This document shows, in pieces, positions 1 to 64,000 of a DNA stretch of 64,000 nucleotides (position 1 is its first letter; the number at the start of each line of letters is the position of its first letter). The DNA comes from Rhizorhabdus wittichii RW1. Its GTDB lineage: Bacteria; Pseudomonadota; Alphaproteobacteria; Sphingomonadales; Sphingomonadaceae. The translations under genes and the position numbers were made by a program. The notes beneath the pieces are model-generated. The model was not told the DNA's origin and searched no databases. It saw nothing but the letters and a program-made list of their open reading frames with translations. The stretch covers positions 4,281,501-4,345,500 of the forward strand of contig CP000699.1 of NCBI GenBank assembly GCA_000016765.1. Direction: 5' to 3'.

Positions 1-705
1 ATCAACGAGAATGATTCGGTCGCCACGGCGGAGATCCGCTTCGGCGACAACGACCGGCTCGCCGCGCGGATCGGCCAGGCCGCCGACGCGGGCGGGGTGA
101 TCCTGCTGTCCGACATCGACGGGCTCTACACCGCCAATCCGCATCGCGACCCGACCGCGCGGCTGGTGCCCGAGGTGGCGCGGATCGACGCGCGCATCCG
201 CGCGATGGCCGATGCCGATTCGGCCTCCGGCATGGGATCGGGCGGGATGATCTCGAAGCTGGAGGCGGCGCGCATCGCGCAGCGCTCCGGCGCGCATCTC
301 GCGATCATCACCGGCAAGCGCGATCACCCGCTGGCGGCGTTCGACGCCGACCATCGCGGCACCGTCTTCCTCGGGGAGAAGATCGGCACCGCGCGCAAGG
401 CCTGGCTCGCCGGACGGCTGACCGCCAAGGGCCGGATCGTCGTCGATGCCGGCGCGGTCGGCGCGCTGGCGCAGGGGCGCAGCCTGCTCGCCGCCGGGGC
501 GGTCCGGGTCGAGGGGCGCTTCGCGCGCGGCGACGTGGTCGACATCGTCGCGCCGGACGGCCAAGCGATCGCGCGCGGCCTGATCGAATATGACGCGGTC
601 GACGCCGCCAAGATCGTCGGCCGGCGCAGCAACGCCCACGAACAGATCCTCGGCTATGCGCCGCGTTCGGCGCTGGTCCACCGCGACCATATGGTCCTGC
701 TGTGA
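1..705 (+). CDS. proB: Glutamate 5-kinase, C-terminal part
   Basis: Incomplete at the left edge; the reading frame is open from base 1. ProB phosphorylates L-glutamate with ATP, the first step of proline synthesis. The visible part carries the end of the amino-acid kinase domain (INENDSVAT, LLSDIDGLYTANP, GMGSGGMISKLEAA), all typical of ProB, followed by a C-terminal PUA domain ending in the common sequence HRDHMVLL. The stop codon overlaps the GTG start of the next gene by 4 bases (GTGA), so the two are probably translationally coupled. Identity is firm; the N-terminal half is outside the window. Confidence 0.96.
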   Translation: MNENDSVATAEIRFGDNDRLAARIGQAADAGGVILLSDIDGLYTANPHRDPTARLVPEVARIDARIRAMADADSASGMGSGGMISKLEAARIAQRSGAHLAIITGKRDHPLAAFDADHRGTVFLGEKIGTARKAWLAGRLTAKGRIVVDAGAVGALAQGRSLLAAGAVRVEGRFARGDVVDIVAPDGQAIARGLIEYDAVDAAKIVGRRSNAHEQILGYAPRSALVHRDHMVLL

Positions 706-1607
706 TCCTGGCCGTCACCGGCGGCACCGGCTTCCTCGGCGGTCATGTCCTGCGCATCGCCGCTGAGCGCGGGCATGTCGTCCGGGCGCTGGCCCGCCGG
801 CCGCAGCTGCCGCGTCCCCATGTCGAATGGGTCGCCGGAACGCTCGACGACCATCGCGGGCTGGCCGACCTGTGCGAGGGGGCGGACGCCGTCATCCATA
901 TCGCCGGCGCGATCAACGCGCCGGACCTGGCGGGCTTCGTCGCCGCCAACGTCACCGGCACCGCGTCGCTGCTGACCGCCGCCGAGGCGGCCGGGGTCGC
1001 GCGCTTCATCCATGTCTCGTCGCTGTCGGCGCGCGAGCCCGACCTGTCGAACTATGGCTGGTCGAAGGCCGCGGCGGAGGCGCTCGTCGTCCCGTCGCCG
1101 CTCGACTGGACGATCGTCCGCCCGCCCGCCATCTACGGCCCCGGCGACCGCGAGATGCTGGAGCTGTTCCGGATCGCCAGGGCGAAGGGCGTGCTGCCGC
1201 TGCCGCCGAAGGGGCGGCTCTCGCTGATCGAGGCCGGCGACCTGGCCCGGCTGCTGCTCGACCTGGTCGGGGCGCCCGCGGCGGTCGGACAGACCTATGA
1301 GCCGGACGACGGGGTCGAAGGGGGCTATGGCCATCGTGAATTCGGCAAGCTGATCGGCGCCGCGGTCGGGCGGCCCGGCGTGCTGACGCTGCCGGTGCCC
1401 GGCTTCGCGCTACGGCTGGCCGCGACGGCGGAGCGTTTCCGCCTTGGCGACAAGGCCAAGCTGACGCCCGATCGCGTCCGCTATTTCTGCCACCCCGACT
1501 GGGTGGTCTCGAAGCGGCCGCCGACGTCGATCTGGCGTCCGCTTGTCGGCGCCGCCGAGGGGCTGAAGGCCACCGCCGACTGGTATCGCGCGCAGGGCTG
1601 GCTGTAG
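702..1607 (+). CDS. cerR: Extended SDR NAD(P)-dependent reductase, probable ceramide reductase (CerR type)
   Basis: A 301-residue extended short-chain dehydrogenase. The N-terminus has the Rossmann motif TGGTGFLGG (residues 6-14); the active site YxxxK is YGWSK near residue 116, with the preceding serine in HVSSLSA. Established knowledge: in Caulobacter the spt locus includes an epimerase-annotated SDR that acts as the reductase (CerR) of ceramide synthesis. Here the gene lies just before the acyl carrier protein and serine palmitoyltransferase genes, so the same job is inferred. The GTG start overlaps the proB stop. The family is clear; the substrate assignment rests on context and length. 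A sugar epimerase role is less likely because no sugar genes are nearby. Confidence 0.72.
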   Translation: MILAVTGGTGFLGGHVLRIAAERGHVVRALARRPQLPRPHVEWVAGTLDDHRGLADLCEGADAVIHIAGAINAPDLAGFVAANVTGTASLLTAAEAAGVARFIHVSSLSAREPDLSNYGWSKAAAEALVVPSPLDWTIVRPPAIYGPGDREMLELFRIARAKGVLPLPPKGRLSLIEAGDLARLLLDLVGAPAAVGQTYEPDDGVEGGYGHREFGKLIGAAVGRPGVLTLPVPGFALRLAATAERFRLGDKAKLTPDRVRYFCHPDWVVSKRPPTSIWRPLVGAAEGLKATADWYRAQGWL

Positions 1608-1620
1608 GGCGGAAGGCGGC

Positions 1621-2163
1621 TCAGCCGATTCCCATCGTGAAGTGCAGTATGAAGGCGATGAAGCTGAGCACCAGCCCCGTGACCATCACCCGATAGGCAT
1701 AGCCGAGCAGCCGATACTTCTTGCGGGCCAGCACCCGGCCATTCTGGTAGATATCGTGGGCGAAGGCCTCGAACACCGCCTCGTGGGTCTGCACCGTCTT
1801 CAGCATCATCGCGACGAATTCCTCCTCGGTCAGCTGGCTGAACGAGCCGAAGAAGAGCAGGTTCGCGGGCCCCTCGGGGCGCGGCGCGGCCTTGGTCGAC
1901 GGCAGCACCGCCATCACCGCGAGCAGCGCCGCGAGGAAGGCCGCCGCCCCCAGGATCAGCAGCGCGACCGCGGGACCGGTTCCGGCCTTGGCCTGGCCGA
2001 TCGTCACCGTGAAGATGACGAAGGTCGTGCCCATCAGCAGGTTGGCCTTCTGGTCGGCCATCTGGCTGAGCTGATACTGGATCTGTTGCGTGGTGCGGAG
2101 CAGGTGAATGAAATCCGGCGAATAAACGCGCGGACCGTTGGGATTGACGGGATCTGTCGACAC
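1621..2163 (-). CDS. Two-segment membrane protein resembling the PycTM (DUF5706) family
   Basis: 180 residues with a hydrophobic stretch following DQKANLLMGTTFVIFT, a second helix (residues roughly 65-90), and a third near the C-terminus (VMVTGLVLSFIAFILHF). The layout (helical N-terminus with DQKA, two membrane spans, then LLFFGSFSQLTEEEF and DIYQNGRVLARKKYRLL) looks like the PycTM/DUF5706 family, whose members include membrane effectors of Pycsar anti-phage systems. No pyrimidine cyclase gene lies beside it. It is transcribed against its neighbours and sits between the reductase and acyl carrier protein genes. Function unknown; a defence role cannot be claimed from this context. Confidence 0.7.
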   Translation of the reverse strand: MSTDPVNPNGPRVYSPDFIHLLRTTQQIQYQLSQMADQKANLLMGTTFVIFTVTIGQAKAGTGPAVALLILGAAAFLAALLAVMAVLPSTKAAPRPEGPANLLFFGSFSQLTEEEFVAMMLKTVQTHEAVFEAFAHDIYQNGRVLARKKYRLLGYAYRVMVTGLVLSFIAFILHFTMGIG

Positions 2164-2298
2164 AAAGCCCCCTGGAGCGACATCCGATCGTCGCGTTTAT
2201 GCATCGCGAACCGGCGCCTGCCAAGCACCGCCGTTTGCTTGCCGCGATGCCGCCGCAATCGCTTGTCATGCGCGGCCCAACGACCTTAAGGACATGGC

Positions 2299-2541
2299 AT
2301 GAGCAGCAGAGAAGACATCTTCACCCGCGTCGCCGAGCAGATCGAGCCGTTCAACAAGAAGGGCATCGACCTGGCTGAGACGACGAGCTTCGCCGGCGAC
2401 CTCGAATGGGACAGCCTGACGGTCATGGATTTCGTCGCGGCGGTGGAGGATGAGTTCGACATCATCATCACGATGAACATGCAGGCCGAGATCGAGACCG
2501 TCGGCCAGCTCGTCGATGCCGTCGCCAAGCTGCGGGGCTGA
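2299..2541 (+). CDS. Acyl carrier protein dedicated to the sphingolipid locus
   Basis: An 80-residue acidic protein with the phosphopantetheine attachment motif as EWDSLTVMDF; the serine of DSL (about residue 39) would carry the prosthetic group. Its length and helical pattern match acyl carrier proteins. It ends 4 bases before the GTG start of serine palmitoyltransferase, so it is almost certainly in the same operon and is inferred to deliver the acyl chain that SPT condenses with serine. Established knowledge: bacterial spt loci often contain a specialised ACP distinct from the fatty-acid synthase AcpP. The DSLT variant rather than DSLD/E supports a specialised role. Confidence 0.9.
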   Translation: MSSREDIFTRVAEQIEPFNKKGIDLAETTSFAGDLEWDSLTVMDFVAAVEDEFDIIITMNMQAEIETVGQLVDAVAKLRG

Positions 2542-2545
2542 CCCG

Positions 2546-3748
2546 GTGGCCGACCTCCTCTCCAAGTTCGACCCGCTGATCGCCGAGCGCGAGGCGCTGC
2601 TCGCCACCGGCGTGCGCGATCCCTACGCGATCGTCATGGACAAGGTGCTGTCGCCGACCGAGGCGATGATCAACGGCAGGAAGACGATCCTGCTCGGCAC
2701 CTATAATTACATGGGCATGACCTTCGACCCGGACGTCATCGCCGCCGGCAAGCAGGCGCTCGACGAATTCGGCTCGGGCACCACCGGCAGCCGGGTGCTC
2801 AACGGCACCTATCAGGGTCACAAGGCGTGCGAGGACGCGCTCAAGGAATTCTACGGGACCGAGCACGCCATCGTCTTCTCGACCGGCTACCAGGCCAATC
2901 TCGGGATGATCTCCACCCTGGCTGGCAAGGGCGACTACATCATCCTCGACGCCGACAGCCACGCCTCGATCTATGACGGCTGCTGGCTCGGCGACGCGGA
3001 GATCGTCCGCTTCCGCCACAATTCGGTCGAGGACCTCGACAAGCGGCTCGGCCGCCTGCCGGCCGAGGCGGGCAAGCTCGTCGTCCTCGAAGGCGTCTAT
3101 TCGATGATGGGCGACATCGCCCCGCTCCAGGAGATGGTCGCCGTCTCGAAGAAGCACGGCGCGATGATCCTCGTCGACGAGGCGCACGGCATGGGCTTCT
3201 TCGGCGAGCATGGCCGCGGCGTGTTCGAGGAGGCCGGGGTGGAGGCCGACGTCGACTTCGTCGTCGGCACCTTCTCCAAGTCGGTCGGCACGGTCGGTGG
3301 CTTCTGCGTCTCCAACCATCCGAAGTTCGAGGTGCTGCGCCTCGTCTGCCGGCCCTATGTCTTCACCGCCTCGCTGCCGCCGTCGGTGGTCGCGACCGCC
3401 GCGACCTCGATCCGCAAGCTGATGCATGCGGGCGACAAGCGCGCGCACCTCTGGAAGAATTCGCGCCGCCTGCACCAGGGCCTGCGCGACATGGGCTACA
3501 AGCTCGGCACCGAGACCGCCCAGTCGGCGATCATCGCGGTGATCCTGACCGACATGGCCCAGGCGGTCGCGCTGTGGCAGGGCCTGCTCGAGGCGGGGCT
3601 CTATGTGAACACCGCCCGTCCGCCCGCGACGCCGGCCGGCATGTTCCTGCTGCGCTGCTCGCTGTGCGCCGAACATAGCGACGAACAGGTCGAGCAGATC
3701 CTGGGCATGTTCGAGAGCGCGGGGCGCGCCACGGGAGTAATCCCCTGA
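2546..3748 (+). CDS. spt: Serine palmitoyltransferase
   Basis: A 400-residue PLP-dependent alpha-oxoamine synthase that condenses L-serine with a fatty acyl thioester to 3-ketosphinganine, the first committed step of sphingolipid synthesis. Seen: GTYNYMGMTFDPDV near the N-terminus, HASIYDGCWLGDAEIVRFRH for the PLP-stacking histidine region, VDEAHGMGFFG for the cofactor-binding aspartate and histidine, and GTFSKSVGTVGG with the Schiff-base lysine. These motifs closely resemble the soluble homodimeric SPT known from Sphingomonas. The GTG start at 2546 follows the ACP stop by 4 bases; the same frame is open further upstream within the ACP gene but lacks homology there. Its presence is the main marker of a sphingolipid-making organism. 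Confidence 0.95.
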   Translation: MADLLSKFDPLIAEREALLATGVRDPYAIVMDKVLSPTEAMINGRKTILLGTYNYMGMTFDPDVIAAGKQALDEFGSGTTGSRVLNGTYQGHKACEDALKEFYGTEHAIVFSTGYQANLGMISTLAGKGDYIILDADSHASIYDGCWLGDAEIVRFRHNSVEDLDKRLGRLPAEAGKLVVLEGVYSMMGDIAPLQEMVAVSKKHGAMILVDEAHGMGFFGEHGRGVFEEAGVEADVDFVVGTFSKSVGTVGGFCVSNHPKFEVLRLVCRPYVFTASLPPSVVATAATSIRKLMHAGDKRAHLWKNSRRLHQGLRDMGYKLGTETAQSAIIAVILTDMAQAVALWQGLLEAGLYVNTARPPATPAGMFLLRCSLCAEHSDEQVEQILGMFESAGRATGVIP

Positions 3749-3812
3749 CCTTTCCAACGCTTCGTCGGATTGGCGGCTTTGCCCATCGCTGCGGCTGCGG
3801 TACAATGCGATC

Positions 3813-5798
3813 ATGGCGACGTTCTCTCCCGACGCCTTGAAGCGGGGTCTGTCCCCGGCGACGCAGCGTGCGCTCGCGGCAGCGGTCCTCGCCCTCACGG
3901 CGCTGGGGCTGCTTGTCGCCGTCGTCATGATGGTCGCGCAATCGAACGCCGCGCGCGACGATGCGCTGCGGCGGGAGCAGCACAGCTACGACATCATGGT
4001 GCTGACCCGTTCGCTCGATGCGTCGCTCGCGCGCTCGGAAGCCGCGCTCGGCCGCTATGTGGTGAACGGCGACCGCAAGGTCGGCACCATCTATTATGAC
4101 GAATGGCGCCGGGCGATGAGCCAGCTCCGCCAGCTCGACAGGCTGGTCGGCGAGCAGCCCGACCAGGTGAAGCTGGTCCGCAAGCTCGAAGGGCTGGCGA
4201 GCCAACGCGACAAGGAACTGACCGACGCGGCGTCCTTCGCCAATGTCGGCAAGGGCTGGTACGCGATCGGCATGTTCAACAAGGCCGGCGAATCCCCCAA
4301 TGTCGTCGCCATATCCGCGACCCTCGAACAGATCGCCGCGAACGAGCGGACCCGCCTTGGCGTCCGGTCCGAGGCGACCTTCTTCTCGGCCGAGCGGGCC
4401 AACGGCTTCGCGACGCTGCTGTCGGTCCTCGGCCTCGTCCTGATGGGGCTCGCCATCCTGCTCGGCTGGCTGGTCGCGGCCGCCGCCGCGCAGCGCGCCC
4501 ATGCCGCCGAACAGGCCGAGGCCGAGGCCGACCGCGCCTCGCAGCTCGAGGCCGCCGTCGCCGAACGGACGCGCGAGCTGCGCGAGGCCAACGACCGGCT
4601 GCGCGAGGAGAGCGAGACGCGCGTCCGCGCCGAGGCGCAGCTCGCCCAGGCGCAGAAGATGGAGGCTGTCGGGCAGCTCACCGGCGGCATCGCGCACGAC
4701 TTCAACAATATGCTGGCCGTGGTGGTCGGCGGGCTCGACCTCGCCCGGCGCAAGATCGCCCAGCGCCCGGCCGAGGCGGGAGTCCATCTCGACGGCGCGA
4801 TGGAAGGGGCCGACCGCGCGGCGGCGCTCACCCGCCGGCTGCTGTCCTTCGCCCGCGCCGAACCCTTGCTGCCCGATGCGGTGCTGCCGGCCAAGCTGGT
4901 CGCAGGCATGAACGTCCTGCTCGACCGGACCCTCGGCGAACGCGTCACCGTCCAGGTCGACACGGCGGGCGCGCACTGGCCGATCTGGGCCGATGCGCAC
5001 CAGCTCGAAAATGCGATCCTCAACCTCGCGGTCAACGCCCGCGACGCGATGGAGGGGGCGGGGCGGCTCGACATCTCGGTCGCCGACGTCGCGGTCGCCG
5101 CGGGCGATTCAGCCGACGTCAAGCCGGGCGACTATGTCCGGATCAGCGTCGCCGACACCGGCTGCGGCATGTCCCCGCAGGTGCTGGCCCGCGCCTTCGA
5201 GCCCTTCTTCACGACCAAGCCGGTCGGCAAGGGCACCGGCCTCGGCCTCAGCCAGATCTTCGGCTTCGTGCGGCAGTCGCACGGCGACGTCCGCGTCGAT
5301 TCGGAAGTGGGCAAGGGCACGACCATCTCGCTCTACCTGCCGCGCTATCATGGCGTGGCGGCGGAACGGAACGCCGACGCCGCCGACCGGGCCGCGCGGC
5401 CCAAGGTCGGGTCGCTCTCGATCCTGCTGGTCGAGGACGATCCCCGCGTCCAGGCGTCGACCCGCGCGGGGCTGACCGAGCTCGGCCACATCGTCCGCGC
5501 CTGCGCCTCGGGCGAGGAGGCGCTGGCGATGCTGGCGGAGGATGGCGGCGTCGACCTCGTCCTGACCGACGTGATGATGCCGGGGATGACCGGGCCCGAG
5601 CTGATCGCCGCGATCAGTCGCGACTATCCCGAGATCGCCGCGCTGTTCGTCACCGGCTATGTCGGCGAAGCCGGCCAGAGCGATGATTTCGCGGGCTATG
5701 AGGTGCTCCGCAAGCCCTTCACCATCGCCGCGCTCGGCAACGCCGTCGCCCGCGCGATCGATCGTCGCGGCAAGCCGCCGACCTCCCAAGCCGCCTGA
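3813..5798 (+). CDS. CHASE3-type hybrid sensor histidine kinase with receiver domain
   Basis: 661 residues. Order: a membrane helix (about 20-43); a helical periplasmic sensor consistent with CHASE3 (about 45-195); a second helix (about 200-222, LLSVLGLVLMGLAILLGWLV); a coiled coil with AVAERTRELREANDRL; a HisKA domain with phospho-acceptor GGIAHDFNN; an ATPase domain with NLAVNARDAM (N box), DTGCGM (G1), TTKPVGKGTGLGLSQ (F and G2); and a C-terminal receiver with ILLVEDDP, phosphorylatable Asp in LTDVMMPG and conserved RKPF. All catalytic motifs are present. It lies 64 bases after spt on the same strand with no cognate regulator nearby. The stimulus is unknown; a link to envelope lipid status is only suggested by position. 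Confidence 0.9.
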   Translation: MATFSPDALKRGLSPATQRALAAAVLALTALGLLVAVVMMVAQSNAARDDALRREQHSYDIMVLTRSLDASLARSEAALGRYVVNGDRKVGTIYYDEWRRAMSQLRQLDRLVGEQPDQVKLVRKLEGLASQRDKELTDAASFANVGKGWYAIGMFNKAGESPNVVAISATLEQIAANERTRLGVRSEATFFSAERANGFATLLSVLGLVLMGLAILLGWLVAAAAAQRAHAAEQAEAEADRASQLEAAVAERTRELREANDRLREESETRVRAEAQLAQAQKMEAVGQLTGGIAHDFNNMLAVVVGGLDLARRKIAQRPAEAGVHLDGAMEGADRAAALTRRLLSFARAEPLLPDAVLPAKLVAGMNVLLDRTLGERVTVQVDTAGAHWPIWADAHQLENAILNLAVNARDAMEGAGRLDISVADVAVAAGDSADVKPGDYVRISVADTGCGMSPQVLARAFEPFFTTKPVGKGTGLGLSQIFGFVRQSHGDVRVDSEVGKGTTISLYLPRYHGVAAERNADAADRAARPKVGSLSILLVEDDPRVQASTRAGLTELGHIVRACASGEEALAMLAEDGGVDLVLTDVMMPGMTGPELIAAISRDYPEIAALFVTGYVGEAGQSDDFAGYEVLRKPFTIAALGNAVARAIDRRGKPPTSQAA

Positions 5799-5807
5799 TC
5801 CACGTGA

Positions 5808-5903
5808 CGTCACCCCAGCGAAGGCTGGGGTCCATGTCTGTGTTCTTCTCAGATGCCATCTGGCTGATGAGAGACATGGACCCCAGCCTTCGCTGGGGTG
5901 ACG
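5808..5903. repeat. Perfect inverted repeat (32-bp arms) between convergent genes
   Basis: Bases 5808-5839 are exactly complementary to 5872-5903, with a 32-base spacer. Each arm also contains a smaller hairpin (CCCAGC/GCTGGG around GAAG). It fills the space between the hybrid kinase and the convergent Tam41-like gene, so it may end transcription from both sides, but there is no T run. It looks like a dispersed palindromic (REP-like) element rather than an ordinary terminator. Confidence 0.85.
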
Positions 5904-5928
5904 CTGAACGGGACGAGCGGGAGACCCT

Positions 5929-6852
5929 CTACTTCACCGCACCCTTCGCCAGCAGGCGGGGGAGGAGGGCGATGGCGCCGAGGATCGGCCAGCGGCGCTG
6001 CCACGGCTTGATCTCGATCGCGGCGCCGGCGTGGCGGTTGATCTTCCAGGCGAGGTAATCGATCCCGCCCGCATAGGTGGTGGTCGCCTTGGCCAGCCGG
6101 GCGAGGGTCAGCGCCTTGCCCTCGCGCCGCCGCCGTGCCCAGAGCTTCTTTCCCGCGCGGCGCTCGGCGGCCGTGAGCGGGCGGGCGAAGACGATCTCGT
6201 TCCCTTCGACCGCCGCATCGATCCCGGCGGCGGCAAGCGCGGGGGCGGTGAAGCGGCGATAGCGATCGGGGTCGGCATCGACCACCGAGCCGGCGCGGCC
6301 CTTGCGCTCGGCGCGCAGCTCGGCGCCATAGGTCAGGGCGAAGGCCTCGCCCCACAGCCGGTCGATGGCGATGCGGTCGGCGATCATCGGGCGGGCGGCG
6401 GCGAGCAGCGCGGGGGCGGCGAGGCTGACGGCGGCGATGCCCGCCTCGCGCGCCGCCGCATCGGCGGTCCAGACGAGCCGCGACGGCTGGGCGAAACGCG
6501 CCCAGACCGACACGTTGCGCGTCGCCGAGGAGGCGAGGCGGGCGAAGTCGGCCTCGCTCAGCACCGCATATTTGGCGACTAGCCCGTCATGCTCGAACGG
6601 GAAGACGTTGGGCGGCAGCAGGCGGTTGGCGAAGGCGAACCAACCCTTGCCGAAGGCGTCGGCATAGTCCGAGACGATCAGGTAGAAATCGAGCATCAGC
6701 CCGTCGAGATTCGCTTCGCGCAGGCACGAGCCGTAGAACAGGACGGCGCGCGCGGCGGCCGGATGGCGCGCGGCGATCGCCCCGGCCATCGCCGCGACGC
6801 GCGGGTCCACGGGTTCGGCCAGCTCCGCCGCCACCAGCGCTTCGAGGGTCAT
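5929..6852 (-). CDS. Tam41-like nucleotidyltransferase, putative CTP:lipid-phosphate (or headgroup) cytidylyltransferase
   Basis: 307 residues. The N-terminal third has a nucleotidyltransferase signature, LFYGSCLREANLDG then MLDFYLIVSD (GS, then two acidic residues on a strand). Further matches to mitochondrial Tam41 (CDP-diacylglycerol synthase) are AKYAVLSEADF (Tam41: IKYGVxS), VSVWARFAQPSRLV (Tam41: LYxAGRLQKPVKI) and AFALTYGAELRAER plus DRYRRF in the second half. No membrane helix until a weak hydrophobic end. It is the last gene of a reverse operon, 13 bases after a lipid kinase gene. Inferred role: activating a phosphorylated ceramide or a phospho-headgroup with CTP. Family by eye from memory, so medium certainty; substrate is open. 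Confidence 0.68.
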   Translation of the reverse strand: MTLEALVAAELAEPVDPRVAAMAGAIAARHPAAARAVLFYGSCLREANLDGLMLDFYLIVSDYADAFGKGWFAFANRLLPPNVFPFEHDGLVAKYAVLSEADFARLASSATRNVSVWARFAQPSRLVWTADAAAREAGIAAVSLAAPALLAAARPMIADRIAIDRLWGEAFALTYGAELRAERKGRAGSVVDADPDRYRRFTAPALAAAGIDAAVEGNEIVFARPLTAAERRAGKKLWARRRREGKALTLARLAKATTTYAGGIDYLAWKINRHAGAAIEIKPWQRRWPILGAIALLPRLLAKGAVK

Positions 6853-6865
6853 GCCGCCGCCCGGT

Positions 6866-7837
6866 TCAGGCGGCGAGGCGCAGGAAGGGCACCGGCGGCG
6901 TGGTCTTCAGGATGATCGGCTTGCCGGCGTCGGCCTGGAAGATCTCGCCGTCGAGGATCACGCTGGAGCGCTCGCCCTCGATCTTGATCTCGTCGCCGCG
7001 CTCGAAATGGACGCCGTCCATATTGCCGCGCCCGACCCGGCCGAAGATGCCGGCGAACAGGGCGCGCAGCAGCGGCATCGGACGCTGCTCCACCACCATC
7101 ATCTGCAACGACCCCGAGGTCGAGCTGTTGCCCGTGCTGCTGCCCAGCAACAGCTTGTGCAGGGTGGTGACGATCAGCAGCGAGAAGCGGCCCTGCAACT
7201 GGCCGTGCCGCATCATCGACACCTTCATCGGGCGGGCGGCGGGCGGCAGGAAGGCGGTGCGGATGCCGAGGATCAGCGTCACCAGCACCGCGATCGCGGT
7301 CAGGAAATGGCTGATCCCGTTGGGCAGGCCGAGCGGATAGATCTTGTTGCGGCAATAGAGGATCGTGTCGGCGAGCCCGGCGCCGCCGAGGAACATGCCC
7401 AGCACCGGGCGGGTGCCGTCGGCGCCGTCGGACAGGGCGATCAGCTCGCGCACCACGACATGGTCGTCGATGCCGCCGCGGGCGATCTCCATCACCCGCT
7501 CGAGCGCGGCGATCGGGTCGCCGACCGCGCCCAGGTCGAGCGCGATCAGGTTGGTCTTGCCGTTGGGCAGCACCGCCACCGGCGGCGGCGACCCGTCGAA
7601 ATGATCGCCCAGATAGAGTTCGGTCAGCGCCGCCTGCACCGTGCCGTCGCCGCCGTTGACCACCAGCACCTTGGGATTGACCCGGGCGATGGTACGCAGC
7701 GCCTCGCCGATCTGCTCGACCGACTCGACCTCATAATGGAAGATGTCGCTGTGCGAGGCGCAGAAGCTCCGCATCCGCGGCAGCATCGACAGGTTGCCCG
7801 TCGAGCGCGGATTGGACAGGAGCGCGACCGCCGCCAT
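6866..7837 (-). CDS. Diacylglycerol/sphingoid kinase-family lipid kinase, probable ceramide kinase
   Basis: 323 residues. The N-terminal catalytic domain has NPRSTGN for phosphate binding, the family hallmark VVNGGDGTVQAAL (GGDGT) and AVLPNGKTNLIALDL (GTxN-like region). The C-terminal half has one hydrophobic segment (FLTAIAVLVTLILGIRTAFL) and ends in a beta-rich region with VILDGEIFQ (conserved DGE). Established knowledge: the Caulobacter sphingolipid locus encodes a ceramide kinase of this family. With spt 3 kb away, ceramide or a sphingoid base is the likely substrate; diacylglycerol is the alternative. Its start is 2 bases after the DUF2141 stop and its stop 13 bases before the Tam41-like start, a tight operon. 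Confidence 0.83.
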   Translation of the reverse strand: MAAVALLSNPRSTGNLSMLPRMRSFCASHSDIFHYEVESVEQIGEALRTIARVNPKVLVVNGGDGTVQAALTELYLGDHFDGSPPPVAVLPNGKTNLIALDLGAVGDPIAALERVMEIARGGIDDHVVVRELIALSDGADGTRPVLGMFLGGAGLADTILYCRNKIYPLGLPNGISHFLTAIAVLVTLILGIRTAFLPPAARPMKVSMMRHGQLQGRFSLLIVTTLHKLLLGSSTGNSSTSGSLQMMVVEQRPMPLLRALFAGIFGRVGRGNMDGVHFERGDEIKIEGERSSVILDGEIFQADAGKPIILKTTPPVPFLRLAA

Positions 7838-7839
7838 CG

Positions 7840-8358
7840 TCAGCGCGCCGCCATCGCGAGCGGGCCGAAGGAGCCGCCCTGGACATAGTTGAGGACGACC
7901 GGCACCCGGGTGACGCCATGGACGGTCACCTGCACCTTGTCGGGATTCGGCTTGCGCCGGAAGATCACGTCCATCAGCGACAGCTTCGGGTTGCCCGACA
8001 TGCCGCCGCCGTCGTTCATGCCGGTCTTGCCCGATCCGTCGACGTCGTGGCGGACCGAGACGGCATAATTGCCGTTGGCCGGAACGGGGACGCAGATGTC
8101 GGCCGCACCCGAGGCGGGCACCGGCACGTCGACCCGGCGCAGCCAGCTGCCCTTTTCGAAATAGCGGGTCGGATTGCCGCCATAGGATTGGACGCGGAGC
8201 ATGCCGGTGCGCTTCTTGAAGCCTTCGACATGGACCAGCATCGCGGGGCCGCTGCCCTCGCAGGCGGTCGCGTCGGGGCCGAGCATAGCTGCCCCTGCCG
8301 CGGCGGGCAGTGCCGCCACGAGCGAGAGTCCAACCATCCCAGCCACAAGTTTCGACAT
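7840..8358 (-). CDS. Secreted DUF2141 protein
   Basis: 172 residues with a signal peptide (MSKLVAGMVGLSLVAALPAAAGA) and a mature beta-rich domain containing YAVSVRHDVDGSGKTGMNDGG and a C-terminal VTVHGVTRVPVVLNYVQGG, typical of DUF2141. The open frame extends upstream to 8490, but the start at 8358 is preferred: it directly precedes the signal peptide and has an AGGAG Shine-Dalgarno about 10 bases upstream. First gene of the reverse operon with the lipid kinase and Tam41-like enzyme, and divergent from lptF. Molecular function of the family is unknown; a periplasmic or outer-membrane role in lipid trafficking or assembly is only a guess from context. Confidence 0.85.
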   Translation of the reverse strand: MSKLVAGMVGLSLVAALPAAAGAAMLGPDATACEGSGPAMLVHVEGFKKRTGMLRVQSYGGNPTRYFEKGSWLRRVDVPVPASGAADICVPVPANGNYAVSVRHDVDGSGKTGMNDGGGMSGNPKLSLMDVIFRRKPNPDKVQVTVHGVTRVPVVLNYVQGGSFGPLAMAAR

Positions 8359-8476
8359 GACCTCACTACTCCTGGAAGCTATAGCCATCCGCGAACGCAT
8401 GGCCGGCACCTCGCCCCCATGAGTCGGAAGGTGGGCTGCGATTGCGGCCAGAACATGGTCACGGGGCGTCGAAAAA

Positions 8477-9679
8477 TTGAGATTTGACACGCTGACCGAC
8501 CGCTATGTCGCCCGACTGATCGCCACGCCGCTGCTCGCGACGCTGGTGATCGCCGCGATGTTGCTGACCCTCGACAAGATGCTGCGGCTGTTCGACTTCG
8601 TCGTGTCGGAGGGCGGGCCGGTCAGCGTCGTCTGGCGGATGCTCGCCAATCTGATCCCGGAATATATGTCGCTCGGCATCCCGATCGGGCTGATGCTCGG
8701 CTGCCTGCTCGCCTTCCGCAAGCTGGCGCTGTCGTCCGAACTCGACGTGTTCCGGGCGGTGGGGATGAGCTACGGCCGGCTGCTCCGGGTGCCCTATTAT
8801 TATGCGGTCGCGCTCGCCCTCCTCAATCTCGCCATAGTCGGCTTCATCCAGCCTTATTCGCGCTACGCCTATGAAGGGCTGCGGTTCGAGCTGCGCTCGG
8901 GCGCGCTCGGCGCCTCGATCAAGGTCGGCGAGTTCACCAAGCTCGGCAAGCGGATGACGATCCGGGTCGAAAGCAGCCGCGAGGGCGGCCGCGAGCTGTC
9001 GGGCATCTTCGTGATGACCGAATCGAAGGACGGCAAGAGCCTGGCGGTGACCGCCGAGCATGGCCAGTTCCTGGCCACCGACGATCCCGACACGATCATC
9101 CTGCGGCTCCAGAAGGGCGTGCTCGTCCATGATGCGCCGCAGTTCAAGGAGCCGCGCGTGCTCCAGTTCGTCGGCCACGACCTGCCGATCGACCTGCCGA
9201 AGATGGAGGCGTTCCGCCAGCGCGGCGGCCGCGACCTCGAAATGACGATGCCCGAACTGGTGGTGACGGCGCACCAGGCGACCACGCCCGCCAAGCAGCG
9301 CGCCCAGTTCCGATCCGAATTCCACTTCCGGCTGGTCGAGGTGGCGACGATGTTCCTGCTGCCGATGCTGGCGCTGGCGCTGGCGGTGCCGCCCAAGCGA
9401 TCCTCGTCGGCGCTCGGCGTGTTCCTGTCGATCGTGATGATCGTCACCCAGCACAAGATCAACGAATATGCCGCCTCGGTCGCGGCGCTCGGCCGGATCG
9501 ATCCGCTGATCGCGCTGTGGGTGCCGTTCCTCGCCTTCGCCGCGCTGGTGTGGTGGATGTACCGCACGATCGCCCATGTGCCGGGCGGCCAGCCGATCGG
9601 CGCGCTCGAACGCGGCGCCGACAAGGCGGTCAAGTCGGTGCTGCGCTGGATCCGCCTGGGCCGGAAGGAGGCCGCATGA
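8477..9679 (+). CDS. LptF-type permease of an LPS-export-like ABC transporter
   Basis: A 400-residue YjgP/YjgQ-family permease: membrane helices at the N-terminus (LLATLVIAAMLLTLDKMLRLF, then MSLGIPIGLMLGCLLAF), a large periplasmic beta-jellyroll middle (about 130-270) and three C-terminal helices (MFLLPMLALALAVPP onward). It begins with TTG; no other standard start codon is available that keeps the first helix. It overlaps lptG by ATGA. Known LptF/LptG partners extract lipopolysaccharide from the inner membrane. The location inside a sphingolipid locus suggests cargo such as (glyco)sphingolipid. No ATPase, LptC or LptA gene lies in this window, so it must share them or use distant ones. Confidence 0.88.
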   Translation: MRFDTLTDRYVARLIATPLLATLVIAAMLLTLDKMLRLFDFVVSEGGPVSVVWRMLANLIPEYMSLGIPIGLMLGCLLAFRKLALSSELDVFRAVGMSYGRLLRVPYYYAVALALLNLAIVGFIQPYSRYAYEGLRFELRSGALGASIKVGEFTKLGKRMTIRVESSREGGRELSGIFVMTESKDGKSLAVTAEHGQFLATDDPDTIILRLQKGVLVHDAPQFKEPRVLQFVGHDLPIDLPKMEAFRQRGGRDLEMTMPELVVTAHQATTPAKQRAQFRSEFHFRLVEVATMFLLPMLALALAVPPKRSSSALGVFLSIVMIVTQHKINEYAASVAALGRIDPLIALWVPFLAFAALVWWMYRTIAHVPGGQPIGALERGADKAVKSVLRWIRLGRKEAA

Positions 9680-10770
9680 ACATCTCCTTCTTCGCGTCGC
9701 GGACCATGACCCTCTACATGGCCCGGATGTTCCTGGTGCGCTTCGCGGCGGTGCTGGCGGCGCTGGTGATCGTGCTGATGGCGCTCGACCTGCTCGGCGA
9801 ATCGGGCGACATCCTCGCCTATCCGGGCAATGGCGACGCGCAGCTCTGGCTCTACGTCACGCTGCGCACGCCGCAGATCATCGCCCGCTTCCTGCCCTTC
9901 GCGGCGCTGCTCGCGACGCTGATCACCTTCGTCACGCTGAACCAGAACAGCGAGATCATCTCGATGAAGGCGGCGGGCATCTCCGCCCACCAGATCCTGG
10001 CGCCGCTGGTGGTGGCCAGCCTGGGCGTCGGCATCGTCTCCTTCACCTTCAACGAGCGGGTGGTGGCGCGCGCGACCGCGACGCTGACCGCCTGGCAGGA
10101 CGCCGATTACGGCCCGATCCCGCGCGATCGCGGCATCGTCCCCAATATCTGGGTGCGCGACGGCGACGACCTGATCCACGCCACCGCGGTGCGCGGGCGA
10201 GGCGCGCAGGCGCGGCTCGACAGCGTCACCATCTACGACCGCGACGGCGGCCGGCTGATCTCGATCATCAAGGGCGAGCGCGCCGTCCAGGCCGCCGGCG
10301 GCTGGCGGATCACCGGCGCCAGCCGGTTCGACGTGGCCAAGGGCGTGACCCTCCGGCTCGCCGGCTTCGATTTCGCGAAGGGGGTGACGGCGGACCGCTT
10401 CACCCTGGCAAATGTCGATCCGGCGTCGAAGTCGATCGTCCAGCTCCGCACCGCGATCGCCGATCTCGACGCGGCCGGCCGGCCGACCGGGCCGCTGCGC
10501 GCGGGGCTGTGGCACAAGCTGTCGGGGCCGCTGTCGGCGGTGCTGATGCCGCTGCTGGCCGCGGTCGCCGCCTTCGGCCTCGCCCGGTCGGGCCATCTGT
10601 TCATCCGCGCGGTGATCGGCATGGCGCTCGGCTTCGCCTATTTCGTCGCCGACAATTTCGCGCTGGCGATGGGCAATCTCGGCGCCTATCCGCCCTTCCT
10701 CGCGGCCTGGGCGCCGTTCCTGCTGTTCCTGCTGATCGGCGAGACGGTGCTGATCCGGACCGAGGAATAG
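9676..10770 (+). CDS. LptG-type permease of an LPS-export-like ABC transporter
   Basis: 364 residues, second half of a permease pair. Seen: N-terminal helices (FLVRFAAVLAALVIVLMALDLL; IIARFLPFAALLATLITF), the conserved NSEIISMKAAGIS segment that couples LptG-type permeases to their ATPase, a periplasmic beta domain, and three C-terminal helices. The ATG overlaps the lptF stop (ATGA) with AAGGAGG just upstream, giving strong coupling. Most alphaproteobacteria encode an LptFG pair elsewhere near lptD; if so, this is a second set, which would support a separate lipid cargo. That second pair cannot be checked from this window. Confidence 0.88.
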   Translation: MNISFFASRTMTLYMARMFLVRFAAVLAALVIVLMALDLLGESGDILAYPGNGDAQLWLYVTLRTPQIIARFLPFAALLATLITFVTLNQNSEIISMKAAGISAHQILAPLVVASLGVGIVSFTFNERVVARATATLTAWQDADYGPIPRDRGIVPNIWVRDGDDLIHATAVRGRGAQARLDSVTIYDRDGGRLISIIKGERAVQAAGGWRITGASRFDVAKGVTLRLAGFDFAKGVTADRFTLANVDPASKSIVQLRTAIADLDAAGRPTGPLRAGLWHKLSGPLSAVLMPLLAAVAAFGLARSGHLFIRAVIGMALGFAYFVADNFALAMGNLGAYPPFLAAWAPFLLFLLIGETVLIRTEE

Positions 10771-10871
10771 CTTTTTCGACGCCATGCGGTCGCAAAAGCG
10801 CCGCATTGCCAATTCAGACCGCGATCCCATATGGGCCCCGGGTCGGGGCGGTTTTCGAATTCGAGGTTTGC

Positions 10872-11636
10872 GTGAAGCTGTCGGCCATCAAGCCCGCCTT
10901 CTGGGCGAAGGATCATCATCTCGACCGCATGACGCTGCGGGAGCTGTGGATCGCCTATTTCCAATATCCGGCGATCATCGGCTATCTGCTGTGCGCCGCG
11001 ATCGCGATCGGGCTGTTCTTCCGCTATCCGGCGCCGGTGCTGCCGACGGCGGTGGCGATCGCCGTCTCGGTCTTCGTCTATCCGCTGGTCTGGTACTGCC
11101 TGCACCGTTGGGTGCTGCACAGCCGCTGGATGTTCAAGGTGCCCTTCCTGGCGGCGACCTGGAAGCGCATCCATTATGATCATCACCAGGACCCGAACCG
11201 GCTCGAGATCCTGTTCGGCGCGCTCCACACCACCCTGCCGACGATCGCGCTCGCGACCGCCCCGATCGGCTATCTGATCGGCGGCCCCGGCGCCGCGCTG
11301 GCGGCCTTCGCGACTGGCCTGATCACGACCTGCGTCTACGAATTCTTCCACTGCATCCAGCACCTCGCCTACAAGCCGAAGCGCAAGTGGGTGATGGAGA
11401 TGAAGGCGCGCCACATGGCCCATCATTTCCATGACGAGCGCGGCAATTACGGCATCACCAACTATTTCTGGGACAAGCTCTTCCGCACCTATTACGAGCG
11501 GATCGACAAGGACAAGAAGAGCGAGACGGTGTTCAACCTCGGCTATACGCCCGAGGTGGCGGAGCGTTATCCCTGGGTGGCGCGCCTGTCGGGCGGGGTC
11601 GCCGTCGGCCATCCGAGCCAGCGCATCCCGCACTGA
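10872..11636 (+). CDS. FA2H/Scs7-like fatty acid (ceramide) 2-hydroxylase, di-iron membrane enzyme
   Basis: 254 residues with four hydrophobic segments and the histidine clusters of the fatty-acid hydroxylase superfamily: HRWVLH, HYDHHQDPNR, FFHCIQHLAYKP and MKARHMAHHFHDERGNYGI, then FWDKLFRTYYE. The HHFHDERGNYGITNYFWD arrangement is close to eukaryotic FA2H/Scs7, which 2-hydroxylate the N-acyl chain of ceramides. Established knowledge: Sphingomonas glycosphingolipids carry 2-hydroxymyristate. The inferred job is therefore 2-hydroxylation of the ceramide acyl chain. A GTG start at 10872 with CGAGG upstream is chosen; the open frame continues upstream through lptG in another frame. The stop overlaps the next ATG by one base (TGATG). 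Confidence 0.85.
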   Translation: MKLSAIKPAFWAKDHHLDRMTLRELWIAYFQYPAIIGYLLCAAIAIGLFFRYPAPVLPTAVAIAVSVFVYPLVWYCLHRWVLHSRWMFKVPFLAATWKRIHYDHHQDPNRLEILFGALHTTLPTIALATAPIGYLIGGPGAALAAFATGLITTCVYEFFHCIQHLAYKPKRKWVMEMKARHMAHHFHDERGNYGITNYFWDKLFRTYYERIDKDKKSETVFNLGYTPEVAERYPWVARLSGGVAVGHPSQRIPH

Positions 11637-12784
11637 TGTCGCTCGTCATCCGTCCCATTGCCGGAAAGGCGGACCGCAAGCGCTTCGTCGAGTTGGCCTA
11701 TGCCCTCAACGCGAAGGACCCGAACTGGGTGCCGCCGCTCCGGGTCGAGGCGCTCGAGCTGATCACGCCGGGCAAGAACCCCTTCTACGAACATGCCGAG
11801 CAGCAGCTCTTCCTGGCCGAGCGCGGCGGCAAGCCGGTGGGGCGGATCTCGGCGCATTTCGACCGGCTGTGGCATGCGATGCCGGCCGAGCAGGGCGGCG
11901 GCCCCGGCATCGGCAATTGGGGCCTGCTCGAGGCGGCCGACCAGGAGGTCGCGACCGCGCTGATCGCCCAGGCGGAGCAATGGCTGCGCGACAAGGGCAT
12001 GACCAGCGTCATGGCGCCGCTGAGCTGCTCGATCTGGGAGGAGCCGGGCCTGCTCGTCCAGGGGCACGACCATCCGCCGACGGTGATGATGGGGCACGAC
12101 AACCCCGCCTATCAGGGCTGGATCGAGCCGCTCGGCTACAAGGGGATCAAGGATCTCCTGACCTATGATCTCGACATCATCCAGGATTTCCCGCCGCTCG
12201 TTCAGCGGATCGTCAGCTCGGGCGAGCGCAACGCGCGCATCCGCATCCGCAAGGTCGACAAGAGCCGCTTCGACGAGGAAGCCCAGCTGATCCTGTCGAT
12301 CCTCAACGATGCCTGGTCGGACAATTGGGGCTTCGTGCCCATCACCCCGGCCGAGATCGCCTATACCGGCAAGAAGCTGAAGCCGATCGTGTTCGAGGAC
12401 CTGATCCGCGTCGCGGAGGTCGACGGCGAGCCGGTCGCCTTCATGATGACCTGGCCCGACCTCAACGAGCTGATGGCCGATCTCGACGGGCGACTCTTCC
12501 CCTTCAACTGGGCCAGGCTGCTGTGGCGGCTGCGCAAGCCGCAGGTGAAGACGATGCGCGTGCCGCTGATGGGCGTCGTCAAGAAGCTGCAGGCGACCCG
12601 CCTCGCCAGCCAGCTCGCCTTCATGATGATCGAATATATCCGCCGCGATTCGGTCGCCAACTATGGCGCGACCCGCGGCGAGATCGGCTGGATCCTCGAG
12701 GACAACCAGGGGATGCGCTCGATCGCGGAGACGATCGACAGCCGGGTCAACAAGACCTATCGGATCTACTCCAAGGATCTTTGA
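11636..12784 (+). CDS. GNAT-fold acyltransferase, probable bacterial ceramide synthase (bCerS)
   Basis: 382 residues, soluble. The N-terminal half (IRPIAGKADRKRFVELAY, DPNWVPPLR, KNPFYEHAEQQLFLAERGG then VGRISAH) and central segments such as WGLLEAADQEVA and YDLDIIQDF are typical of a large GNAT-related family long annotated as N-acetyltransferase or dATP pyrophosphohydrolase. Established knowledge: the Caulobacter bacterial ceramide synthase is a GNAT-family protein encoded in the spt neighbourhood. Its position here, one base overlapping an FA2H-like gene, fits N-acylation of the sphingoid base. The family is clear; assignment as bCerS is inference from context. Confidence 0.72.
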   Translation: MSLVIRPIAGKADRKRFVELAYALNAKDPNWVPPLRVEALELITPGKNPFYEHAEQQLFLAERGGKPVGRISAHFDRLWHAMPAEQGGGPGIGNWGLLEAADQEVATALIAQAEQWLRDKGMTSVMAPLSCSIWEEPGLLVQGHDHPPTVMMGHDNPAYQGWIEPLGYKGIKDLLTYDLDIIQDFPPLVQRIVSSGERNARIRIRKVDKSRFDEEAQLILSILNDAWSDNWGFVPITPAEIAYTGKKLKPIVFEDLIRVAEVDGEPVAFMMTWPDLNELMADLDGRLFPFNWARLLWRLRKPQVKTMRVPLMGVVKKLQATRLASQLAFMMIEYIRRDSVANYGATRGEIGWILEDNQGMRSIAETIDSRVNKTYRIYSKDL

Positions 12785-12836
12785 GGGCCGCCATCCGGGC
12801 GCGGCCGTCATCCACGCGAACCGGATCGGAGGGACC

Positions 12837-13469
12837 GTGCCTCTTCACAGCTGGTGGCTTTTCGTCTGCGCGACCTTCGTGATCTCGGCGATACCGGGTC
12901 CGAACATGCTCCATGTGATGACGCAGAGCATGCGCCACGGCTTCCGCCGGGCGTTCTTCACCATGGCGGGCTGCCTGCTCGCGCTGCTCGGCCTGTTCGG
13001 CCTGTCGGCGATGGGGATGAGCGCGCTGATCGCGGCGGTGCCGCAGCTCCTGACCGTGATCAAGGTGGTCGGCGCGGCCTATCTGATCTGGATCGGCATC
13101 AAGGCCTGGCGCGACGACAGCCCGCCGATCGACATCGACGCCGGCGCCGCGGAGCTGCACGGCCGGACGGCGGGCGAGCTGTTCCGCGCGGGCATGCTGA
13201 TCAGCCTCAGCAACCCCAAGGCGCTGATCTTCGCCGCCGCCTTCTTCCCCCAGTTCGTCAGCCCGGCGCTGCCGAAGGCGCCGCAGTTCGCGGTCCTGCT
13301 CGCCACCTTCGTGGTGATCGAGGGCGGCTGGTATCTGACCTATGCGACCGGCGGCCGGACGCTGGCGCGCTATCTGCGCCGCGCCGAATGGCAGCGCCAG
13401 GTCGGCCGGGTGAGCGGCGCGCTGTTCGTCCTCTTCGGCCTGTCGCTGCTGGCGTGGCGCGAGCGATAA
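12837..13469 (+). CDS. LysE/RhtB-family amino acid exporter
   Basis: 210 residues with six predicted membrane helices. Starts with LHSWWLFVCATFVISAIPGPNML, the classic LysE/RhtB opening (AxxPGPNML), followed by the MTQSMRHGFRRAF loop, LISLSNPKALIFAAAFFPQF (conserved NPK segment) and a C-terminal helix. The GTG at 12837 is chosen because GGAGGG sits 4-9 bases upstream and the protein start matches the family. Family members export amino acids or homoserine lactones; the substrate cannot be read from the sequence. It lies 10 bases upstream of the DUF1244 gene, probably in one transcript. Confidence 0.9.
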   Translation: MPLHSWWLFVCATFVISAIPGPNMLHVMTQSMRHGFRRAFFTMAGCLLALLGLFGLSAMGMSALIAAVPQLLTVIKVVGAAYLIWIGIKAWRDDSPPIDIDAGAAELHGRTAGELFRAGMLISLSNPKALIFAAAFFPQFVSPALPKAPQFAVLLATFVVIEGGWYLTYATGGRTLARYLRRAEWQRQVGRVSGALFVLFGLSLLAWRER

Positions 13470-13479
13470 GGAGAATGAG

Positions 13480-13776
13480 ATGACCATCGACGACATCGAC
13501 GACAAGCATGCCGCCGCGGCTTTCCGCCGGCTGGTCCGCCACCTCCAGCATCGCGACGACGCGCAGAATGTCGACCTGATGGGGCTGGCCGGCTTCTGCC
13601 GCAACTGCCTGTCCGACTGGCTGGCCGAGGCGGCGGGCGGCGCGATCGACAAGGACGCGGCGCGCGAGGCGGTCTACGCCATGCCCTATTCGCAATGGAA
13701 GGCGAAGCAGCCGCCCGCCACCGCCGAGCAGCTCGCCCGGATGGACGCGAGCGTGGCGAAGAACAAGGCGGGCTGA
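13480..13776 (+). CDS. DUF1244 family protein
   Basis: 98 residues, no signal or membrane segment. The conserved core is FRRLVRHLQHRDDAQNVDLM and GFCRNCLSDWL, with the CRNCL cysteine pair, then EAVYAMPYSQWKAKQ, all diagnostic of DUF1244. A good Shine-Dalgarno (AAGGAG) lies about 8 bases before the ATG. The family is widespread in Proteobacteria as a small stand-alone protein of unknown function; the paired cysteines suggest metal binding or redox but this is not shown. Convergent with exonuclease III, separated by one base. Confidence 0.9.
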   Translation: MTIDDIDDKHAAAAFRRLVRHLQHRDDAQNVDLMGLAGFCRNCLSDWLAEAAGGAIDKDAAREAVYAMPYSQWKAKQPPATAEQLARMDASVAKNKAG

Positions 13777-13777
13777 G

Positions 13778-14554
13778 TCAGCGCAGCGTGATCCAGGTCG
13801 GCGCGTGGTCGCTGGCCTTCTCCAGCGCGCGGGTGTCCTTGTCGACCCCGGCGCCGGTCAGCCGGTCGGCGGCGGCGGGGCTCAGCATCAGATGGTCGAT
13901 GCGGAAGCCGGCGTCGCGCTGCCAGGCGCCGGCCTGATAGTCCCAGAAGGTGTAGACCGGCCCGTGCGGATGGATCGTCCGTACCGCGTCGGTCCAGCCC
14001 GCGTTGCACAGCCGGCGGAAGGCGGCGCGGCTCTCGGGCTGGGTCAGCGCGTCGCTCGCCATCGCCCGTTCGGAGAAGACGTCGTCGGTCGACGGGGTCG
14101 GGATGACGTTATAGTCGCCGGCCAGCACCACCGGCATCTCGCCCGCCCACAGATCGGCGGCATGGTCGATCAGCCGGTCGAACCAGGCGAGCTTGTAATC
14201 GAACTTCGGGCCCGGCGCCGGATTGCCATTGGGCAGGTAGATCGAGGCGACGACCACGCCGTTCACCTCCGCCTCGATATAGCGGCTGTGGCTGGGATCG
14301 GGATCGTCGGGCAGGCCCTTGCGCCGCTCGACCGGTTGCGCCCCCTTGGCGAGGATCGCGACGCCGTTGAAGCCCTTCTGCCCGTGCCAGATCGCCCCAT
14401 AGCCGGCGGCCTCGATCTCGGCGATCGGGAAGGTCTCGTCGGAGGTCTTGATCTCCTGCAGGCAGGCGACGTCGGGCGCCTTCTGCTCGAGCCATTCGAC
14501 GAGGCGGGGGAGACGGGCCTTGATCCCGTTGATGTTGAAGGTCGCGATCTTCAT
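13778..14554 (-). CDS. xth: Exodeoxyribonuclease III
   Basis: 258 residues of the endonuclease/exonuclease/phosphatase fold. Seen in order: MKIATFNINGIKARL (metal-site Asn), CLQEIKT (catalytic Glu), YLPNGN, VVLAGDYNVIPT (Asp and Asn of the active site), FRIDHLMLSP and the terminal SDHAPTW with the catalytic Asp-His. All catalytic positions are intact. XthA is an AP endonuclease and 3'-5' exonuclease in base-excision repair. The start at 14554 is preferred because homologues begin at MKIATFN, although the frame is open 13 codons further. Confidence 0.96.
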   Translation of the reverse strand: MKIATFNINGIKARLPRLVEWLEQKAPDVACLQEIKTSDETFPIAEIEAAGYGAIWHGQKGFNGVAILAKGAQPVERRKGLPDDPDPSHSRYIEAEVNGVVVASIYLPNGNPAPGPKFDYKLAWFDRLIDHAADLWAGEMPVVLAGDYNVIPTPSTDDVFSERAMASDALTQPESRAAFRRLCNAGWTDAVRTIHPHGPVYTFWDYQAGAWQRDAGFRIDHLMLSPAAADRLTGAGVDKDTRALEKASDHAPTWITLR

Positions 14555-14598
14555 GCGGCGGGGATAGCGTGCCCGGAGGCGTCCGTCATCCATCTTGG

Positions 14599-14686
14599 GT
14601 CATCCCGGCGGAGGCCGGGATCTCGGGAGAGAGGAGAAGAGGTCGAGGCAGGAGCCTCCCGAGATTCCGGCCTCCGCCGGAATGAC
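14599..14686. repeat. Imperfect inverted repeat between xth and erpA
   Basis: Bases 14599-14629 (GTCATCCCGGCGGAGGCCGG followed by GATCTCGGGAG) are nearly complementary to 14655-14686; the few differences still leave a long stem. Each arm has its own small hairpin around GGCGGAGGCC. The same arm sequence occurs at 36112-36193, so this is a dispersed family rather than a one-off terminator. It sits 3' of erpA's upstream gene and before xth on the reverse strand, in the only gap between them. Confidence 0.8.
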
Positions 14687-14694
14687 GGTCGCCG

Positions 14695-15030
14695 TCAGAC
14701 CGAGAAGCTCGAACCGCAGCCGCAGCCCGACGCGGCGTTGGGATTGGTGACGCGGAACGCCGCGCCGCCCAGCGATTCGACATAGTCGACCGCCCCGCCG
14801 CGCACGAGGTCGAGGCTCATCGGGTCGACCACCAGCGTCACGCCGTCGCGGGTCGCGACGGTGTCGTCTTCGGCCGGGGCATCGGCGAGTTCGAATTTGT
14901 ACTGGAAACCGGCGCAGCCGCCGCCGTCGATCGCGAGCCGCAAGATGGCGGGCTTGCCGGTCTTGCCGGCGATCAGGGCGACCCGCGCCGCGGCGGAGGG
15001 GGTCAGGTCGATGTCGGGCGTCGCGTCCAT
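14695..15030 (-). CDS. erpA: A-type iron-sulfur carrier (ErpA/IscA family)
   Basis: 111 residues. The HesB/IscA fold is marked by DLTPSAAARV at the N-terminus, GGGCAGFQYKFE with the first cluster cysteine, and the C-terminal SGCGCGSSFSV with the two other cysteines. These three cysteines hold a Fe-S cluster for transfer to apoproteins. Length and C-terminus match alphaproteobacterial ErpA/IscA-like proteins. No isc or suf genes are adjacent, which fits ErpA better than IscA, but the distinction is not certain. Separated from xth by a palindromic repeat. Confidence 0.92.
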   Translation of the reverse strand: MDATPDIDLTPSAAARVALIAGKTGKPAILRLAIDGGGCAGFQYKFELADAPAEDDTVATRDGVTLVVDPMSLDLVRGGAVDYVESLGGAAFRVTNPNAASGCGCGSSFSV

Positions 15031-15102
15031 GACATCAAGATAGGGAGGAAAGCGGCCACCGACAATCGCCGGCGGTCGATTCTCTTGTTCCCGAGGGGGA
15101 GA

Positions 15103-15792
15103 TCAGTTCTCGGGACCGCCCTGGGCGATGTCCGAATTCTGCTCATTGACGGCCATGATGTAGTTGGCCGACTGCAGGAACGGCACCGGGTTGACGGCGC
15201 GGCCGTCGATGCGGACCTCGTAATGGAGGTGGTTGCCGGTCGAACGGCCGGTCGAGCCGACATAGCCGATCAGGTCGCCGCGCTTGATCCGCTGGCCCGG
15301 ATGGGCGGCGATGCGCGACATGTGGCCGTAGCGGGTCGAGATGCCCTTGCCATGCTCGATCTCGACCATGTTGCCATAGCCGCCGAACCATTCGGCGCGA
15401 TCGACCATGCCGTCGGCGGTCGCGTAGATCGGGGTACCGCTGGGCGAAGCGAGGTCGATGCCGGCATGCATCGCGGCCGACCCGGCGAACGGATCGGAGC
15501 GGACGCCGAAGGCGCTCGAGAAGGTGAACTTGGCGATCGGCAGGATCGACGGGATCGAGATCGCGCCGGTGCTCGCGACGTTGACGGTGTCCAGCTTCTT
15601 CCACGACTGGAAGATCGCCTGGAACTGCGCGGCGGCCTGGGCGTTGGGGGTGGGATCGCCGTCCTGGGCCAGGGCGGGCGCGGCCGACGCCGTCAGCAGC
15701 AGCGCTGCGGCGAATGCCTTCGCATTGCCCTTTGCGGGCATGCGGGCAAACAGGCGCCGAAGCGTCGGAAGAACAGTAGCAAGGAAGAGCAT
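15103..15792 (-). CDS. M23 (LytM/lysostaphin-type) peptidase, secreted
   Basis: 229 residues. A basic N-terminus followed by a hydrophobic signal segment (AFAAALLLTASAAPALAQ) predicts export. The peptidase domain holds the zinc motifs AAMHAGIDLASPSGTPIYAT (H and D), GYGNMVEIEHG and TGNHLHYEVRIDG (HxH), all intact. Such enzymes cut peptidoglycan cross-bridge peptides, though some act only as amidase activators. No coiled coil of the EnvC type is present. GGGAATT precedes the chosen ATG. It is followed by a 65-base gap to the DUF455 gene. Confidence 0.92.
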   Translation of the reverse strand: MLFLATVLPTLRRLFARMPAKGNAKAFAAALLLTASAAPALAQDGDPTPNAQAAAQFQAIFQSWKKLDTVNVASTGAISIPSILPIAKFTFSSAFGVRSDPFAGSAAMHAGIDLASPSGTPIYATADGMVDRAEWFGGYGNMVEIEHGKGISTRYGHMSRIAAHPGQRIKRGDLIGYVGSTGRSTGNHLHYEVRIDGRAVNPVPFLQSANYIMAVNEQNSDIAQGGPEN

Positions 15793-15857
15793 AATTCCCC
15801 CGACATCGGAACATTTGCCCGAACCGGATCGCCCGGTCGGACCCTGTTGCGCCGACG

Positions 15858-16703
15858 TCAGGAATGGCCCCCCCTCACGCGACTGGGGCGGTTGTGAGAA
15901 AGATCACAGGGGGCGGCAACCCCGGCCATCATCTCTTTCGTTAAACCGGCTCTGTCGCGCGCCGAGTCGTTGAACGGAGGCTTAACCGCTCCGCGGAAGT
16001 GTAACCTGACCATCGATTGCCAGCTCTGGGCGCAGTCGATTCGCGCTGCGTCGCACAAGAATCGGAACCAGCCGACCCCCGCCGCGACATGGTCGACCTC
16101 GTCGTCGGCGATGCGGCGCATGACGCGGGCCGATCGCTCGTCGCCGGCGGCTTCGAAACGGCTTATCAATGAAGGGGTTACGTCCAGTCCCCGGGCTTCG
16201 AGCACCATCGGCACCACGGCCAGCCGGGCGAGCGGATCGTGCGCCGTCCCGGCCGCCGCCTCCCACAGCCCGTCATGCGCGGGGAGGTCGCCATAGCGTG
16301 CGCCATAGCTGTTCAGCCGCCGTTCGATCAGGGCGAAGTGCATCGCCTCCTCGGCGCCGACCGCGATCCATTCGTCGACGAAGCGTTGCGGGAAATGCCC
16401 CCCGAACCGGCCCACCAGATCGAAGGCCAGGTCGATCGCGACATATTCGATATGGGCGAGCGCATGGAGCATCGCGATCCGCGCGCGGGGCGATCCGGCG
16501 CGCCCGCGCTTGGGCATGCGCGACGGCGGCAGCAGCGGCGGGCGATCGGTGCGGGCGGGGCGATCGGGCATCGCCGTGGCGAAGCCCCACGGGGTCCGGC
16601 CGAGCCGCCAGTCGCGCGCGGCCCGGCGCGCCGCCTTCACCTTGGCGAGCGGCCGGGGTTCGTCGAGGACGGCCCGGCAGGCGGCCGAAATGTCGGGAAG
16701 CAT
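15858..16703 (-). CDS. DUF455 (ferritin-like) protein
   Basis: 281 residues, helical. Ferritin-like features are HIEYVAIDLAFDLVGRF, GAEEAMHFALIERRL and IADDEVDHVAAGVGWFRFL, which supply the Glu/His ligands expected for a di-iron four-helix bundle. This pattern is that of DUF455. The ATG at 16703 overlaps the stop of the deacetylase gene by one base (TGATG), so the two are cotranscribed; a longer frame upstream merely runs through that gene in another phase. Function is unknown; a di-iron oxygenase or oxidase is plausible. Confidence 0.87.
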   Translation of the reverse strand: MLPDISAACRAVLDEPRPLAKVKAARRAARDWRLGRTPWGFATAMPDRPARTDRPPLLPPSRMPKRGRAGSPRARIAMLHALAHIEYVAIDLAFDLVGRFGGHFPQRFVDEWIAVGAEEAMHFALIERRLNSYGARYGDLPAHDGLWEAAAGTAHDPLARLAVVPMVLEARGLDVTPSLISRFEAAGDERSARVMRRIADDEVDHVAAGVGWFRFLCDAARIDCAQSWQSMVRLHFRGAVKPPFNDSARDRAGLTKEMMAGVAAPCDLSHNRPSRVRGGHS

Positions 16704-17650
16704 CAGAGCGAATCCAATAGGGCGGCGGTGCCTGTCTCGCCCGGCATGCCGGCGTCGTGAAAGGCCTCGTACAGCGCGAGGATCGATCCGACGTGCCGCC
16801 GCGCCACGGCGAGGCGGTCGTCGCCATAGCCGCCACCGAGCACGCTGGCCAGCGGGATGCCGCGCCGCCGCGCCTGCCGCATCACGAAGCGGTCGCGGTC
16901 GGCCAGCCCCTCGTCGCTGAGCGCGAGCCGGCCGAGCTTGTCCTCCCGATGCGGGTCGACCCCGGCCTGGTAGAGGATCAGGTCGGGCGCGAAGGCGTCG
17001 ATCGCGGCGGGCAGGTGCCCCGCCAGCGCCGCGAGATAATCGGCGTCGTCGGTGTCGTCGGGCAGCCCCAGGTCGAACGAGGACCGGGCCTTGCGCGCGG
17101 GGAAGTTGCGCTCGCTGTGGATCGAGAAGGTGAAGATGTCGGGCCGGCCGGCGGTCAGCACCGCCGTCCCGTCGCCCTGGTGGACGTCGAGGTCGACGAT
17201 CATGATCCGCGCGGCGTCGCGCTCGACGATCAGCCGGTTGGCGGCGATGGCGAGGTCGTTGAACACGCAATAGCCGGCGCCGCTGTCGGCCATCGCATGG
17301 TGGCTGCCGCCCGCGCCGTTGGCGGCATAGCCGTGCCGCAGCGCCAGCTTCGCCGCCAGCCAGGTGCCGCCGGGGGCGAGGAAGGCGCGCCGCGCCACCC
17401 GCTCGGTGACCGGGAAGCCGATTCGCCGCGCCTTGACGGGCGGCACCCGGCAGGCGGCGACCTCGTCCACATAGTCGGGATCGTGGACCGCCTCGATCCA
17501 TGCGCGCGGCATCGGGTCGGGCTGGTGGAGAAGGGGATCGGCGCCGCTTTCGGCCAGCGCCTGCATCACCAGCCCATATTTGTCGAAGCTGAAGCTGCTT
17601 CCCGGCGCGGCCGGCGAGACATAATGAGGGTGGTGAACGACATGCAGCAT
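16703..17650 (-). CDS. Histone deacetylase-superfamily amidohydrolase
   Basis: 315 residues of the arginase/deacetylase fold. Motifs: [19 protein letters not shown] (paired active-site histidines), [12 protein letters not shown] (zinc ligands Asp and His), [29 protein letters not shown] (third zinc Asp) and VLGGGYGDD. All ligands are present. Bacterial members deacetylate polyamines, acetoin-related or protein substrates; the substrate here is not evident. Pairs with DUF455 by a one-base overlap and is divergent from the esterase gene with only 35 bases between starts. Confidence 0.93.
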
Positions 17651-17685
17651 CTTGCCTCATTATCCGATTTTGCCGATGGAAAGCC

Positions 17686-18636
17686 ATGAACGAGGAATTT
17701 GTCCGCCCCGACGTCCGCGCCTTTCTGGACGACATCAACAATCGCGCCGGTCCCAAGACCTATGAGGTCGATCCGCCGGCCGCGCGCGAGATGTCGGCCC
17801 GATTGCGGGTCTTCGCCGATGTCGAGAGTCCGCCGATCGCGACGCGCGAGGACCTGTTCATCACGACCCATGACGGCCGATCGATCCCCGCGCGCTTCTA
17901 CGATCCGCGCCCGGAGCGGGGGGAGGGGCCGCTGGTCGTCTTCTTCCACGGCGGCGGCTTCGTGCTCGGCGACCTCGAACTGTACGACGCGGCGGCCGCC
18001 GACATCGCGATCGGGCTCGACCTGCCGGTGCTGTCGATCGACTATCGGCTCGCGCCCGAGCATCCCTGGCCCGCCGGCCCCGACGATTGCGAGGACGCGA
18101 CCCGCTGGGCCGCCGAGCAGGGCATGTTGTTCGGCCGCCGCTTCAACGCGCTCGCGCTGTGCGGCGACAGCGGCGGCGGCACGCTGTCGATCGTCACCGC
18201 GATGGCGCTGCGCAACCATCCCGCGGCGCTGCCGGTGATCGCGATCTGGCCGCTCTATCCGGCGGTCGACCTGCGCAAGCGCTATCCGTCGACCGAGCGG
18301 CTGGGCGAGGGCTACATGCTCAACCTCGACACGCTGCGCTGGTTCAACGGCCATTATGCGCCCGACTTCAACCATTGGCGCGCCTCGCCCCGGCTGGGCG
18401 ACCAGCGCGGCATGCCGCCGGCGCTGGTGGTGACGTCGACGCTCGATCCGCTGCTCGACCAGGGGCGGGCCTATGCGGTGGCCTGCATCGAGGCGGGCGT
18501 GCCGGTGGCCTATCGCGAGGCGAAGGGCAATATCCATGGCTGGCTGACGCTCCGCCGCGCCATCCCCTCGTCGGAGGACGACCTGCGCGGCTGTCTCGCC
18601 GCCTTCCGGACGATGATCGAGGAATATCGGCCGTGA
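17686..18636 (+). CDS. Alpha/beta hydrolase (hormone-sensitive lipase family esterase)
   Basis: 316 residues. The oxyanion-hole motif VVFFHGGGFVLGD (HGGG), nucleophile elbow ALCGDSGGGTLSI (GDSGG), and late catalytic Asp (TSTLDPLLDQG) and His (KGNIHGWLTL) are all visible, placing it in the HSL/bacterial family IV esterases. It probably hydrolyses short-chain esters. No signal peptide. The stop overlaps the GTG start of rppH (GTGA), so the two are coupled, though no functional link is obvious. Confidence 0.92.
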   Translation: MNEEFVRPDVRAFLDDINNRAGPKTYEVDPPAAREMSARLRVFADVESPPIATREDLFITTHDGRSIPARFYDPRPERGEGPLVVFFHGGGFVLGDLELYDAAAADIAIGLDLPVLSIDYRLAPEHPWPAGPDDCEDATRWAAEQGMLFGRRFNALALCGDSGGGTLSIVTAMALRNHPAALPVIAIWPLYPAVDLRKRYPSTERLGEGYMLNLDTLRWFNGHYAPDFNHWRASPRLGDQRGMPPALVVTSTLDPLLDQGRAYAVACIEAGVPVAYREAKGNIHGWLTLRRAIPSSEDDLRGCLAAFRTMIEEYRP

Positions 18637-19109
18637 AGAAGACGCTTCCCTATCGCCCGGCGGCGGCGATCATGCTGCTCAATGCCGAGGACAAGGTGTT
18701 CGTGGCGCAGCGGATCGACAGCGCGCTCGAGGCCTGGCAGATGCCGCAGGGCGGGCTCGACCCCGACGAGGCGCCAGAGGCCGGCGCGCTGCGCGAGCTG
18801 GAGGAGGAGACGGGCATCGGCCCCGGCCTCGTCGAGATCCTGGCCAAGGCGCCCGACATCCTGCTCTACGACCTGCCGCCGGAATTGCAGGGCAAGATCT
18901 GGGGCGGCCGCTATCGCGGGCAGGCGCAGCACTGGTTCGTCGCGCGCTTCCTGGGTACCGACGCCGATGTCGACCTCGACACGCCCGAGCCCGAATTCCG
19001 TGCCTGGAAATGGGTCGACGCCGGCGAGCTGGTCGACCTGATCGTGCCGTTCAAGCGCGAGCTCTACACGCGGGTGATCGAGGTGTTCCGCGATCATCTG
19101 CCGCGCTGA
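18633..19109 (+). CDS. rppH: RNA pyrophosphohydrolase
   Basis: 158 residues. Opens with LPYRPAAAIMLLNAEDKVF and carries the Nudix box GGLDPDEAPEAGALRELEEE followed by TGI (REx2EE core), then WFVARFLG and FRAWKWVDAGELVDLIVPFKR, the usual RppH/NudH C-terminus. RppH removes pyrophosphate from the 5' end of mRNAs to start decay; the family also hydrolyses dinucleoside polyphosphates. The GTG start overlaps the esterase stop. Confidence 0.94.
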   Translation: MKKTLPYRPAAAIMLLNAEDKVFVAQRIDSALEAWQMPQGGLDPDEAPEAGALRELEEETGIGPGLVEILAKAPDILLYDLPPELQGKIWGGRYRGQAQHWFVARFLGTDADVDLDTPEPEFRAWKWVDAGELVDLIVPFKRELYTRVIEVFRDHLPR

Positions 19110-19135
19110 TCCACCTCTCGCGGCGGTTCGCTACT

Positions 19136-19197
19136 GATAATCACTTGCAAGAGTGGGCGATAGGGATTAGCGGCTCCCCCAATCAGAAGGGGGAAAG
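19136..19197 (+). promoter_or_regulatory. AT-rich leader of the TonB receptor gene, possible iron-responsive site and SD-masking hairpin
   Basis: Between rppH and the receptor the composition drops sharply. GATAATCACTTGCAA at 19136-19150 resembles part of a Fur-type site (GATAAT half). Just before the ATG, CCCCC (19174-19178) can pair with GGGGG (19189-19193), which is also the Shine-Dalgarno, so the leader could mask its own ribosome site. Both readings are by eye and weak. Confidence 0.3.
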
Positions 19198-21384
19198 ATG
19201 ATCCGTCCGTTCCGTATCGCCGCATCTGTCTCGGCACTCGCCATCGCCATGCCCGCCCTGGCCCAGGTCTCGCCTGACGCCGCTACCGAAACGGCGAAGG
19301 ACGACATCGTCGTCACCGCCGCGCGCAGCATCCTGCCGGCCAATGCCCTGCCGCTGACCATCGACATCGTCGGCAAGTCCGAGCTCGACCAGCAGATGTC
19401 GATCTCCGGATCGGTGATCGATTCGATCGCGACGCTGACCCCGTCCTTCTCGCCGACCCGGCAGAAGATGTCGGGCGCGGGCGAGACGCTGCGCGGCCGC
19501 TCGCCGCTCTATGCGATCAACGGCATCCCGCAGACCACCCCGCTGCGCGACGGCAGCCGCGACGGCTTCACGATCGACGGTTTCTTCATCGACCGGGTCG
19601 AGGTGATCTACGGCTCGAACGCGCTGCAGGGTGTCGGCGGCACCGGCGGTATCGTCAACCAGGTCACGGTCGCGCCGCCGACCGCCGAGGGGTTCGGCGG
19701 CCGGGTGCTGCTGCAGGGCAATGCCGACAATGATTTCCGCAAGGACGGCCTGGGCGGGAAGGCCGCCGGCCTGGTCCAGTATCGCAAGGACTGCTTCGAC
19801 GCGACGGTCGGCGCGGCCTATGAGAAGCGGGCGGTCTTCTACGACGGCGACGGCCGCCGGGTCGGCGTCAACCTGACCCAGGGCGAGACGCAGGATTCGA
19901 AGACCCTCTCGCTGTTCGGCCGGTTCGGCTACCAGCTCGGCGATACCGGCCGGATCGACCTGATCGCCAGCCGCTACGAGATGAAGGTCGACGGCGACTA
20001 TATCGCCGTGGCGGGCGACAAGACGGCCGGCCTGCCGACCAGCGCCACGCGCGGCAACCCGCCGCTCAAGCCCGCCGAGAGCCGCACCGAAAGCGTCGCG
20101 CTTTCGGTCACCGACACCGATCTCGGCGGCGGCAACTTCGTCAGCCAGCTGTTCTTCAACCGGACCCGCGACACCTTCGGCGGCGAGCCGGTCACGCAGG
20201 CGACCTTCCAGGACCCGACGATCGCGCCGGTCGGCACGCTGTTCGACCAGTCGCAGAACCGGTCGCGCAAGCTCGGCTTCAAGATCAGCTATGAGCGCGC
20301 GGTTCCCGGTTTCGAGGCGTTGACCGGCACGCTCGGCTTCGATGCGCTGTTCGACAAGACCGAGCAGCGGCTGATCGCCACCAACCGCGTCTGGGTGCCG
20401 CCGAGCGATTTCCGCAGCCTCGCGCCCTTCGCCCAGCTCAACCTGGCGCTGTTCGACGAGAAGCTCCGCCTGGCGGGCGGCGCGCGCTGGGAGAATGTCC
20501 AGATCAGGATCGACGACTTCCAGACGCTCGCCTCGACCACGGTGACGACGGCCAATCCGAACGCTTATGGCGGCGTCATGGTCGGCGGCGGCAAGCCGAA
20601 GTTCGACGACGTGCTGCTCAACGGCGGCATCATCTTCGAGCCGTGGAAGGGCATCCGCGCCTATGCCAGCTATGCCGAGGGCTTCACCGTCGCCGACATC
20701 GGGCGCATCACCCGGGCGATCGGCAAGCCCGGCATCGACCTCGACAATTATCTCGACATCAGCCCGGTCATCTCGAACAACCGCGAGATCGGCGTCGAGG
20801 TGAAGCGCGGGCCGCTCGATACCAGCGTCACCTATTTCTGGTCGTCGAGCAACAAGGGCCAGGTGCTGGTCAACGGCGGCGCCGGCATCTTCAACGTGAT
20901 CCGCCAGCGGGTCGAGATCGAGGGGCTGGAGGTCAACGCCGGGGTCCGCATGCCGATCGACGGGCTCAGGCTGTCGGTGGGCTATGCCCATATCAAGGGC
21001 CGCTACGATGCCAGCGCGACGCCCGACGGCACGGCGGGGACCGACCTCGACGGCGCCAACATCTCGCCCGATCGCCTGAACCTGGCGGCCAGCTTCAACC
21101 GGGGCGCGGTCTCGGCGCGGGTGCAGACCAACTTCTATCTGAGCCGGACCTTCCGGAGCAGCGAGATCGTGCTCGATCCACGCAACAGGTTCGGCGGTTA
21201 TGACCTGACCGATGCGAGCATCCGCTACCAGACCGGCCTGGGCGGGTTCACCTTCTCGGTCCAGAATCTTTTCGACAAGCAATATATCGACTACGCGTCC
21301 GCCACGCAGCGCCCGACCGACAATTTCTTCAACTTCGCCGGGCGCGGCCGCAACTTCACGCTTAGCTGGGACTATCGCTTCTGA
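19198..21384 (+). CDS. TonB-dependent outer membrane receptor, siderophore type
   Basis: 728 residues. A signal peptide (to about AMPALAQ, residue 22) is followed by a TonB-box-like DDIVVTAAR, a plug domain (about 45-160, with TLRGRSPLYAINGIPQ and YGSNALQGVGGTGGIVNQVT) and a long beta-barrel ending in FTLSWDYRF with the C-terminal Phe needed for outer-membrane assembly. The family imports ferric siderophores or other large ligands with TonB energy. The PepSY reductase gene directly downstream supports iron-siderophore uptake. The specific ligand is unknown. Confidence 0.93.
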   Translation: MIRPFRIAASVSALAIAMPALAQVSPDAATETAKDDIVVTAARSILPANALPLTIDIVGKSELDQQMSISGSVIDSIATLTPSFSPTRQKMSGAGETLRGRSPLYAINGIPQTTPLRDGSRDGFTIDGFFIDRVEVIYGSNALQGVGGTGGIVNQVTVAPPTAEGFGGRVLLQGNADNDFRKDGLGGKAAGLVQYRKDCFDATVGAAYEKRAVFYDGDGRRVGVNLTQGETQDSKTLSLFGRFGYQLGDTGRIDLIASRYEMKVDGDYIAVAGDKTAGLPTSATRGNPPLKPAESRTESVALSVTDTDLGGGNFVSQLFFNRTRDTFGGEPVTQATFQDPTIAPVGTLFDQSQNRSRKLGFKISYERAVPGFEALTGTLGFDALFDKTEQRLIATNRVWVPPSDFRSLAPFAQLNLALFDEKLRLAGGARWENVQIRIDDFQTLASTTVTTANPNAYGGVMVGGGKPKFDDVLLNGGIIFEPWKGIRAYASYAEGFTVADIGRITRAIGKPGIDLDNYLDISPVISNNREIGVEVKRGPLDTSVTYFWSSSNKGQVLVNGGAGIFNVIRQRVEIEGLEVNAGVRMPIDGLRLSVGYAHIKGRYDASATPDGTAGTDLDGANISPDRLNLAASFNRGAVSARVQTNFYLSRTFRSSEIVLDPRNRFGGYDLTDASIRYQTGLGGFTFSVQNLFDKQYIDYASATQRPTDNFFNFAGRGRNFTLSWDYRF

Positions 21385-22436
21385 GCCTGCTCGACACCCT
21401 GCACCGCTGGACCGGCGGGCTGATCGGGCTGGTGCTCGCCCTGTTGGGGCTGACCGGCGCGATCCTCGTCCATCGCGACGCCTGGATCGGCCTGCCGCAC
21501 GCATCGGACGCCCGGGTGGCCGACGGGGCGGCGCTCGCCGCCGCGACCGCGCGGCTGATGGCCGATCCGGCGGCGCGGCCGCAGAGCATCCTCTATGCCA
21601 GCGACGGCTTCGGCCTGCTGCGCCTCTCCTATGCCAAGGGGGCGGGCGCCTATGCCGATCAGGCGGGCGACATCGTCAGCCGCTGGGACAGCCAGTGGGA
21701 ACGGCCCGAGCTGTGGCTGTTCGATCTCCACCACCATCTCTTCGCCGGCGACGCGGGCGAGGTGGTGATCGGCATCGCCGCGCTGTGCGGGCTGTTCTTC
21801 GTGATCTCGGGCGTGGTCCTGTGGTGGCGGACCCGCAGGACCTTCGAATGGCGGCTATGGCCGCGCCGGATGAGCCGCCCGGCGATCGTCCGCCACCATC
21901 GCGACCTCGGCATCGTCATGGCGCCGCTGCTGGCGCTGTCGCTCTACACCGGCGCGGTGATGATCTTCCGGCCGGTCGCCGTCGTGGCGCTCGGCCCCGG
22001 CACGTCCGCCGCGGTCGAACGGGCGATGAAGCCGCCGAAGCCGATCGGCGTGCCGCTGTCCGACGCCATCGACTGGGCCGCGATCATCCGCGCCGCGCAT
22101 GCCCGCTTCCCCGATGCCGAGCTGCGGCTGCTCAGCCTGCCGCGCAAGGACAGCGGGCTGATCGCGGTGCGGATGCGCCAGCCCGAGGAATGGCTGCCCA
22201 ACGGCCGGACGATGCTGTGGTTCGCGGCCGACAGCGGACGGCTGGTCGCCGCGCGCGACGCCCGCGGCTTCGACCGGCAGGCGCGCGGCTACAACATGAT
22301 CTATCCGATCCACGCGGCGAAGGTCGGCGGCCTCGGCTGGCGGATCGTCATCACCCTGTCGGGGCTGGCGCTCGCGCTGCTCGGCAGCCTCGCGGTGTGG
22401 AGCTTCTGGTTCCGGCGGCCGAAGCGTCGCCTATAG
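21381..22436 (+). CDS. PepSY-associated membrane reductase, probably starting at CTG
   Basis: 351 residues, four membrane segments: TGGLIGLVLALLGLTGAILVH, then GEVVIGIAALCGLFFVISGVVLWW, a third near MAPLLALSLYTGAVMIFRP and a C-terminal GWRIVITLSGLALALLG. HRWTGG near the start, LWLFDLHHHLF and YPIHAAKVGG fit the PepSY_TM family that reduces ferric siderophores at the inner membrane. The only standard start (GTG at 21432) would cut away the family-conserved LHRWTGG and half of helix 1, and a TAG at 21363 closes the frame upstream. The CTG at 21381, forming a CTGA overlap with the receptor stop, is the likely start. Confidence 0.82.
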   Translation: MSLLDTLHRWTGGLIGLVLALLGLTGAILVHRDAWIGLPHASDARVADGAALAAATARLMADPAARPQSILYASDGFGLLRLSYAKGAGAYADQAGDIVSRWDSQWERPELWLFDLHHHLFAGDAGEVVIGIAALCGLFFVISGVVLWWRTRRTFEWRLWPRRMSRPAIVRHHRDLGIVMAPLLALSLYTGAVMIFRPVAVVALGPGTSAAVERAMKPPKPIGVPLSDAIDWAAIIRAAHARFPDAELRLLSLPRKDSGLIAVRMRQPEEWLPNGRTMLWFAADSGRLVAARDARGFDRQARGYNMIYPIHAAKVGGLGWRIVITLSGLALALLGSLAVWSFWFRRPKRRL

Positions 22437-22892
22437 CGTCTTCGCGACGGCCAGCACGTCCTCGGCATGGCCCTTGACCTTCACCTTGCGCCAGATGCGC
22501 GCGATGGTGCCGTCCTTGCCGATCAGGAAGGTCGCCCGGTCGATGCCCATATATTGGCGGCCATAGAGCGACTTCTCGATCCAGGTGCCGAACGCCTCGC
22601 AGACGCTGCCGTCGCCATCGGAGGCGAGGCGGATCTTGAGGCCATATTTGTCGATGAACTTCTGGTGGCGCGCGGCGCTGTCCTTCGACACGCCGATGAT
22701 CGTCGCGCCCGCCTTGGCGAAATCGTCGGCCAGCGCGGTGAACCCCTGCGCCTCGGTCGTGCAGCCCGGCGTGTCGTCCTTCGGATAGAAATAGAGGACG
22801 AGGATCTTGCCCGCCTGTTCGGCGACGCTCGTCTTGCTGCCGTCGGGCAGGTCGAGCGTCACATCGGGGGCCTTGTCGCCTTCCTTGAGCAT
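22431..22892 (-). CDS. bcp: Thioredoxin-dependent peroxiredoxin (Bcp/PrxQ)
   Basis: 153 residues. Shows GDKAPDVTLDLPDG, LYFYPKDDTPGCTTEAQGF with the peroxidatic cysteine in PGCT, and GVSKDSAARHQKFIDKYGL; no second cysteine five residues on, but one occurs in DGSVCEAFG. These are the signatures of Bcp/PrxQ, which reduces peroxides in the cytoplasm. The C-terminal 6 bases overlap the end of the convergent PepSY gene; both use TAG in the shared CTATAG. Start with ATG LKEGD is standard. Confidence 0.95.
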   Translation of the reverse strand: MLKEGDKAPDVTLDLPDGSKTSVAEQAGKILVLYFYPKDDTPGCTTEAQGFTALADDFAKAGATIIGVSKDSAARHQKFIDKYGLKIRLASDGDGSVCEAFGTWIEKSLYGRQYMGIDRATFLIGKDGTIARIWRKVKVKGHAEDVLAVAKTL

Positions 22893-22941
22893 CTTGTGTC
22901 TCCTGAGTCAGGCGATCCTTAGGACGAGGCGGAGGGGGACT

Positions 22942-24690
22942 TCAACCGTTCGTCGCCATCGTCCGCGCGACGGCCGCCTGGCGGCTTTCCTGCACGATCA
23001 CCCGCGCCGCGCCGTAATCGGCCTCCAGCCCGTCCCAATGGTCATGGCCGCACAAGCGGGCGATGGTCGGCCGCTGCTCGGGTGCGGGCTCCCCGCCGTC
23101 CGGCGCCAGCAGGTCGAGCGCCACCAGCAGCCGGACCAGCGTCGCATGCGCGCCGGCCGCCGCCGGATCGAGCAGCCCCGCCCGAACCTGCGCGCCGATC
23201 GCCGTGCGCAGGTTCGGATCGATGTCGGCAAGGCCGGCGATCTGGTTGAGCCGGACCGCGAGGTCGAGCTCGGCCAGTCCGCCGCGCACCCGTTCGACGT
23301 CATAGGGACCGGCCGCCGGCCTGCGGCGCGCGATGTCGAGCGGTTCGCCCAGCCCGCGCCGCATGGCCGCCGCCGCCCGGCGGGCCGTGTCCGGGCCGTA
23401 GACGAACCGTGCGCGCGCCAGCGCGACGGGGTCCAGCGAGCGCGCTTCGAAATGCTCGACCGAGCAGAGCGGCCCCATGGCGGCGCTGATCCGTTCCGCC
23501 ACCCGGTCATAATAGGCCTCGGCGGCGATCGGCGCGCGGCCGTCGCTCGACGCCTGGCGGTCGCCGGTGAACAGATAGGCGAGGTCCAGCGCGTCCCGGC
23601 TGGTCAGCGCGCCGCCACCGAACCGGCCGAGGGCGAGGATGACGAGGTCCGATCCCGGCACGACGCCATGATCCTCGCGCATCCGCGCCAGCGCGTCGTC
23701 GGCGATCGCGCGCAGCGCCGCCTCGGCGAGGCGGGCATGGGCCGCGGCGATGTCGAGCGGATCGGCCGTCCGCTCGATCAGCCGCAGCCCCAGATCGAAG
23801 CGATGCGCCTCGATCGCCCGGGCGATCCGCGGGGGTCCCGCCTGCCGGTCGTCGAGACCGATCAAATGGCCGAACTCGGCATCGAGATCGGCAGGCGGGG
23901 GCAGCGGCGCGGAGGCGCTGCCGTCGATCAGCCGGCGGATCAGCGCCGGCTGGGCGATCAGGGAAGACGACAGGCCCGGCGCATCGCCGAGCAGCTCGAC
24001 CAGCGAGCGGAGCGACGCGGAGAGGGCGATGTCGGCGGGTCGCCGGGCGACGATCGTCTCGAGCGTCGCCAGCATCCCATCGGGGTCCCGGGATGGGCCG
24101 AGCATCGCGACCAGGCCGGGCAGCAGCGCGTCGAGCGCGTCGCGGTCGGCCGGATCGGCGCGCCAGCCGCGCAGACGCCGCGCCGCGCCGGGCGGATCGA
24201 CGCAGCCCGCATCGGCCAGTTGCGCCTCGATCGGATCGGCTATCCCCGGATGGAGCAGCGCGCGGACCTCGCGCGATAGCGTGGCGAGGAGGCGATCGGC
24301 ATCGGTGCGGAGCGGCGCCAGCAGCGCCATCAGCGCGGTGGCGGCCAGCATCTCGTCGCTGAAGCGGGCGGCCGCGATGCCGAGCCGCGCCGGAAGCGCC
24401 AGCAATCTTTCGATCTCGTCGAAGGCCTTGCCCAGGTCGGCATGGGCCTGACGGAAGGCGCGGCGAAGCGGTGGCTGCGGGCCGGCGGGACAAGAGAGGT
24501 CGTCGACCAGCGCGGCGGCGCGGATCGCGAAGTCGTCGAACCGCGCGAACAGCGGGTCGATACGGGCTGCGCCGGGCCGGGTCCGCAGGTCGAGGCAATG
24601 CCGCTCGAGGTCCGCCAGCAGGCGGGCGGAGCCGGGGCCAGAGCCGGCATCGGGGAGGGCCGGAACCCGGAGGGCGGGTTCGTGCCTCAT
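22942..24690 (-). CDS. Degenerate, shortened GlnE paralogue, likely catalytically dead
   Basis: 582 residues. From about residue 150 on it aligns by eye with the second half of the neighbouring full GlnE: DPPGAARRLRGWR, ALDALLPGLVAMLG, DLGLRLIERTADPLDIA, VILALGRFGGGAL and the C-terminal DPNLRTAIGAQVRAGLLDP. In the nucleotidyltransferase motif, TNASDLD of GlnE is TSRDALD here, so the first aspartate of the DxD pair is Ala. The stretch around the LRPSG motif is missing, and no adenylyl-removase nucleotidyltransferase domain is visible in the N-terminus. The frame is intact across 1.7 kb, which argues for retention with an altered role, for example binding glutamine synthetase or PII. Tandem duplication is the likely origin. 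Confidence 0.82.
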   Translation of the reverse strand: MRHEPALRVPALPDAGSGPGSARLLADLERHCLDLRTRPGAARIDPLFARFDDFAIRAAALVDDLSCPAGPQPPLRRAFRQAHADLGKAFDEIERLLALPARLGIAAARFSDEMLAATALMALLAPLRTDADRLLATLSREVRALLHPGIADPIEAQLADAGCVDPPGAARRLRGWRADPADRDALDALLPGLVAMLGPSRDPDGMLATLETIVARRPADIALSASLRSLVELLGDAPGLSSSLIAQPALIRRLIDGSASAPLPPPADLDAEFGHLIGLDDRQAGPPRIARAIEAHRFDLGLRLIERTADPLDIAAAHARLAEAALRAIADDALARMREDHGVVPGSDLVILALGRFGGGALTSRDALDLAYLFTGDRQASSDGRAPIAAEAYYDRVAERISAAMGPLCSVEHFEARSLDPVALARARFVYGPDTARRAAAAMRRGLGEPLDIARRRPAAGPYDVERVRGGLAELDLAVRLNQIAGLADIDPNLRTAIGAQVRAGLLDPAAAGAHATLVRLLVALDLLAPDGGEPAPEQRPTIARLCGHDHWDGLEADYGAARVIVQESRQAAVARTMATNG

Positions 24691-24714
24691 GGCCGCACCG
24701 GGCGGAGGGAAAGG

Positions 24715-24740
24715 GGGCGCCCCGATACGCTGGGGCGCCC
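24715..24740 (-). promoter_or_regulatory. 9-bp perfect hairpin in the leader of the GlnE paralogue
   Basis: GGGCGCCCC (24715-24723) and GGGGCGCCC (24732-24740) form a perfect stem with an 8-base loop, 25 bases upstream of the paralogue's ATG on the reverse strand. No T run follows (CCTTTCCC), so it may be an attenuator-like or stabilising 5' structure rather than a terminator. The remaining 150 bases of this gap show no gene, tRNA or clear promoter. Confidence 0.5.
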
Positions 24741-24890
24741 GTCGATGAATACGACCATCGATGATCTCACGCTACGCAACACGCACTTCAATGATGATCG
24801 GGATAGCAGCGAGTCTTTAAGCTCGGGTGCGCGAGACTGGTTAAAATCGGGACACCATATTTTCCCGGCCGCTCGTGTGGACGCCGGAAG

Positions 24891-24910
24891 AAGCCCATGT
24901 TTCGGGGCTT
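24891..24910 (-). terminator. Hairpin at the end of glnE
   Basis: AAGCCC (24891-24896) pairs with GGGCTT (24905-24910) around an 8-base loop, immediately after the glnE stop in the reverse direction. The tail on the reverse strand is CTTCC, so termination would be weak; in the forward direction the stem is followed by TT and could work too. Confidence 0.45.
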
Positions 24911-24917
24911 TTCCGTC

Positions 24918-27608
24918 TCAGCTTGCGGAGGAAACCCGCTTCCATTCGCCGCCGATCAGCGCGCGGGCGGTTTCATAGGCCTTAACCAGCGACGGCCAGT
25001 CGGCCTCTCCGCAGGTCCGCGCCACCAGCGTCTGCGACGCTTCGGGCGGCTCGGTCGAGGCGGGGGAGACGAGCCGCAGGGTGACGAGCATCCGGGTCAG
25101 CAGCTCATGCGCGGGGATCACCGCCGGATCGAGCAGCCCCTGCTCGGCGAGCAGCCGCATCGCGGTGCGCAGCCGCGGATCGAAGCCGGTGCGATGGCGG
25201 AGCTGGAGCAGGTGGACGGTGAACTCGGCATCGACCAGCCCGCCGTCGATCAGCTTGACGTCGAACGGGCTCGACGGCGGCTTGTGGCGGGCGATCTCGC
25301 CGCGCATCTTGACGACGTCTGCGAGCAGCACGGCGGGATCGCGCTCGCGGCCCAGCGCCTCGGCGATGATCGCGTCGACCCGCGCGCGCGCCTCCGCCGA
25401 TCCGAAGATCGTCCGCGCCCGGGTCAGCGCCATATGCTCCCAGGTCCAGGCGCTCTCGCGCTGATACTGCGCGAAGCTGTCGATCGACACGGCCAGCGGC
25501 CCCTGCGTGCCCGACGGGCGCAGCCTCGTGTCGACCTCGTAGAGCGGGCCGGCGGCGGTCGGAACCGACATCGCCGCCGAGACGCGCTGCGCCAGCCGGT
25601 TGAAATAGGTGGTGGCGCCGAGCGGCTTGGCGCCGTCCGATTCGGCCATGAAGTCGCCGCTGAACAGATAGACGATGTCGAGGTCGGAGGCGTTGGTCAG
25701 CGCGCCGCCGCCGAGCCGGCCGAGCGCCACGATCAGCAGCTCGCCGCCCGGAATCCGGCCGTGGTTCGCCTCGAACTCGGCGACGGTCGCGCTCGCCAGC
25801 ACGGTCAGCGCGGCCTCCGCCACCCGGGCATAGCCCTGCGCCACGTCGAGCGGATCGGACACCGCCTCGATCAGCTGGACGCCGAGCGCGAAGCGCCGCT
25901 CGCCGACCCGCTGGCGGACGCTGTCGAGCAGCAGCTCATAATTGTCGCTGCCCTCGCTATCGTCGAACTCGGCGACCAGTTCCTCCTGCGGCGGGGGCGG
26001 CGCCAGCGCGGTCGCGTCGATCAGCCCGTCGAGCAGCGCGGGGCGGCGGCCCAGCGCCTGCGACAGCGCCGGGGCATGGCTCAGCACGTCGATCAGCGCG
26101 CGGGCGAGGGCGGGCCTGGCCTGGAGCAGCCGGAACAGGTTGATCGCGCTCGGCAGCCCGGCGACCAGGTCCTCGAAGCGGTTGAGCGCGTCCTGTGGCG
26201 ACGGCGCCTTGCCGAGCGCCGCGATCAGCGTCGGCAGCATCGCCTCGAGCGCGTCCTGCGCCACCGGCGTCCGCAGCGAGCGGCTCTTGCCGTCGCGCAT
26301 CCCCTCGATCCGCAGCCGCGCGGCCGGCGGATCGGCGAAGCCCGCCTCCTCCAGCGCCGCTTCGAGCTGGTGGGGCTGCACCGGCAGGCGCGCCTCGCCG
26401 TCATTGTCGAGCCCGTCATAGACGGTTCCGACCCGGTCGACATGCGGGCGCAGCAACTCGACCAGCGCCGCCCCGTCGTCGAGCCCGTGGAGCCGCGCGA
26501 CATTGTCGAGCGCCTCGGCCTGCTTGGGGAGCTGGTGGGTCTGGTGGTCGTCGACCATCTGGAGCCGGTGCTCGATGGTGCGGAACAGGCGATAGGCCTC
26601 GGCCAGGTCGGCCGCCGAGTCCGCATCGATCCGCCCCGCCTCGCTCAGCGCGCGCAGCGCGTCGAGCGTCGCGGGCGCGCGGAGCTGCGGCTCGCGCCCG
26701 CCATGGATGAGCTGGTGGATCTGCGCGAAGAACTCGACCTCGCGGATACCGCCGCGTCCGCGCTTCAGGTCGTAGCCGGGACCCAGCACCTGTCCCCGCG
26801 AATAATGGTCGCGGATGCGGCGCGAAATCTGCCGGATCTCGCGCACCGCGCCGAAATCGAGTGAGCGGCGCCAGACGAAGGGGCGGATCGCTTCGAGGAA
26901 ACCCTGTCCCAGCGCGATGTCGCCGGCGGCGGCGCGGGCGCGGATGAAGGCGGCGCGCTCCCAGGGCAGCGCCGCCGATTCATAATAGCTGAGCGCGGCG
27001 TCGACCGGCAGGGCGAGCGGCGACACCTCGGGCGAGGGGCGCAGCCGCAGGTCGACGCGGAACACATAGCCGTGCTCGTCGCGGCTCTGGAGCAGCTCGA
27101 CGATCCGCCGCGCGATGCGGACGGCGGCCTCGACCGGCTCTTCGCGCGGCCGGTGCGGCAGCGTCGCGGGATCGAAGATCAGGATCGGATCGATGTCCGA
27201 GGAATAGTTGAGCTCGCCGCTGCCATGCTTGCCGAGCGCCAGCACCGCGAAGCCGCCCGGCTCGGCATCGGGGGTGCGCTCGGCGATGGCGGCGCGGATC
27301 GCGGTGTCGAGCGCATGATCGGCGAAGGCCGACAGCTGGCCGACGACCTGTTCCAGCGTCGCCATGCCGGCAAGATCGGCGAGCGCGACGGCGAGCGACA
27401 CGACCTGGCGCTGCCGGCGCAGCATCCTGCCGACGTCGTCCGATTCCTCCCTCGCGAGGCCGTCGCGGATCGCCTGGTCGAGCCCCTGGTCGCGCACCGC
27501 CGCGACGACCTCGGGATGGCGGCTCGCGAGGCCGGACAGGAAAGGCGAAAAGTCACCTATCCGTGCCAAGGCGTTGGAAAGGATGTGCTTGTCGACGCGC
27601 CCGGTCAT
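24918..27608 (-). CDS. glnE: Glutamine synthetase adenylyltransferase/adenylyl-removing enzyme
   Basis: 896 residues, close to the usual length. Two nucleotidyltransferase domains are intact: the N-terminal one with ALGKHGSGELNYSSDIDPIL (SSDID), and the C-terminal one with ALGRLGGGALTNASDLDIVY (SDLD). EVDTRLRPSGTQGPLAVS and the helical linker GIREVEFFAQIHQLIHGG are also present. GlnE attaches and removes AMP on glutamine synthetase under PII control. The start at 27608 (ATG ACC GGG) follows GACAGG; an upstream ATG at 27647 is possible but lacks a ribosome site. A shortened paralogue lies downstream on the same strand. Confidence 0.93.
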   Translation of the reverse strand: MTGRVDKHILSNALARIGDFSPFLSGLASRHPEVVAAVRDQGLDQAIRDGLAREESDDVGRMLRRQRQVVSLAVALADLAGMATLEQVVGQLSAFADHALDTAIRAAIAERTPDAEPGGFAVLALGKHGSGELNYSSDIDPILIFDPATLPHRPREEPVEAAVRIARRIVELLQSRDEHGYVFRVDLRLRPSPEVSPLALPVDAALSYYESAALPWERAAFIRARAAAGDIALGQGFLEAIRPFVWRRSLDFGAVREIRQISRRIRDHYSRGQVLGPGYDLKRGRGGIREVEFFAQIHQLIHGGREPQLRAPATLDALRALSEAGRIDADSAADLAEAYRLFRTIEHRLQMVDDHQTHQLPKQAEALDNVARLHGLDDGAALVELLRPHVDRVGTVYDGLDNDGEARLPVQPHQLEAALEEAGFADPPAARLRIEGMRDGKSRSLRTPVAQDALEAMLPTLIAALGKAPSPQDALNRFEDLVAGLPSAINLFRLLQARPALARALIDVLSHAPALSQALGRRPALLDGLIDATALAPPPPQEELVAEFDDSEGSDNYELLLDSVRQRVGERRFALGVQLIEAVSDPLDVAQGYARVAEAALTVLASATVAEFEANHGRIPGGELLIVALGRLGGGALTNASDLDIVYLFSGDFMAESDGAKPLGATTYFNRLAQRVSAAMSVPTAAGPLYEVDTRLRPSGTQGPLAVSIDSFAQYQRESAWTWEHMALTRARTIFGSAEARARVDAIIAEALGRERDPAVLLADVVKMRGEIARHKPPSSPFDVKLIDGGLVDAEFTVHLLQLRHRTGFDPRLRTAMRLLAEQGLLDPAVIPAHELLTRMLVTLRLVSPASTEPPEASQTLVARTCGEADWPSLVKAYETARALIGGEWKRVSSAS

Positions 27609-27649
27609 CCTGTCATCGCATAGGCGATTCGAACGGGAGTGCAACATTG

Positions 27650-27674
27650 GGAAACAAGGTCGGCTTATTGCGTT
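27650..27674 (+). promoter_or_regulatory. EcfG-type promoter, near-consensus, upstream of second nepR-like gene
   Basis: GGAAA, 16 bases, CGTT. The EcfG consensus is GGAAC-N16/17-cGTT; only the last base of the -35 element differs. It lies about 10 bases before the earliest likely start of the following small gene. Confidence 0.5.
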
Positions 27675-27683
27675 ATGTTAGTC

Positions 27684-27863
27684 ATGGAAAAGCCGACGCC
27701 CTCCCATTTGTCCATGCAGGCCCGAATTTCACCGATGCGGACGATTCAGGCGCCGCAAGGTCATGAAGGCATCGGCAATGCGCTGCGGGCGGCGTTCGAT
27801 CCGGGCAGCTACGGCCTGCCCGACGATCTGGCGCGGCTGCTGTCGAAGCTCGACCGCAAATAG
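27684..27863 (+). CDS. Second NepR-like anti-sigma factor
   Basis: About 59 residues. The C-terminal core GIGNALRAAFDPGSYGLPDDLARLLSKLDRK has the NepR pattern: Ile-Gly-x-x-Leu-Arg, an aromatic four residues on, then Pro-Asp and LLxKLD. The neighbouring bona fide NepR ends VGAALRSVYSQTVDEAIPAE plus FLDLLNKLD, showing the resemblance. NepR holds EcfG inactive until phosphorylated PhyR binds it. This one is convergent with ecfG, 45 bases from its end, and has an EcfG-like promoter. The exact start is uncertain (27684, 27714 and 27735 are all possible); no strong ribosome site is seen. It may be a feedback or partner-switch paralogue. Confidence 0.62.
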   Translation: MEKPTPSHLSMQARISPMRTIQAPQGHEGIGNALRAAFDPGSYGLPDDLARLLSKLDRK

Positions 27864-27908
27864 GGCGGAAGCGCGCCGCGACGGCGGCGGGGCCTCCGCC
27901 GGTCGTCC

Positions 27909-28604
27909 CTATTCCTTGCTGAGGTGATCGACGTCGGCCATGATCTGCTGGAGCGTCGTGGTCGACGGATCGGTCTTGTGCTCGCGGCGCGACGGCAACT
28001 GGCCATGGTCGAGGAGCTGTTCGAGCGCGGCGCGCCCGCGGGCCACCCGGCTCTTGATCGTTCCCACCGCGCAGCCGCAGATCTCGGCGGCTTCTTCATA
28101 GGCGAAGCCGCCAGCCCCGACGAGGATCAGCGCCTCGCGCTGCGGCTGCGGCAGGTGCATCAGCGCGCGCTGCATGTCGGCCAGCTCGATGTGGCGGTCC
28201 TGCGAAGCGGGCGCAGCCAGCAACTTGTTGGCGGTATGCTCGTCCCATTCGCCGCGGAAGCGGGCGCGCCGCATCTGCGACAGGAACAGGTTGCGCAGGA
28301 TGATGAAGGTCCAGGCCCGCATGTTGGTGCCCGCCTGGAAGCGCTTGCGCGCCGCCCAGGCCTTCATCAGCGTCTCCTGGACGAGATCGTCGGCGAGGTC
28401 GCGATTGCCCGACAGCGAGCGGCCGAAGGCGCGGAGATGGGGGATCACCCGCGCGAGCTCGTCCTTGAACTCGTCGTCGGACAAGGCGACCAGCTCGCCG
28501 CGCGGCGTCTCGACGCCGTCGACGTCCCGATCCTCGTCATCCATATGATCTGCTACCCCAGCTGAAGCGTTCGCCGCCATCGCGGTGCGGGCCTGTCCTG
28601 CCAT
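27909..28604 (-). CDS. ecfG: General stress response ECF sigma factor
   Basis: 231 residues. Region 2 is ELARVIPHLRAFGRSLSGN, DLADDLVQETLMKAW and NMRAWTFIILRNLFLSQMRR; region 4 is LMHLPQPQREALILVGAGGF, YEEAAEICGCAVGTIKSRVA. This is the EcfG (ECF15) type. EcfG directs RNA polymerase to general stress genes when NepR is titrated by PhyR. A perfect EcfG promoter match lies at 28657-28681, implying autoregulation. A N-terminal extension of about 40 residues precedes region 2 and a C-terminal tail of about 40 residues follows region 4. Identity is firm from motif and locus. Confidence 0.95.
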   Translation of the reverse strand: MAGQARTAMAANASAGVADHMDDEDRDVDGVETPRGELVALSDDEFKDELARVIPHLRAFGRSLSGNRDLADDLVQETLMKAWAARKRFQAGTNMRAWTFIILRNLFLSQMRRARFRGEWDEHTANKLLAAPASQDRHIELADMQRALMHLPQPQREALILVGAGGFAYEEAAEICGCAVGTIKSRVARGRAALEQLLDHGQLPSRREHKTDPSTTTLQQIMADVDHLSKE

Positions 28605-28656
28605 CCGATCCCCATTGTCCCGGCGGGACGACTCGTGTCGTCCATTCTACCGGCTC

Positions 28657-28681
28657 AACGATCGTCCGCAGGGCGGGTTCC
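28657..28681 (-). promoter_or_regulatory. EcfG-type promoter upstream of ecfG
   Basis: Read on the reverse strand: GGAAC, 16 bases, CGTT, a perfect match to the EcfG consensus. Transcription would start near 28650, leaving a leader of about 45 bases to the ecfG ATG at 28604. Confidence 0.78.
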
Positions 28682-28709
28682 AATGCAATCGCGACCGAAA
28701 CGATATCGC

Positions 28710-29504
28710 TCAGGCCTCGATCGTGGCCGCGTTGAAGAACAGCGCCTGGCTGATCGCGGCCTTCACCGTCGACCGCTGGAAGGGCTTGGTGATCAGGAAG
28801 GTCGGTTCGGGCCGCTCGCCGGTCAGCAGCCGTTCGGGGAAGGCGGTGATGAAGATCACCGGTACGCTGAACTCGGCCAATATGTCCTTGACCGCGTCGA
28901 TGCCGGAGCTGTCGTCGGCGAGCTGGATGTCGGCGAGGACGAGGCCGGGCCGATGGGCGTGCGCCTGCGCCACCGCCTCGTCGCGGGTCACGGCGACGCC
29001 GCTGACGCTGTGGCCGAGATCGCGGACGATGGTCTCGAGGTCCATCGCGATGATCGGCTCGTCCTCGATGATCAGCACGTCGGTCCGGGTCTGGCGATCG
29101 ATTTCGGCGATCGCGTCGGCGACCAGCGATTCGACCTCCTCGGGGCTGGCCTCGATCAGATAGGCGGTGTCGGCCACGGTGAAGCCCTCCATCGCGGTCA
29201 GCAGCAGGGCCTGGCGCGACAGCGGCGTGATCGCGTTGAGCCGCGCCTGGGCGATCGCCTCGCGCTCGGCGTCGGCGGTCGGGGTTTCGATCTCGTCATA
29301 ATTGGCCGAGCTCCAGATCGCCTGGAAGGTGCGGTAGAGGCCGACCCGGACGTCGACCCCGCCGGGGAAGCCGTCGGGGGAGGCGACGATCGCCTCCAGC
29401 GTGGCCCGCACATAATTGTCGCCATGGCTCTGGCTGCCGGTGAGCGCCCGGGCGTAACGACGCAGGAAGGGCAGGTGGGGGGCGAGTTTCTGGCCGAGCG
29501 ACAT
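28710..29504 (-). CDS. phyR: General stress response regulator, sigma-mimic/receiver protein
   Basis: 264 residues. The N-terminal half mimics an ECF sigma factor (LPFLRRYARALTGSQSHGDNY for region 2; LSRQALLLTAMEGFTVADTA and EASPEEVESLVADA for region 4); the C-terminal half is a receiver with DVLIIEDEPIIAMDLE, phosphorylatable Asp in LVLADIQLADDSSG, and ITKPF. On phosphorylation PhyR binds NepR and frees EcfG. The ATG at 29504 is chosen with GGGAG upstream; a GTG at 29516 is possible but overlaps that site. Reverse strand, 105 bases upstream of ecfG. No clear EcfG promoter precedes phyR itself. Confidence 0.96.
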   Translation of the reverse strand: MSLGQKLAPHLPFLRRYARALTGSQSHGDNYVRATLEAIVASPDGFPGGVDVRVGLYRTFQAIWSSANYDEIETPTADAEREAIAQARLNAITPLSRQALLLTAMEGFTVADTAYLIEASPEEVESLVADAIAEIDRQTRTDVLIIEDEPIIAMDLETIVRDLGHSVSGVAVTRDEAVAQAHAHRPGLVLADIQLADDSSGIDAVKDILAEFSVPVIFITAFPERLLTGERPEPTFLITKPFQRSTVKAAISQALFFNAATIEA

Positions 29505-29641
29505 GGGTATCAACACTCCCTGGATTCATCGACGCGGGTGTCCGCCGCTACACGGGCAAGAGCGATAACAGCCCAGCCGGTGTCGCGGAAGCCGCCCGGG
29601 GCTTCCAATGACGAATGTGCAAAAAGAGACATTCCCGTCAT

Positions 29642-29666
29642 GGAACCAACGGACAAGTTTTTTGTT
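29642..29666 (+). promoter_or_regulatory. EcfG-type promoter upstream of nepR-phyP
   Basis: GGAAC, 17 bases, GTT (29642-29666). It fits the EcfG consensus with 17-base spacing and lies about 110 bases before the nepR ATG. The stretch between also holds TACCAT/ATGGTA (29686-29691 and 29702-29707), a short inverted repeat that could be a binding site or leader hairpin. Confidence 0.6.
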
Positions 29667-29775
29667 TCATGCATGATGCGCGTTTTACCATGGCGTGTAA
29701 AATGGTACGCATCCGGATCGATCCAAGAGGGGCGGTGTCCAAAAGCCGTTGCATTGGAGAGTGTTGGACAACGAG

Positions 29776-29985
29776 ATGCAGGTCAGGGGCGTGGGCCGGT
29801 TGGCTAATCAGGAACAGTCGGACGAGCCGGCAAACGACACCGGCGGAGGCAAGGCGGCCCGGAAGCGGAAGAGCGACCCCGTGCGCGACGCGTCCGTCGG
29901 CGCTGCGTTGCGTTCCGTCTATTCCCAGACGGTCGATGAAGCCATTCCCGCGGAATTCCTGGATCTGTTGAACAAGCTGGATTGA
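29776..29985 (+). CDS. nepR: Anti-sigma factor of the general stress response
   Basis: About 69 residues. A disordered, charged N-terminus (NQEQSDEPANDTGGGKAARK) leads into the core VGAALRSVYSQTVDEAIPAE and FLDLLNKLD, the NepR domain that binds EcfG or phosphorylated PhyR. Divergent from phyR and 61 bases before the PhyP-like gene, as in other sphingomonads. Several start codons are possible (TTG 29749, GTG 29761, ATG 29776); the ATG is used here although its ribosome site is poor. Confidence 0.88.
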   Translation: MQVRGVGRLANQEQSDEPANDTGGGKAARKRKSDPVRDASVGAALRSVYSQTVDEAIPAEFLDLLNKLD

Positions 29986-30046
29986 TCATGTTCCCGGCAG
30001 CCGCCCTTCCGATCGGACGGGCCAGCGGGGCGGGTCGCCCCAGCGG

Positions 30047-31585
30047 ATGAAGCAGCCCGCCAAACTGGCCTTCGCCCGCCTGTCCACCGGCACCAAGATG
30101 CTGCTGATCCTGTCGGCGGCGATGCTGCCGCTGGGTTTCATCGCGCTGCTGACCTCGCTCGACATGGCCCGGTCGGCCTCGGCCGAGCAGCGCATGGCGG
30201 TGCGGACGGCGATGGCCTTCCACGCCACCCGCGTCGAGATGGTCATCGACCGAGGGCTCGATGCGGTGCGATCGCCCCAGGCCAGCCTCGAGCCCGCCTC
30301 CGCCCTCTGCGCGGCGATCGCGCGGCAGGCGCGTCGCGACCGCAGCGGGCGGCCGCCGGTCGCGATCTTCGACGGCGGCCGGCGCCGGATTTGCCAGTCG
30401 CACGGCGCGCCGATCGAGCGGATCGCACCGGTCGATCAGGGCGTCGACCATGTCTGGCTCGACCTCCAGCGCCACAGCTTCCGCTTCACTGCGGCTCGCC
30501 GCGACGGCCTGCTGTTCGAAGCGGACATCCCGCTCGACGATATCCGTCTCGCCGTCTCCTCGGGTGGCGGGCTGCCGCTCAACCGGATGATCCTGCGGCA
30601 GGGCTCCGTCGACGTCGTGCTGGTCGATCATGGCGAGACCGCCGAAAACGACCTGTTGCGGCTCTCGCAGCCGCTGGCCGGGGGGCAGCTCGCGCTGATC
30701 GCCGAATATCGGCTGGCGCCGTCGCGGGCCCGGACGATGCTCGTCGTCCTGCTGCCGCTGCTGATGTGGGCCGCCGCCGCGTTCACCGGATGGCTGATCG
30801 TCAACCGCCTGCTGCTGCGCCCGCTCAGCCAGCTCAAGCAGTCGATCGACAATTGGAAGGGCGGCCACAGCTCGCTGCACCTGCCCCGGCTCACCACGCC
30901 CAGCCAGGAGATACGCGACCTGGCCGAGAGCTTCGCCGCGGTCGCGGCGCGCATCCACGACCATGAGCTGGAGCTGGAGGAGGGCCTCGCCCGCCAGACC
31001 CGCCTGACCCGGGAGGTCCACCACCGGGTGAAGAACAATCTTCAGGTCGTCTCCAGCCTGATCAACCTGCACGCGCGCGGGGCCGAAGGCGCCGTCGCCG
31101 ACGCCTATGGCGCGATCCAGCGCCGGGTCGACGCGCTCGCCGTCGTCCACCGCAACCATTATGCGGAGCTGGAGGAGAATGAAGGCGTCTCGGTGCGGGC
31201 GCTGGCCGGCGAGCTGGCGACGTCGCTCCGGGCGTCGGCCCCCGCGGCCGCCACCGGCATGCCGATCGCGCTCAACCTGATCGACGCGCATGTGACGCAG
31301 GACATCGCGGTGCCGACCGCCTTCTTCATCACCGAGGTCGTCGAGCTGCTGATGCATTGCAACCCGCAGGGCTCGGTGCTGATCTCGCTCGAGGCGACCG
31401 ACCGGCCCGGGCGCGCCAATCTGCGGATCGAGACGGTCGGCATGGCCGAAGGCGCGCTCGACGACTATCCTGGGATCGGCCGTTTCGAACGGGTCGTCAC
31501 CGGCATCGCGCGCCAGTTCCGCTCGCCGCTTTCGCAGGATCTGCAGACCGGTCGCTTCGAGGTCGAGATCGGCGTCCAGCCCTGA
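30047..31585 (+). CDS. phyP: PhyP-like HisKA_2 sensor with degenerate ATPase domain
   Basis: 512 residues: two membrane helices (about 17-37 and 226-247) flanking an extracytoplasmic sensor, a HAMP-like linker (RLLLRPLSQLKQSIDNW), then the HisKA_2 dimerisation box EVHHRVKNNLQVVSSLINLH with the phospho-acceptor His. The following domain lacks ATPase hallmarks: where NELVTNA is expected the sequence reads TEVVELL, and there is no DxGxG box. Known: PhyP of Sphingomonas sits next to nepR and acts mainly as a PhyR phosphatase. The lost ATP-binding residues fit a phosphatase-only role. Follows nepR and probably shares its EcfG promoter. Confidence 0.87.
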   Translation: MKQPAKLAFARLSTGTKMLLILSAAMLPLGFIALLTSLDMARSASAEQRMAVRTAMAFHATRVEMVIDRGLDAVRSPQASLEPASALCAAIARQARRDRSGRPPVAIFDGGRRRICQSHGAPIERIAPVDQGVDHVWLDLQRHSFRFTAARRDGLLFEADIPLDDIRLAVSSGGGLPLNRMILRQGSVDVVLVDHGETAENDLLRLSQPLAGGQLALIAEYRLAPSRARTMLVVLLPLLMWAAAAFTGWLIVNRLLLRPLSQLKQSIDNWKGGHSSLHLPRLTTPSQEIRDLAESFAAVAARIHDHELELEEGLARQTRLTREVHHRVKNNLQVVSSLINLHARGAEGAVADAYGAIQRRVDALAVVHRNHYAELEENEGVSVRALAGELATSLRASAPAAATGMPIALNLIDAHVTQDIAVPTAFFITEVVELLMHCNPQGSVLISLEATDRPGRANLRIETVGMAEGALDDYPGIGRFERVVTGIARQFRSPLSQDLQTGRFEVEIGVQP

Positions 31586-31628
31586 AACGACCCGCGTCGC
31601 GGGGACCAAAAAATTTCCATGCGGGCGG

Positions 31629-31653
31629 GGAACAAGGCCGGGGCCGGCTCGTT
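31629..31653 (+). promoter_or_regulatory. EcfG-type promoter of the intergenic sRNA candidate
   Basis: GGAAC, 16 bases, CGTT: a perfect consensus match. A start about 7 bases on, near 31660, falls immediately before the first hairpin of the structured segment 31660-31758. Confidence 0.75.
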
Positions 31654-31659
31654 CTGCTG

Positions 31660-31758
31660 TTCGGATAGCGATGCTTTGCCCCCCCGCTCCCGCTATCCGC
31701 TCGACAAAGGGCCCGGTCGCATTACCCCCCCGTAAATGCGTCCGGGCCCAACTTTTTT
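31660..31758 (+). ncRNA. Candidate GsrN-like, EcfG-dependent small RNA with two C-rich loops
   Basis: About 99 bases between phyP and the entericidin-like gene. Hairpin 1: CGGATAGCG (31662-31670) with CGCTATCCG (31691-31699), a perfect 9-bp stem with a 20-base loop that holds seven Cs (31679-31685). Hairpin 2: GGGCCCGG plus CGCATT (31709-31716, 31718-31723) with AATGCG plus CCGGGCCC (31735-31740, 31742-31749); its loop also has seven Cs (31725-31731). A T6 run (31753-31758) after hairpin 2 makes an intrinsic terminator. A perfect EcfG promoter lies just upstream. Known: Caulobacter GsrN is an EcfG (SigT)-dependent sRNA that uses a C-rich loop to pair with G-rich leaders. No open reading frame of note overlaps. 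Confidence 0.75.
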
Positions 31759-31808
31759 GGGCAAGTTCCTGGAATCGAAGGCGGATTTGCACGGGTCGGG
31801 ATGGATCG

Positions 31809-31833
31809 GGAACCAAGCCCGACAGCGAGCATT
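31809..31833 (+). promoter_or_regulatory. EcfG-like promoter, one mismatch, upstream of entericidin-like gene
   Basis: GGAAC, 16 bases, CATT; the -10 element differs from CGTT at one position. It would give a leader of about 45 bases to the ATG at 31888. Plausible because such lipoproteins are common general stress targets. Confidence 0.4.
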
Positions 31834-31887
31834 GATCCGATGCAGCTTCCGTCGCGGAAGCCTCAGAGCATCCAGGAAAGGTTTGCC

Positions 31888-32028
31888 ATGTTCAAACGCA
31901 CCATCGCCGTCGCCTTCGTCAGCCTTTCGCTGCTCGCGGTCACCGCGTGCAATACGGTCGAGGGCGCGGGCAAGGACGTATCCTCGGCCGGCCGCGCGGT
32001 CTCCGACGCCGCCGACGATTCGAAATAA
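31888..32028 (+). CDS. Entericidin-like small lipoprotein
   Basis: 46 residues: MFKRTIAVAFVSLSLLAVTAC is a lipoprotein signal ending in a lipobox (LAVTAC), and the mature part NTVEGAGKDVSSAGRAVSDA is the entericidin EcnA/B pattern. AGGAAAGG precedes the ATG. After cleavage the cysteine would be lipidated and the roughly 26-residue peptide anchored in the envelope. It follows the stress-sRNA candidate and has its own near-EcfG promoter, which suggests induction in the general stress response. Confidence 0.88.
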   Translation: MFKRTIAVAFVSLSLLAVTACNTVEGAGKDVSSAGRAVSDAADDSK

Positions 32029-32077
32029 GCCATCGACGAAAGTGCCCGCCTTCATGGCGGGCGCGACACGGGATCAG

Positions 32078-32108
32078 GCCCGGGACGGTCAGGCCGTCTC
32101 GGGCTTTT
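32078..32108 (+). terminator. Intrinsic terminator overlapping the 3' end of tatC
   Basis: GCCCGGGACGG (32078-32088) pairs with CCGTCTCGGGC (32094-32104), one wobble, loop of 5, followed by TTTT. It would stop transcripts from the entericidin-like gene. The loop and right arm lie inside the last codons of the convergent tatC gene. An extra hairpin, GCCCGCC/GGCGGGC, is at 32044-32062. Confidence 0.7.
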
Positions 32109-32856
32109 CCTCATCCCCGGTCTTGCGCCGCCGCTCGGTGAACCAGATGCCGATCAGCGCCAGTTCGTAGAGGATGATCAGCGGGACCGCGAGCAGGAGC
32201 TGCGAGCCCACGTCGGGCGGGGTCAGCACCGCCGCGATCGCGAAGGCGCCGACGATCGCGTAGCGCCGCGCGCCGACGAGCTGCTTGCGGGTGACGATCC
32301 CGGCGCGTTCGAGCAGCATCAGCAGCACCGGCAGCAGGAAGGACAGGCCGAAGCCGAACAGGAACTGCATCACGAAGGACAGGTAGTTGCCGACCGCCGG
32401 CAGGGCTTCCTGCTGGACGCCGCCCAGATTGCCCTGGAAGCCGAGCAGGAAATGGAGCGCGACGGGGATCGCGACATAATAAGCGAGCGCGGCCCCCGAC
32501 AGGAACAGGATCGGCGTCGCGAAGATGAAGGGCAGGAGGGCGCGCTTCTCGTTCTTGTAGAGTCCCGGCGCGACGAACTGCCAGATCTGGTTGGCGATGA
32601 CGGGAAAGGCCAGCATCATCGCGGCGAAGAAGGCGACCTTGATCTCGACGAAGAAGGCTTCGAAGATCTGGGTGTAGATCAGCTTGCCCTGGCCCGCGCG
32701 CAGCAGCGGCTGGACGAGGAAGGCGAAGATCGGGCGGGCGAAATAGAGGCAGATGCCGAACGCGACCGCGAGCGCCGCGAATGCCATCAGCAGGCGGCGG
32801 CGCAGTTCCAGGAGATGGTCGAGCAGCGGCGCGCGGCTGTCGTCGATGTCGTTCAT
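32089..32856 (-). CDS. tatC: Sec-independent translocase subunit TatC
   Basis: 255 residues with six membrane helices. Begins DDSRAPLLDHLLELRRRLL (the conserved N-terminal LxELRxR that binds the twin-arginine signal), contains FEAFFVEIKVAFFAAMMLAFP and ENEKRALLPFIFATPILFL-like segments (YKNEKRALLPF), and ends in a basic tail. TatC recognises folded Tat substrates at the inner membrane. The ATG overlaps the tatB stop by 4 bases. Confidence 0.97.
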   Translation of the reverse strand: MNDIDDSRAPLLDHLLELRRRLLMAFAALAVAFGICLYFARPIFAFLVQPLLRAGQGKLIYTQIFEAFFVEIKVAFFAAMMLAFPVIANQIWQFVAPGLYKNEKRALLPFIFATPILFLSGAALAYYVAIPVALHFLLGFQGNLGGVQQEALPAVGNYLSFVMQFLFGFGLSFLLPVLLMLLERAGIVTRKQLVGARRYAIVGAFAIAAVLTPPDVGSQLLLAVPLIILYELALIGIWFTERRRKTGDEEKPETA

Positions 32857-33236
32857 GGCTGTTGCGACGTGGCGGGGCGATCGGGCGGGGTGCCCTCGGC
32901 TGCGGCTTGCGTCGTCGATTCCGTCGAAGTCATCTCCGTGCCGCCGCCGTCCTGCGGCGCGCCGAGCGGCAGCATCTCGCCATCGGCCGGCTGCGGCTGC
33001 GGCGGATGCTCGCGCATGATGCGCTCATTCTCCGCCTTCCACTTCTTTTCCATCTCCTCGAGCTCCGCCTGGCGGATCATCTCGTCGATGCCGGAGCGGA
33101 AATGGCGGGCGACACCGCGCGCGCGGGCCACCCACTGGCCGACGAACCGCATCGCGCGCGGCAGGTCCTTCGGCCCGATGACCACGAGCGCGACGAGCGC
33201 CACGAGCAGCAGTTCGGTGGGGGCGACGTCCAGCAT
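32853..33236 (-). CDS. tatB: Sec-independent translocase subunit TatB
   Basis: 127 residues. One N-terminal membrane helix (PTELLLVALVALVVIGPKDLP) with the conserved GPKDLP, an amphipathic helix (MRFVGQWVARARGVARHFRS), then a charged coiled stretch with LEEMEKKWKAENERIM and a Pro-rich disordered tail. TatB partners TatC in binding signal peptides. Second gene of tatABC. Confidence 0.96.
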   Translation of the reverse strand: MLDVAPTELLLVALVALVVIGPKDLPRAMRFVGQWVARARGVARHFRSGIDEMIRQAELEEMEKKWKAENERIMREHPPQPQPADGEMLPLGAPQDGGGTEMTSTESTTQAAAEGTPPDRPATSQQP

Positions 33237-33265
33237 CGCTTATGGCGCCGAGGGCCTCGAAAGGG

Positions 33266-33523
33266 TCAGTGCTGCGGCCGATCGTCCTGCATCGGCTGGA
33301 GCTTCGGATCGGCGTTCGGCTCGATCGGGGGCTGCTGCTGCAGGCGCGGGGTCGGGCGGGGCTCGGCCGGCTGGGTCGGCTCGTCCTCTTCGGACATGCC
33401 CTTCTTGAAGCTTTTGATGCCCTTGGCGACGTCGCCCATCATGTCCGAAAAGCGGCCCTTGCCGAACAACAGCAGCACGAGGACGCCGACGACGAGCCAA
33501 TGCCAGATGCTCATACTACCCAT
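33266..33523 (-). CDS. tatA: Sec-independent translocase subunit TatA
   Basis: 85 residues. [22 protein letters not shown] is the membrane helix with FGKGR hinge, followed by the amphipathic helix [16 protein letters not shown] and a Pro/Gln-rich acidic tail. TatA forms the variable-size channel. AAGGAG precedes the ATG at 33523; an inner ATG at 33514 is also possible. First of tatABC; 151 bases separate it from scpB, with no further gene seen there. Confidence 0.96.
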
Positions 33524-33674
33524 GGGGAATCTCCTTGATTGGGGTCATTTAGGGCCTGCCCACGGTATCCGCAACGTTCGTTGCGGGCGAAGCGAAGAGG
33601 GAGGACGCGGACGGCGTCCCATGGAGCCTGGCCGTGACGGGACGGTGACGGCCGATCGCCGCGCTGCCGGGCCG

Positions 33675-34262
33675 TCACTCCTCGTCGTCCGGCGCGCCGC
33701 CGGTCTCCATCTGGAGCTGTTCGAAGGCGAGGTCGACCGGATCGAGCAGGCCGGCCGCCTTGAGGTCGGCGATCCCGGGCAGGTCCTTGCGGCTCGACAG
33801 GCCGAAATGGGTCAGGAAGCTCGGCGTGGTCGCATAGAGCAGCGGCCGGCCGGGCGCCTCGCGCCGTCCGGCGGGGCGGATCCATCCCGCCTCCAGCAGC
33901 ACGTCGAGCGTGCCCTTCGATATCTGCACGCCGCGGATCGCCTCGATCTCGGCGCGGCTGACCGGCTCGTGATAGGCGATGATCGCCAGCGTCTCGATCC
34001 CGGCGCGGCTCAGCTTGCGCGGCTCCTCGCGGGTCCGGCGCAGGATATGGGCCATGTCGGCGGCGGTCTGGAAATGCCAGCGGCCGCCGCGCTCGACCAG
34101 CTCGATGCCGCGGCCGGCATAGAGCGCGGCGAGCCGGGGCAGGGCGTCGCCCAGCGCGTCGATGCCGATCACCGTCGACAGCTCGGCCGGGCTCATCGGC
34201 TCCTCCGCCGCGAACAGCGCGGCTTCGAGGGCACGGAGCAGATTGTCGGGTTCCTCGATCAT
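33675..34262 (-). CDS. scpB: Segregation and condensation protein B
   Basis: 195 residues with two winged-helix domains: LLRALEAALFAAEEPMSPAEL at the N-terminus, LSRAGIETLAIIAYHEPVSRAEIE (highly conserved ScpB core) and LLEAGWIRPAGRREAPGRP. ScpB joins ScpA and SMC in the chromosome-condensing complex. The ATG overlaps the scpA stop by 4 bases; order scpA-scpB is the usual one. Confidence 0.96.
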   Translation of the reverse strand: MIEEPDNLLRALEAALFAAEEPMSPAELSTVIGIDALGDALPRLAALYAGRGIELVERGGRWHFQTAADMAHILRRTREEPRKLSRAGIETLAIIAYHEPVSRAEIEAIRGVQISKGTLDVLLEAGWIRPAGRREAPGRPLLYATTPSFLTHFGLSSRKDLPGIADLKAAGLLDPVDLAFEQLQMETGGAPDDEE

Positions 34263-35032
34263 GCCGCCGCGCTCCGCAGCATGAGCGGCGCGAAGGCTTC
34301 ATCCTGTTGCAGCGCGACCCGGCCCTGCCGGGCGAGCTCGAGCGCGGCGAGGAAGCTCGACGCGAGCGCCGAGCGGCGATAGTCGCCCGACGCGCCGGGG
34401 GGCAGGAAGGCCTCCAGGCTGGTCCAGTCGATCACCGCGCCGACCATCATCGACACCCGCTCGATCGCCTGGTCGAGCGTCATCACCGGCCGCCGCTGGA
34501 CGACATGGACCGCCTCCTCGCCGCGCGCGCGGACCGCGCCATAGGCGGAGATCAGGTCGAACAGGCTGGCGTCCCAGGCCGCCTTGCGGACGACCTTCAG
34601 CCCCTCGGGCGTGCCGCGCGCGAACACGTCGCGGCCGAGCCGGTCGCGTCCCATCAGCCGCGCGCCCGCCTCGCGCATCGCCTGCAACCGTTGCAGGCGC
34701 AGTTGCAGCCGCAGCGCCAGCTCCTCGGGGCTCGGCTCGACCTCGGGGTCCTTGGGCAGCAGCAGGCAGGATTTGAGATAGGCGAGCCACGCCGCCATCA
34801 CCAGATAGTCGGCGGCGATCTCCAGCTTGAGCGCCTTGGCGTTGTCGATGAAGGACAGATATTGCTCGGTCAGCGCGAGGATCGATATCCTGGCGAGATC
34901 GACCTTCTGGGCGCGGGCGAGGCTCAGCAGCAGGTCGAGCGGCCCCTCCCAGCCGTCGATGTCGAGCGTCAGCACCTCGTCGGAACGAGCCTCCGCCAGC
35001 GGCAGGTCGAAATTGTCCTCCTCGTCCCCCAT
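34259..35032 (-). CDS. scpA: Segregation and condensation protein A (kleisin)
   Basis: 257 residues. WEGPLDLLLSLARAQKVDLARIS is the hallmark of ScpA, followed by YLVMAAWLAYLKSCLLLP and a C-terminal winged helix (SALASSFLAALELARQGRVAL). It bridges the SMC heads. The gene is 45 bases downstream of nagZ, all on one strand; the link of nagZ with scpAB and tatABC in this order is common in alphaproteobacteria. Confidence 0.96.
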   Translation of the reverse strand: MGDEEDNFDLPLAEARSDEVLTLDIDGWEGPLDLLLSLARAQKVDLARISILALTEQYLSFIDNAKALKLEIAADYLVMAAWLAYLKSCLLLPKDPEVEPSPEELALRLQLRLQRLQAMREAGARLMGRDRLGRDVFARGTPEGLKVVRKAAWDASLFDLISAYGAVRARGEEAVHVVQRRPVMTLDQAIERVSMMVGAVIDWTSLEAFLPPGASGDYRRSALASSFLAALELARQGRVALQQDEAFAPLMLRSAAA

Positions 35033-35077
35033 CGGGCGAGTTAATCAGGATTCGGACGCGTTGGAAACCGTGATCCG

Positions 35078-36100
35078 TCAGGCCGGCAAGATAGCCAGCA
35101 GCGCGTCGCGCTTCGCGATCAGCTGCTCGGCCGGGTTGCCGTCGCGGCGGCCGGCGACGGTCGCCATCGCGCGGTCGAGCCGCGCGCGGGCCTGGTCGCC
35201 GATCGACCCCACCGCGCCCGCGATCGCTTCCATCTCGGCCATGTCGCCCGAACAGTGCAGGGCGATGTCGCACCCCGCCGCCAGCACGCCCGCCGCCCGG
35301 TCGCCGAAGCCGCCGGTCAGCGCGTGCATGCCCAGGTCGTCGGACATCAGCAGCCCGTCGAAGCCGATCCGCCCGCGGATGATCCCGCCGATCACGCTGG
35401 CCGACAGGCTGGCGCATTCGGCGGCGTCCCACGCCGGGTAGACGACGTGCGCGGTCATCGCCATCGGCGCGTCGTTGAGCGCGACGAACGGGGCGAGGTC
35501 GGTTTCCAGCGCCGCGGCATCGGCATCGACGACGGGCAGCTCGACATGGCTGTCGGCCATCGCCCGGCCATGTCCGGGCACATGCTTGACGACGCCGACC
35601 ACGCCGCCGGCGCGCAGGCCCTCGATCACCGCGCGGCCCATCGCCGCGACGCGCAGCGGCTCGGCCCCCAGCGCGCGGTCGCCGATGATGTCGTGCGCGC
35701 CCGGCTGGCGGACGTCGAGCAGCGGCAGGCAGTCGACGGTGATGCCGACCTTGGCGAGCGTCGCCGCGATCGCCTGGGCGTTGTGGCGGGCTGCCTCGAT
35801 CGCGGTCATCGGCGCGATGTCGTAGAGCCGGTCGAACAGCTCGGCCTTGGGGAAGGCCGGCCATTCGGGCGGCTGCATCCGCGCCACCCGCCCGCCTTCC
35901 TGGTCGATCAGGATCGGCAGGTCGTCGCGGCCGGCAATGGCGCGCAGCGCGTCGGTCAGCGCGCGAAGCTGGGCGCGATCGGCGACGTTGCGCTTGAACA
36001 GGATGTAGCCGGCCGGATCGAGATCGCGGAAGAAGCTGCGCTCGGCGTCGGAAAGCTCGGTCCCGGCCATGCCGAGGAACAAGGGCGTCATGGTCGTCAT
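35078..36100 (-). CDS. nagZ: Beta-N-acetylhexosaminidase (peptidoglycan recycling)
   Basis: 340 residues, GH3 family. Key parts: AGYILFKRN, IDQEGGRVARM (substrate pocket), VKHVPGHGRAMADSHVELP (the KHxPGHG loop with the catalytic His, Asp in DSH) and LLMSDDLGMHA. NagZ removes GlcNAc from anhydromuropeptides in the cytoplasm. ATG at 36100 is chosen because the frame upstream reaches into the palindromic repeat; homologues begin near MTPLFLG. Confidence 0.95.
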   Translation of the reverse strand: MTTMTPLFLGMAGTELSDAERSFFRDLDPAGYILFKRNVADRAQLRALTDALRAIAGRDDLPILIDQEGGRVARMQPPEWPAFPKAELFDRLYDIAPMTAIEAARHNAQAIAATLAKVGITVDCLPLLDVRQPGAHDIIGDRALGAEPLRVAAMGRAVIEGLRAGGVVGVVKHVPGHGRAMADSHVELPVVDADAAALETDLAPFVALNDAPMAMTAHVVYPAWDAAECASLSASVIGGIIRGRIGFDGLLMSDDLGMHALTGGFGDRAAGVLAAGCDIALHCSGDMAEMEAIAGAVGSIGDQARARLDRAMATVAGRRDGNPAEQLIAKRDALLAILPA

Positions 36101-36111
36101 CCCCCAACAAC

Positions 36112-36193
36112 GTCGTCCCGGCGGAGGCCGGGATCTCAGGAGGCTCACGCGCTGCGCTGCTCCCGAGACCCCGGCCTCCGCCGGGGTGACGGA
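36112..36193. repeat. Imperfect inverted repeat between the SPOR gene and nagZ
   Basis: GTCGTCCCGGCGGAGGCCGG with GATCTCAGGAG (36112-36142) faces CTCCCGAGACCCCGGCCTCC with GCCGGGGTGAC (36160-36190). Same arm sequence as the repeat at 14599-14686; together they define one dispersed family. It lies in the 99-base gap after the SPOR gene stop. Confidence 0.78.
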
Positions 36194-36199
36194 TTCATC

Positions 36200-36994
36200 C
36201 TATCCGATCACCGAGCAGCTTTCGCCCGCGGTCTTGAGCCGGCGGCAGATGTCGCCCGCATTGCCGCCATTGGCGCGCAGCCGATAGAGTGTCTTGTCGC
36301 CCGACTGCACCGGCACCACCGACTGGGTGAGGCTCGACAGGAAGGAGAAGCGGCCCGACAGCGTCTTCCACGCCGCATTGGCCTTGGCCTGGCTGGAGAA
36401 GGCGCCGAGCTGCACCATCGATCCGCCCGATGCCGGCGCGGGGGCGGGGGCCGCCGCCGCTGCCGCCGGCTTGGGCGCGGGCTTCGCCTCGGCGGGCTTG
36501 GCCGCCTGCCGGGCGAGCGCCTGGTCGACGGTCGGGGTCGGCTTCGGCGCCGCCGGTTTCGCCGGGGCGGGGGCGGAGCTGGACGGCGGGATGGCGGCGG
36601 TCCGCACCGGCGCCTCGGGGTGCGGGCGATCGATGTTGACCGGCGTCTCGGCCGCGCCGCTGGTGTCGATCACGCTCTCGACCTCATTGCCCTTGCTGGC
36701 GCTGTAGACGATCTCGTCCTCGCCGACCGGGGCGGTGGTCTCGCCGGGGCGCTCCTTGTAATAGGCGTCGGGCGCCTTGATCAGCGCGCCTTCGCCCGAG
36801 GTCGCCTTGTCGTTGCCGCGCAGCCAGAAATAGCCGCCGACAACCAGCGCCAGCAGCATCAGCGCCGCGACCAGCCAGACGATCAGCCGGCCGGTGCCGA
36901 CGCCGCTCTCCTCATATTCCTCCTCGACCGGTTCGAGCCACGGCAGGCGGTCCTCGTCCTGGGGACCGAGCCTGTCGCGCGAATAATCGGTCAT
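36200..36994 (-). CDS. SPOR-domain membrane protein
   Basis: 264 residues: acidic cytoplasmic start (TDYSRDRLGPQDEDRLPWLE), one membrane helix (GRLIVWLVAALMLLALVVGGYF), a long Pro/Ala/Lys-rich periplasmic linker, and a C-terminal SPOR domain (GGSMVQLGAFSSQAKANAAW, LYRLRANGGNAGDICRRLK). SPOR domains bind denuded glycan at the division septum, so a division or cell-envelope role is likely. The ATG overlaps the argS stop by one base (TAATG). A homologue of this argS-SPOR-nagZ-scpAB order is common in the group. Confidence 0.9.
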   Translation of the reverse strand: MTDYSRDRLGPQDEDRLPWLEPVEEEYEESGVGTGRLIVWLVAALMLLALVVGGYFWLRGNDKATSGEGALIKAPDAYYKERPGETTAPVGEDEIVYSASKGNEVESVIDTSGAAETPVNIDRPHPEAPVRTAAIPPSSSAPAPAKPAAPKPTPTVDQALARQAAKPAEAKPAPKPAAAAAAPAPAPASGGSMVQLGAFSSQAKANAAWKTLSGRFSFLSSLTQSVVPVQSGDKTLYRLRANGGNAGDICRRLKTAGESCSVIG

Positions 36995-38724
36995 TACTGC
37001 ATCTCCTCCGCAGCGGTGACGCCCATGACGCCGAGACCATTGCGGATAATCTGCCCGATCGCATCGCTGAGCGCCAGACGGGCGCGCGTGATTTCGGGCT
37101 TGTCGGAGAGCAGGAAGCGACGGGCCGGGTCGTCGTTGCCCCGGTTCCACAGCGCATGGAACATCGCCGCCAGGTCATAGAGGTAGAAGGCGATGCGATG
37201 CGGCTCGTGCGCCTGCGCCGCGCCCTCGACGATCCGGGGGAATTGCGCGGCGAGCTTGACCAGCGCCAGCTCCTCGGCGTCGAGCAGGGAAAGGTCCGCC
37301 GCCGGGGCCAGGTCGATCCCCGCCTCGGCCGCGCGCCGGTGCAGCGAGCGGCCCCGCGCATGGGCGTACTGGACGTAGAAGACCGGATTGTCCTTCGACG
37401 CCTCGACCACCTTGGCGAAGTCGAAGTCCATCTGCGCGTCGGCCTTGCGGGTCAGCATGGTGAAGCGGACGACGTCCTTGCCCACCTCGCGCACCACGTC
37501 GGCCAGCGTCACGAAGCTGCCCGAGCGCTTCGACATCTTCACCGGCTCGCCGCCGCGCAGCAGGCGGACCATCTGGACCAGCTTGACGTCGAACGCGACC
37601 TTGCCGCCGGTCAGCGCCTGGACGGCGGCCTTGATCCGCTTGACGGTGCCGGCATGGTCGGCGCCCCAGATGTCGATCAGCATGTCGGCCGTCTCGGCCT
37701 TCTGCGCATGATAGGCGAGGTCGGTGCCGAAATAGGTCAGCCCGCCGTCCGACTTGCGGACCGGCCGGTCGCTGTCGTCGCCGAAGGCGGTCGCCTTGAA
37801 CAGCGTCATCTCGGTCGGTTCCCAGTCGTCGGGAAGCTCGCCCTTGGGCGGTTCGAGCGTGCCTTCGTAGACCAGCCCCTCGCCGCGCAGCCGATCGAGC
37901 GCGACGTCGACCTTGCCGGCCTTCTGGACGGCGGCCTCGGACGCGAAGACCTCATGCTCGATGCCGAGCAGCGCCAGGTCGGCGCGGATCATGTCCATCA
38001 TCGCCGCGACCGTCTTCTCGCGGAACAGGTCGAGCCACGCGCTCTCGGGCTTGCCGACATAGGCGTCGCCGAACTCGGCGGCGAGCGCCTGGCCGATCGG
38101 GATCAGATAGTCGCCCGGATAGAAGCCCTCGGGAATCTCGATCGTCTCGCCCAGCGCCTCGCGGTAGCGCAGGTGCGCCGAGCGGGCGAGCGTCTGCACC
38201 TGCGCGCCGGCGTCGTTGACATAATATTCGCGGGTGACGGCATAGCCGGCGAACTCCAGCAGCGCGGCGAGCGCGTCGCCGACGACGGCGCCGCGGCAAT
38301 GGCCCATGTGCATCGGCCCGGTCGGGTTGGCCGAGACATATTCGACGTTGACCCGCGTGCCCCGGCCGGTGGCGGTGCGGCCATAGTCGCCGCCCGAGGA
38401 GAGGATGCCGGCCAGCTCGTCGCGCCAGCTCTGCTCGGTCAGGCGGACGTTGATGAAGCCGGGGCCGGCCACCTCGGCGCTCGCGATCTCGGGCAGCGCG
38501 GCGAGCTTCGGCACGATCAGTTCGGCCAGCGCGCGCGGATTGGTGCCGGCGGGCTTGGCCAGCACCATCGCCGCGTTGGTGGCGAGGTCGCCATGCGCGG
38601 GATCGCGCGGCGGCTCGACCGCGACATTCCGTCGATCGAGGCCGGCGGGCAGCGCGCCGCTGGCCTGGAGGTCGTCGAGGATGGCGCCGATCCGGTCGGC
38701 GAAGCTGGCATAGAGCGTGGTCAA
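36994..38724 (-). CDS. argS: Arginyl-tRNA synthetase
   Basis: 576 residues, class I. Motifs: [21 protein letters not shown] (HIGH equivalent HMGH), [19 protein letters not shown], and [10 protein letters not shown] (KMSKS equivalent), then a helical anticodon-binding end ([14 protein letters not shown]). The protein starts with TTG at 38724: no ATG or GTG is available in frame before the conserved LYASFADRI. This gives a weak start for an essential gene, a small oddity. First gene of the argS-SPOR pair. Confidence 0.96.
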
Positions 38725-38838
38725 GGCGAAATCCGCTGGAATGGAAGGAATGGTGCGTCGCCATAAAGCGATTTCGATGCGGGTGGAACCCGCAGGCTCG
38801 GAAATCGCGTCAAGCGACCATGGATAGGAAGAGAAAGG

Positions 38839-40689
38839 TCAGCCCTTCGTCTTCTTGCCGCCTTCGGCCTGGCTGTAGACCGCGACCGAGGGGGCGATCG
38901 GATCGAGCCGTACCCAGAGCGTGATCGCCAGCGCGGCCGCCAGCGCGGCGGCCGGTATCCAGCGCGGCGTCCGCTCGGGCAGCAGCGGCAGGAGCAGCGG
39001 CATCGCCGCGAACAGCAGGACGATCATCACCGCCGGCAACTCGGCGCCGATGCCGAGGAAGATGAAGTGCGCCTGGGTCAGCAGATGGCCGACGCCTGCC
39101 GCCGCGCAGGTCGCGGTCAGCGCCAGCGCCGCGCCCCGTGGCAGCCAGGCCCGGCCGGCCAGCGCGACCGCGCCGAGCAGCAGCGGCCATTGCAGCAGCG
39201 GGCCCGCGGTCGGCTGGGTCGCCTGGACGGCCGTCGCCGCAAGCAGCAGCAGGAGGATCGCGGCGGTCGGCGCCTCGCCGTCGTCGGCGGGCAGGAAGAA
39301 GGCGGCGGCCATGGCGAGCAGCGCGAGCGGAATCACCGCGACGATCGCGCCGCCGGTCAGCAGCCCGACCCACATCAGCGCCATGGCGGGCCCGATCGCG
39401 ACCATGCGCGGGTCGGTCCGGCGGAAGAGCGGCAGCAGCAGGAGCAGCGCCGCGACGAGCAGTCCGGCGACCGTCTCCAGCCGGGGCAGGGCGGCGAGCC
39501 GGTCGTAATAATTGGCGTCGCCGCTGCCCGACACGGCGTTGTAGACGGTTAGCAGCAGCGCGCCGTGGAGCAGGATCGCCGCCACCAGCACCGCCGCCCC
39601 ACCGACCGTCCGAAGCGCCGGCCGCCGGCGCCACCAGGCCGCGCCGACCAGCGCGGACGAGACGATCAGCAGGCCCCAGCCCGCCGCCGCCGGATAGACG
39701 ATCGTCATCCGGCCGAGCAGGTCGGCGAAGGCGGCGTTGTCGGACCGGGCGGGCAGCTCCGGCGCGAAGGCCAGCGCGGCGGCGAGCGCCAGCGCCTGGT
39801 CGCCCATGTCCTGCACCGATCCGGGATCGACCACCGCCGGGGTCGCCAGCGGCGAATGATAGGCGAAGGCGCGATCGAGCGTCGCGAGGTTGAAGCCGGG
39901 GATGCCCTTGCGCTTGGCGACCGTATAATCGGTGTAGTTGGGCATCAGGTCGTAGATCAGCACCGCCAGCGAATTGGTCGCGGGGCGGGCGACCCGTTCG
40001 GCATAGAGGCGCATCATCTCGCCATTGCCGGACCCGGTCTCGAACATGTTGGCGCGGCCGGCGGCGCCGCGCGCCTCCATGTTGACGATCGCGCCGACAT
40101 GGGCGGCCAGGGGATGCGGCGGCGCGCCATCGCCGAAAAAGGCCTTCGCGCCGTTGAGGCCCAGCTCCTCGCTGTCGGTGAACAGCAGGATGACGTCGCG
40201 CTCGGTCCGGCCCTGGACGCGCAGGGCGCGGGCGACCTCCAGCGCGGCGGCGACGCCCATCGCATCGTCGGCGGCGCCCGGCGATCCCCAGACGCTGTCG
40301 TGATGCGCCATCAGCAGCAGCGCGGGCTTGCTGCCGTCGCGGCCCGGGAACAGGCCGATCAGGTTGCGGCCGGTCACCGCCGTCTCGGTCCGCCCGCTCC
40401 ATTTGCCGAGCCGGTCGAGCGTCTTGCGGTCGAGCGGGACGGGCTGCTCCGAAACCTCGGCGCCCAATGTCCGCAGCCGCGCCGACAGATAGGCGATGCC
40501 GCGCGCATGGCCGTCCGATCCGATCGGGCGCGGCGTCCGGCTCAGCGCCTCGATATCGGCGAAGGCGCGGGCGGCGGAGAAGGCGACGGCCGGCGCATCG
40601 GCCCCACGCGGCGTCGGGGGGACCGCCGCGACGATCGCCCAGATGAGGGCGGCGGCGAGGGCGGCGACGAGCGCGATCGTGCGATGCAT
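38839..40689 (-). CDS. M28-family metallopeptidase with C-terminal membrane domain
   Basis: 616 residues. A signal anchor (IALVAALAAALIWAIVAAVPP) precedes an M28 aminopeptidase domain with zinc ligands in LMAHHDSVWGSPGAADDAMG (His, Asp) and LLFTDSEELGLNGAKAF (Glu pair), AIVNMEARGAAG (Asp-equivalent Glu). The second half has about eight hydrophobic helices, a layout like ER metallopeptidase 1. Substrate unknown. ATG at 40689 overlaps the stop of the dGTPase gene by one base. The 114 bases after the gene towards argS hold a small 6-bp hairpin and nothing else noted. Confidence 0.88.
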   Translation of the reverse strand: MHRTIALVAALAAALIWAIVAAVPPTPRGADAPAVAFSAARAFADIEALSRTPRPIGSDGHARGIAYLSARLRTLGAEVSEQPVPLDRKTLDRLGKWSGRTETAVTGRNLIGLFPGRDGSKPALLLMAHHDSVWGSPGAADDAMGVAAALEVARALRVQGRTERDVILLFTDSEELGLNGAKAFFGDGAPPHPLAAHVGAIVNMEARGAAGRANMFETGSGNGEMMRLYAERVARPATNSLAVLIYDLMPNYTDYTVAKRKGIPGFNLATLDRAFAYHSPLATPAVVDPGSVQDMGDQALALAAALAFAPELPARSDNAAFADLLGRMTIVYPAAAGWGLLIVSSALVGAAWWRRRPALRTVGGAAVLVAAILLHGALLLTVYNAVSGSGDANYYDRLAALPRLETVAGLLVAALLLLLPLFRRTDPRMVAIGPAMALMWVGLLTGGAIVAVIPLALLAMAAAFFLPADDGEAPTAAILLLLLAATAVQATQPTAGPLLQWPLLLGAVALAGRAWLPRGAALALTATCAAAGVGHLLTQAHFIFLGIGAELPAVMIVLLFAAMPLLLPLLPERTPRWIPAAALAAALAITLWVRLDPIAPSVAVYSQAEGGKKTKG

Positions 40690-41852
40690 CAGAAACCCTC
40701 GATCGATATGGGCCCCACCAGCTCCTCGTAGCGGGACAGCGCGTAGCGATCGGTCATCCCGGCGATGAAGTCGCCGATGTGCCGGGTGAGGGCGGGCTCG
40801 GCGGCGGGCAGGCTCTCCCGCCATTTGTCCGGCATCAGGGCGGGATCGGCCTTGTAGACCGCCGCCAGCCCCGCGATCACCTCGGCCATGCGCGCGGCGA
40901 TGTCGATCTGCTGCGGATGGTGGTAGAGATTGGCGTACATGAAGCGGGTCAGCGCCTTCTCGCGCGCCGCCATCGCCTCGGAGAAGCCGATCAGCGGCCG
41001 GCCCGCCGCGCGGACCGCCTCGACCGACCGGGGCGCGGCCTCGTCGAGCCGGCGGCGGCTCTCGTCGAGCAGGTCGTTGACCATGCAGCCGATCTGCTCG
41101 CGCACCAGCTCGCCGACCAGCCGCTCGGTCGGAACGTCGGGATAGCGGGCGCGGACCCTGTCCCAGTTCGACCGGATCAGCGGTTCCTCCAGCACATGCT
41201 CCAGCGTCAGCAGTCCGGCGCGGACGCCGTCGTCGATGTCGTGATTGTCATAGGCGATGTCGTCGGCGAGCGCCGCGACCTGCGCCTCGGCCCCCGCCCA
41301 GCTGTCGAGGTCGAGCGGCCATTGGTCGTCGATCTCGGCCATCGCCCAGGTCCGCCGCCGCACCGGGCCGTTATGCTTGGCGAGCCCTTCGAGCGTCTCC
41401 CAACTCAGGTTGAGTCCCTCATGGGAAGGGTAGGGGGAATCGAGCCGCGTCAGCATCCGCAGCGTATGCGCGTTGTGATCGAAGCCGCCGGCATCGGCCA
41501 TCGCCGCCTGCAGCGCTTCCTCGCCGGCATGGCCGAAGGGCGGGTGGCCGATGTCGTGGCCCAGGCACAGCGCCTCGGTCAGGTCCTCGTTGAGGCCGAG
41601 CGCGCGGGCGATGGTGCGGCCGATCTGCGCGACCTCCAGGCTGTGGGTCAGCCGGACGCGATAATGGTCGCCATCGGGGGCGACGAACACCTGCGTCTTG
41701 TGGCGCAGGCGGCGGAAGCTGATCGAATGGATGATGCGGTCGCGGTCGCGCTGGAAGGCGTCGCGCGGGCCGCGCGTCTCGCCCCCGCCCTGCTGGTGGA
41801 AGCGGCCACGGCTGCGGGCGGGATCGGAGGCATAGGGAGCGAGCGTCGACAT
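40689..41852 (-). CDS. dgt: dGTP triphosphohydrolase-like HD protein
   Basis: 387 residues. Pattern of the dNTPase family: [37 protein letters not shown] (first His), [20 protein letters not shown] (HD plus His pair) and [16 protein letters not shown] (final Asp). All metal ligands are present. The family hydrolyses dNTPs to nucleosides and triphosphate and adjusts nucleotide pools. Alphaproteobacterial members are often called deoxyguanosinetriphosphate triphosphohydrolase-like; true specificity is not deducible. Confidence 0.93.
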
Positions 41853-41888
41853 CGGTCCCGTGATGGCCGACCGCGCCGGCCAAGTCGA

Positions 41889-42137
41889 CTATCTTGTCTC
41901 GGGCCCCGCGGCGGGCGGCGTATCGGCGGCGCCGGCGGTCCGGGCGCGCGCGGCCTGCTCGACGTTCATCAGCATGATCGGCAGCAGCCCGCGCCAGCCC
42001 TCTCCCTCGATCTCCATCTCGGGATAGAGGCGCGCGACCGGCGGCGCCTTATCCGCCGGCAGCACCGGCCGGCCCCGCACCGCGAACGCGGGTTGGGCGG
42101 CGAGCAACAGCAGGGCGGCAACGGGCAGGCGGGTCAT
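41889..42137 (-). CDS. Small exported protein of unknown function
   Basis: 82 residues: signal peptide (MTRLPVAALLLLAAQPAFA) and a short mature part with PVARLYPEMEIEGEGWRGLL and IMLMNVEQAARARTAG. I do not recognise the family. It lies 37 bases upstream of the dGTPase-like gene on the same strand and may be cotranscribed. The start at 42137 is chosen for the signal peptide; the frame is open to 42305. Confidence 0.55.
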   Translation of the reverse strand: MTRLPVAALLLLAAQPAFAVRGRPVLPADKAPPVARLYPEMEIEGEGWRGLLPIMLMNVEQAARARTAGAADTPPAAGPETR

Positions 42138-42238
42138 GGCGTCTCCGATTCGGTGACGCTGATGCGGCCTGGCTGTTACGTGCGTATGACAGTTGGGTTG
42201 CGGGGGACGGATCAGCCCGCCGGTGTTCGAGCCCCGAT

Positions 42239-42331
42239 CGTCATTCCCGCGAAAGCGGGAATCCACGGTCACGGAGCACGTCGTCTCTTGCGGGCCGCCA
42301 TCCATGGATTCCCGCTTTCGCGGGAATGACG
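42239..42331. repeat. Inverted repeat, GCGAAAGC type, between the SPOR-TPR and small exported protein genes
   Basis: CGTCATTCCCGCGAAAGCGG with GAATCCACGG (42239-42268) is complementary, bar one base, to 42302-42331. Each arm carries its own CCCGCGAAAGCGGG hairpin. An almost identical element lies at 57695-57787 between murE and murF, so this is a second dispersed family. It occupies most of the 238-base gap; nothing else is seen there. Confidence 0.85.
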
Positions 42332-42375
42332 GAAAGATGGGGAAATCGGCCCGCTTCGATCAATCCCATCCAGCT

Positions 42376-43788
42376 CTAATCGACCCGTTCCACCTTCTGC
42401 CCGGCCGAGGTGGTGACCGGGAAGCTGCTCAGCCCGGCGGCGCGCGCGTCGTTCACATAGTCCTGCGCGGCGCCCTTGCTGGGGAAGGGACCGATCAGCA
42501 GCCGGTTGGTCGCCTTGAAGGGCGTGGTCCACGGCGTCTTGCCCGCGAGCAGCTTGCCATGGGCCTTCTTCTGCTTGTCCCATTCCTTGTCGAGGTCGGG
42601 CTTGTAGGCGCCGCTCGCGATCTGGACCCAATAGCGTTCGGGGTTTGACTTGCGGGTCTTGGCTTCCTCCTGCGCCTTCGCCTTCTTCTCGGCGGCGGCT
42701 TTCTCGGCGGCGGCCTTGCGCTGGGCGGCGCGGCGATCCTCGGCGAGGCTGCGCTCGTCGGCGGCCTTCTGTTCGGCGGCCTGCCGTGCGGGCGAGGGTT
42801 CGGCCGAGGCCGAGGTCGACGTCGTCGGCGCGGCGGCGTCGGGCTTCATCACCAGCCGGCCGCTGCTGTCGAAGCGCGGGCGGGTCGCGGGCGTGGAGGA
42901 GTAGGATGGGGACGGCTGGGGCGCCGCCGCGACCGGCATGCCCTTGGACGCCGGAACCGGGCTGACCTGCGCCATCTCCATCGGGACCTTGTCCTCGGGG
43001 AAATGGCCGAAATGGACGGCGGCGGCCTTTTCGGCGGCCTTGAGCGTGGGCAGGCGCGACAGGAAAGGCCGGAGCGCGTCGGCCTGGTAGCGCGGCAGCA
43101 CCGCATAGGCGGCGGATTCCGCACCCGCCGTGTCGCCGGTCATCGCCAGCACGAAGGCGCGCGCGCGCCAGGCGGCGATGTCGCGCTTCTGCAGCAGCGG
43201 ATCGAGGGTGGCGAGCGCGCCGACCTTGTCGCCGCTCATCGCCAGCGACAGCGCCAGCCGGCGGGTCGCCTCGGCGTCGGGGCGGGCGCGGAGCAGCAGA
43301 TTATATTCGGCCTGCGCCTTCCTGGTCTCGCCGCGCAGGTCGTAGGCGAGGCCGCGGTCGAGCGCGACGTCGACCGGCGGCACGCCCAGGTCGGTCGCAT
43401 TGTCGAACAGGCGCAGGGCGGCGCGGGGCTGCTCCTTCTGGACCAGCGCGGAGCCGAGGCCCGCCTTGACCCGGCCGTCGCGCGGCGAGATCTTCTCGGC
43501 CCGGACGAAGAAGTTGATCGCGGCATCGGCGTCGCCGACCGCGAGCGCCGCCGATCCGGCGCCCGACAGGGCGTCGAGGTCGCCGGGGTCGCGCGCCAGC
43601 ACGCGCAGATAGCGGGACAGCGCCTCGGCGGGGTCGCCGCGCGCCATCGCGTCGCGGGCCTGGGCCATCGGATCGGTGATCACCGGCTCATCGCCGGCCG
43701 TGGCCGAATCCATCTGCGCGGCGGCGGGGGGGATGATCAGGAAGGCGGAAGCCAGCGCGAGGAGGCTGACGAAGCTGTTTCTTTTCAT
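42376..43788 (-). CDS. Periplasmic TPR protein with C-terminal SPOR domain
   Basis: 470 residues. Signal peptide (NSFVSLLALASAFLIIPPAAAQ), then TPR-like helical repeats (about 40-250: DAMARGDPAEALSRYLRVLA, DGRVKAGLGSALVQKEQPRA), a Lys/Glu/Ala-rich helix (AEDRRAAQRKAAAEKAAAEK) and a SPOR domain (RYWVQIASGAYKPDLDKEWD, TNRLLIGPFPSKGAAQDYV). Likely binds septal peptidoglycan and partner proteins. It follows ftsZ on the same strand with a strong palindromic terminator between, so it is probably a separate transcript. An alternative ATG at 43809 exists. Confidence 0.86.
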   Translation of the reverse strand: MKRNSFVSLLALASAFLIIPPAAAQMDSATAGDEPVITDPMAQARDAMARGDPAEALSRYLRVLARDPGDLDALSGAGSAALAVGDADAAINFFVRAEKISPRDGRVKAGLGSALVQKEQPRAALRLFDNATDLGVPPVDVALDRGLAYDLRGETRKAQAEYNLLLRARPDAEATRRLALSLAMSGDKVGALATLDPLLQKRDIAAWRARAFVLAMTGDTAGAESAAYAVLPRYQADALRPFLSRLPTLKAAEKAAAVHFGHFPEDKVPMEMAQVSPVPASKGMPVAAAPQPSPSYSSTPATRPRFDSSGRLVMKPDAAAPTTSTSASAEPSPARQAAEQKAADERSLAEDRRAAQRKAAAEKAAAEKKAKAQEEAKTRKSNPERYWVQIASGAYKPDLDKEWDKQKKAHGKLLAGKTPWTTPFKATNRLLIGPFPSKGAAQDYVNDARAAGLSSFPVTTSAGQKVERVD

Positions 43789-43857
43789 GGGCACATCGCT
43801 TTCGGACATCCGCCTTATCGTCCGCAAGAGGTGAACCCCGGCAGAACGCCGAAACGA

Positions 43858-43889
43858 GTTACGCCCGCGCCGATCGGCGCGGGCGTAAC
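43858..43889 (-). terminator. Perfect 32-bp palindrome after ftsZ
   Basis: GTTACGCCCGCGCCGA is followed directly by its reverse complement, a 16-bp stem with no spare loop. It starts 13 bases after the ftsZ stop in the reverse direction, and TCGTTT follows. A strong terminator of the dcw cluster is the simplest reading; a protein-binding palindrome is the alternative. Confidence 0.72.
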
Positions 43890-43901
43890 GATATTGCACG
43901 C

Positions 43902-45389
43902 TTACTGGTTGCTTTGGCGGTTCAGGAAGCGCGGGATGTCGGCATCGTCGCCGCCGCGATCATCGTCGACCTGCGCCTTGGCGGCGCCGCGCGCGATGTT
44001 CGACATCCGCTCGAACAGGGTCGATCCGGCGCCCGACGGGCGGCGGGCCGGCTCGGCGTCGGTCACCCAGCGGCGATTGCCCTGCGATGCGGCGTCCTCG
44101 TCGGCGGGCGCTTCCGGCGCCGGGGTCGGCATCGCCGATTCCGGCTGGAGCAGCAGCTCGTCGTTGAACAGGTTGGTCAGCTCGAGCGGCTCGGCGGCAG
44201 CGGCCTGCTCGGGCGCTTCGAGGACGATCTTCTCCTCGGCCGGGGCTTCGGCGGCGGCCGGCGTAGCGGGCGCCTCGGGCTGGGCGGCCTGCGACTGCGC
44301 GGCGGGGGCCTCGGCCTGCGGCGCGGGGGCCGGGGTCTGCGGCACCACGACCGGCTTGTCGTCGCGGATCGGGGTGCGCGGCGGGAAGCTGAAGCTCTTC
44401 GACGGCTCGGGCATCGTCGCGGCGTCGACCTCTATGCCGGTCGCGACCACCGAGACGCGGATGCGGCCCTCGAGCTCGTTGTTGAACGCCGAGCCCCAGA
44501 TGATGTTCGCGTCGGGATCGACGAGCTGGCGGATGTGGTTGGCGGCTTCGTCGACCTCCAGCAGGCGCATGTCGTCGCCGCCGGTGATCGACACGATCAC
44601 GCCCTTGGCGCCGTTCAGGCTGACGCCGTCGAGCAGCGGATTGGCGATCGCCTTCTCGGCGGCCTCGATCGCGCGGTTGTCGCCGCTCGCCTCGCCGGTG
44701 CCCATCATCGCCTTGCCCATCTCGCTCATCACCGAGCGGACGTCGGCGAAGTCGAGGTTGATCAGGCCGGGCATGACCATCAGGTCGGTGATGCCGCGCA
44801 CGCCCTGCTGCAGCACCTGGTCGGCCATCTGGAACGCTTCCTTGAAGGTCGTGTTCGGGTTGGCGATCAGGAACAGGTTCTGGTTCGGGATGACGATCAG
44901 CGTGTCGACGTGCTTCTGCAGCTCCTCGATGCCGGCGTCGGCCGAACGCATGCGGCGGTTGCCCTCGAAGCTGAACGGCTTGGTGACGACGCCGACGGTC
45001 AGGATGCCGCGGTCGCGCGCCGCCTTGGCGATGACCGGGGCGGCGCCGGTGCCGGTGCCGCCGCCCATGCCGGCGGCGATGAAGCACATGTGCGATCCTT
45101 CGAGCGCCTTCTCGACCTGCTCGAGGGTCTCCTCGGCGGCCGCCCGTCCTATTTCGGGACGGCTGCCGGCGCCCAGGCCCTGGGTGATCTTGAGACCGAG
45201 CTGGATGCGGCGCTCCGCCGACGAGGCGTTGAGCGCCTGCGCGTCGGTGTTGGCGACGATGAAGTCGACGCCCTGCACGTCCGCGCCGATCATGTTGGCG
45301 ACCGCGTTTCCGCCCGCCCCGCCAACGCCGATCACGCTGATCCGGGGTTTCAGCTCATCGACCTGCGGGCGCATGAACTCGATCGTCAT
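43902..45389 (-). CDS. ftsZ: Cell division protein FtsZ
   Basis: 495 residues. Tubulin signature [20 protein letters not shown], nucleotide contacts [13 protein letters not shown] and [11 protein letters not shown]7 loop [11 protein letters not shown]. After residue about 330 comes a long Pro/Ala/Glu/Gln-rich linker typical of alphaproteobacteria and the conserved tail [12 protein letters not shown] that binds FtsA. It polymerises into the Z-ring. ATG at 45389 has AGGGAG upstream. Last gene of the dcw cluster, with its own upstream region rich in GANTC sites. Confidence 0.97.
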
Positions 45390-45528
45390 AGATTTTCTCC
45401 CTGGCGGCCATGCCGGCCCAAGCAACACGTGGATCGAATCTTGCCAGACGCGATTCGCCGAATCACGCGAAAAGTTGTCCTATCCACAGTTTTCGAGGTT
45501 AACCGATGCGGGACGCGCGCCCACATGA
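45390..45528 (-). promoter_or_regulatory. ftsZ upstream region with three GANTC sites and a DnaA-box-like sequence
   Basis: Between ftsA and ftsZ. GANTC occurs at 45436-45440, 45452-45456 and 45460-45464 (three in 29 bases). CTATCCACA at 45480-45488 differs from the DnaA box TTATCCACA at one base. In Caulobacter, ftsZ is controlled by CcrM methylation of GANTC with GcrA and by DnaA; the same logic is inferred here. No exact -35/-10 pair was fixed. Confidence 0.55.
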
Positions 45529-46788
45529 TCAATAACCCGACTTCACCGCTGCGATGAGCCGCCCGACCAGGCCCATGGGCTGTGTCCGGTGGACGGTCTG
45601 CTCGGCGGCGAAGGGGCGCAGCTCGGCCGGGTTGGTCGCCGCCACCTGGGCGAGGCCGACCAGCGTCGCGAAGCCCGGCCCGCTGTGCGCGTCGGGCAGG
45701 CCGGACAGGGTGCGCGGCCGGCCGACCCGGACGCTGCGGCCGAGCACGCCCTGCGCATAGTCGGCGATGCCGCGCAGCTCGGCGCCGCCGCCGGTCAGCA
45801 CCACCTGCCGCCCGACCGGGCCGACATAGCCGAGGTCGGTCAGCGCCTTGGCGACCGCGTCCATCCAGTGGTCGAGCCGCTGGCGGATCACCTGGATCAG
45901 CTGGGCGCGGCTGATGCGCGGCGGCTCGGCGCCGTCGGCGACCTCCTCGGGCGATCCGATCTCCAGCATCTCGTGATTGTCGCGCGGCGAATTCTGCGCC
46001 GATCCATGGACGCATTTCAGCCGCTCCGCCTGGGCGCGGCGGATGTTGAACGCGGAGGCGATGTCGTCGGTGATGTCGGCGCAGCCCATCGGCAGCGACG
46101 CGAGGCCGACCAGCAGCCCGCCCGCGAACAGCGAGACGTTGGTGACGCCGGCGCCCATCTCGACCAGCGCGATGCCCATCTCGCGGTCCTCCTCGGTCAG
46201 GCAGGAGGCGCCGGTCGCGATCGGCGAGGCGACGATCGAGCGGACGCCGAGATGCGCCGAGCGGACGCACAAAGCGAGGTTGCGGACCGGCGAGGGCTCG
46301 GCCGCGATGACGTGGATCTCGACGCCGAGCTTGTCGGCGTGGAGGCCGAGCGGGTTCTTCACCCCGTTCAGCCCGTCTAGCGTGTAGAGCGTCGGCTGGG
46401 CATGGAGGACCATGCGCCCCTCGGGGTTGAGCGAGCGGCGGCCCTGGTGGAGCAGGTCGTCGATGTCCTGCTGCTCGATCTGCACGCCGCCCAGGTCGAC
46501 CTCGACCTGCGCCACGTCGCTGACCAGCCCGCCGGCCGAGAAGCTGACCCAGACATGGTCGATATTGGTGCGGGCGATCGTCTCCGCCTGCTCGACCGCC
46601 TCGCGGATCGCGCCCTCGGTCGCCTCCATGTCGGCGATATAGCCGCGGCGCACGCCCCGGCTCTCGCGCTGGCCGGTGCCCAGCACCTCCAGCTCGCCCT
46701 GGTCGTCGGCGCGCGCGATCAGCGCCGAGATCTTCGACGACCCGATGTCGATCGCGGTGATCAGCCCGTCATTGCGTGCCTGCGACAT
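45529..46788 (-). CDS. ftsA: Cell division protein FtsA
   Basis: 419 residues, actin-like ATPase fold: AIDIGSSKISALIAR (phosphate 1), VSFSAGGLVSD in the 1C domain, IALVEMGAGVTNVSLFAGG (phosphate 2) and QVVLTGGGAELRGI (adenosine motif), with a C-terminal amphipathic end (MGLVGRLIAAVKSGY) that tethers it to the membrane. It anchors FtsZ. AAAGGGG precedes ATG 46788. Confidence 0.96.
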   Translation of the reverse strand: MSQARNDGLITAIDIGSSKISALIARADDQGELEVLGTGQRESRGVRRGYIADMEATEGAIREAVEQAETIARTNIDHVWVSFSAGGLVSDVAQVEVDLGGVQIEQQDIDDLLHQGRRSLNPEGRMVLHAQPTLYTLDGLNGVKNPLGLHADKLGVEIHVIAAEPSPVRNLALCVRSAHLGVRSIVASPIATGASCLTEEDREMGIALVEMGAGVTNVSLFAGGLLVGLASLPMGCADITDDIASAFNIRRAQAERLKCVHGSAQNSPRDNHEMLEIGSPEEVADGAEPPRISRAQLIQVIRQRLDHWMDAVAKALTDLGYVGPVGRQVVLTGGGAELRGIADYAQGVLGRSVRVGRPRTLSGLPDAHSGPGFATLVGLAQVAATNPAELRPFAAEQTVHRTQPMGLVGRLIAAVKSGY

Positions 46789-46822
46789 CGCTATCCCCTT
46801 TCCCAAAATCGCCATGCCCGCC

Positions 46823-47737
46823 TCACGTCACCGACTTCGCGCTGAGCGGCGGGGCCGGGGCCTCGATCCGGCTGCCCGGCTCGCGCGACATGCGCGCCAC
46901 CATCCGGCTCGGATCGCGCAGGTCGATCGACACCAGGCCCTTGCCCAGCATCCCCGCGCGCCGGTCCTCCTGCGCGAAGAAGGCCAGCGCCTTGGCGGCC
47001 TCCTGTTCCCCCTCGGGGAGCATCAGCTTCTCGCCCGACTGGAAGATGATGTCCCAGCGGCGGTCGCCCTGCCAGCTCGCCGCCGTGATCAGCGGCTTGA
47101 GCGAGGGCGCGGCCGTCATCAGCTGGGCAAGCTGGGTCGCGCGGCGGTTCGCGCCGGGGCCGACGACGACCGGCAGGTCGGGCATCGCCCGGTCGTCGAC
47201 CGGGCCGATCACCACGCCGTCCCTGTCGATCAGCGCCAGCCGGTGCTGATATTGCCAGATCGCGGCCGGCACCCGCTCGACGATGTCGACGACCAGCGTG
47301 TCGGGCAGGCGGCGCGACACCCGCGCGTCGGCGATCCAGCCCATCTTCATCAGCTCGGCGCGGGTGCCTTCGAGGTCGACGAGCGGCATCGGCCGCGCCT
47401 GCTGCCGCATCGCGATGTCGTAGACATAGCCGCTGTCGACCTGCTGCCGGTTGAGGATCTCGACGTTGCGGACCTTGAAGCCGGCGTCGCCGATCCCGTC
47501 GGCGATCATCAGCCCGATCATCTGCGGCAGGCCCATCGCCACCAGCCCGGCGACGATCGCGCCGCCGATGCCGATGCCGAGCGTCCAGTTGCCGGCGGTG
47601 CGCAGCGTGTCGCGGGAGACGGGAAGCTGCTCGATCGCGCGGGCGACGATCGACGGCTTGCGGCGCGCGGGCGCGCGCTTCGCCGGGGCCGCGGCGCGCG
47701 GCCTCCGGTCGACGGGGCGTGCCCGCGCCGCCTTCAT
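46823..47737 (-). CDS. ftsQ: Cell division protein FtsQ
   Basis: 304 residues. Basic Pro/Ala/Arg-rich cytoplasmic start, one membrane helix (LGIGIGGAIVAGLVAMGLP), POTRA domain (FKVRNVEILNRQQVDSGYVY) and the FtsQ beta domain (WIADARVSRRLPDTLVVDIVERVPAAIW). FtsQ links early and late divisome proteins. Overlaps the ddl stop by 4 bases. Confidence 0.93.
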   Translation of the reverse strand: MKAARARPVDRRPRAAAPAKRAPARRKPSIVARAIEQLPVSRDTLRTAGNWTLGIGIGGAIVAGLVAMGLPQMIGLMIADGIGDAGFKVRNVEILNRQQVDSGYVYDIAMRQQARPMPLVDLEGTRAELMKMGWIADARVSRRLPDTLVVDIVERVPAAIWQYQHRLALIDRDGVVIGPVDDRAMPDLPVVVGPGANRRATQLAQLMTAAPSLKPLITAASWQGDRRWDIIFQSGEKLMLPEGEQEAAKALAFFAQEDRRAGMLGKGLVSIDLRDPSRMVARMSREPGSRIEAPAPPLSAKSVT

Positions 47738-48672
47738 CGCGCGGCCTTCCCGGCCAGCGCCTCGTCGACGATCGCCTGGACCAGGTCGGCATAGGTCAAG
47801 CCGACATGGCGCGCCTGTTCGGGGACCAGGCTCAGCGGGGTCATGCCCGGCTGGGTGTTGACCTCGAGCAGGTAGAGCCCGGCCTCGCCCCGTTCGTCGT
47901 CCCAGCGGAAGTCGGAGCGCGACGTGCCCTTGCAGCCGAGCAGCCGGTGCGCGTCGAGCGCCATCCGCATCGCCGCCTCGGCGATGTCGGCGGGGACGTC
48001 GGCGGGGCAGATATGGGTGGTCAGCCCGTCGGTATATTTGGCTTCATAGTCATAGAAGCCGCTGCTGGGGACCAGCTCGGTCACGCCCAGGGCGCGATTG
48101 CCGAGCACCGCGACGGTCAGCTCGCGCCCCCGGATGAAGGGTTCTGCCAGCAGGGTCGCGAAGGTCTGCCACGGGCCATGCGAGTCACGATGAATCGGCA
48201 CGCCGTGATTGTCACGTTCTTTTATGATCGCGACGCCGACCGACGATCCCTCGTTGACGGGCTTGAGCACATAGGGGCGCGGCATCGGGTCGCCGGCATG
48301 GAGGCTCTCGCTCTCGACGATGATGCCCTCGGGCATGCGGATGCCGTGGGGGACGAGCTGCTGCTTGGTCAGCTCCTTGTCGATCGCGATGACCGAGGTG
48401 GTCAGCCCCGAATGGGTGTAGGTCAGCCCCATCAGGTCCATCATGCCCTGGACGGTGCCGTCCTCGCCCGGCGTCCCGTGCAGCGCGTTGAACACCACGT
48501 CGGGCTTCGCCTCGGCCAGGCGCAGCGCGACGTCGCGGTCCATGTCGATCCGCGTCACCTTGTGACCCAGGCTCTCGAGCGCGTCGGCGACGCCGTTGCC
48601 CGAGGTCAGCGACACCTCGCGCTCCGACGACCAGCCGCCCATCAGCACCGCGATGTGGAGGGGATGGGTCAC
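47734..48672 (-). CDS. ddl: D-alanine--D-alanine ligase
   Basis: 312 residues, ATP-grasp. HIAVLMGGWSSEREVSLTSG at the start, VFNALHGTPGEDGTVQG, YVLKPVNEGSSVGVAI and LYLLEVNTQPGMTPLSLVP (metal-binding Glu and Asn) are all intact. It makes D-Ala-D-Ala for the pentapeptide. The start is GTG at 48672 with GGGAGG 9-14 bases upstream, and that Shine-Dalgarno lies in the edge of the palindromic repeat 48677-48817. The longer frame upstream is repeat-derived. Confidence 0.95.
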   Translation of the reverse strand: MTHPLHIAVLMGGWSSEREVSLTSGNGVADALESLGHKVTRIDMDRDVALRLAEAKPDVVFNALHGTPGEDGTVQGMMDLMGLTYTHSGLTTSVIAIDKELTKQQLVPHGIRMPEGIIVESESLHAGDPMPRPYVLKPVNEGSSVGVAIIKERDNHGVPIHRDSHGPWQTFATLLAEPFIRGRELTVAVLGNRALGVTELVPSSGFYDYEAKYTDGLTTHICPADVPADIAEAAMRMALDAHRLLGCKGTSRSDFRWDDERGEAGLYLLEVNTQPGMTPLSLVPEQARHVGLTYADLVQAIVDEALAGKAAR

Positions 48673-48676
48673 GCGA

Positions 48677-48817
48677 AAATCCTCCCTGTCCGAAGGACGG
48701 GGAGGGGGACCGCGCGAAGCGTGGTGGAGGGGACGGCGGCGGAGCCGCCGCTGGCGCGGCGCCCCTCCACCAGCCTGCGGCTGGTCCCCCTCCCCATGCT
48801 GCACATGGTGAGGATCA
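48677..48817. repeat. Compound palindromic repeat between ddl and murB
   Basis: About 140 bases. Outer arms AATCCTC/GAGGAT, then GGGGAGGGGGACC/GGTCCCCCTCCCC and TGGTGGAGGGG/CCCCTCCACCA, with small hairpins inside each arm (GTCC-GAA-GGAC; AGCC-TGC-GGCT). The same architecture recurs at 54928-55068, inside murD. Its left edge supplies the ribosome site of ddl. Confidence 0.85.
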
Positions 48818-49735
48818 TGGATTCACCCCCACGCGCTGGATTTCCCATTCCAGGGTCACGCCCGAATTCGCCTTCACGCGTTCACGCACCTCTTCGCCCA
48901 GCCCCTCGATATCGGCCGAGCTGGCCGTGCCGAGGTTGAGCAGGAAATTGCAATGCTTCTCGCTGACCTGCGCGTCGCCGCGGGTCAGGCCGCGGCAGCC
49001 GGCGGCGTCGACGAGCTGCCAGGCCTTGTGGCCCTGCGGATTCTTGAAGGTCGACCCGCCGGTGCGGCTGCGCAGCGGCTGGCTCGCCTCGCGCTCGGCG
49101 GCGATGCGATCCATCTCCGCCTGGACGACGGCCGGCGCCTCGGCATGGCCCCGGAAGGTCGCGGCCACGACGATCGCGCCCTCGGGCAGCGCGCTGTGGC
49201 GATAGGTGTAGCCCAGCTCGGCCAGGCTCAGCACCCTGCGCTCGCCCGATCGCAGCACGACCTCGCCCTCGACCAGCACGTCCTTGACCTCGCGGCCATA
49301 GGCGCCGCCGTTCATGCGGACGAAGCCGCCGACCGTGCCGGGGATCGAGCGCAGGAACTCGACCCCGCCGATCCCGGCGTCGCGCGCCGTCGAGGAGACG
49401 AGGATGCCGCTCGCCCCGCCGCCGCAGCGCAGCGTTGTCGCGTCGAGCCGCTCGACCCGCGCGAACGGCTTGCCGAGGCGGACCACGACGCCGGGGACGC
49501 CGCCGTCGCGGACGATCAGGTTGGAGCCGAGGCCGAGCCCCATCACCGGCACCGCCGGATCGAGCGCGGCCAGGAAATCGCTCAGGTCGTCGACGTCGGC
49601 GGGCTCGAACAGCCATTCAGCCGCGCCGCCGCTCTTGAACCAGACCAGCGGCGCCAGCGGCGCACCCGCCGTCAGCCGGCCGCGCACGGGCGGCAGGGTC
49701 GACGGACGGGTTGCGCTGCTGGCGGCCGGGCTCAC
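48815..49735 (-). CDS. murB: UDP-N-acetylenolpyruvoylglucosamine reductase
   Basis: 306 residues, FAD-binding. WFKSGGAAEWLFEP, VMGLGLGSNLIVRDGG (FAD phosphate loop), SIPGTVGGFVRMNGGAYG and SRTGGSTFKNPQG with the catalytic Ser, followed by the C-terminal Glu in SGVTLEWEIQ. It reduces the enolpyruvyl group to UDP-MurNAc. Starts at GTG 49735, in a GTGA overlap with the small gene upstream. Confidence 0.95.
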   Translation of the reverse strand: MSPAASSATRPSTLPPVRGRLTAGAPLAPLVWFKSGGAAEWLFEPADVDDLSDFLAALDPAVPVMGLGLGSNLIVRDGGVPGVVVRLGKPFARVERLDATTLRCGGGASGILVSSTARDAGIGGVEFLRSIPGTVGGFVRMNGGAYGREVKDVLVEGEVVLRSGERRVLSLAELGYTYRHSALPEGAIVVAATFRGHAEAPAVVQAEMDRIAAEREASQPLRSRTGGSTFKNPQGHKAWQLVDAAGCRGLTRGDAQVSEKHCNFLLNLGTASSADIEGLGEEVRERVKANSGVTLEWEIQRVGVNP

Positions 49736-49932
49736 TTCTTGTCGACGCCCCACATCGCCATCCAGCGTTCCCACGCCTGGACCTGCATGTCGGCGAGGTC
49801 CTTGGCGGCCTTCGCCGCATTGTCGAACTGCGCGCCGCTGCCCATCGCCTTGAACGCCGCGTCGACCGCGGTCCTGTGCATATGCATCGCCTGGTCCTGG
49901 AGCATCTTCCAGGGTCCGAAATAATCGGTCAT
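49732..49932 (-). CDS. Small helical protein of unknown function inside the dcw cluster
   Basis: 66 residues, one amphipathic helical run: [48 protein letters not shown]. It overlaps murC at one end (ATGA) and murB at the other (GTGA), so translation is coupled with both. No signal or membrane segment. I do not recognise a named family. Its exact fit between two essential genes suggests it is real and conserved at least locally. Confidence 0.72.
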
Positions 49933-51350
49933 CGCGCCGTCTCCTTGGCTATCGCCTCCGAAAGCCCCGCCGCCCACTTGGTGATATCACCGGCGCCCAG
50001 GCAGATCACCATGTCGTCGGCCGCGATGGTCGCCGCCAGCGTCGCGGCGAGCGCCTCGGGCCCGGCGATGACCTGCGCCGACCGATGGCCGCGCTGCTTG
50101 AGCCCGGCGACCAGCGCGGCGGCGTCGACCCCGTCGATCGGCGCCTCGCCGGCCGCGTAGACCGGGGCGACATAGACGGTGTCGGCATCGTTGAACGCGG
50201 TCTGGAACTCGGTCATCAGGTCGCGCAGCCGGGTGAAGCGGTGCGGCTGGACGACCGCGATCACCTTCGCCCGGGCGCCCTCGCGCGCGGCGGCCAGCAC
50301 CGCGCGGATCTCGACCGGGTGATGGCCGTAATCGTCGATCACGGTCGCGACGCCGTCGCCGACCGGAACCTCGCCGACCTTGGTGAAGCGCCGCTTCACC
50401 CCGCCGAATTTGGCGAAGCCGGTGGCGATGATCGCGTCGGAGATGTTCATCTCCAGCGCGACGCCGATCGCGGCGAGCGCGTTCTGGACGTTGTGGCGGC
50501 CCGGCATCGGCAGGGTGACGCCCTCGATCCGGCGGGTGTCGCCGTCGCGGTTGCGGACCACCACGTCGAAGCGGTTGCCGCCGGGGATCGGGGTGACGTT
50601 GTCGCCGCGCACGTCGGCCTGGGCGGAGAAGCCGTAGGTCACGACCTTGCGGTCGCGGACGCGCGGGATGATCGCCTGCACCTCGGGATGGTCGATGCAC
50701 AGCAGCGCCGCGCCGTAGAAGGGAACGTTCTCGACGAACTCGACGAAGCAGTCCTTGACCTTGTCGAACGAGCCATAATGGTCGAGATGCTCGGGATCGA
50801 TGTTGGTGACGACCGCGATCGTCCCGTCGAGGCGCAGGAAGCTGCCGTCGCTCTCGTCGGCCTCGACCACCATCCAGTCGGACGCGCCGAGCCGGGCGTT
50901 GGAGCCGTAGCTGTTGATGATGCCGCCGTTGATCACGGTCGGGTCGACCCCGCCCGCGTCGAGCAGCGCCGCGACCATCGAGGTCGTCGTCGTCTTGCCG
51001 TGGGTGCCGGCGATCGCGACGGTCGACTTGAGCCGCATCAGCTCGGCCAGCATCTCGGCGCGGCGGACGACGGGGACGCGCTTCTCCAGCGCCAGCTCGA
51101 CCTCGGGATTGCCGCGCTTGATCGCGGTCGAGGTGACGACGACGGCGGCGTCGCCCAGATTCTCGGCCTTGTGGCCGATCATCACGGCGATGCCGCGCTT
51201 GCGCAGGCCCTCGACGACATAGCTCTCGGCGACGTCGCTGCCCTGCACCTTGTAGCCCAGATTGTGCATCACCTCGGCGATGCCGGACATGCCGATGCCG
51301 CCGATGCCGATGAAATGGATGGTGCCGATGTCGGTTGCGACACCCTTCAT
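49929..51350 (-). CDS. murC: UDP-N-acetylmuramate--L-alanine ligase
   Basis: 473 residues. [20 protein letters not shown] is the N-terminal nucleotide fold, [20 protein letters not shown] the ATP P-loop, [13 protein letters not shown] and [12 protein letters not shown] the Mur ligase signatures, and [16 protein letters not shown] the C-terminal domain. Adds L-Ala to UDP-MurNAc. The ATG overlaps the murG stop by 4 bases. Confidence 0.97.
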
Positions 51351-52507
51351 GCGAAAGCGCCTTTCAAGGGACGGAGTTCCAGTTTTTCGACGGGGATGGG
51401 TTCGACGATCGGATCGGGGCCGATCCGCTCGACGAGGTCGGCCAGCTCGGCGGCGGCGTCGGGGCGGCCGACGCTGCGCGCGCGCCTGGCGGCGTTGATC
51501 AGCGCCTGGGGATCGAGCGCCAGCTTCTGCATCTGCTTGGCGAGTTCCTGCGGCGTGAAATTCTCCTGCCGGATCGCGCGCGCGCCGCCGACCTGCGCCA
51601 GCTCGCGGGCATTGGCGGTCTGGTGATCGTCGGCGGCGGAAGGCAGCGGGATCAGGATGGCGGGGCGGCCCGCGACGCTGATGTCGGCGATCGTCGATGC
51701 GCCGGCGCGCGCGATCACCAGATGCGCCCAGGCCAGCCGCTCGGGCAGGTCGGTGAAATAGGTGCCGAGATCGGCGGGGATGCCGAGCACCTTATATTTG
51801 CTGCGCACCGTCTCGATGTCCTCGGGGCGGCACTGCTGGGTGACCTGCAGCCGGCGGCGGAAGCCCTGCGGCAGCAGCGCGAGCCCGTCGGGCACCACGT
51901 CGGACAGGATCGACGCGCCCTGGCTGCCGCCGGTCACCAGCACCCGGAAGATGCTGTCGGGGCCGAGATCGGGGAAGGGCTGGTCGCGGATGTCGCGGAC
52001 GATGTCGCGCACCGGATTGCCGACCAGCACGGCCTTGTCCTCGAACTTCGGCTTGAGCCGCTCGACCACCGGATAGGCGGTGGCGATCGCGTCGACCCGG
52101 CCGGCGACCAGCCGGTTGACGCGGCCGAGCACGGCGTTCTGCTCGTGGATCACGGTGGGGATGCGCCGCTTGAAGCCGGCCCGCAGCGCCGGCAACGCCG
52201 GATAGCCGCCGAAGCCGATCACCGCGGAAGGATCGAAGGTCGAATAGAGCTGGAGCGCCATCGCCGTGCCGGCGCGGATGTCGCGGAACGCCTTCAGCCA
52301 TTCGCGCGGTCCGCCGCCCAGCCGGCCGGCCGGGATGACGTGGGTCTGGACGCCGTCGAACAGGCCGGGGATGCGCGCGCCCCGCTCGTCGGTGACCAGC
52401 GCGACGCGGTGGCCGCGCCGCATCAGCTCGGCCGCCAAAGCATGCGCGGGGACCATATGGCCCCCGGTACCGCCCGCCGCCAGGACGAAATGCCGCGTCA
52501 CCGTCAT
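51347..52507 (-). CDS. murG: UDP-GlcNAc:undecaprenyl-PP-MurNAc-pentapeptide GlcNAc transferase
   Basis: 386 residues, GT28. [20 protein letters not shown] is the N-terminal acceptor loop, [16 protein letters not shown] a conserved block, [13 protein letters not shown] and [18 protein letters not shown] plus [16 protein letters not shown] the donor-binding site. Makes lipid II from lipid I at the membrane. ATG at 52507 forms an ATGA overlap with ftsW; a GTG 12 bases earlier is also in frame. Confidence 0.95.
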
Positions 52508-53721
52508 CTGCCGTTCCACCGCACCGTGTAGGTCGCTTCCTTCAGATGGGGATTCTCGCGGGTGAAGGCCAGCAGCAGGCCCATGCCGATCGACAGCGCG
52601 ATCATCGACGAGCCGCCATAGCTGATGAACGGCAGGGTCATGCCCTTGGACGGCGCGAGGCCGACATTGACCATCATGTTGATCAGCGCCTGGAGGCCGA
52701 ACTGGGAGACGAGGCCGGCCGATGCGAGCAGCAGGAAATCATCCTCCTCGCGCAGCAGGCGCAGGCTGACCCGCAGGACGATGGCGAGGTAGAGGCAGGC
52801 GATGGCGATGCAGGCGATCAGCCCGAATTCCTCGCCGATCACCGAGAAGATATAGTCGGTGTGCGGCTCGGGCAGGGTGAACTTCTCGGTCCCCGCGCCG
52901 GGGCCGGTGCCGAGCAGCCCGCCGTTGGTCAGCGTCGCATGGGCGCGGTCGACCTGATAGGTGTCGCCCTGCTTGAACAGGAACTTGTTGATGCGCTCGG
53001 TCGCCACCGAATAGAAGAGATAGGCCGAGACGATCGCGGTGAGGCCGCCCGCGCCGAGCATGCCGAGCAGCTTCAGCGACGCGCCCGACAGCATCAGCAG
53101 CACGATCCAGACCGACGCGAAGATCACCGTCTGGCCGAAGTCGGGCTGCTTCATCAGCAGCGCCGCGATCAGCGCCATCGGCACCACCGATATCAGCGCG
53201 AAGGGCAGGCCGGGATTGCGCGCCCGCAGCGAGAACAGCCAGGCCATGGCGATCGCGAACATCGGCTTCAGGAATTCGGACGGCTGGAGCTTGGCCGGGC
53301 CGATCGAGATCCAGCGGGTGGCGCCGTTGGCGGCGCTGCCGACCACCGGCACCAGCGCGAGCAGCGCGAGGAAGACCAGGCCGCCGATCAGCGCGGCGCG
53401 CCGCGCGATCTGCACCGGCAGCGCCGAGACCGCGAGCATGATCGGCACCGCGATTACCGTCCAGCCGAGCTGCATCCAGAAATAATGGCGCGCCGCGACG
53501 GTGACGCCCGCGCCCGAATAGCGGACCCCGGCGGCGGGCGAGGCGGCGGCGACGGCGATCAGCCCGACGCCGATCAGGATCGTCACCAGCAGCAGCAGGA
53601 CCCGGTCGATCTCCCAGAACCAGCGCGCGATAGGGGTGCGCTTGCCGCGTCCGAAACGCGAGCGCTTGAAGGGGGATTGCGGGGTGGGCACCGAGGACTC
53701 GAAGGACACTGCGACGTTCAT
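52504..53721 (-). CDS. ftsW: SEDS glycosyltransferase FtsW
   Basis: 405 residues, ten hydrophobic segments. A cytoplasmic start (RSRFGRGKRTPIARWFWEID) precedes the SEDS core with GATRWISIGPAKLQPSEFLK (conserved PSE), DFGQTVIFASVWIV (catalytic-region Asp) and SYGGSSMIALSIGMGLLLAF. FtsW polymerises septal glycan with FtsI. The ATG overlaps the murD stop by 4 bases. Confidence 0.96.
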   Translation of the reverse strand: MNVAVSFESSVPTPQSPFKRSRFGRGKRTPIARWFWEIDRVLLLLVTILIGVGLIAVAAASPAAGVRYSGAGVTVAARHYFWMQLGWTVIAVPIMLAVSALPVQIARRAALIGGLVFLALLALVPVVGSAANGATRWISIGPAKLQPSEFLKPMFAIAMAWLFSLRARNPGLPFALISVVPMALIAALLMKQPDFGQTVIFASVWIVLLMLSGASLKLLGMLGAGGLTAIVSAYLFYSVATERINKFLFKQGDTYQVDRAHATLTNGGLLGTGPGAGTEKFTLPEPHTDYIFSVIGEEFGLIACIAIACLYLAIVLRVSLRLLREEDDFLLLASAGLVSQFGLQALINMMVNVGLAPSKGMTLPFISYGGSSMIALSIGMGLLLAFTRENPHLKEATYTVRWNGR

Positions 53722-55205
53722 AGCGGAAGCCCCTCCACCGCGCGACGGAAAGCGTCGCCACGTGCCTCATAGTCGCTGAACTGGTCGAACGAGGCGCAGG
53801 CCGGCGACAGCATCACCACCTCGCCCGGCCGCGCCGCCGCGGCGGCATCGGCCACCGCCTGGTCGAGCGTGCCGCTCTCGGTCACCGGCTTGCCCGCCTC
53901 GCGCAGGATGCGGGCGAACATCGGGCCCGCCTGGCCGATCGTGTAGCCGGCGACGACATGGCCGAACCAGGGCGCGCAATCGTCGAGATCGTCGGTCTTG
54001 GGCAGCCCGCCGAGGATCCAGTGGATCTTCGGATAGGCGCCGAGCGCCGGCGCGGTCGCGGTCGCGTTGGTCGCCTTGCTGTCGTTGACGAACAGCACGC
54101 CTCGCTTCTCGGCGACGCGCTGCATGCGGTGCGGCAGGCCGGGATAGCTGCGCAGACCTTGGTCTATTTGACTATATGACAAACCCAGCAGCCGACAGGT
54201 CTCGATCGCCAGCGCTGCATTCTGCGCATTGTGCGGACCTTGCAGGGCTGGCCAGTTCTCTTGACCTTGCAACGAACTGGACATCACGCGCATCACACGG
54301 CCCATTTCGACGCGGCTGATGACGGGCCGCTGTTCGCCTTGTTCCGTAGTCGCCCAAGATAAAGAGGCTGGATGTATCGGTCGATTTCGAAGCGCGTTGA
54401 TTATCTCGACGCTGGGTTCGTCGTCACCGGCAATGACCGAGATACCCTTCCCCTGCATCGTGAAGAGGCGGAGTTTTGAAGCGGCATAGCCGGCGAAGCC
54501 GTCATAGCGGTCGAGATGGTCGGGGGTGATGTTGGTCAGCACCGCGACGTCGCAGTCGAGGCTCTGGGTGATGTCGATCTGGTAGCTCGACAGCTCGAGC
54601 ACATAGACCCCGCCCGCCGGCAGCGGATCGCGGCCGAGGATCGGCAGGCCGATATTGCCGCCCATCAGCGTGGGAACGCCCGCCGTCTCCAGGATATGGG
54701 CGATCAGCGCGGTGGTGGTCGACTTGCCGTTGGTGCCGGTGATGCCGACGACCTTGTGCGCGGGCAGCGAAGCGCGCGCCTGGGCGAACAGCTCGATGTC
54801 GCTGATCACCGGTACGCCGAAGCTGGCGGCATGGCCGGCGATCGGATGCCGGTTGAGCGGCACGCCCGGCGACACGACGACCCCGGCATAGCCGGTCAGG
54901 TCGATCTCGATCGGGTCGGCCAATACCAAATCCTCCCCGCGCGCAGCGGGGGGAGGGGGACCATCCGCAGGATGGTGGAGGGGGTGGCGCGCAGCGCCAG
55001 CTTCGCTGTCGCCCCCTCCACCGGCTTCGCCGGTCCCCCTCCCCATGCTGCGCATAGGGAGGATTTTTTGGCGCGCCGCCTCGTTCGAGTCCCACGCCGT
55101 CACCTTGGCGCCGCTGGCGAGCAGCGCCTCGACCGTCGCCAGCCCCGACCGGGCGAGGCCGAGGACGGCATAGTGCTTTCCGGCGAAGGCGGGGCTCGTG
55201 ATCAC
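53718..55205 (-). CDS. murD: UDP-N-acetylmuramoylalanine--D-glutamate ligase with in-frame repeat insertion
   Basis: 495 residues, about 45 longer than usual. Domain 1 starts [20 protein letters not shown]; the P-loop [31 protein letters not shown] and [12 protein letters not shown] are intact, so it should be active. Residues about 46-93 ([16 protein letters not shown] onward to AARGEDLVL) are encoded by a 141-bp palindromic repeat (54928-55068) placed in a loop of domain 1. A second oddity is lower GC over about 54155-54485 (residues 240-350). Start is GTG 55205, overlapping the mraY stop (GTGA). Confidence 0.93.
54928..55068. repeat. Compound palindromic repeat inside the murD reading frame
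   Basis: AAATCCTCCCC ... GGGGAGGATTT outer arms, then GGGAGGGGGACC/GGTCCCCCTCCCC and GGTGGAGGGGG/CCCCCTCCACC inner arms, with small hairpins (ATCCGCAGGAT, GGCTTCGCC). Length about 141, a multiple of three, with no stop in the murD frame. Sister copy at 48677-48817 between ddl and murB. Confidence 0.88.
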
Positions 55206-56272
55206 CGCAGCTTCAGCGTGGCGAGGCCGGCGAGGGCGAGGACGAAGGAGATGATCCAGAAGCGGATCACCACGGTCGGCTCGCTCCAGCCGAGCTGTTC
55301 GAAATGATGGTGGATCGGCGCCATGCGGAAGATGCGCTTGCCGGTCCGCTTGTAGAAGAAGACCTGCAGGATGACCGAGATCGTCTCCATCACGAACAGG
55401 CCGCCGACGATCGCCAGCACGATCTCGTGATGCGCGACGACCGAGATGACGCCGAGCGCGCCGCCGAGGGCGAGGCTGCCGGTGTCGCCCATGAACACGG
55501 CGGCGGGCGGCGCGTTGAACCACAGGAAGGCGAGGCCGCCGCCGATGATCGCTGCGGTCAGGATCGTCAGGTCGCCCGCGCCGGGCACGTGCGGAATGCC
55601 CAGATACTGGGCGAATTTCGCGTTGCCGACGAGATAGGCGATGACGAAGAAGGCGAGACTGGCGATCACCACCGGCATGATCGCGAGGCCGTCGAGCCCG
55701 TCGGTCAGGTTCACCGCATTGCCGAAGGCGACGATCACGAACGCCGCGAACACGACGTAGAAGGGGCCGAGGTCGATCACCGGGCCGTTGTAGAAGGGCA
55801 CGTAGAGCTGGGTGCCGTTGCCCGACACGATCAGCCAGCTCGCGAGGCCGGCGATCAGGAACTCGCCCAGCAGGCGGGCCTTGCCCGAGACGCCCTTGGT
55901 GCTGCGCTTCTTGACCTTGTCGTAATCGTCCATGAAGCCGATCAGGCCGAAGCCCAGCGTCACGCCGATGCAGGCCCAGACATAGCGGTTGCCCAGGTCC
56001 ATCCACAGCAGCAGCGACAGCATCACCGAGATCAGGATCATCAGCCCGCCCATCGTCGGCGTGCCGACCTTGGACAGGTGGGTCTGCGGGCCGTCGGCGC
56101 GGATCGGCTGACCCTTGCCCTGGCGGATGCGCAGCCAGCCGATGAAGCGCGGGCCGATGATCAGGCCGATGAACAGCGCGGTCAGCGCCGCCGCCCCCGC
56201 GCGGAAGGTGATGTAGCGGATGAGATTGAGCACGCCCGGGAACCCGAGCTGCTCGGCTATCAGGTAGAGCAT
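55202..56272 (-). CDS. mraY: Phospho-N-acetylmuramoyl-pentapeptide transferase
   Basis: 356 residues, ten membrane helices. [36 protein letters not shown] (DDxxK), [15 protein letters not shown] ([10 protein letters not shown]) and [15 protein letters not shown] (HHH) are the active-site landmarks. Makes lipid I from UDP-MurNAc-pentapeptide. The ATG lies 13 bases within the murF end. Confidence 0.97.
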
Positions 56273-57678
56273 GTCGTCCTTTCGCCGGCCACCGCCTTCG
56301 TGCGCAGATGCGCGACGAGACGCGACAGGCCGATCGCGTTGGATCCCTTGATCAATATGGCGTCGCCGGGCGCGATCTTCGCTTCGATCGACTCGATCGC
56401 CGCGTCGGCGTCGGGCACATGCTCGAATTCGATGCGTCCCTCAAGGGCGTTCGCGAGCGCGGCCATCTCGGATCCGACGAGCAGAGCGAAATCGACCCCG
56501 GCGTCGCGCAGCGGCCCGGCGAGATCGGCGTGATAGCCGGCCGATCCGGCGCCCAGCTCGCGCATCTCGCCAAGCACGGCGAGCCGACGGTCGGCGCGCT
56601 CGCGGCCCAGCATCTTGATCGTCGCGGCCATCGAGGCGGGGTTGGCGTTGTAGCTCTCGTCGATCAGCAGCGCCTCCCCCGATCCCACTGCGCCCGATCC
56701 GACCGCAATCGTGCTGCGCTGGCCGCGGCCGGGAAGCCCCTCCATCTCGGCGAAGGCGAGGCCGGCGGCGGCGAGGTCGCCGCCCACCGCCCAGACGGCG
56801 GCGATCACCGCCATCGCGTTCGACACCCAATGCTCGCCCGGCGGGGCGATGGTGAAGGTCAGTTCGGCATCCGGCAGGACCAGCGACAGCAGCGTGCCCC
56901 GGTCGAGCGGGATCACGTCCTGCGCATGGACGTCGGCGGCGCGGTCCATGCCGAAGGTCAGGATGCGCGCGGCATGGGGTTTCGCTGCGGCGATCAGCCG
57001 GTCGCGATGCGGGCTGTCATAGGGGATGATCGCGACGCCGCCGGGCTGCAGCCCTTGGAATATCTCGCCCTTGGCGTCGGCGATGTCGGCCTCGCTGGCG
57101 AAGAAGGCGCTGTGCGCGGGGGCGATCGCGGTGACGATGGCGACGTGCGGGCGGACCAGCCGGGTCAGCGCCGCCAGCTCGCCGCTGTGGTTCATCCCCA
57201 TCTCGAACACGCCGATCCGGGTGTCGGCGGGCATGCGGGCGAGGCTCAGCGGAACGCCGGTATGGTTGTTGTAGCTCTTGACCGAGCGATGGACCCGGCC
57301 GGGCAGGGCGCGGTCGAGGCAGGCGTAGAGCGCTTCCTTGGTGCCGGTCTTGCCGACCGATCCGGTGACGCCGATCACCCGGCCGTGCATCCGATCGCGT
57401 GCCGCGGCGCCGAGCGCGTCGAGCGCCGCCATCGTGTCGGCGACGCGGACGTGCGGTCCGTCGCAGGCGTCGGAGACGATTGCGCCCGCCGCGCCGGCGG
57501 CGAACGCCTTGTCGAGGAAGCGGTGGCCGTCGGTCGTCTCGCCCTTCAGCGCGATGAACAGGTCGCCGGGGCCGACCTCACGCGAGTCGAAGGTGACGCC
57601 GTCGGTGCGGAAATCGCCATAGACCTCGCCGTCCACGGCGGCGGCGATGTCGAAGGCCGTCCAGAGGGGAGCGGTCAT
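56260..57678 (-). CDS. murF: UDP-MurNAc-tripeptide--D-alanyl-D-alanine ligase
   Basis: 472 residues. [39 protein letters not shown] (P-loop), [26 protein letters not shown] and [16 protein letters not shown] are all MurF signatures. It adds D-Ala-D-Ala. GGAGGG lies 8 bases before the ATG. The 127-base gap to murE holds a palindromic repeat, the only real break in the dcw gene run upstream of ddl. Confidence 0.96.
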
Positions 57679-57694
57679 GACGGTGTCCCTCCGC

Positions 57695-57787
57695 CGTCAT
57701 TCCCGCGAAAGCGGGAATCCACGGACGCGAAGGTCAGGAGAATGGGCGTGCCGCCGTCCATGGATTCCCGCTTTCGCGGGAATGACG
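57695..57787. repeat. Inverted repeat, GCGAAAGC type, between murF and murE
   Basis: 57695-57724 and 57758-57787 are complementary arms almost identical to those at 42239-42331, each with a CCCGCGAAAGCGGG hairpin. The spacer differs between the two copies. It separates murE from murF inside an otherwise coupled operon. Confidence 0.85.
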
Positions 57788-57805
57788 AAAGGGATGGGGC
57801 GGGAC

Positions 57806-59269
57806 TCATGCCGCGCATTCCCGCGCGACGGTGACGTCGTCGAAGGGCAGGACGCGCATCTGGTCGCCGGCGCCGACGATCTGCCCCTGTTCATGGCCCT
57901 TGCCGGCGATCAGGACGATGTCGCCGGCCTGCGCTTCGGCGATGGCGGCGGCGATCGCCTCGCGCCGGCCGCCGATCTCGATCGCGCCGGTTGCCCCGGC
58001 CATCACGTCGCGGCGGATCGCGGCGGGGTCTTCGCTGCGCGGATTGTCGTCGGTGACGATGGTGCGGTCGGACAGCCGGGCCGATACCTCGCCCATCAGC
58101 GGCCGCTTGCCGGTGTCGCGGTCGCCGCCGGCGCCGAACACGGTGATCAGCCGGGCCTCGGTGTGCGGGCGCAGCGCCTCGATCGCGGCCTCCAGCCCGT
58201 CGGGCGTATGCGCATAATCGACATAGATCGGCGCGCCGGTTCGGCTGATCGCGGCGCGTTCGAGCCGGCCGCGCACCGGCGCGACCCGCTGGAGATTGGC
58301 GAGGGTCAGGCCGATCTCGCCGCCGGTGGCGACGACCAGCCCGGCCGCGACCAGCGCGTTGGCGGCCTGGTAGGCGCCGATCAGCGGCAGCTTCACCTCG
58401 CGCGCCTTGCCCTCGATCTCGAGCTTGAGCGTCTGGCCGAGCGCGGTCGGCGTGCGCTCGACCAGGCGGATCGTCTCCCCGGCCGCGCCGACGCTGAGCA
58501 GGCGGACGCCGCGCGCCCGCACCGCCGCGATCACCTCGACCGATCGCGGATCGTCGGCCCAGACCACGGCCGCGCCGTCCTGGTCCACCACCTCGGTGAA
58601 CAGGCGCAGCTTGGCCGCGAAATAGGCCTCCATCGTGCCGTGATAGTCGAGATGGTCGCGGCTCAGATTGGTGAAGGCCGCCGCGCGCACCGGCAGCCCC
58701 TCGGTCCGATATTGCGACAGGCCGTGGCTCGACGCCTCGAAGGCGGCGTGGGTGACGCCTTCCTTGCGGAGCCCCGCCATGTTCGACAGGAAGGTGACGA
58801 TGTCGGGGGTGGTCAGCCCGGTCGACACCTGCTCGTCGGCGGTGGTGACGCCGAGCGTGCCGATCGAGGCGGCGTGGAAGCCCGCCATCCGCCACAGCTG
58901 GCGGGTCAGCTCGACCGTCGAGGTCTTGCCGTTGGTGCCGGTGACGGCGACCGTGGTGTCGGGGAAGGGCGCGAAGAAGCGCGCGGCAAGCCGGGCGAAC
59001 AGCCGGCGCGGCTCGTCGTCGACGATGTGGACCGCGCCCCCGATTGCGCTGCCCACGGCGACGCCGGGCGCGGAGACGATCGCCGCCGCGCCGTCGGCGA
59101 CGGCCTGGGCGATGAAGTCCTCGCCGTTGAAGCGGCTGCCCCTGAAGGCGCCGAACACCGTGCCCGGCGCGACCTTGCGATGGTCGATCGCGAAGCCGGT
59201 GATCCGCGCGTCGCCGGCGTCCGCGCCGGTCGTGGCCGGAAACCCGGCCAGGAGGTCAGTCAATCGCAT
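57806..59269 (-). CDS. murE: UDP-MurNAc-L-Ala-D-Glu--meso-diaminopimelate ligase
   Basis: 487 residues. FAIDHRKVAPGTVFGAFRG, VAVTGTNGKTSTVELTRQLW (P-loop), FTNLSRDHLDYHGTMEAYF and VTDDNPRSEDPAAI; the DNPR motif marks specificity for meso-diaminopimelate rather than lysine. Overlaps the end of ftsI by 14 bases. Confidence 0.96.
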   Translation of the reverse strand: MRLTDLLAGFPATTGADAGDARITGFAIDHRKVAPGTVFGAFRGSRFNGEDFIAQAVADGAAAIVSAPGVAVGSAIGGAVHIVDDEPRRLFARLAARFFAPFPDTTVAVTGTNGKTSTVELTRQLWRMAGFHAASIGTLGVTTADEQVSTGLTTPDIVTFLSNMAGLRKEGVTHAAFEASSHGLSQYRTEGLPVRAAAFTNLSRDHLDYHGTMEAYFAAKLRLFTEVVDQDGAAVVWADDPRSVEVIAAVRARGVRLLSVGAAGETIRLVERTPTALGQTLKLEIEGKAREVKLPLIGAYQAANALVAAGLVVATGGEIGLTLANLQRVAPVRGRLERAAISRTGAPIYVDYAHTPDGLEAAIEALRPHTEARLITVFGAGGDRDTGKRPLMGEVSARLSDRTIVTDDNPRSEDPAAIRRDVMAGATGAIEIGGRREAIAAAIAEAQAGDIVLIAGKGHEQGQIVGAGDQMRVLPFDDVTVARECAA

Positions 59270-60995
59270 GGACCCCCGTGTCCTTCTTTTCCGGCTTGTA
59301 GACGAAGGGCATCAGGTCGGAGACGTCGATGTCCTTGCTGGGATCGGGAATGACGCCGAGCAGCGGGCCGATCCGGGCGATGACGTTCTTGACCGCCGGC
59401 AGCGCGTTCCACGCGGCGGTGCGGAAGCCGTAGGTCTCGGGAATGCCCTTCGGCTCGTCCATCGTCACCACGACGACGTAGCGCGGCGCGTCCATCGGGA
59501 AGGCGGCGGCGAAGGTGGTGACGAGGCTGCTGTGGATGTAGCGGCCGTTGAGGTTCTTCTCGGCGGTGCCGGTCTTGCCGCCGACGCGCAGGCCCGGGAT
59601 GTTGGCGCCGCGCCCGGTGCCTTCCTCGACGACGAGGCGCATGAGCTGGCGGATGCGGAAGCTGGTCTGCTCGGAGACGATGCGCTTGCCCTGCGGCGCC
59701 TGGCCGGCGGGCAGCTTGAGCATCGTCGCGGGCCGCAGGATGCCGCCGTTGACCAGCGCCGCATAGGCGTTGGCAAGGTGCATCTGGCTGACCGCGATGC
59801 CATGGCCATAGGCGACCGTCATCACCGTGGTGCGCGCCCAGTAGCCCGGCCACAGCGGCTTGCCGCGCGCGCCGAGTTCGAGGTCGACCGGCCGGTCGAA
59901 GCCGAGCTGGCGGAAGAAGGCCTGGGTGCGTTCCGGGCCGATCTCCTCGGAGATCCGGGCGGTGCCGATGTTGGACGAATGGATCAGGATGTCGGGCACC
60001 GACATCCAGCGATTCTCGGGATGGTCGTCCTTGATGCGGAAGGCGCCGACCTGGAGCGGCGCGGTCGCGTCGTAGCGCTTGCCGAAGTCGGTGATCACGC
60101 CATGCTCGATGGCGTTGGCCATCGTCACCACCTTGAAGGTCGAGCCCAGCTCATAGACCGAGCTGACCGCGCGGTTGTAGCGGGCGTCGGGGCGCAGCGG
60201 ATCGTTGCCGACCGGGACGAGGCCCGGCGCGTTCGAGTTGAACACCGGCAGCGACGCCATGGCGAGCACCTCGCCGGTGTGGACGTCGAGGACGACGCCG
60301 GCGCCGCCGACCGCGAGATATTTCTCGGCCGACGTCCGGATCGCGCTTTCGAGCGCGGCCTGCACGCGGCTGTCGATCGACAGCGCGACCGGCTGGCCGC
60401 CATTGGCGGCGCTGGTCAGCCGCTTGTCGAGGAAAGCCTCCATCCCGCTGACCGGCACGCCGCCGATGTCCATATAGCCGATCACCTGCGCGGCCATCGT
60501 GCCCTGCGGATAGAAGCGCTTGGGTTCGGGAACCTCCTCGATCGCCGGCTCGCCGAGCAGGCGGACGGCGTGGATCTTGGCGGGGGTGGCGCCGCGCTCC
60601 AGATAGACGAACTTGCGCCGTCCGTGCAGGATGCGGCGATAGTCGTCGACGCTGCGGCCGGGGAAGAGGCGGGCGAGCTCGACCGCCAGCCTGTCCTTGT
60701 CGCCGATCACGCGGGGCGGGCGGATCGCCAGGCTGATGCCCTTGATCGTCGCGGCCAGCACCACGCCGTTGCGGTCGGTGATGTCGGCGCGCGGACCGAT
60801 CGCCGACACGACCGGCGAGCGGTCGGGCGCGTCGAACACCGCCAGGTAGAGCAGCCGCAGCGCGATCACGCCGACCATCAGCGCGAACAGCAGCATCAAT
60901 ATCATCAGCCGGTAATGGGCGACGTGGACGCTGTCGTTGGTCTTGACGAGGGCGCGGTCGCGCGGCGGGGCTAGCCCGGCGGCGGTCGCGTTCAT
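59256..60995 (-). CDS. ftsI: Septal peptidoglycan transpeptidase (PBP3)
   Basis: 579 residues. One membrane helix (LMILMLLFALMVGVIALRLLY), a dimerisation domain and a transpeptidase domain with YELGSTFKVVTMA (STFK nucleophile), HSSNIGTARI (SSN) and VGGKTGTAEK (KTG). Forms septal cross-links with FtsW. The ATG overlaps the stop of the FtsL-like gene by 4 bases. Confidence 0.96.
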   Translation of the reverse strand: MNATAAGLAPPRDRALVKTNDSVHVAHYRLMILMLLFALMVGVIALRLLYLAVFDAPDRSPVVSAIGPRADITDRNGVVLAATIKGISLAIRPPRVIGDKDRLAVELARLFPGRSVDDYRRILHGRRKFVYLERGATPAKIHAVRLLGEPAIEEVPEPKRFYPQGTMAAQVIGYMDIGGVPVSGMEAFLDKRLTSAANGGQPVALSIDSRVQAALESAIRTSAEKYLAVGGAGVVLDVHTGEVLAMASLPVFNSNAPGLVPVGNDPLRPDARYNRAVSSVYELGSTFKVVTMANAIEHGVITDFGKRYDATAPLQVGAFRIKDDHPENRWMSVPDILIHSSNIGTARISEEIGPERTQAFFRQLGFDRPVDLELGARGKPLWPGYWARTTVMTVAYGHGIAVSQMHLANAYAALVNGGILRPATMLKLPAGQAPQGKRIVSEQTSFRIRQLMRLVVEEGTGRGANIPGLRVGGKTGTAEKNLNGRYIHSSLVTTFAAAFPMDAPRYVVVVTMDEPKGIPETYGFRTAAWNALPAVKNVIARIGPLLGVIPDPSKDIDVSDLMPFVYKPEKKDTGVHAID

Positions 60996-61609
60996 TGCTT
61001 CCCCTTGCGCGCGCGGCCCGGCGCCTCCTCGGCGAGACCGTCCAGGAAGTCGTCGTCGAGCCGGACGGCCCGGACCAGCTTGCGGTCCGCCACCTCACGC
61101 ACCGGCGAGGCCTGCGGCGCCAGCGCCGACGGCGTCGGCTGCACGTAATTGGCCTGGCGCAGCGCGGGCTGCGGCGGCGGGGCGGGGGCCGCCACCGGCG
61201 CGGGGGCGGTCGTGCGGGTCCGCGGCGCCGCCATGCCGCCGTCCTCGATCCGGTCGTAGCTGACCTTGTCGAGCGCGCCATGGCTGGCGACGATCGCCGG
61301 GTCGAGCGGCAGGCGTTGCGGCTGGGTCAGCGCGACCAGCCGGACCGAACTGGTCACGAACTGCTCGGGGCCGGGCGCCTGCAGGCCGTAGACGCTCTGG
61401 TTCCACCGCTCGATCTGGGCGAGGCCGCCGCGCGTGTCGATCTCGGTCCGCAGGCGGCGGATCTCCTGGTTGGTCGCGGCGATCTTGCGCTCGACGCCGG
61501 TCAGCTCGGCGCGCTTCGCGGCGACGGTCTGCGAGATCATGTAGAAGGAGAGGGCCGCGACACAGATGCCGCCCGTCCAGACCACCTCCTTGAAGCGGGT
61601 CGTGATCAT
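60992..61609 (-). CDS. ftsL: FtsL-like divisome protein
   Basis: 205 residues: one membrane helix ([21 protein letters not shown]), a coiled coil ([20 protein letters not shown]) with the [14 protein letters not shown] end motif, then a long Pro/Ala-rich tail ([17 protein letters not shown]). Position between rsmH and ftsI, size of the first half and coiled coil match FtsL, which is poorly conserved in sequence; the tail of about 100 residues is longer than in enterobacteria but usual in this group. Overlaps both neighbours by 4 bases. Confidence 0.85.
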
Positions 61610-62574
61610 CCCTGACGTCCTTCCTTTTTGGGCGCCGTGCCCCATGGCGCTGCTGCGGTCCGCCGGGCGACGCGCAGCGTCGCCGAACGGGACCGGGGGT
61701 TGCGGGCGAGTTCCGCCTCGCCCGCGCGAACGGGTTTGGCGACGGCCTCGAAGCTGGGACGCGGCCCCCCGGCGCGCGCATCTGGAAGGTGGCGGGAACC
61801 GGCCGGCGTGGCGCCGCTGCGATCGCGCAGGAAGCGCTTCACGATCCGGTCCTCGATCGAATGGAAGGAGACGACCGCCAGCCGGCCGCCCGGGCGCAGC
61901 ACGCGCTCGGCGGCGGCCAGCCCCTGCTCGAGCTCGTCGAGCTCGGCATTGAGGTGGATGCGGATCGCCTGGAAGGTGCGGGTCGCGGGGTCCTTCTTCT
62001 CGTGCGGCTTGTGGCCGAGCGCGCGGCGCACGACCTCGGCCAGTTCGGAGGTCCGCGTGATCGGCCGGGCCTGGACGATGGCGCGCGCGACGCGCCGCGC
62101 GCGCGGCTCCTCGCCCAGGTCGTGCAGGACGTCGGCGATCTCGGCCTCGTCGGCGGTGTTGACGAAGTCGGCGGCGCTCATGCCGCTCTTCTCCATTCGC
62201 ATGTCGAGCGGGCCGTCCGCCTGGAAGGAGAAGCCGCGGTCGGCGCGGTCGAGCTGCATCGACGACACGCCGATGTCGAGCGTCACGCCGTCGACCTGGT
62301 CGATGCCGCGCTCGTTCAGCGCCTCGGCCATGCGGGAGAAGCGTTCGGGGACCAGGATCAGCCGGCCGTCCTGCCCGTCTTCCAGCGCGCGGCCCTCGGC
62401 GATCGCGTCGGGATCGCGATCGAACGCATAGACGCGCGCGCCCGCCTGCAGCAGCGCGCGGGTATAGCCGCCGGCGCCGAAGGTGCCGTCGACATGGGTC
62501 TCGCCGGTCGCGGGTTCGAGGCCGGCGATCACTTCGTCGATCAGGACGGGGACGTGGGGCGCGGTCGTGGTCAT
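61606..62574 (-). CDS. rsmH: 16S rRNA (cytosine-1402 N4)-methyltransferase
   Basis: 322 residues. [40 protein letters not shown] (SAM-binding), [20 protein letters not shown] and [20 protein letters not shown] are conserved MraW blocks. Methylates C1402 of 16S rRNA. ATGA overlap with mraZ. Confidence 0.96.
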
Positions 62575-63098
62575 CCGCGCTCCTTCCGCTTGGCGAGGAG
62601 GTCTTCCATCTCCTCGAGCACGTCGCCGGATTCGCCGCCGGCGACCGCGCGCAGCACCTCGGGACTCCAGATGCGGAAACGCCGGCCACGGCCGACGAAG
62701 AAGGCGTCATTGCCGATCTGCGCCTTGGCGCGCAGCCGGTCGGGCAGGACCATTCGGCCCGCCGTGTCGAAGTTGACGTCCTTCATCAGCGGATAGGTCT
62801 CGGCCTCCAGCCGGTCGAGCACGTCGCCCACCAGCTCGCCGGTCTGCTCGGAGACGCGGACGGCGTGGGCGTTCATCTGCTCCTCGGTCTCGGCGATCTG
62901 CAGGCCGTCGCTGACCTCGATGCACTTGAGCGCGGCGTTGAAGGTCATGCGCAGGGTGCGGCCGAGGCCCGAGGCGACCTTGGGCGAGCCCGAGCGGATG
63001 TCGATCGTCTGACGGAAGGCAGCAGGGAGCGAAACGCGCCCCTTAAGGTCCACGCCGTTCAAATGAACGTCATTGAAGACCGCACCACCCGCCGCCAC
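62571..63098 (-). CDS. mraZ: Transcriptional regulator/cell division protein MraZ
   Basis: About 175 residues with two SpoVT/AbrB-like halves: [20 protein letters not shown] and [20 protein letters not shown] (GRVxLP in both). MraZ binds TGGG repeats upstream of its own operon and represses dcw. The start is uncertain: GTG at 63098 has GGGG about 8 bases upstream and gives a family-like length; GTG at 63131 is possible. First gene of the dcw cluster. Confidence 0.9.
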
Positions 63099-63535
63099 CG
63101 ACGCATACCCCAGCCAGATCGAGGGAAGCACCGCCGGGACCGCGCCGCCCTTTCGGGCCGGCGGGAGGCGTCAATGCGCCAAGCGATACTCCCCACCCCA
63201 TTTCACCATTGTGGTGTACTTGGGTCGGCCCCCCATTTCAAAGGATTTTTATACCATTTTATGGTTTTCCATGGATTCGGCTGTGGATTCCAGGGAAGGC
63301 ATGGGTCGCCATGGACCGACCGGAAACGCACGGAAGCGCAGAAATCCGGGCAGGGAAGCGCGCTCGCTCCCTGTGGATAAGTCTGTCGAAAAGCTATGGG
63401 CCGAGTCTGGGCGGAATCGCCGCCGGCCGAACCCGTTGGGCCTGGACGGAGCCGAAACGAGTTGGATTTTAGGGGTTTATCGCGGTTGCCGAGTCGGCGG
63501 ATCGGCGGATGCGCCCGCCCGCGCGGCGAACGCCG
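63099..63535 (-). promoter_or_regulatory. dcw upstream region: GANTC cluster, DnaA box, TGGGG repeats
   Basis: No gene is seen in these 437 bases. GANTC at 63274-63278, 63286-63290, 63403-63407 and 63414-63418; an exact DnaA box (TTATCCACA on the reverse strand) at 63372-63380; and on the reverse strand TGGGG repeats around 63191-63200 and 63231-63235, candidate MraZ sites. A possible -35 TTGAAA lies at about 63236-63241. The stretch 63240-63275 is strikingly AT-rich. Promoter placement is tentative. Confidence 0.5.
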
Positions 63536-63769
63536 TCACTGTTGCGGAGGGGTGCCCTGGGTCGTGCCGCTTTCGCCCGACGTGCCGCCCGGGGCGACGC
63601 CCAGTTCGGCGAGCGGATCGGCGGGGGGCTTGGCGCTGTTCTCGCTCTCGGCGGTCATGTTCGCCTCGCCGCCCCGCTCCTTCGAGCGAAAGCCGACGAT
63701 CGCCGCCGCCAGCAGGACGACGAGGAAAACGACGGCCAGGCCGGTGATACCGATCCGCACGCGCTGCAT
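63536..63769 (-). CDS. Small single-pass membrane protein of unknown function
   Basis: 77 residues: an N-terminal helix (IGITGLAVVFLVVLLAAAIV) after a short basic start, then a polar, Pro/Gly/Ser/Thr-rich tail (AELGVAPGGTSGESGTTQGT). The positive-inside start predicts a C-terminus in the periplasm. No family recognised. It lies 91 bases downstream of the cysteine synthase gene on the same strand. Confidence 0.6.
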   Translation of the reverse strand: MQRVRIGITGLAVVFLVVLLAAAIVGFRSKERGGEANMTAESENSAKPPADPLAELGVAPGGTSGESGTTQGTPPQQ

Positions 63770-63860
63770 CAGGCGATGATCCCCATGCCGCCAATGTCCG
63801 CCAGCCTCGGGCGGAGGTCAATCGTCAATATCGTCGCCGAGGGACGACGGCCGTCCGGGA

Positions 63861-64000
63861 TCAGCGGCGCAGCAGCGCCGGGACCGGCAGGCCCTTGGCC
63901 TCCAGCCAGGCCGGATTGAACAGCGACGACAGGTAGCGCATCCCGGAATCGCACAGGATCGTGACGATCGTCTTGCCCGGCCCCAGCTCCTTCGCCAGCG
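63861..64000 (-). CDS. cysK: Cysteine synthase A, C-terminal end (partial)
   Basis: The gene enters from the right edge; only the last 46 or so codons are present. The reverse-strand frame reads [20 protein letters not shown] then [20 protein letters not shown] and stop. TILCDSG and LFNPxWLxxKGLPVP are the usual C-terminus of O-acetylserine sulfhydrylase in alphaproteobacteria. The catalytic part is outside the window. Confidence 0.82.

Follow-up and report, generated by a model that had tools for sequence, protein, structure and literature searches.

The closest described counterparts of the sequence studied here are the Rickettsia palindromic elements (RPEs; Ogata et al. 2000, 2002). As presented in the available text of PMC10969869 and PMC2229807, these are repeats of about 100-150 bp that form several families and occur both between genes and, in frame, within conserved genes. 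Protein-coding palindromic repeats have also been reported from Wolbachia (Ogata et al. 2005, as cited in the available part of PMC2229807). Another alphaproteobacterial inverted repeat is that of the Caulobacter CcrM-associated intergenic repeats (CIR; Chen and Shapiro 2003), which measure about 110 bp, consist of two arms and a linker, contain GANTC and are described in the accessible portions of PMC2229807 and PMC10969869 as strictly intergenic.

We analyze here a palindromic element, termed family A, that lies within the murD frame of the sphingomonad Rhizorhabdus wittichii RW1. With RPEs, as far as the available descriptions of these go, it shares a palindrome of about 100-150 bp, a high copy number, in-frame positions in conserved genes and a tolerated peptide. 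It differs in its host, which belongs to another order, and in its GC-rich sequence; the likeness is one of description rather than of aligned RPE sequences. Furthermore, several families recur here in different species at a nearly constant murD position, and a candidate mobilizing gene, of which the available text of the two RPE sources makes no mention, is present within the element's long forms. The Wolbachia repeats, again protein-coding palindromes from another bacterial order, are likened to ours by the title of their report and not by sequence. Unlike CIR, family A is also found in genes; identity with CIR was considered and rejected, GANTC being present in none of 27 family A copies.

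REP elements are moved by RAYT (Y1) transposases. They are built of 20-40 bp units tagged with GTAG/CGTC. REP elements are the subject of PMC3733652. Both the REP/RAYT system and that of RW1 combine a palindrome with a nuclease-type partner gene; however, full units are 114-152 bp long in RW1, and the nuclease is of the DUF559, PD-(D/E)XK type and is encoded inside the palindrome. The same DUF559 domain is found in the Vsr-like Caulobacter protein VsrA, whose solitary gene stands away from that of its methyltransferase and is induced together with the DNA damage response, and which is able to damage DNA; it has been interpreted as a mismatch-repair nuclease (available part of PMC12907096). That part does not connect VsrA with palindromic repeats, and the word 'palindromic' occurs 0 times in the main text.

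A palindromic element in the murD reading frame

The analyzed stretch, hereafter the window, comprises 64,000 bp (C1:4281501-4345500) of contig C1 (5,382,261 bp) in a genome of 5,915,246 bp and three contigs. G-numbers denote genomes and L-numbers loci; both are labels of the present analysis. The features concerned are as follows, in window positions:

53718-55205, minus strand: murD, 495 aa, with a GTG start overlapping the mraY stop
54928-55066, minus strand: family A palindromic element in the murD frame, encoding MurD residues 47-93
54931-54956, no strand assigned: terminal hairpin (TCCTCCCC - GGGGGGAGG), from the alignment of 19 copies
54950-54983, no strand assigned: inner arm GGGGAGGGGGACC - small hairpin - GGTGGAGGGG
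54984-55012, no strand assigned: variable loop of the element; in long forms at other places, a DUF559 gene takes up the equivalent position
55013-55044, no strand assigned: inner arm CCCCTCCACC - small hairpin - GGTCCCCCTCCCC
55038-55063, no strand assigned: second terminal hairpin
48677-48817, no strand assigned: sister family A copy in the ddl-murB spacer

The murD product matches TIGR01087 with 355.7 bits in a profile search. The original prediction placed a compound palindrome of 141 bp (54928-55068) in this frame; the palindrome is real and in frame, but its extent is 139 bp (54928-55066). The outer arms of 35 nt (54928-54962 and 55032-55066) are 86% complementary, and further arms are nested inside. 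When 150 nt (54920-55069) are folded as RNA, the plus strand reaches -114.3 kcal/mol (z = -11.1) and the minus strand -107.7 kcal/mol (z = -8.5), neither value being equalled by any of 200 shuffles. In the 19-copy alignment the arms are invariant and, as judged by eye, the hairpin stems co-vary on both sides. Terminal inverted repeats are thus present in family A, as in MITE-like non-autonomous elements. Target-site duplications follow no consistent pattern: a possible 3-bp duplication, TCA, is seen at the ddl-murB site only, and the murD site loses native codons. No Rfam model matched the window at gathering score, and sub-threshold microRNA models were taken as hairpin artefacts.

At the protein level, the insert follows the GLARSG loop, in agreement with the predicted position in a loop of MurD domain 1. 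The element supplies the predicted 47 or so residues; however, compared with Rhizorhabdus histidinilytica the protein gains a net 41 (114 versus 73 residues up to the SPG motif), because about six native loop residues are replaced by the element. It had also been stated that the rest of the protein equals the usual length, and this proved incorrect: between the RLF and GPHN motifs, around residues 250-322, RW1 MurD is 28 residues longer again (74 versus 46), and the whole proteins measure 494 and 425 residues. This extra stretch (window 54245-54440) was considered as a second palindrome and ruled out (fold z = 0.07).

An AlphaFold run on RW1 MurD with 38 relatives gave a mean pLDDT of 86, with values below 50 for the insert (MurD residues 56-85), and places the insert between helices 42-46/50-53 and strand 93-95. 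The solved folds nearest to the model are MurD enzymes, for example 8v8y (TM 0.78 by target length, 0.70 by query length). The MurD fold is predicted to be retained, with a disordered insert.

Family A copies in the RW1 genome

The repeat occupies 34 places in the RW1 genome after merging, all on C1, one being a 33-bp fragment; the underlying BLAST search gave 71 matches with both strands counted, 40 of 115 candidates being scored. The core GGTGGAGGGG-N-CCCCTCCACC has 26 sites in the genome and the arm pattern has 61 occurrences on both strands, with no hit for the reversed control in either case. Full copies (27 distinct ones) range from 114 to 152 bp, and their lengths modulo 3 are 0, 1 and 2 in 5, 13 and 9 copies. 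With both orientations of each copy counted (54 in all), stops are lacking from frame 0 in 45, from frame 1 in 42 and from frame 2 in 40.

The sister copy announced at 48677-48817 is real and intergenic. The ddl-murB spacer is short and without the element in several congeners (G001, G002, G003, G006, G011 and G013), while G004 matches across the sister copy, G008 and G012 have a family A-like sequence and G009 has a different palindrome. In the same gene cluster, the murF-murE spacer (window 57695-57787) holds a GTCATTCCCGCGAAAGCGGGAATCC-type palindrome of another repeat family, with 33-nt arms that are 97% complementary.

At 24 of the 34 places we listed the reading frames that run across the element (none at L009). 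We scanned 30 of these 36 frames against Pfam, the others being three frames of the murD copy L001 (murD was scanned separately), L010:1317-2027, L021:1237-1740 and L030:1335-1733. Three scanned frames have a Pfam match, to lysS, sufD and ccmH, and frames without a match may still code. The element is located upstream of the gene in the lysS case, within the sufC-sufD spacer in the sufD case, and in frame in the ccmH case.

Different repeat families at one murD site

An even draw of the family comprised 179 genomes, 178 of them with a murD match. The murD start was read in 135 genomes, better-matching places being favored and weaker matches falling outside, and an insert is present at the site in 17 of these. 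Sixteen of the 132 parsed genomes carry an insert, of 13-47 residues net beyond the usual 73; the MurD of G151 is 10 residues longer, with no clear family. As for the three unparsed genomes, G111 and G154 are uninserted and G065 has an insert. The latter (L304) is a family B sequence, out of frame and with long G and C runs, which is probably a mis-assembled hairpin. At the genus level, 5 of 14 genomes have a murD insert. An insert is also carried by 35 of 80 named murD loci, a biased sample obtained with a query that contained the insert; L259 and L273 are 12 and 8 residues longer, their family being unclear. Parsed carriers number 46 in total without G065, and seven named loci duplicate unnamed records. 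All parsed inserts are in frame, the parser taking open frames only; the seven unparsed loci comprise five that are uninserted by reading, G020 and the out-of-frame G065. Most species read have no murD insert.

At least four repeat families are found at the site: A, B (several subtypes with CCCCTCCCC/CCCTCTCCCC hairpins), C (in G198) and D (in G034). Families were called by motif, and L218 was reassigned to A by eye. Among inserts of at least 12 net residues, 50 of 54 fold at z < -3, versus 2 of 111 uninserted controls; these 54 correspond to the 46 carriers, the seven duplicate records and L259, and those above the threshold are G074, L254 and G147 (one species twice) and L259. The insertion site is almost identical across carriers, and inserted alleles miss several native loop codons that are present in uninserted species.

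Family A enters murD in a single frame (ILP) in all 25 cases tested (23 by script, L218 and L222 by eye), and family B in three frames (12, 5 and 2 of 19, a few offsets possibly being mis-scored). The uniform frame of family A, in murD and in ccmH (see below), could reflect fewer independent insertions than counted, or gene conversion.

Probing 26 genomes with a family A copy yielded matches in 21. The eight probed family A murD carriers other than RW1 have from at least 9 to at least 67 matches (both strands, among candidates scored). However, G001 (at least 53), G012 (at least 41) and also G003 are rich in family A without having it in murD. A supply of elements is therefore needed but is not sufficient, and is on its own a poor predictor of murD insertion.

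Comparison with relatives, as the original prediction advised, finds the insert absent from the two nearest sister species and inserts recurring in others. It is not a sequence common to the murD of all distant sphingomonads and unlinked to intergenic copies, and an assembly error is unlikely, given a contig of 5.38 Mb and relatives with inserts at the same site.

A second gene with in-frame inserts

In RW1 ccmH, a family A element lies between the start codon and the signal peptide. We searched for ccmH in 14 congeners and obtained a match in 13; an in-frame insert is present in 7 of these 13 genes and six congeners are without it. Three families are involved: A in G000, G004 and G005, D in G003, G006 and G013, and E, a VIPAKAG/VPAFAGMT palindrome, in G001. 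By eye, all seven inserts are open from the upstream start; a restart of translation downstream of the insert is possible. Other coding insertions of the repeat had been anticipated, and ccmH, found by the Pfam scan of frames at 24 of the 34 places, is one. With in-frame copies in murD and ccmH, the proposed likeness to RPEs appears apt for how the element would work, and we claim no membership beyond that likeness.

DUF559 genes inside long palindromes

A long form of family A in RW1 (L303 1530-2006; C1:4357529-4358005) has its halves about 370 bp apart and a DUF559 gene between them (domain at C1:4357600-4357917, 84 bits). DUF559 matches were found at 132 places in 53 of 59 genomes. At 70 of these places, the better-scoring part (the top place in each of 30 genomes, followed by another 40 in list order), we aligned the 220 bp upstream of DUF559 to the reverse complement of the 220 bp downstream, with 1415 intervals of the same width in the same loci as controls (619 + 796). 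With a score of at least 18, inverted arms bracket 54 of the 70 places (23 of 30 and 31 of 40) versus 1 of 1415 control intervals (0 of 619 and 1 of 796), 16 places falling below this score; at a score of at least 20, the figures are 20 of 30 and 26 of 40 versus no control in either set. These controls are mostly genic and may under-represent intergenic hairpins; yet the arms flanking DUF559 belong to one family and are inverted. Outside the 70 places, L303 has a bracket score of 29. The score of L346, a short locus at a contig end, is 104.

Most of the flanking arms are of B types; those of L303, L345, L347, L400, L407, L408, L411 and L414 belong to family A. The DUF559 reading frame extends into the arm at several loci. 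Long and short forms have common arms in G000, and RW1 has, besides a B-type long form (460300-460721), four short copies of about 105-109 bp that share its hairpin. If DUF559, a candidate mobilizing enzyme, acts as such, these longer relatives with the same arms would be a further MITE-like trait. In L376, L387, L399 and L346 the arms around DUF559 are much longer and comprise more than one hairpin; these are perhaps further element types.

The site of the family A long form varies among relatives. In G004 the whole stretch matches at 82% on the DNA level; the element is shortened in G003, absent in G007 and represented by a few bases at most in G005. Stretches of 438-467 bp elsewhere in G007, G008 and G012 are 70-72% identical, on the DNA level, to the part bearing DUF559. 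In G009 (L420), one terminal hairpin stands where RW1 has the whole DUF559 element. This hairpin may be the product of decay by deletion rather than of clean excision, perhaps through an internal deletion between short direct repeats.

We may hypothesize that DUF559 mobilizes the palindromic elements, a proposal whose chances we regard as even. Its main competitor, somewhat less probable but to be taken seriously, holds that DUF559 is a mere passenger and that some other enzyme, for instance a Y1/RAYT-type transposase, moves the palindromes. The precedent of REP sequences and their RAYT transposases speaks for this, as do the families C, D and E at the murD and ccmH sites, for which no tie to DUF559 was found; moreover, our survey of long palindromes covered elements around DUF559 only. 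A passenger role explains less readily why DUF559 occupies the loop in two very dissimilar types of palindrome, and in many genera. In the open-licence literature, which does not include most subscription papers, the titles and beginnings of abstracts of 14 papers naming DUF559 contain nothing that joins it to dispersed palindromes.

History of the murD insertions

We built a tree of 95 MurD proteins after removing the insert columns (single gene, quick method; G005 was omitted as too short). Labels none, A, B, C and D apply to 54, 22, 17, 1 and 1 proteins. On this tree a minimum of 25 changes is required for the five states, of 14 for presence or absence alone and of 15 for the family among carriers. 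RW1 MurD groups, with a support of 98, with those of the uninserted R. histidinilytica (L204/G003) and Sphingomonas sp. Y57 (L205/G013). Closely related species may differ in family, such as L224 (A) and L276 (B), or L229 (A) and L277/L283 (B). Similarly, L220 and L221, which have different B types, and L259, which has no clear element, show nearly identical upstream flanks.

Could a single ancient insertion in the sphingomonad ancestor, followed by many losses and by overwriting through recombination with other palindromes, explain this distribution? The near-constant site and the invariable ILP frame of family A would fit such a history. However, carriers are nested among uninserted sisters whose native loop length is nearly uniform, and many losses are the less likely course because carriers have lost native codons that uninserted species keep: a loss would have to restore codons missing from the inserted alleles. 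The numbers of presence changes and family switches on the tree, and the different families in very close species (L224/L276, L229/L277 and L220/L221/L259), argue in the same direction. We consider this history unlikely and favor recurrent capture.

Proposed explanation and significance

In our preferred reading, the murD insert is probably a translated copy of a mobile palindrome, of a kind captured recurrently at this site. The element would be a short non-autonomous one, composed of a terminal hairpin, an inverted arm, a variable loop, an inverted arm and a terminal hairpin, which may have entered MurD domain 1 at a surface loop connecting the helix that follows strand 2 to strand 3. Because such GC-rich palindromes contain no stop codon in most frames, in-frame inserts would be read through into a disordered loop and be tolerated; those that disrupt the reading frame of this essential gene would be purged by selection. 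With a high supply of elements and a permissive loop, the site would be filled again and again, by different families and in many species. The long form, with a gene for a Vsr-like PD-(D/E)XK nuclease (DUF559) in its loop, may provide mobility for itself and for the short copies.

According to the original prediction, a mobile repeat has here become part of the protein product of an essential gene. This is well supported by the 34 places in the genome, the absence from the two nearest sisters and an open frame in every parsed carrier, open frames only having been accepted. Beyond that first reading, new observations are the several unrelated families at almost the same murD site, the parallel in ccmH and the DUF559 genes in long forms. 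No murD inserts are described in the open-licence literature that we searched.

We infer that the insert is neutral for MurD. The opposite idea, that selection keeps the peptide as an adaptive loop, perhaps with a role in binding or regulation, could draw on the recurrence at one site and on family A, which always uses the same frame, by eye a comparatively hydrophilic one; but unrelated families fill the site, most species read lack an insert and the AlphaFold model is disordered there, so that we hold such a function to be very improbable. Scarcely credible is a translation start after the insert, or a tract never made into protein: a TTG after the ccmH insert could begin a shorter protein, but in murD the insert is within domain 1 and comes after the GLARSG loop, so that a restart would lose that motif, and all parsed carriers are in frame. 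The tract is very likely translated as part of MurD and would thus be present in the mature protein.

Taken as a whole, these elements might represent an undescribed class, a view for which we see equal odds either way: a Vsr-like DUF559 nuclease in the loop of a hairpin-ended palindrome would spread itself together with large families of short palindromes in sphingomonads, and protein-coding palindromes of the MurD type would be a by-product, recurrently written into permissive loops of essential proteins. As far as the available sources go, protein-coding palindromes have so far come from Rickettsia and Wolbachia, which are intracellular, and have had no named mover. Here they occur in free-living, cultivable bacteria, and a single defined loop in an essential enzyme has captured them repeatedly. 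Pairs of close species with and without the insert exist in nature, so that its cost, benefit and mechanism are directly testable. The link to DUF559 provides a concrete candidate mover and hints at what this widespread domain of unknown function might do.
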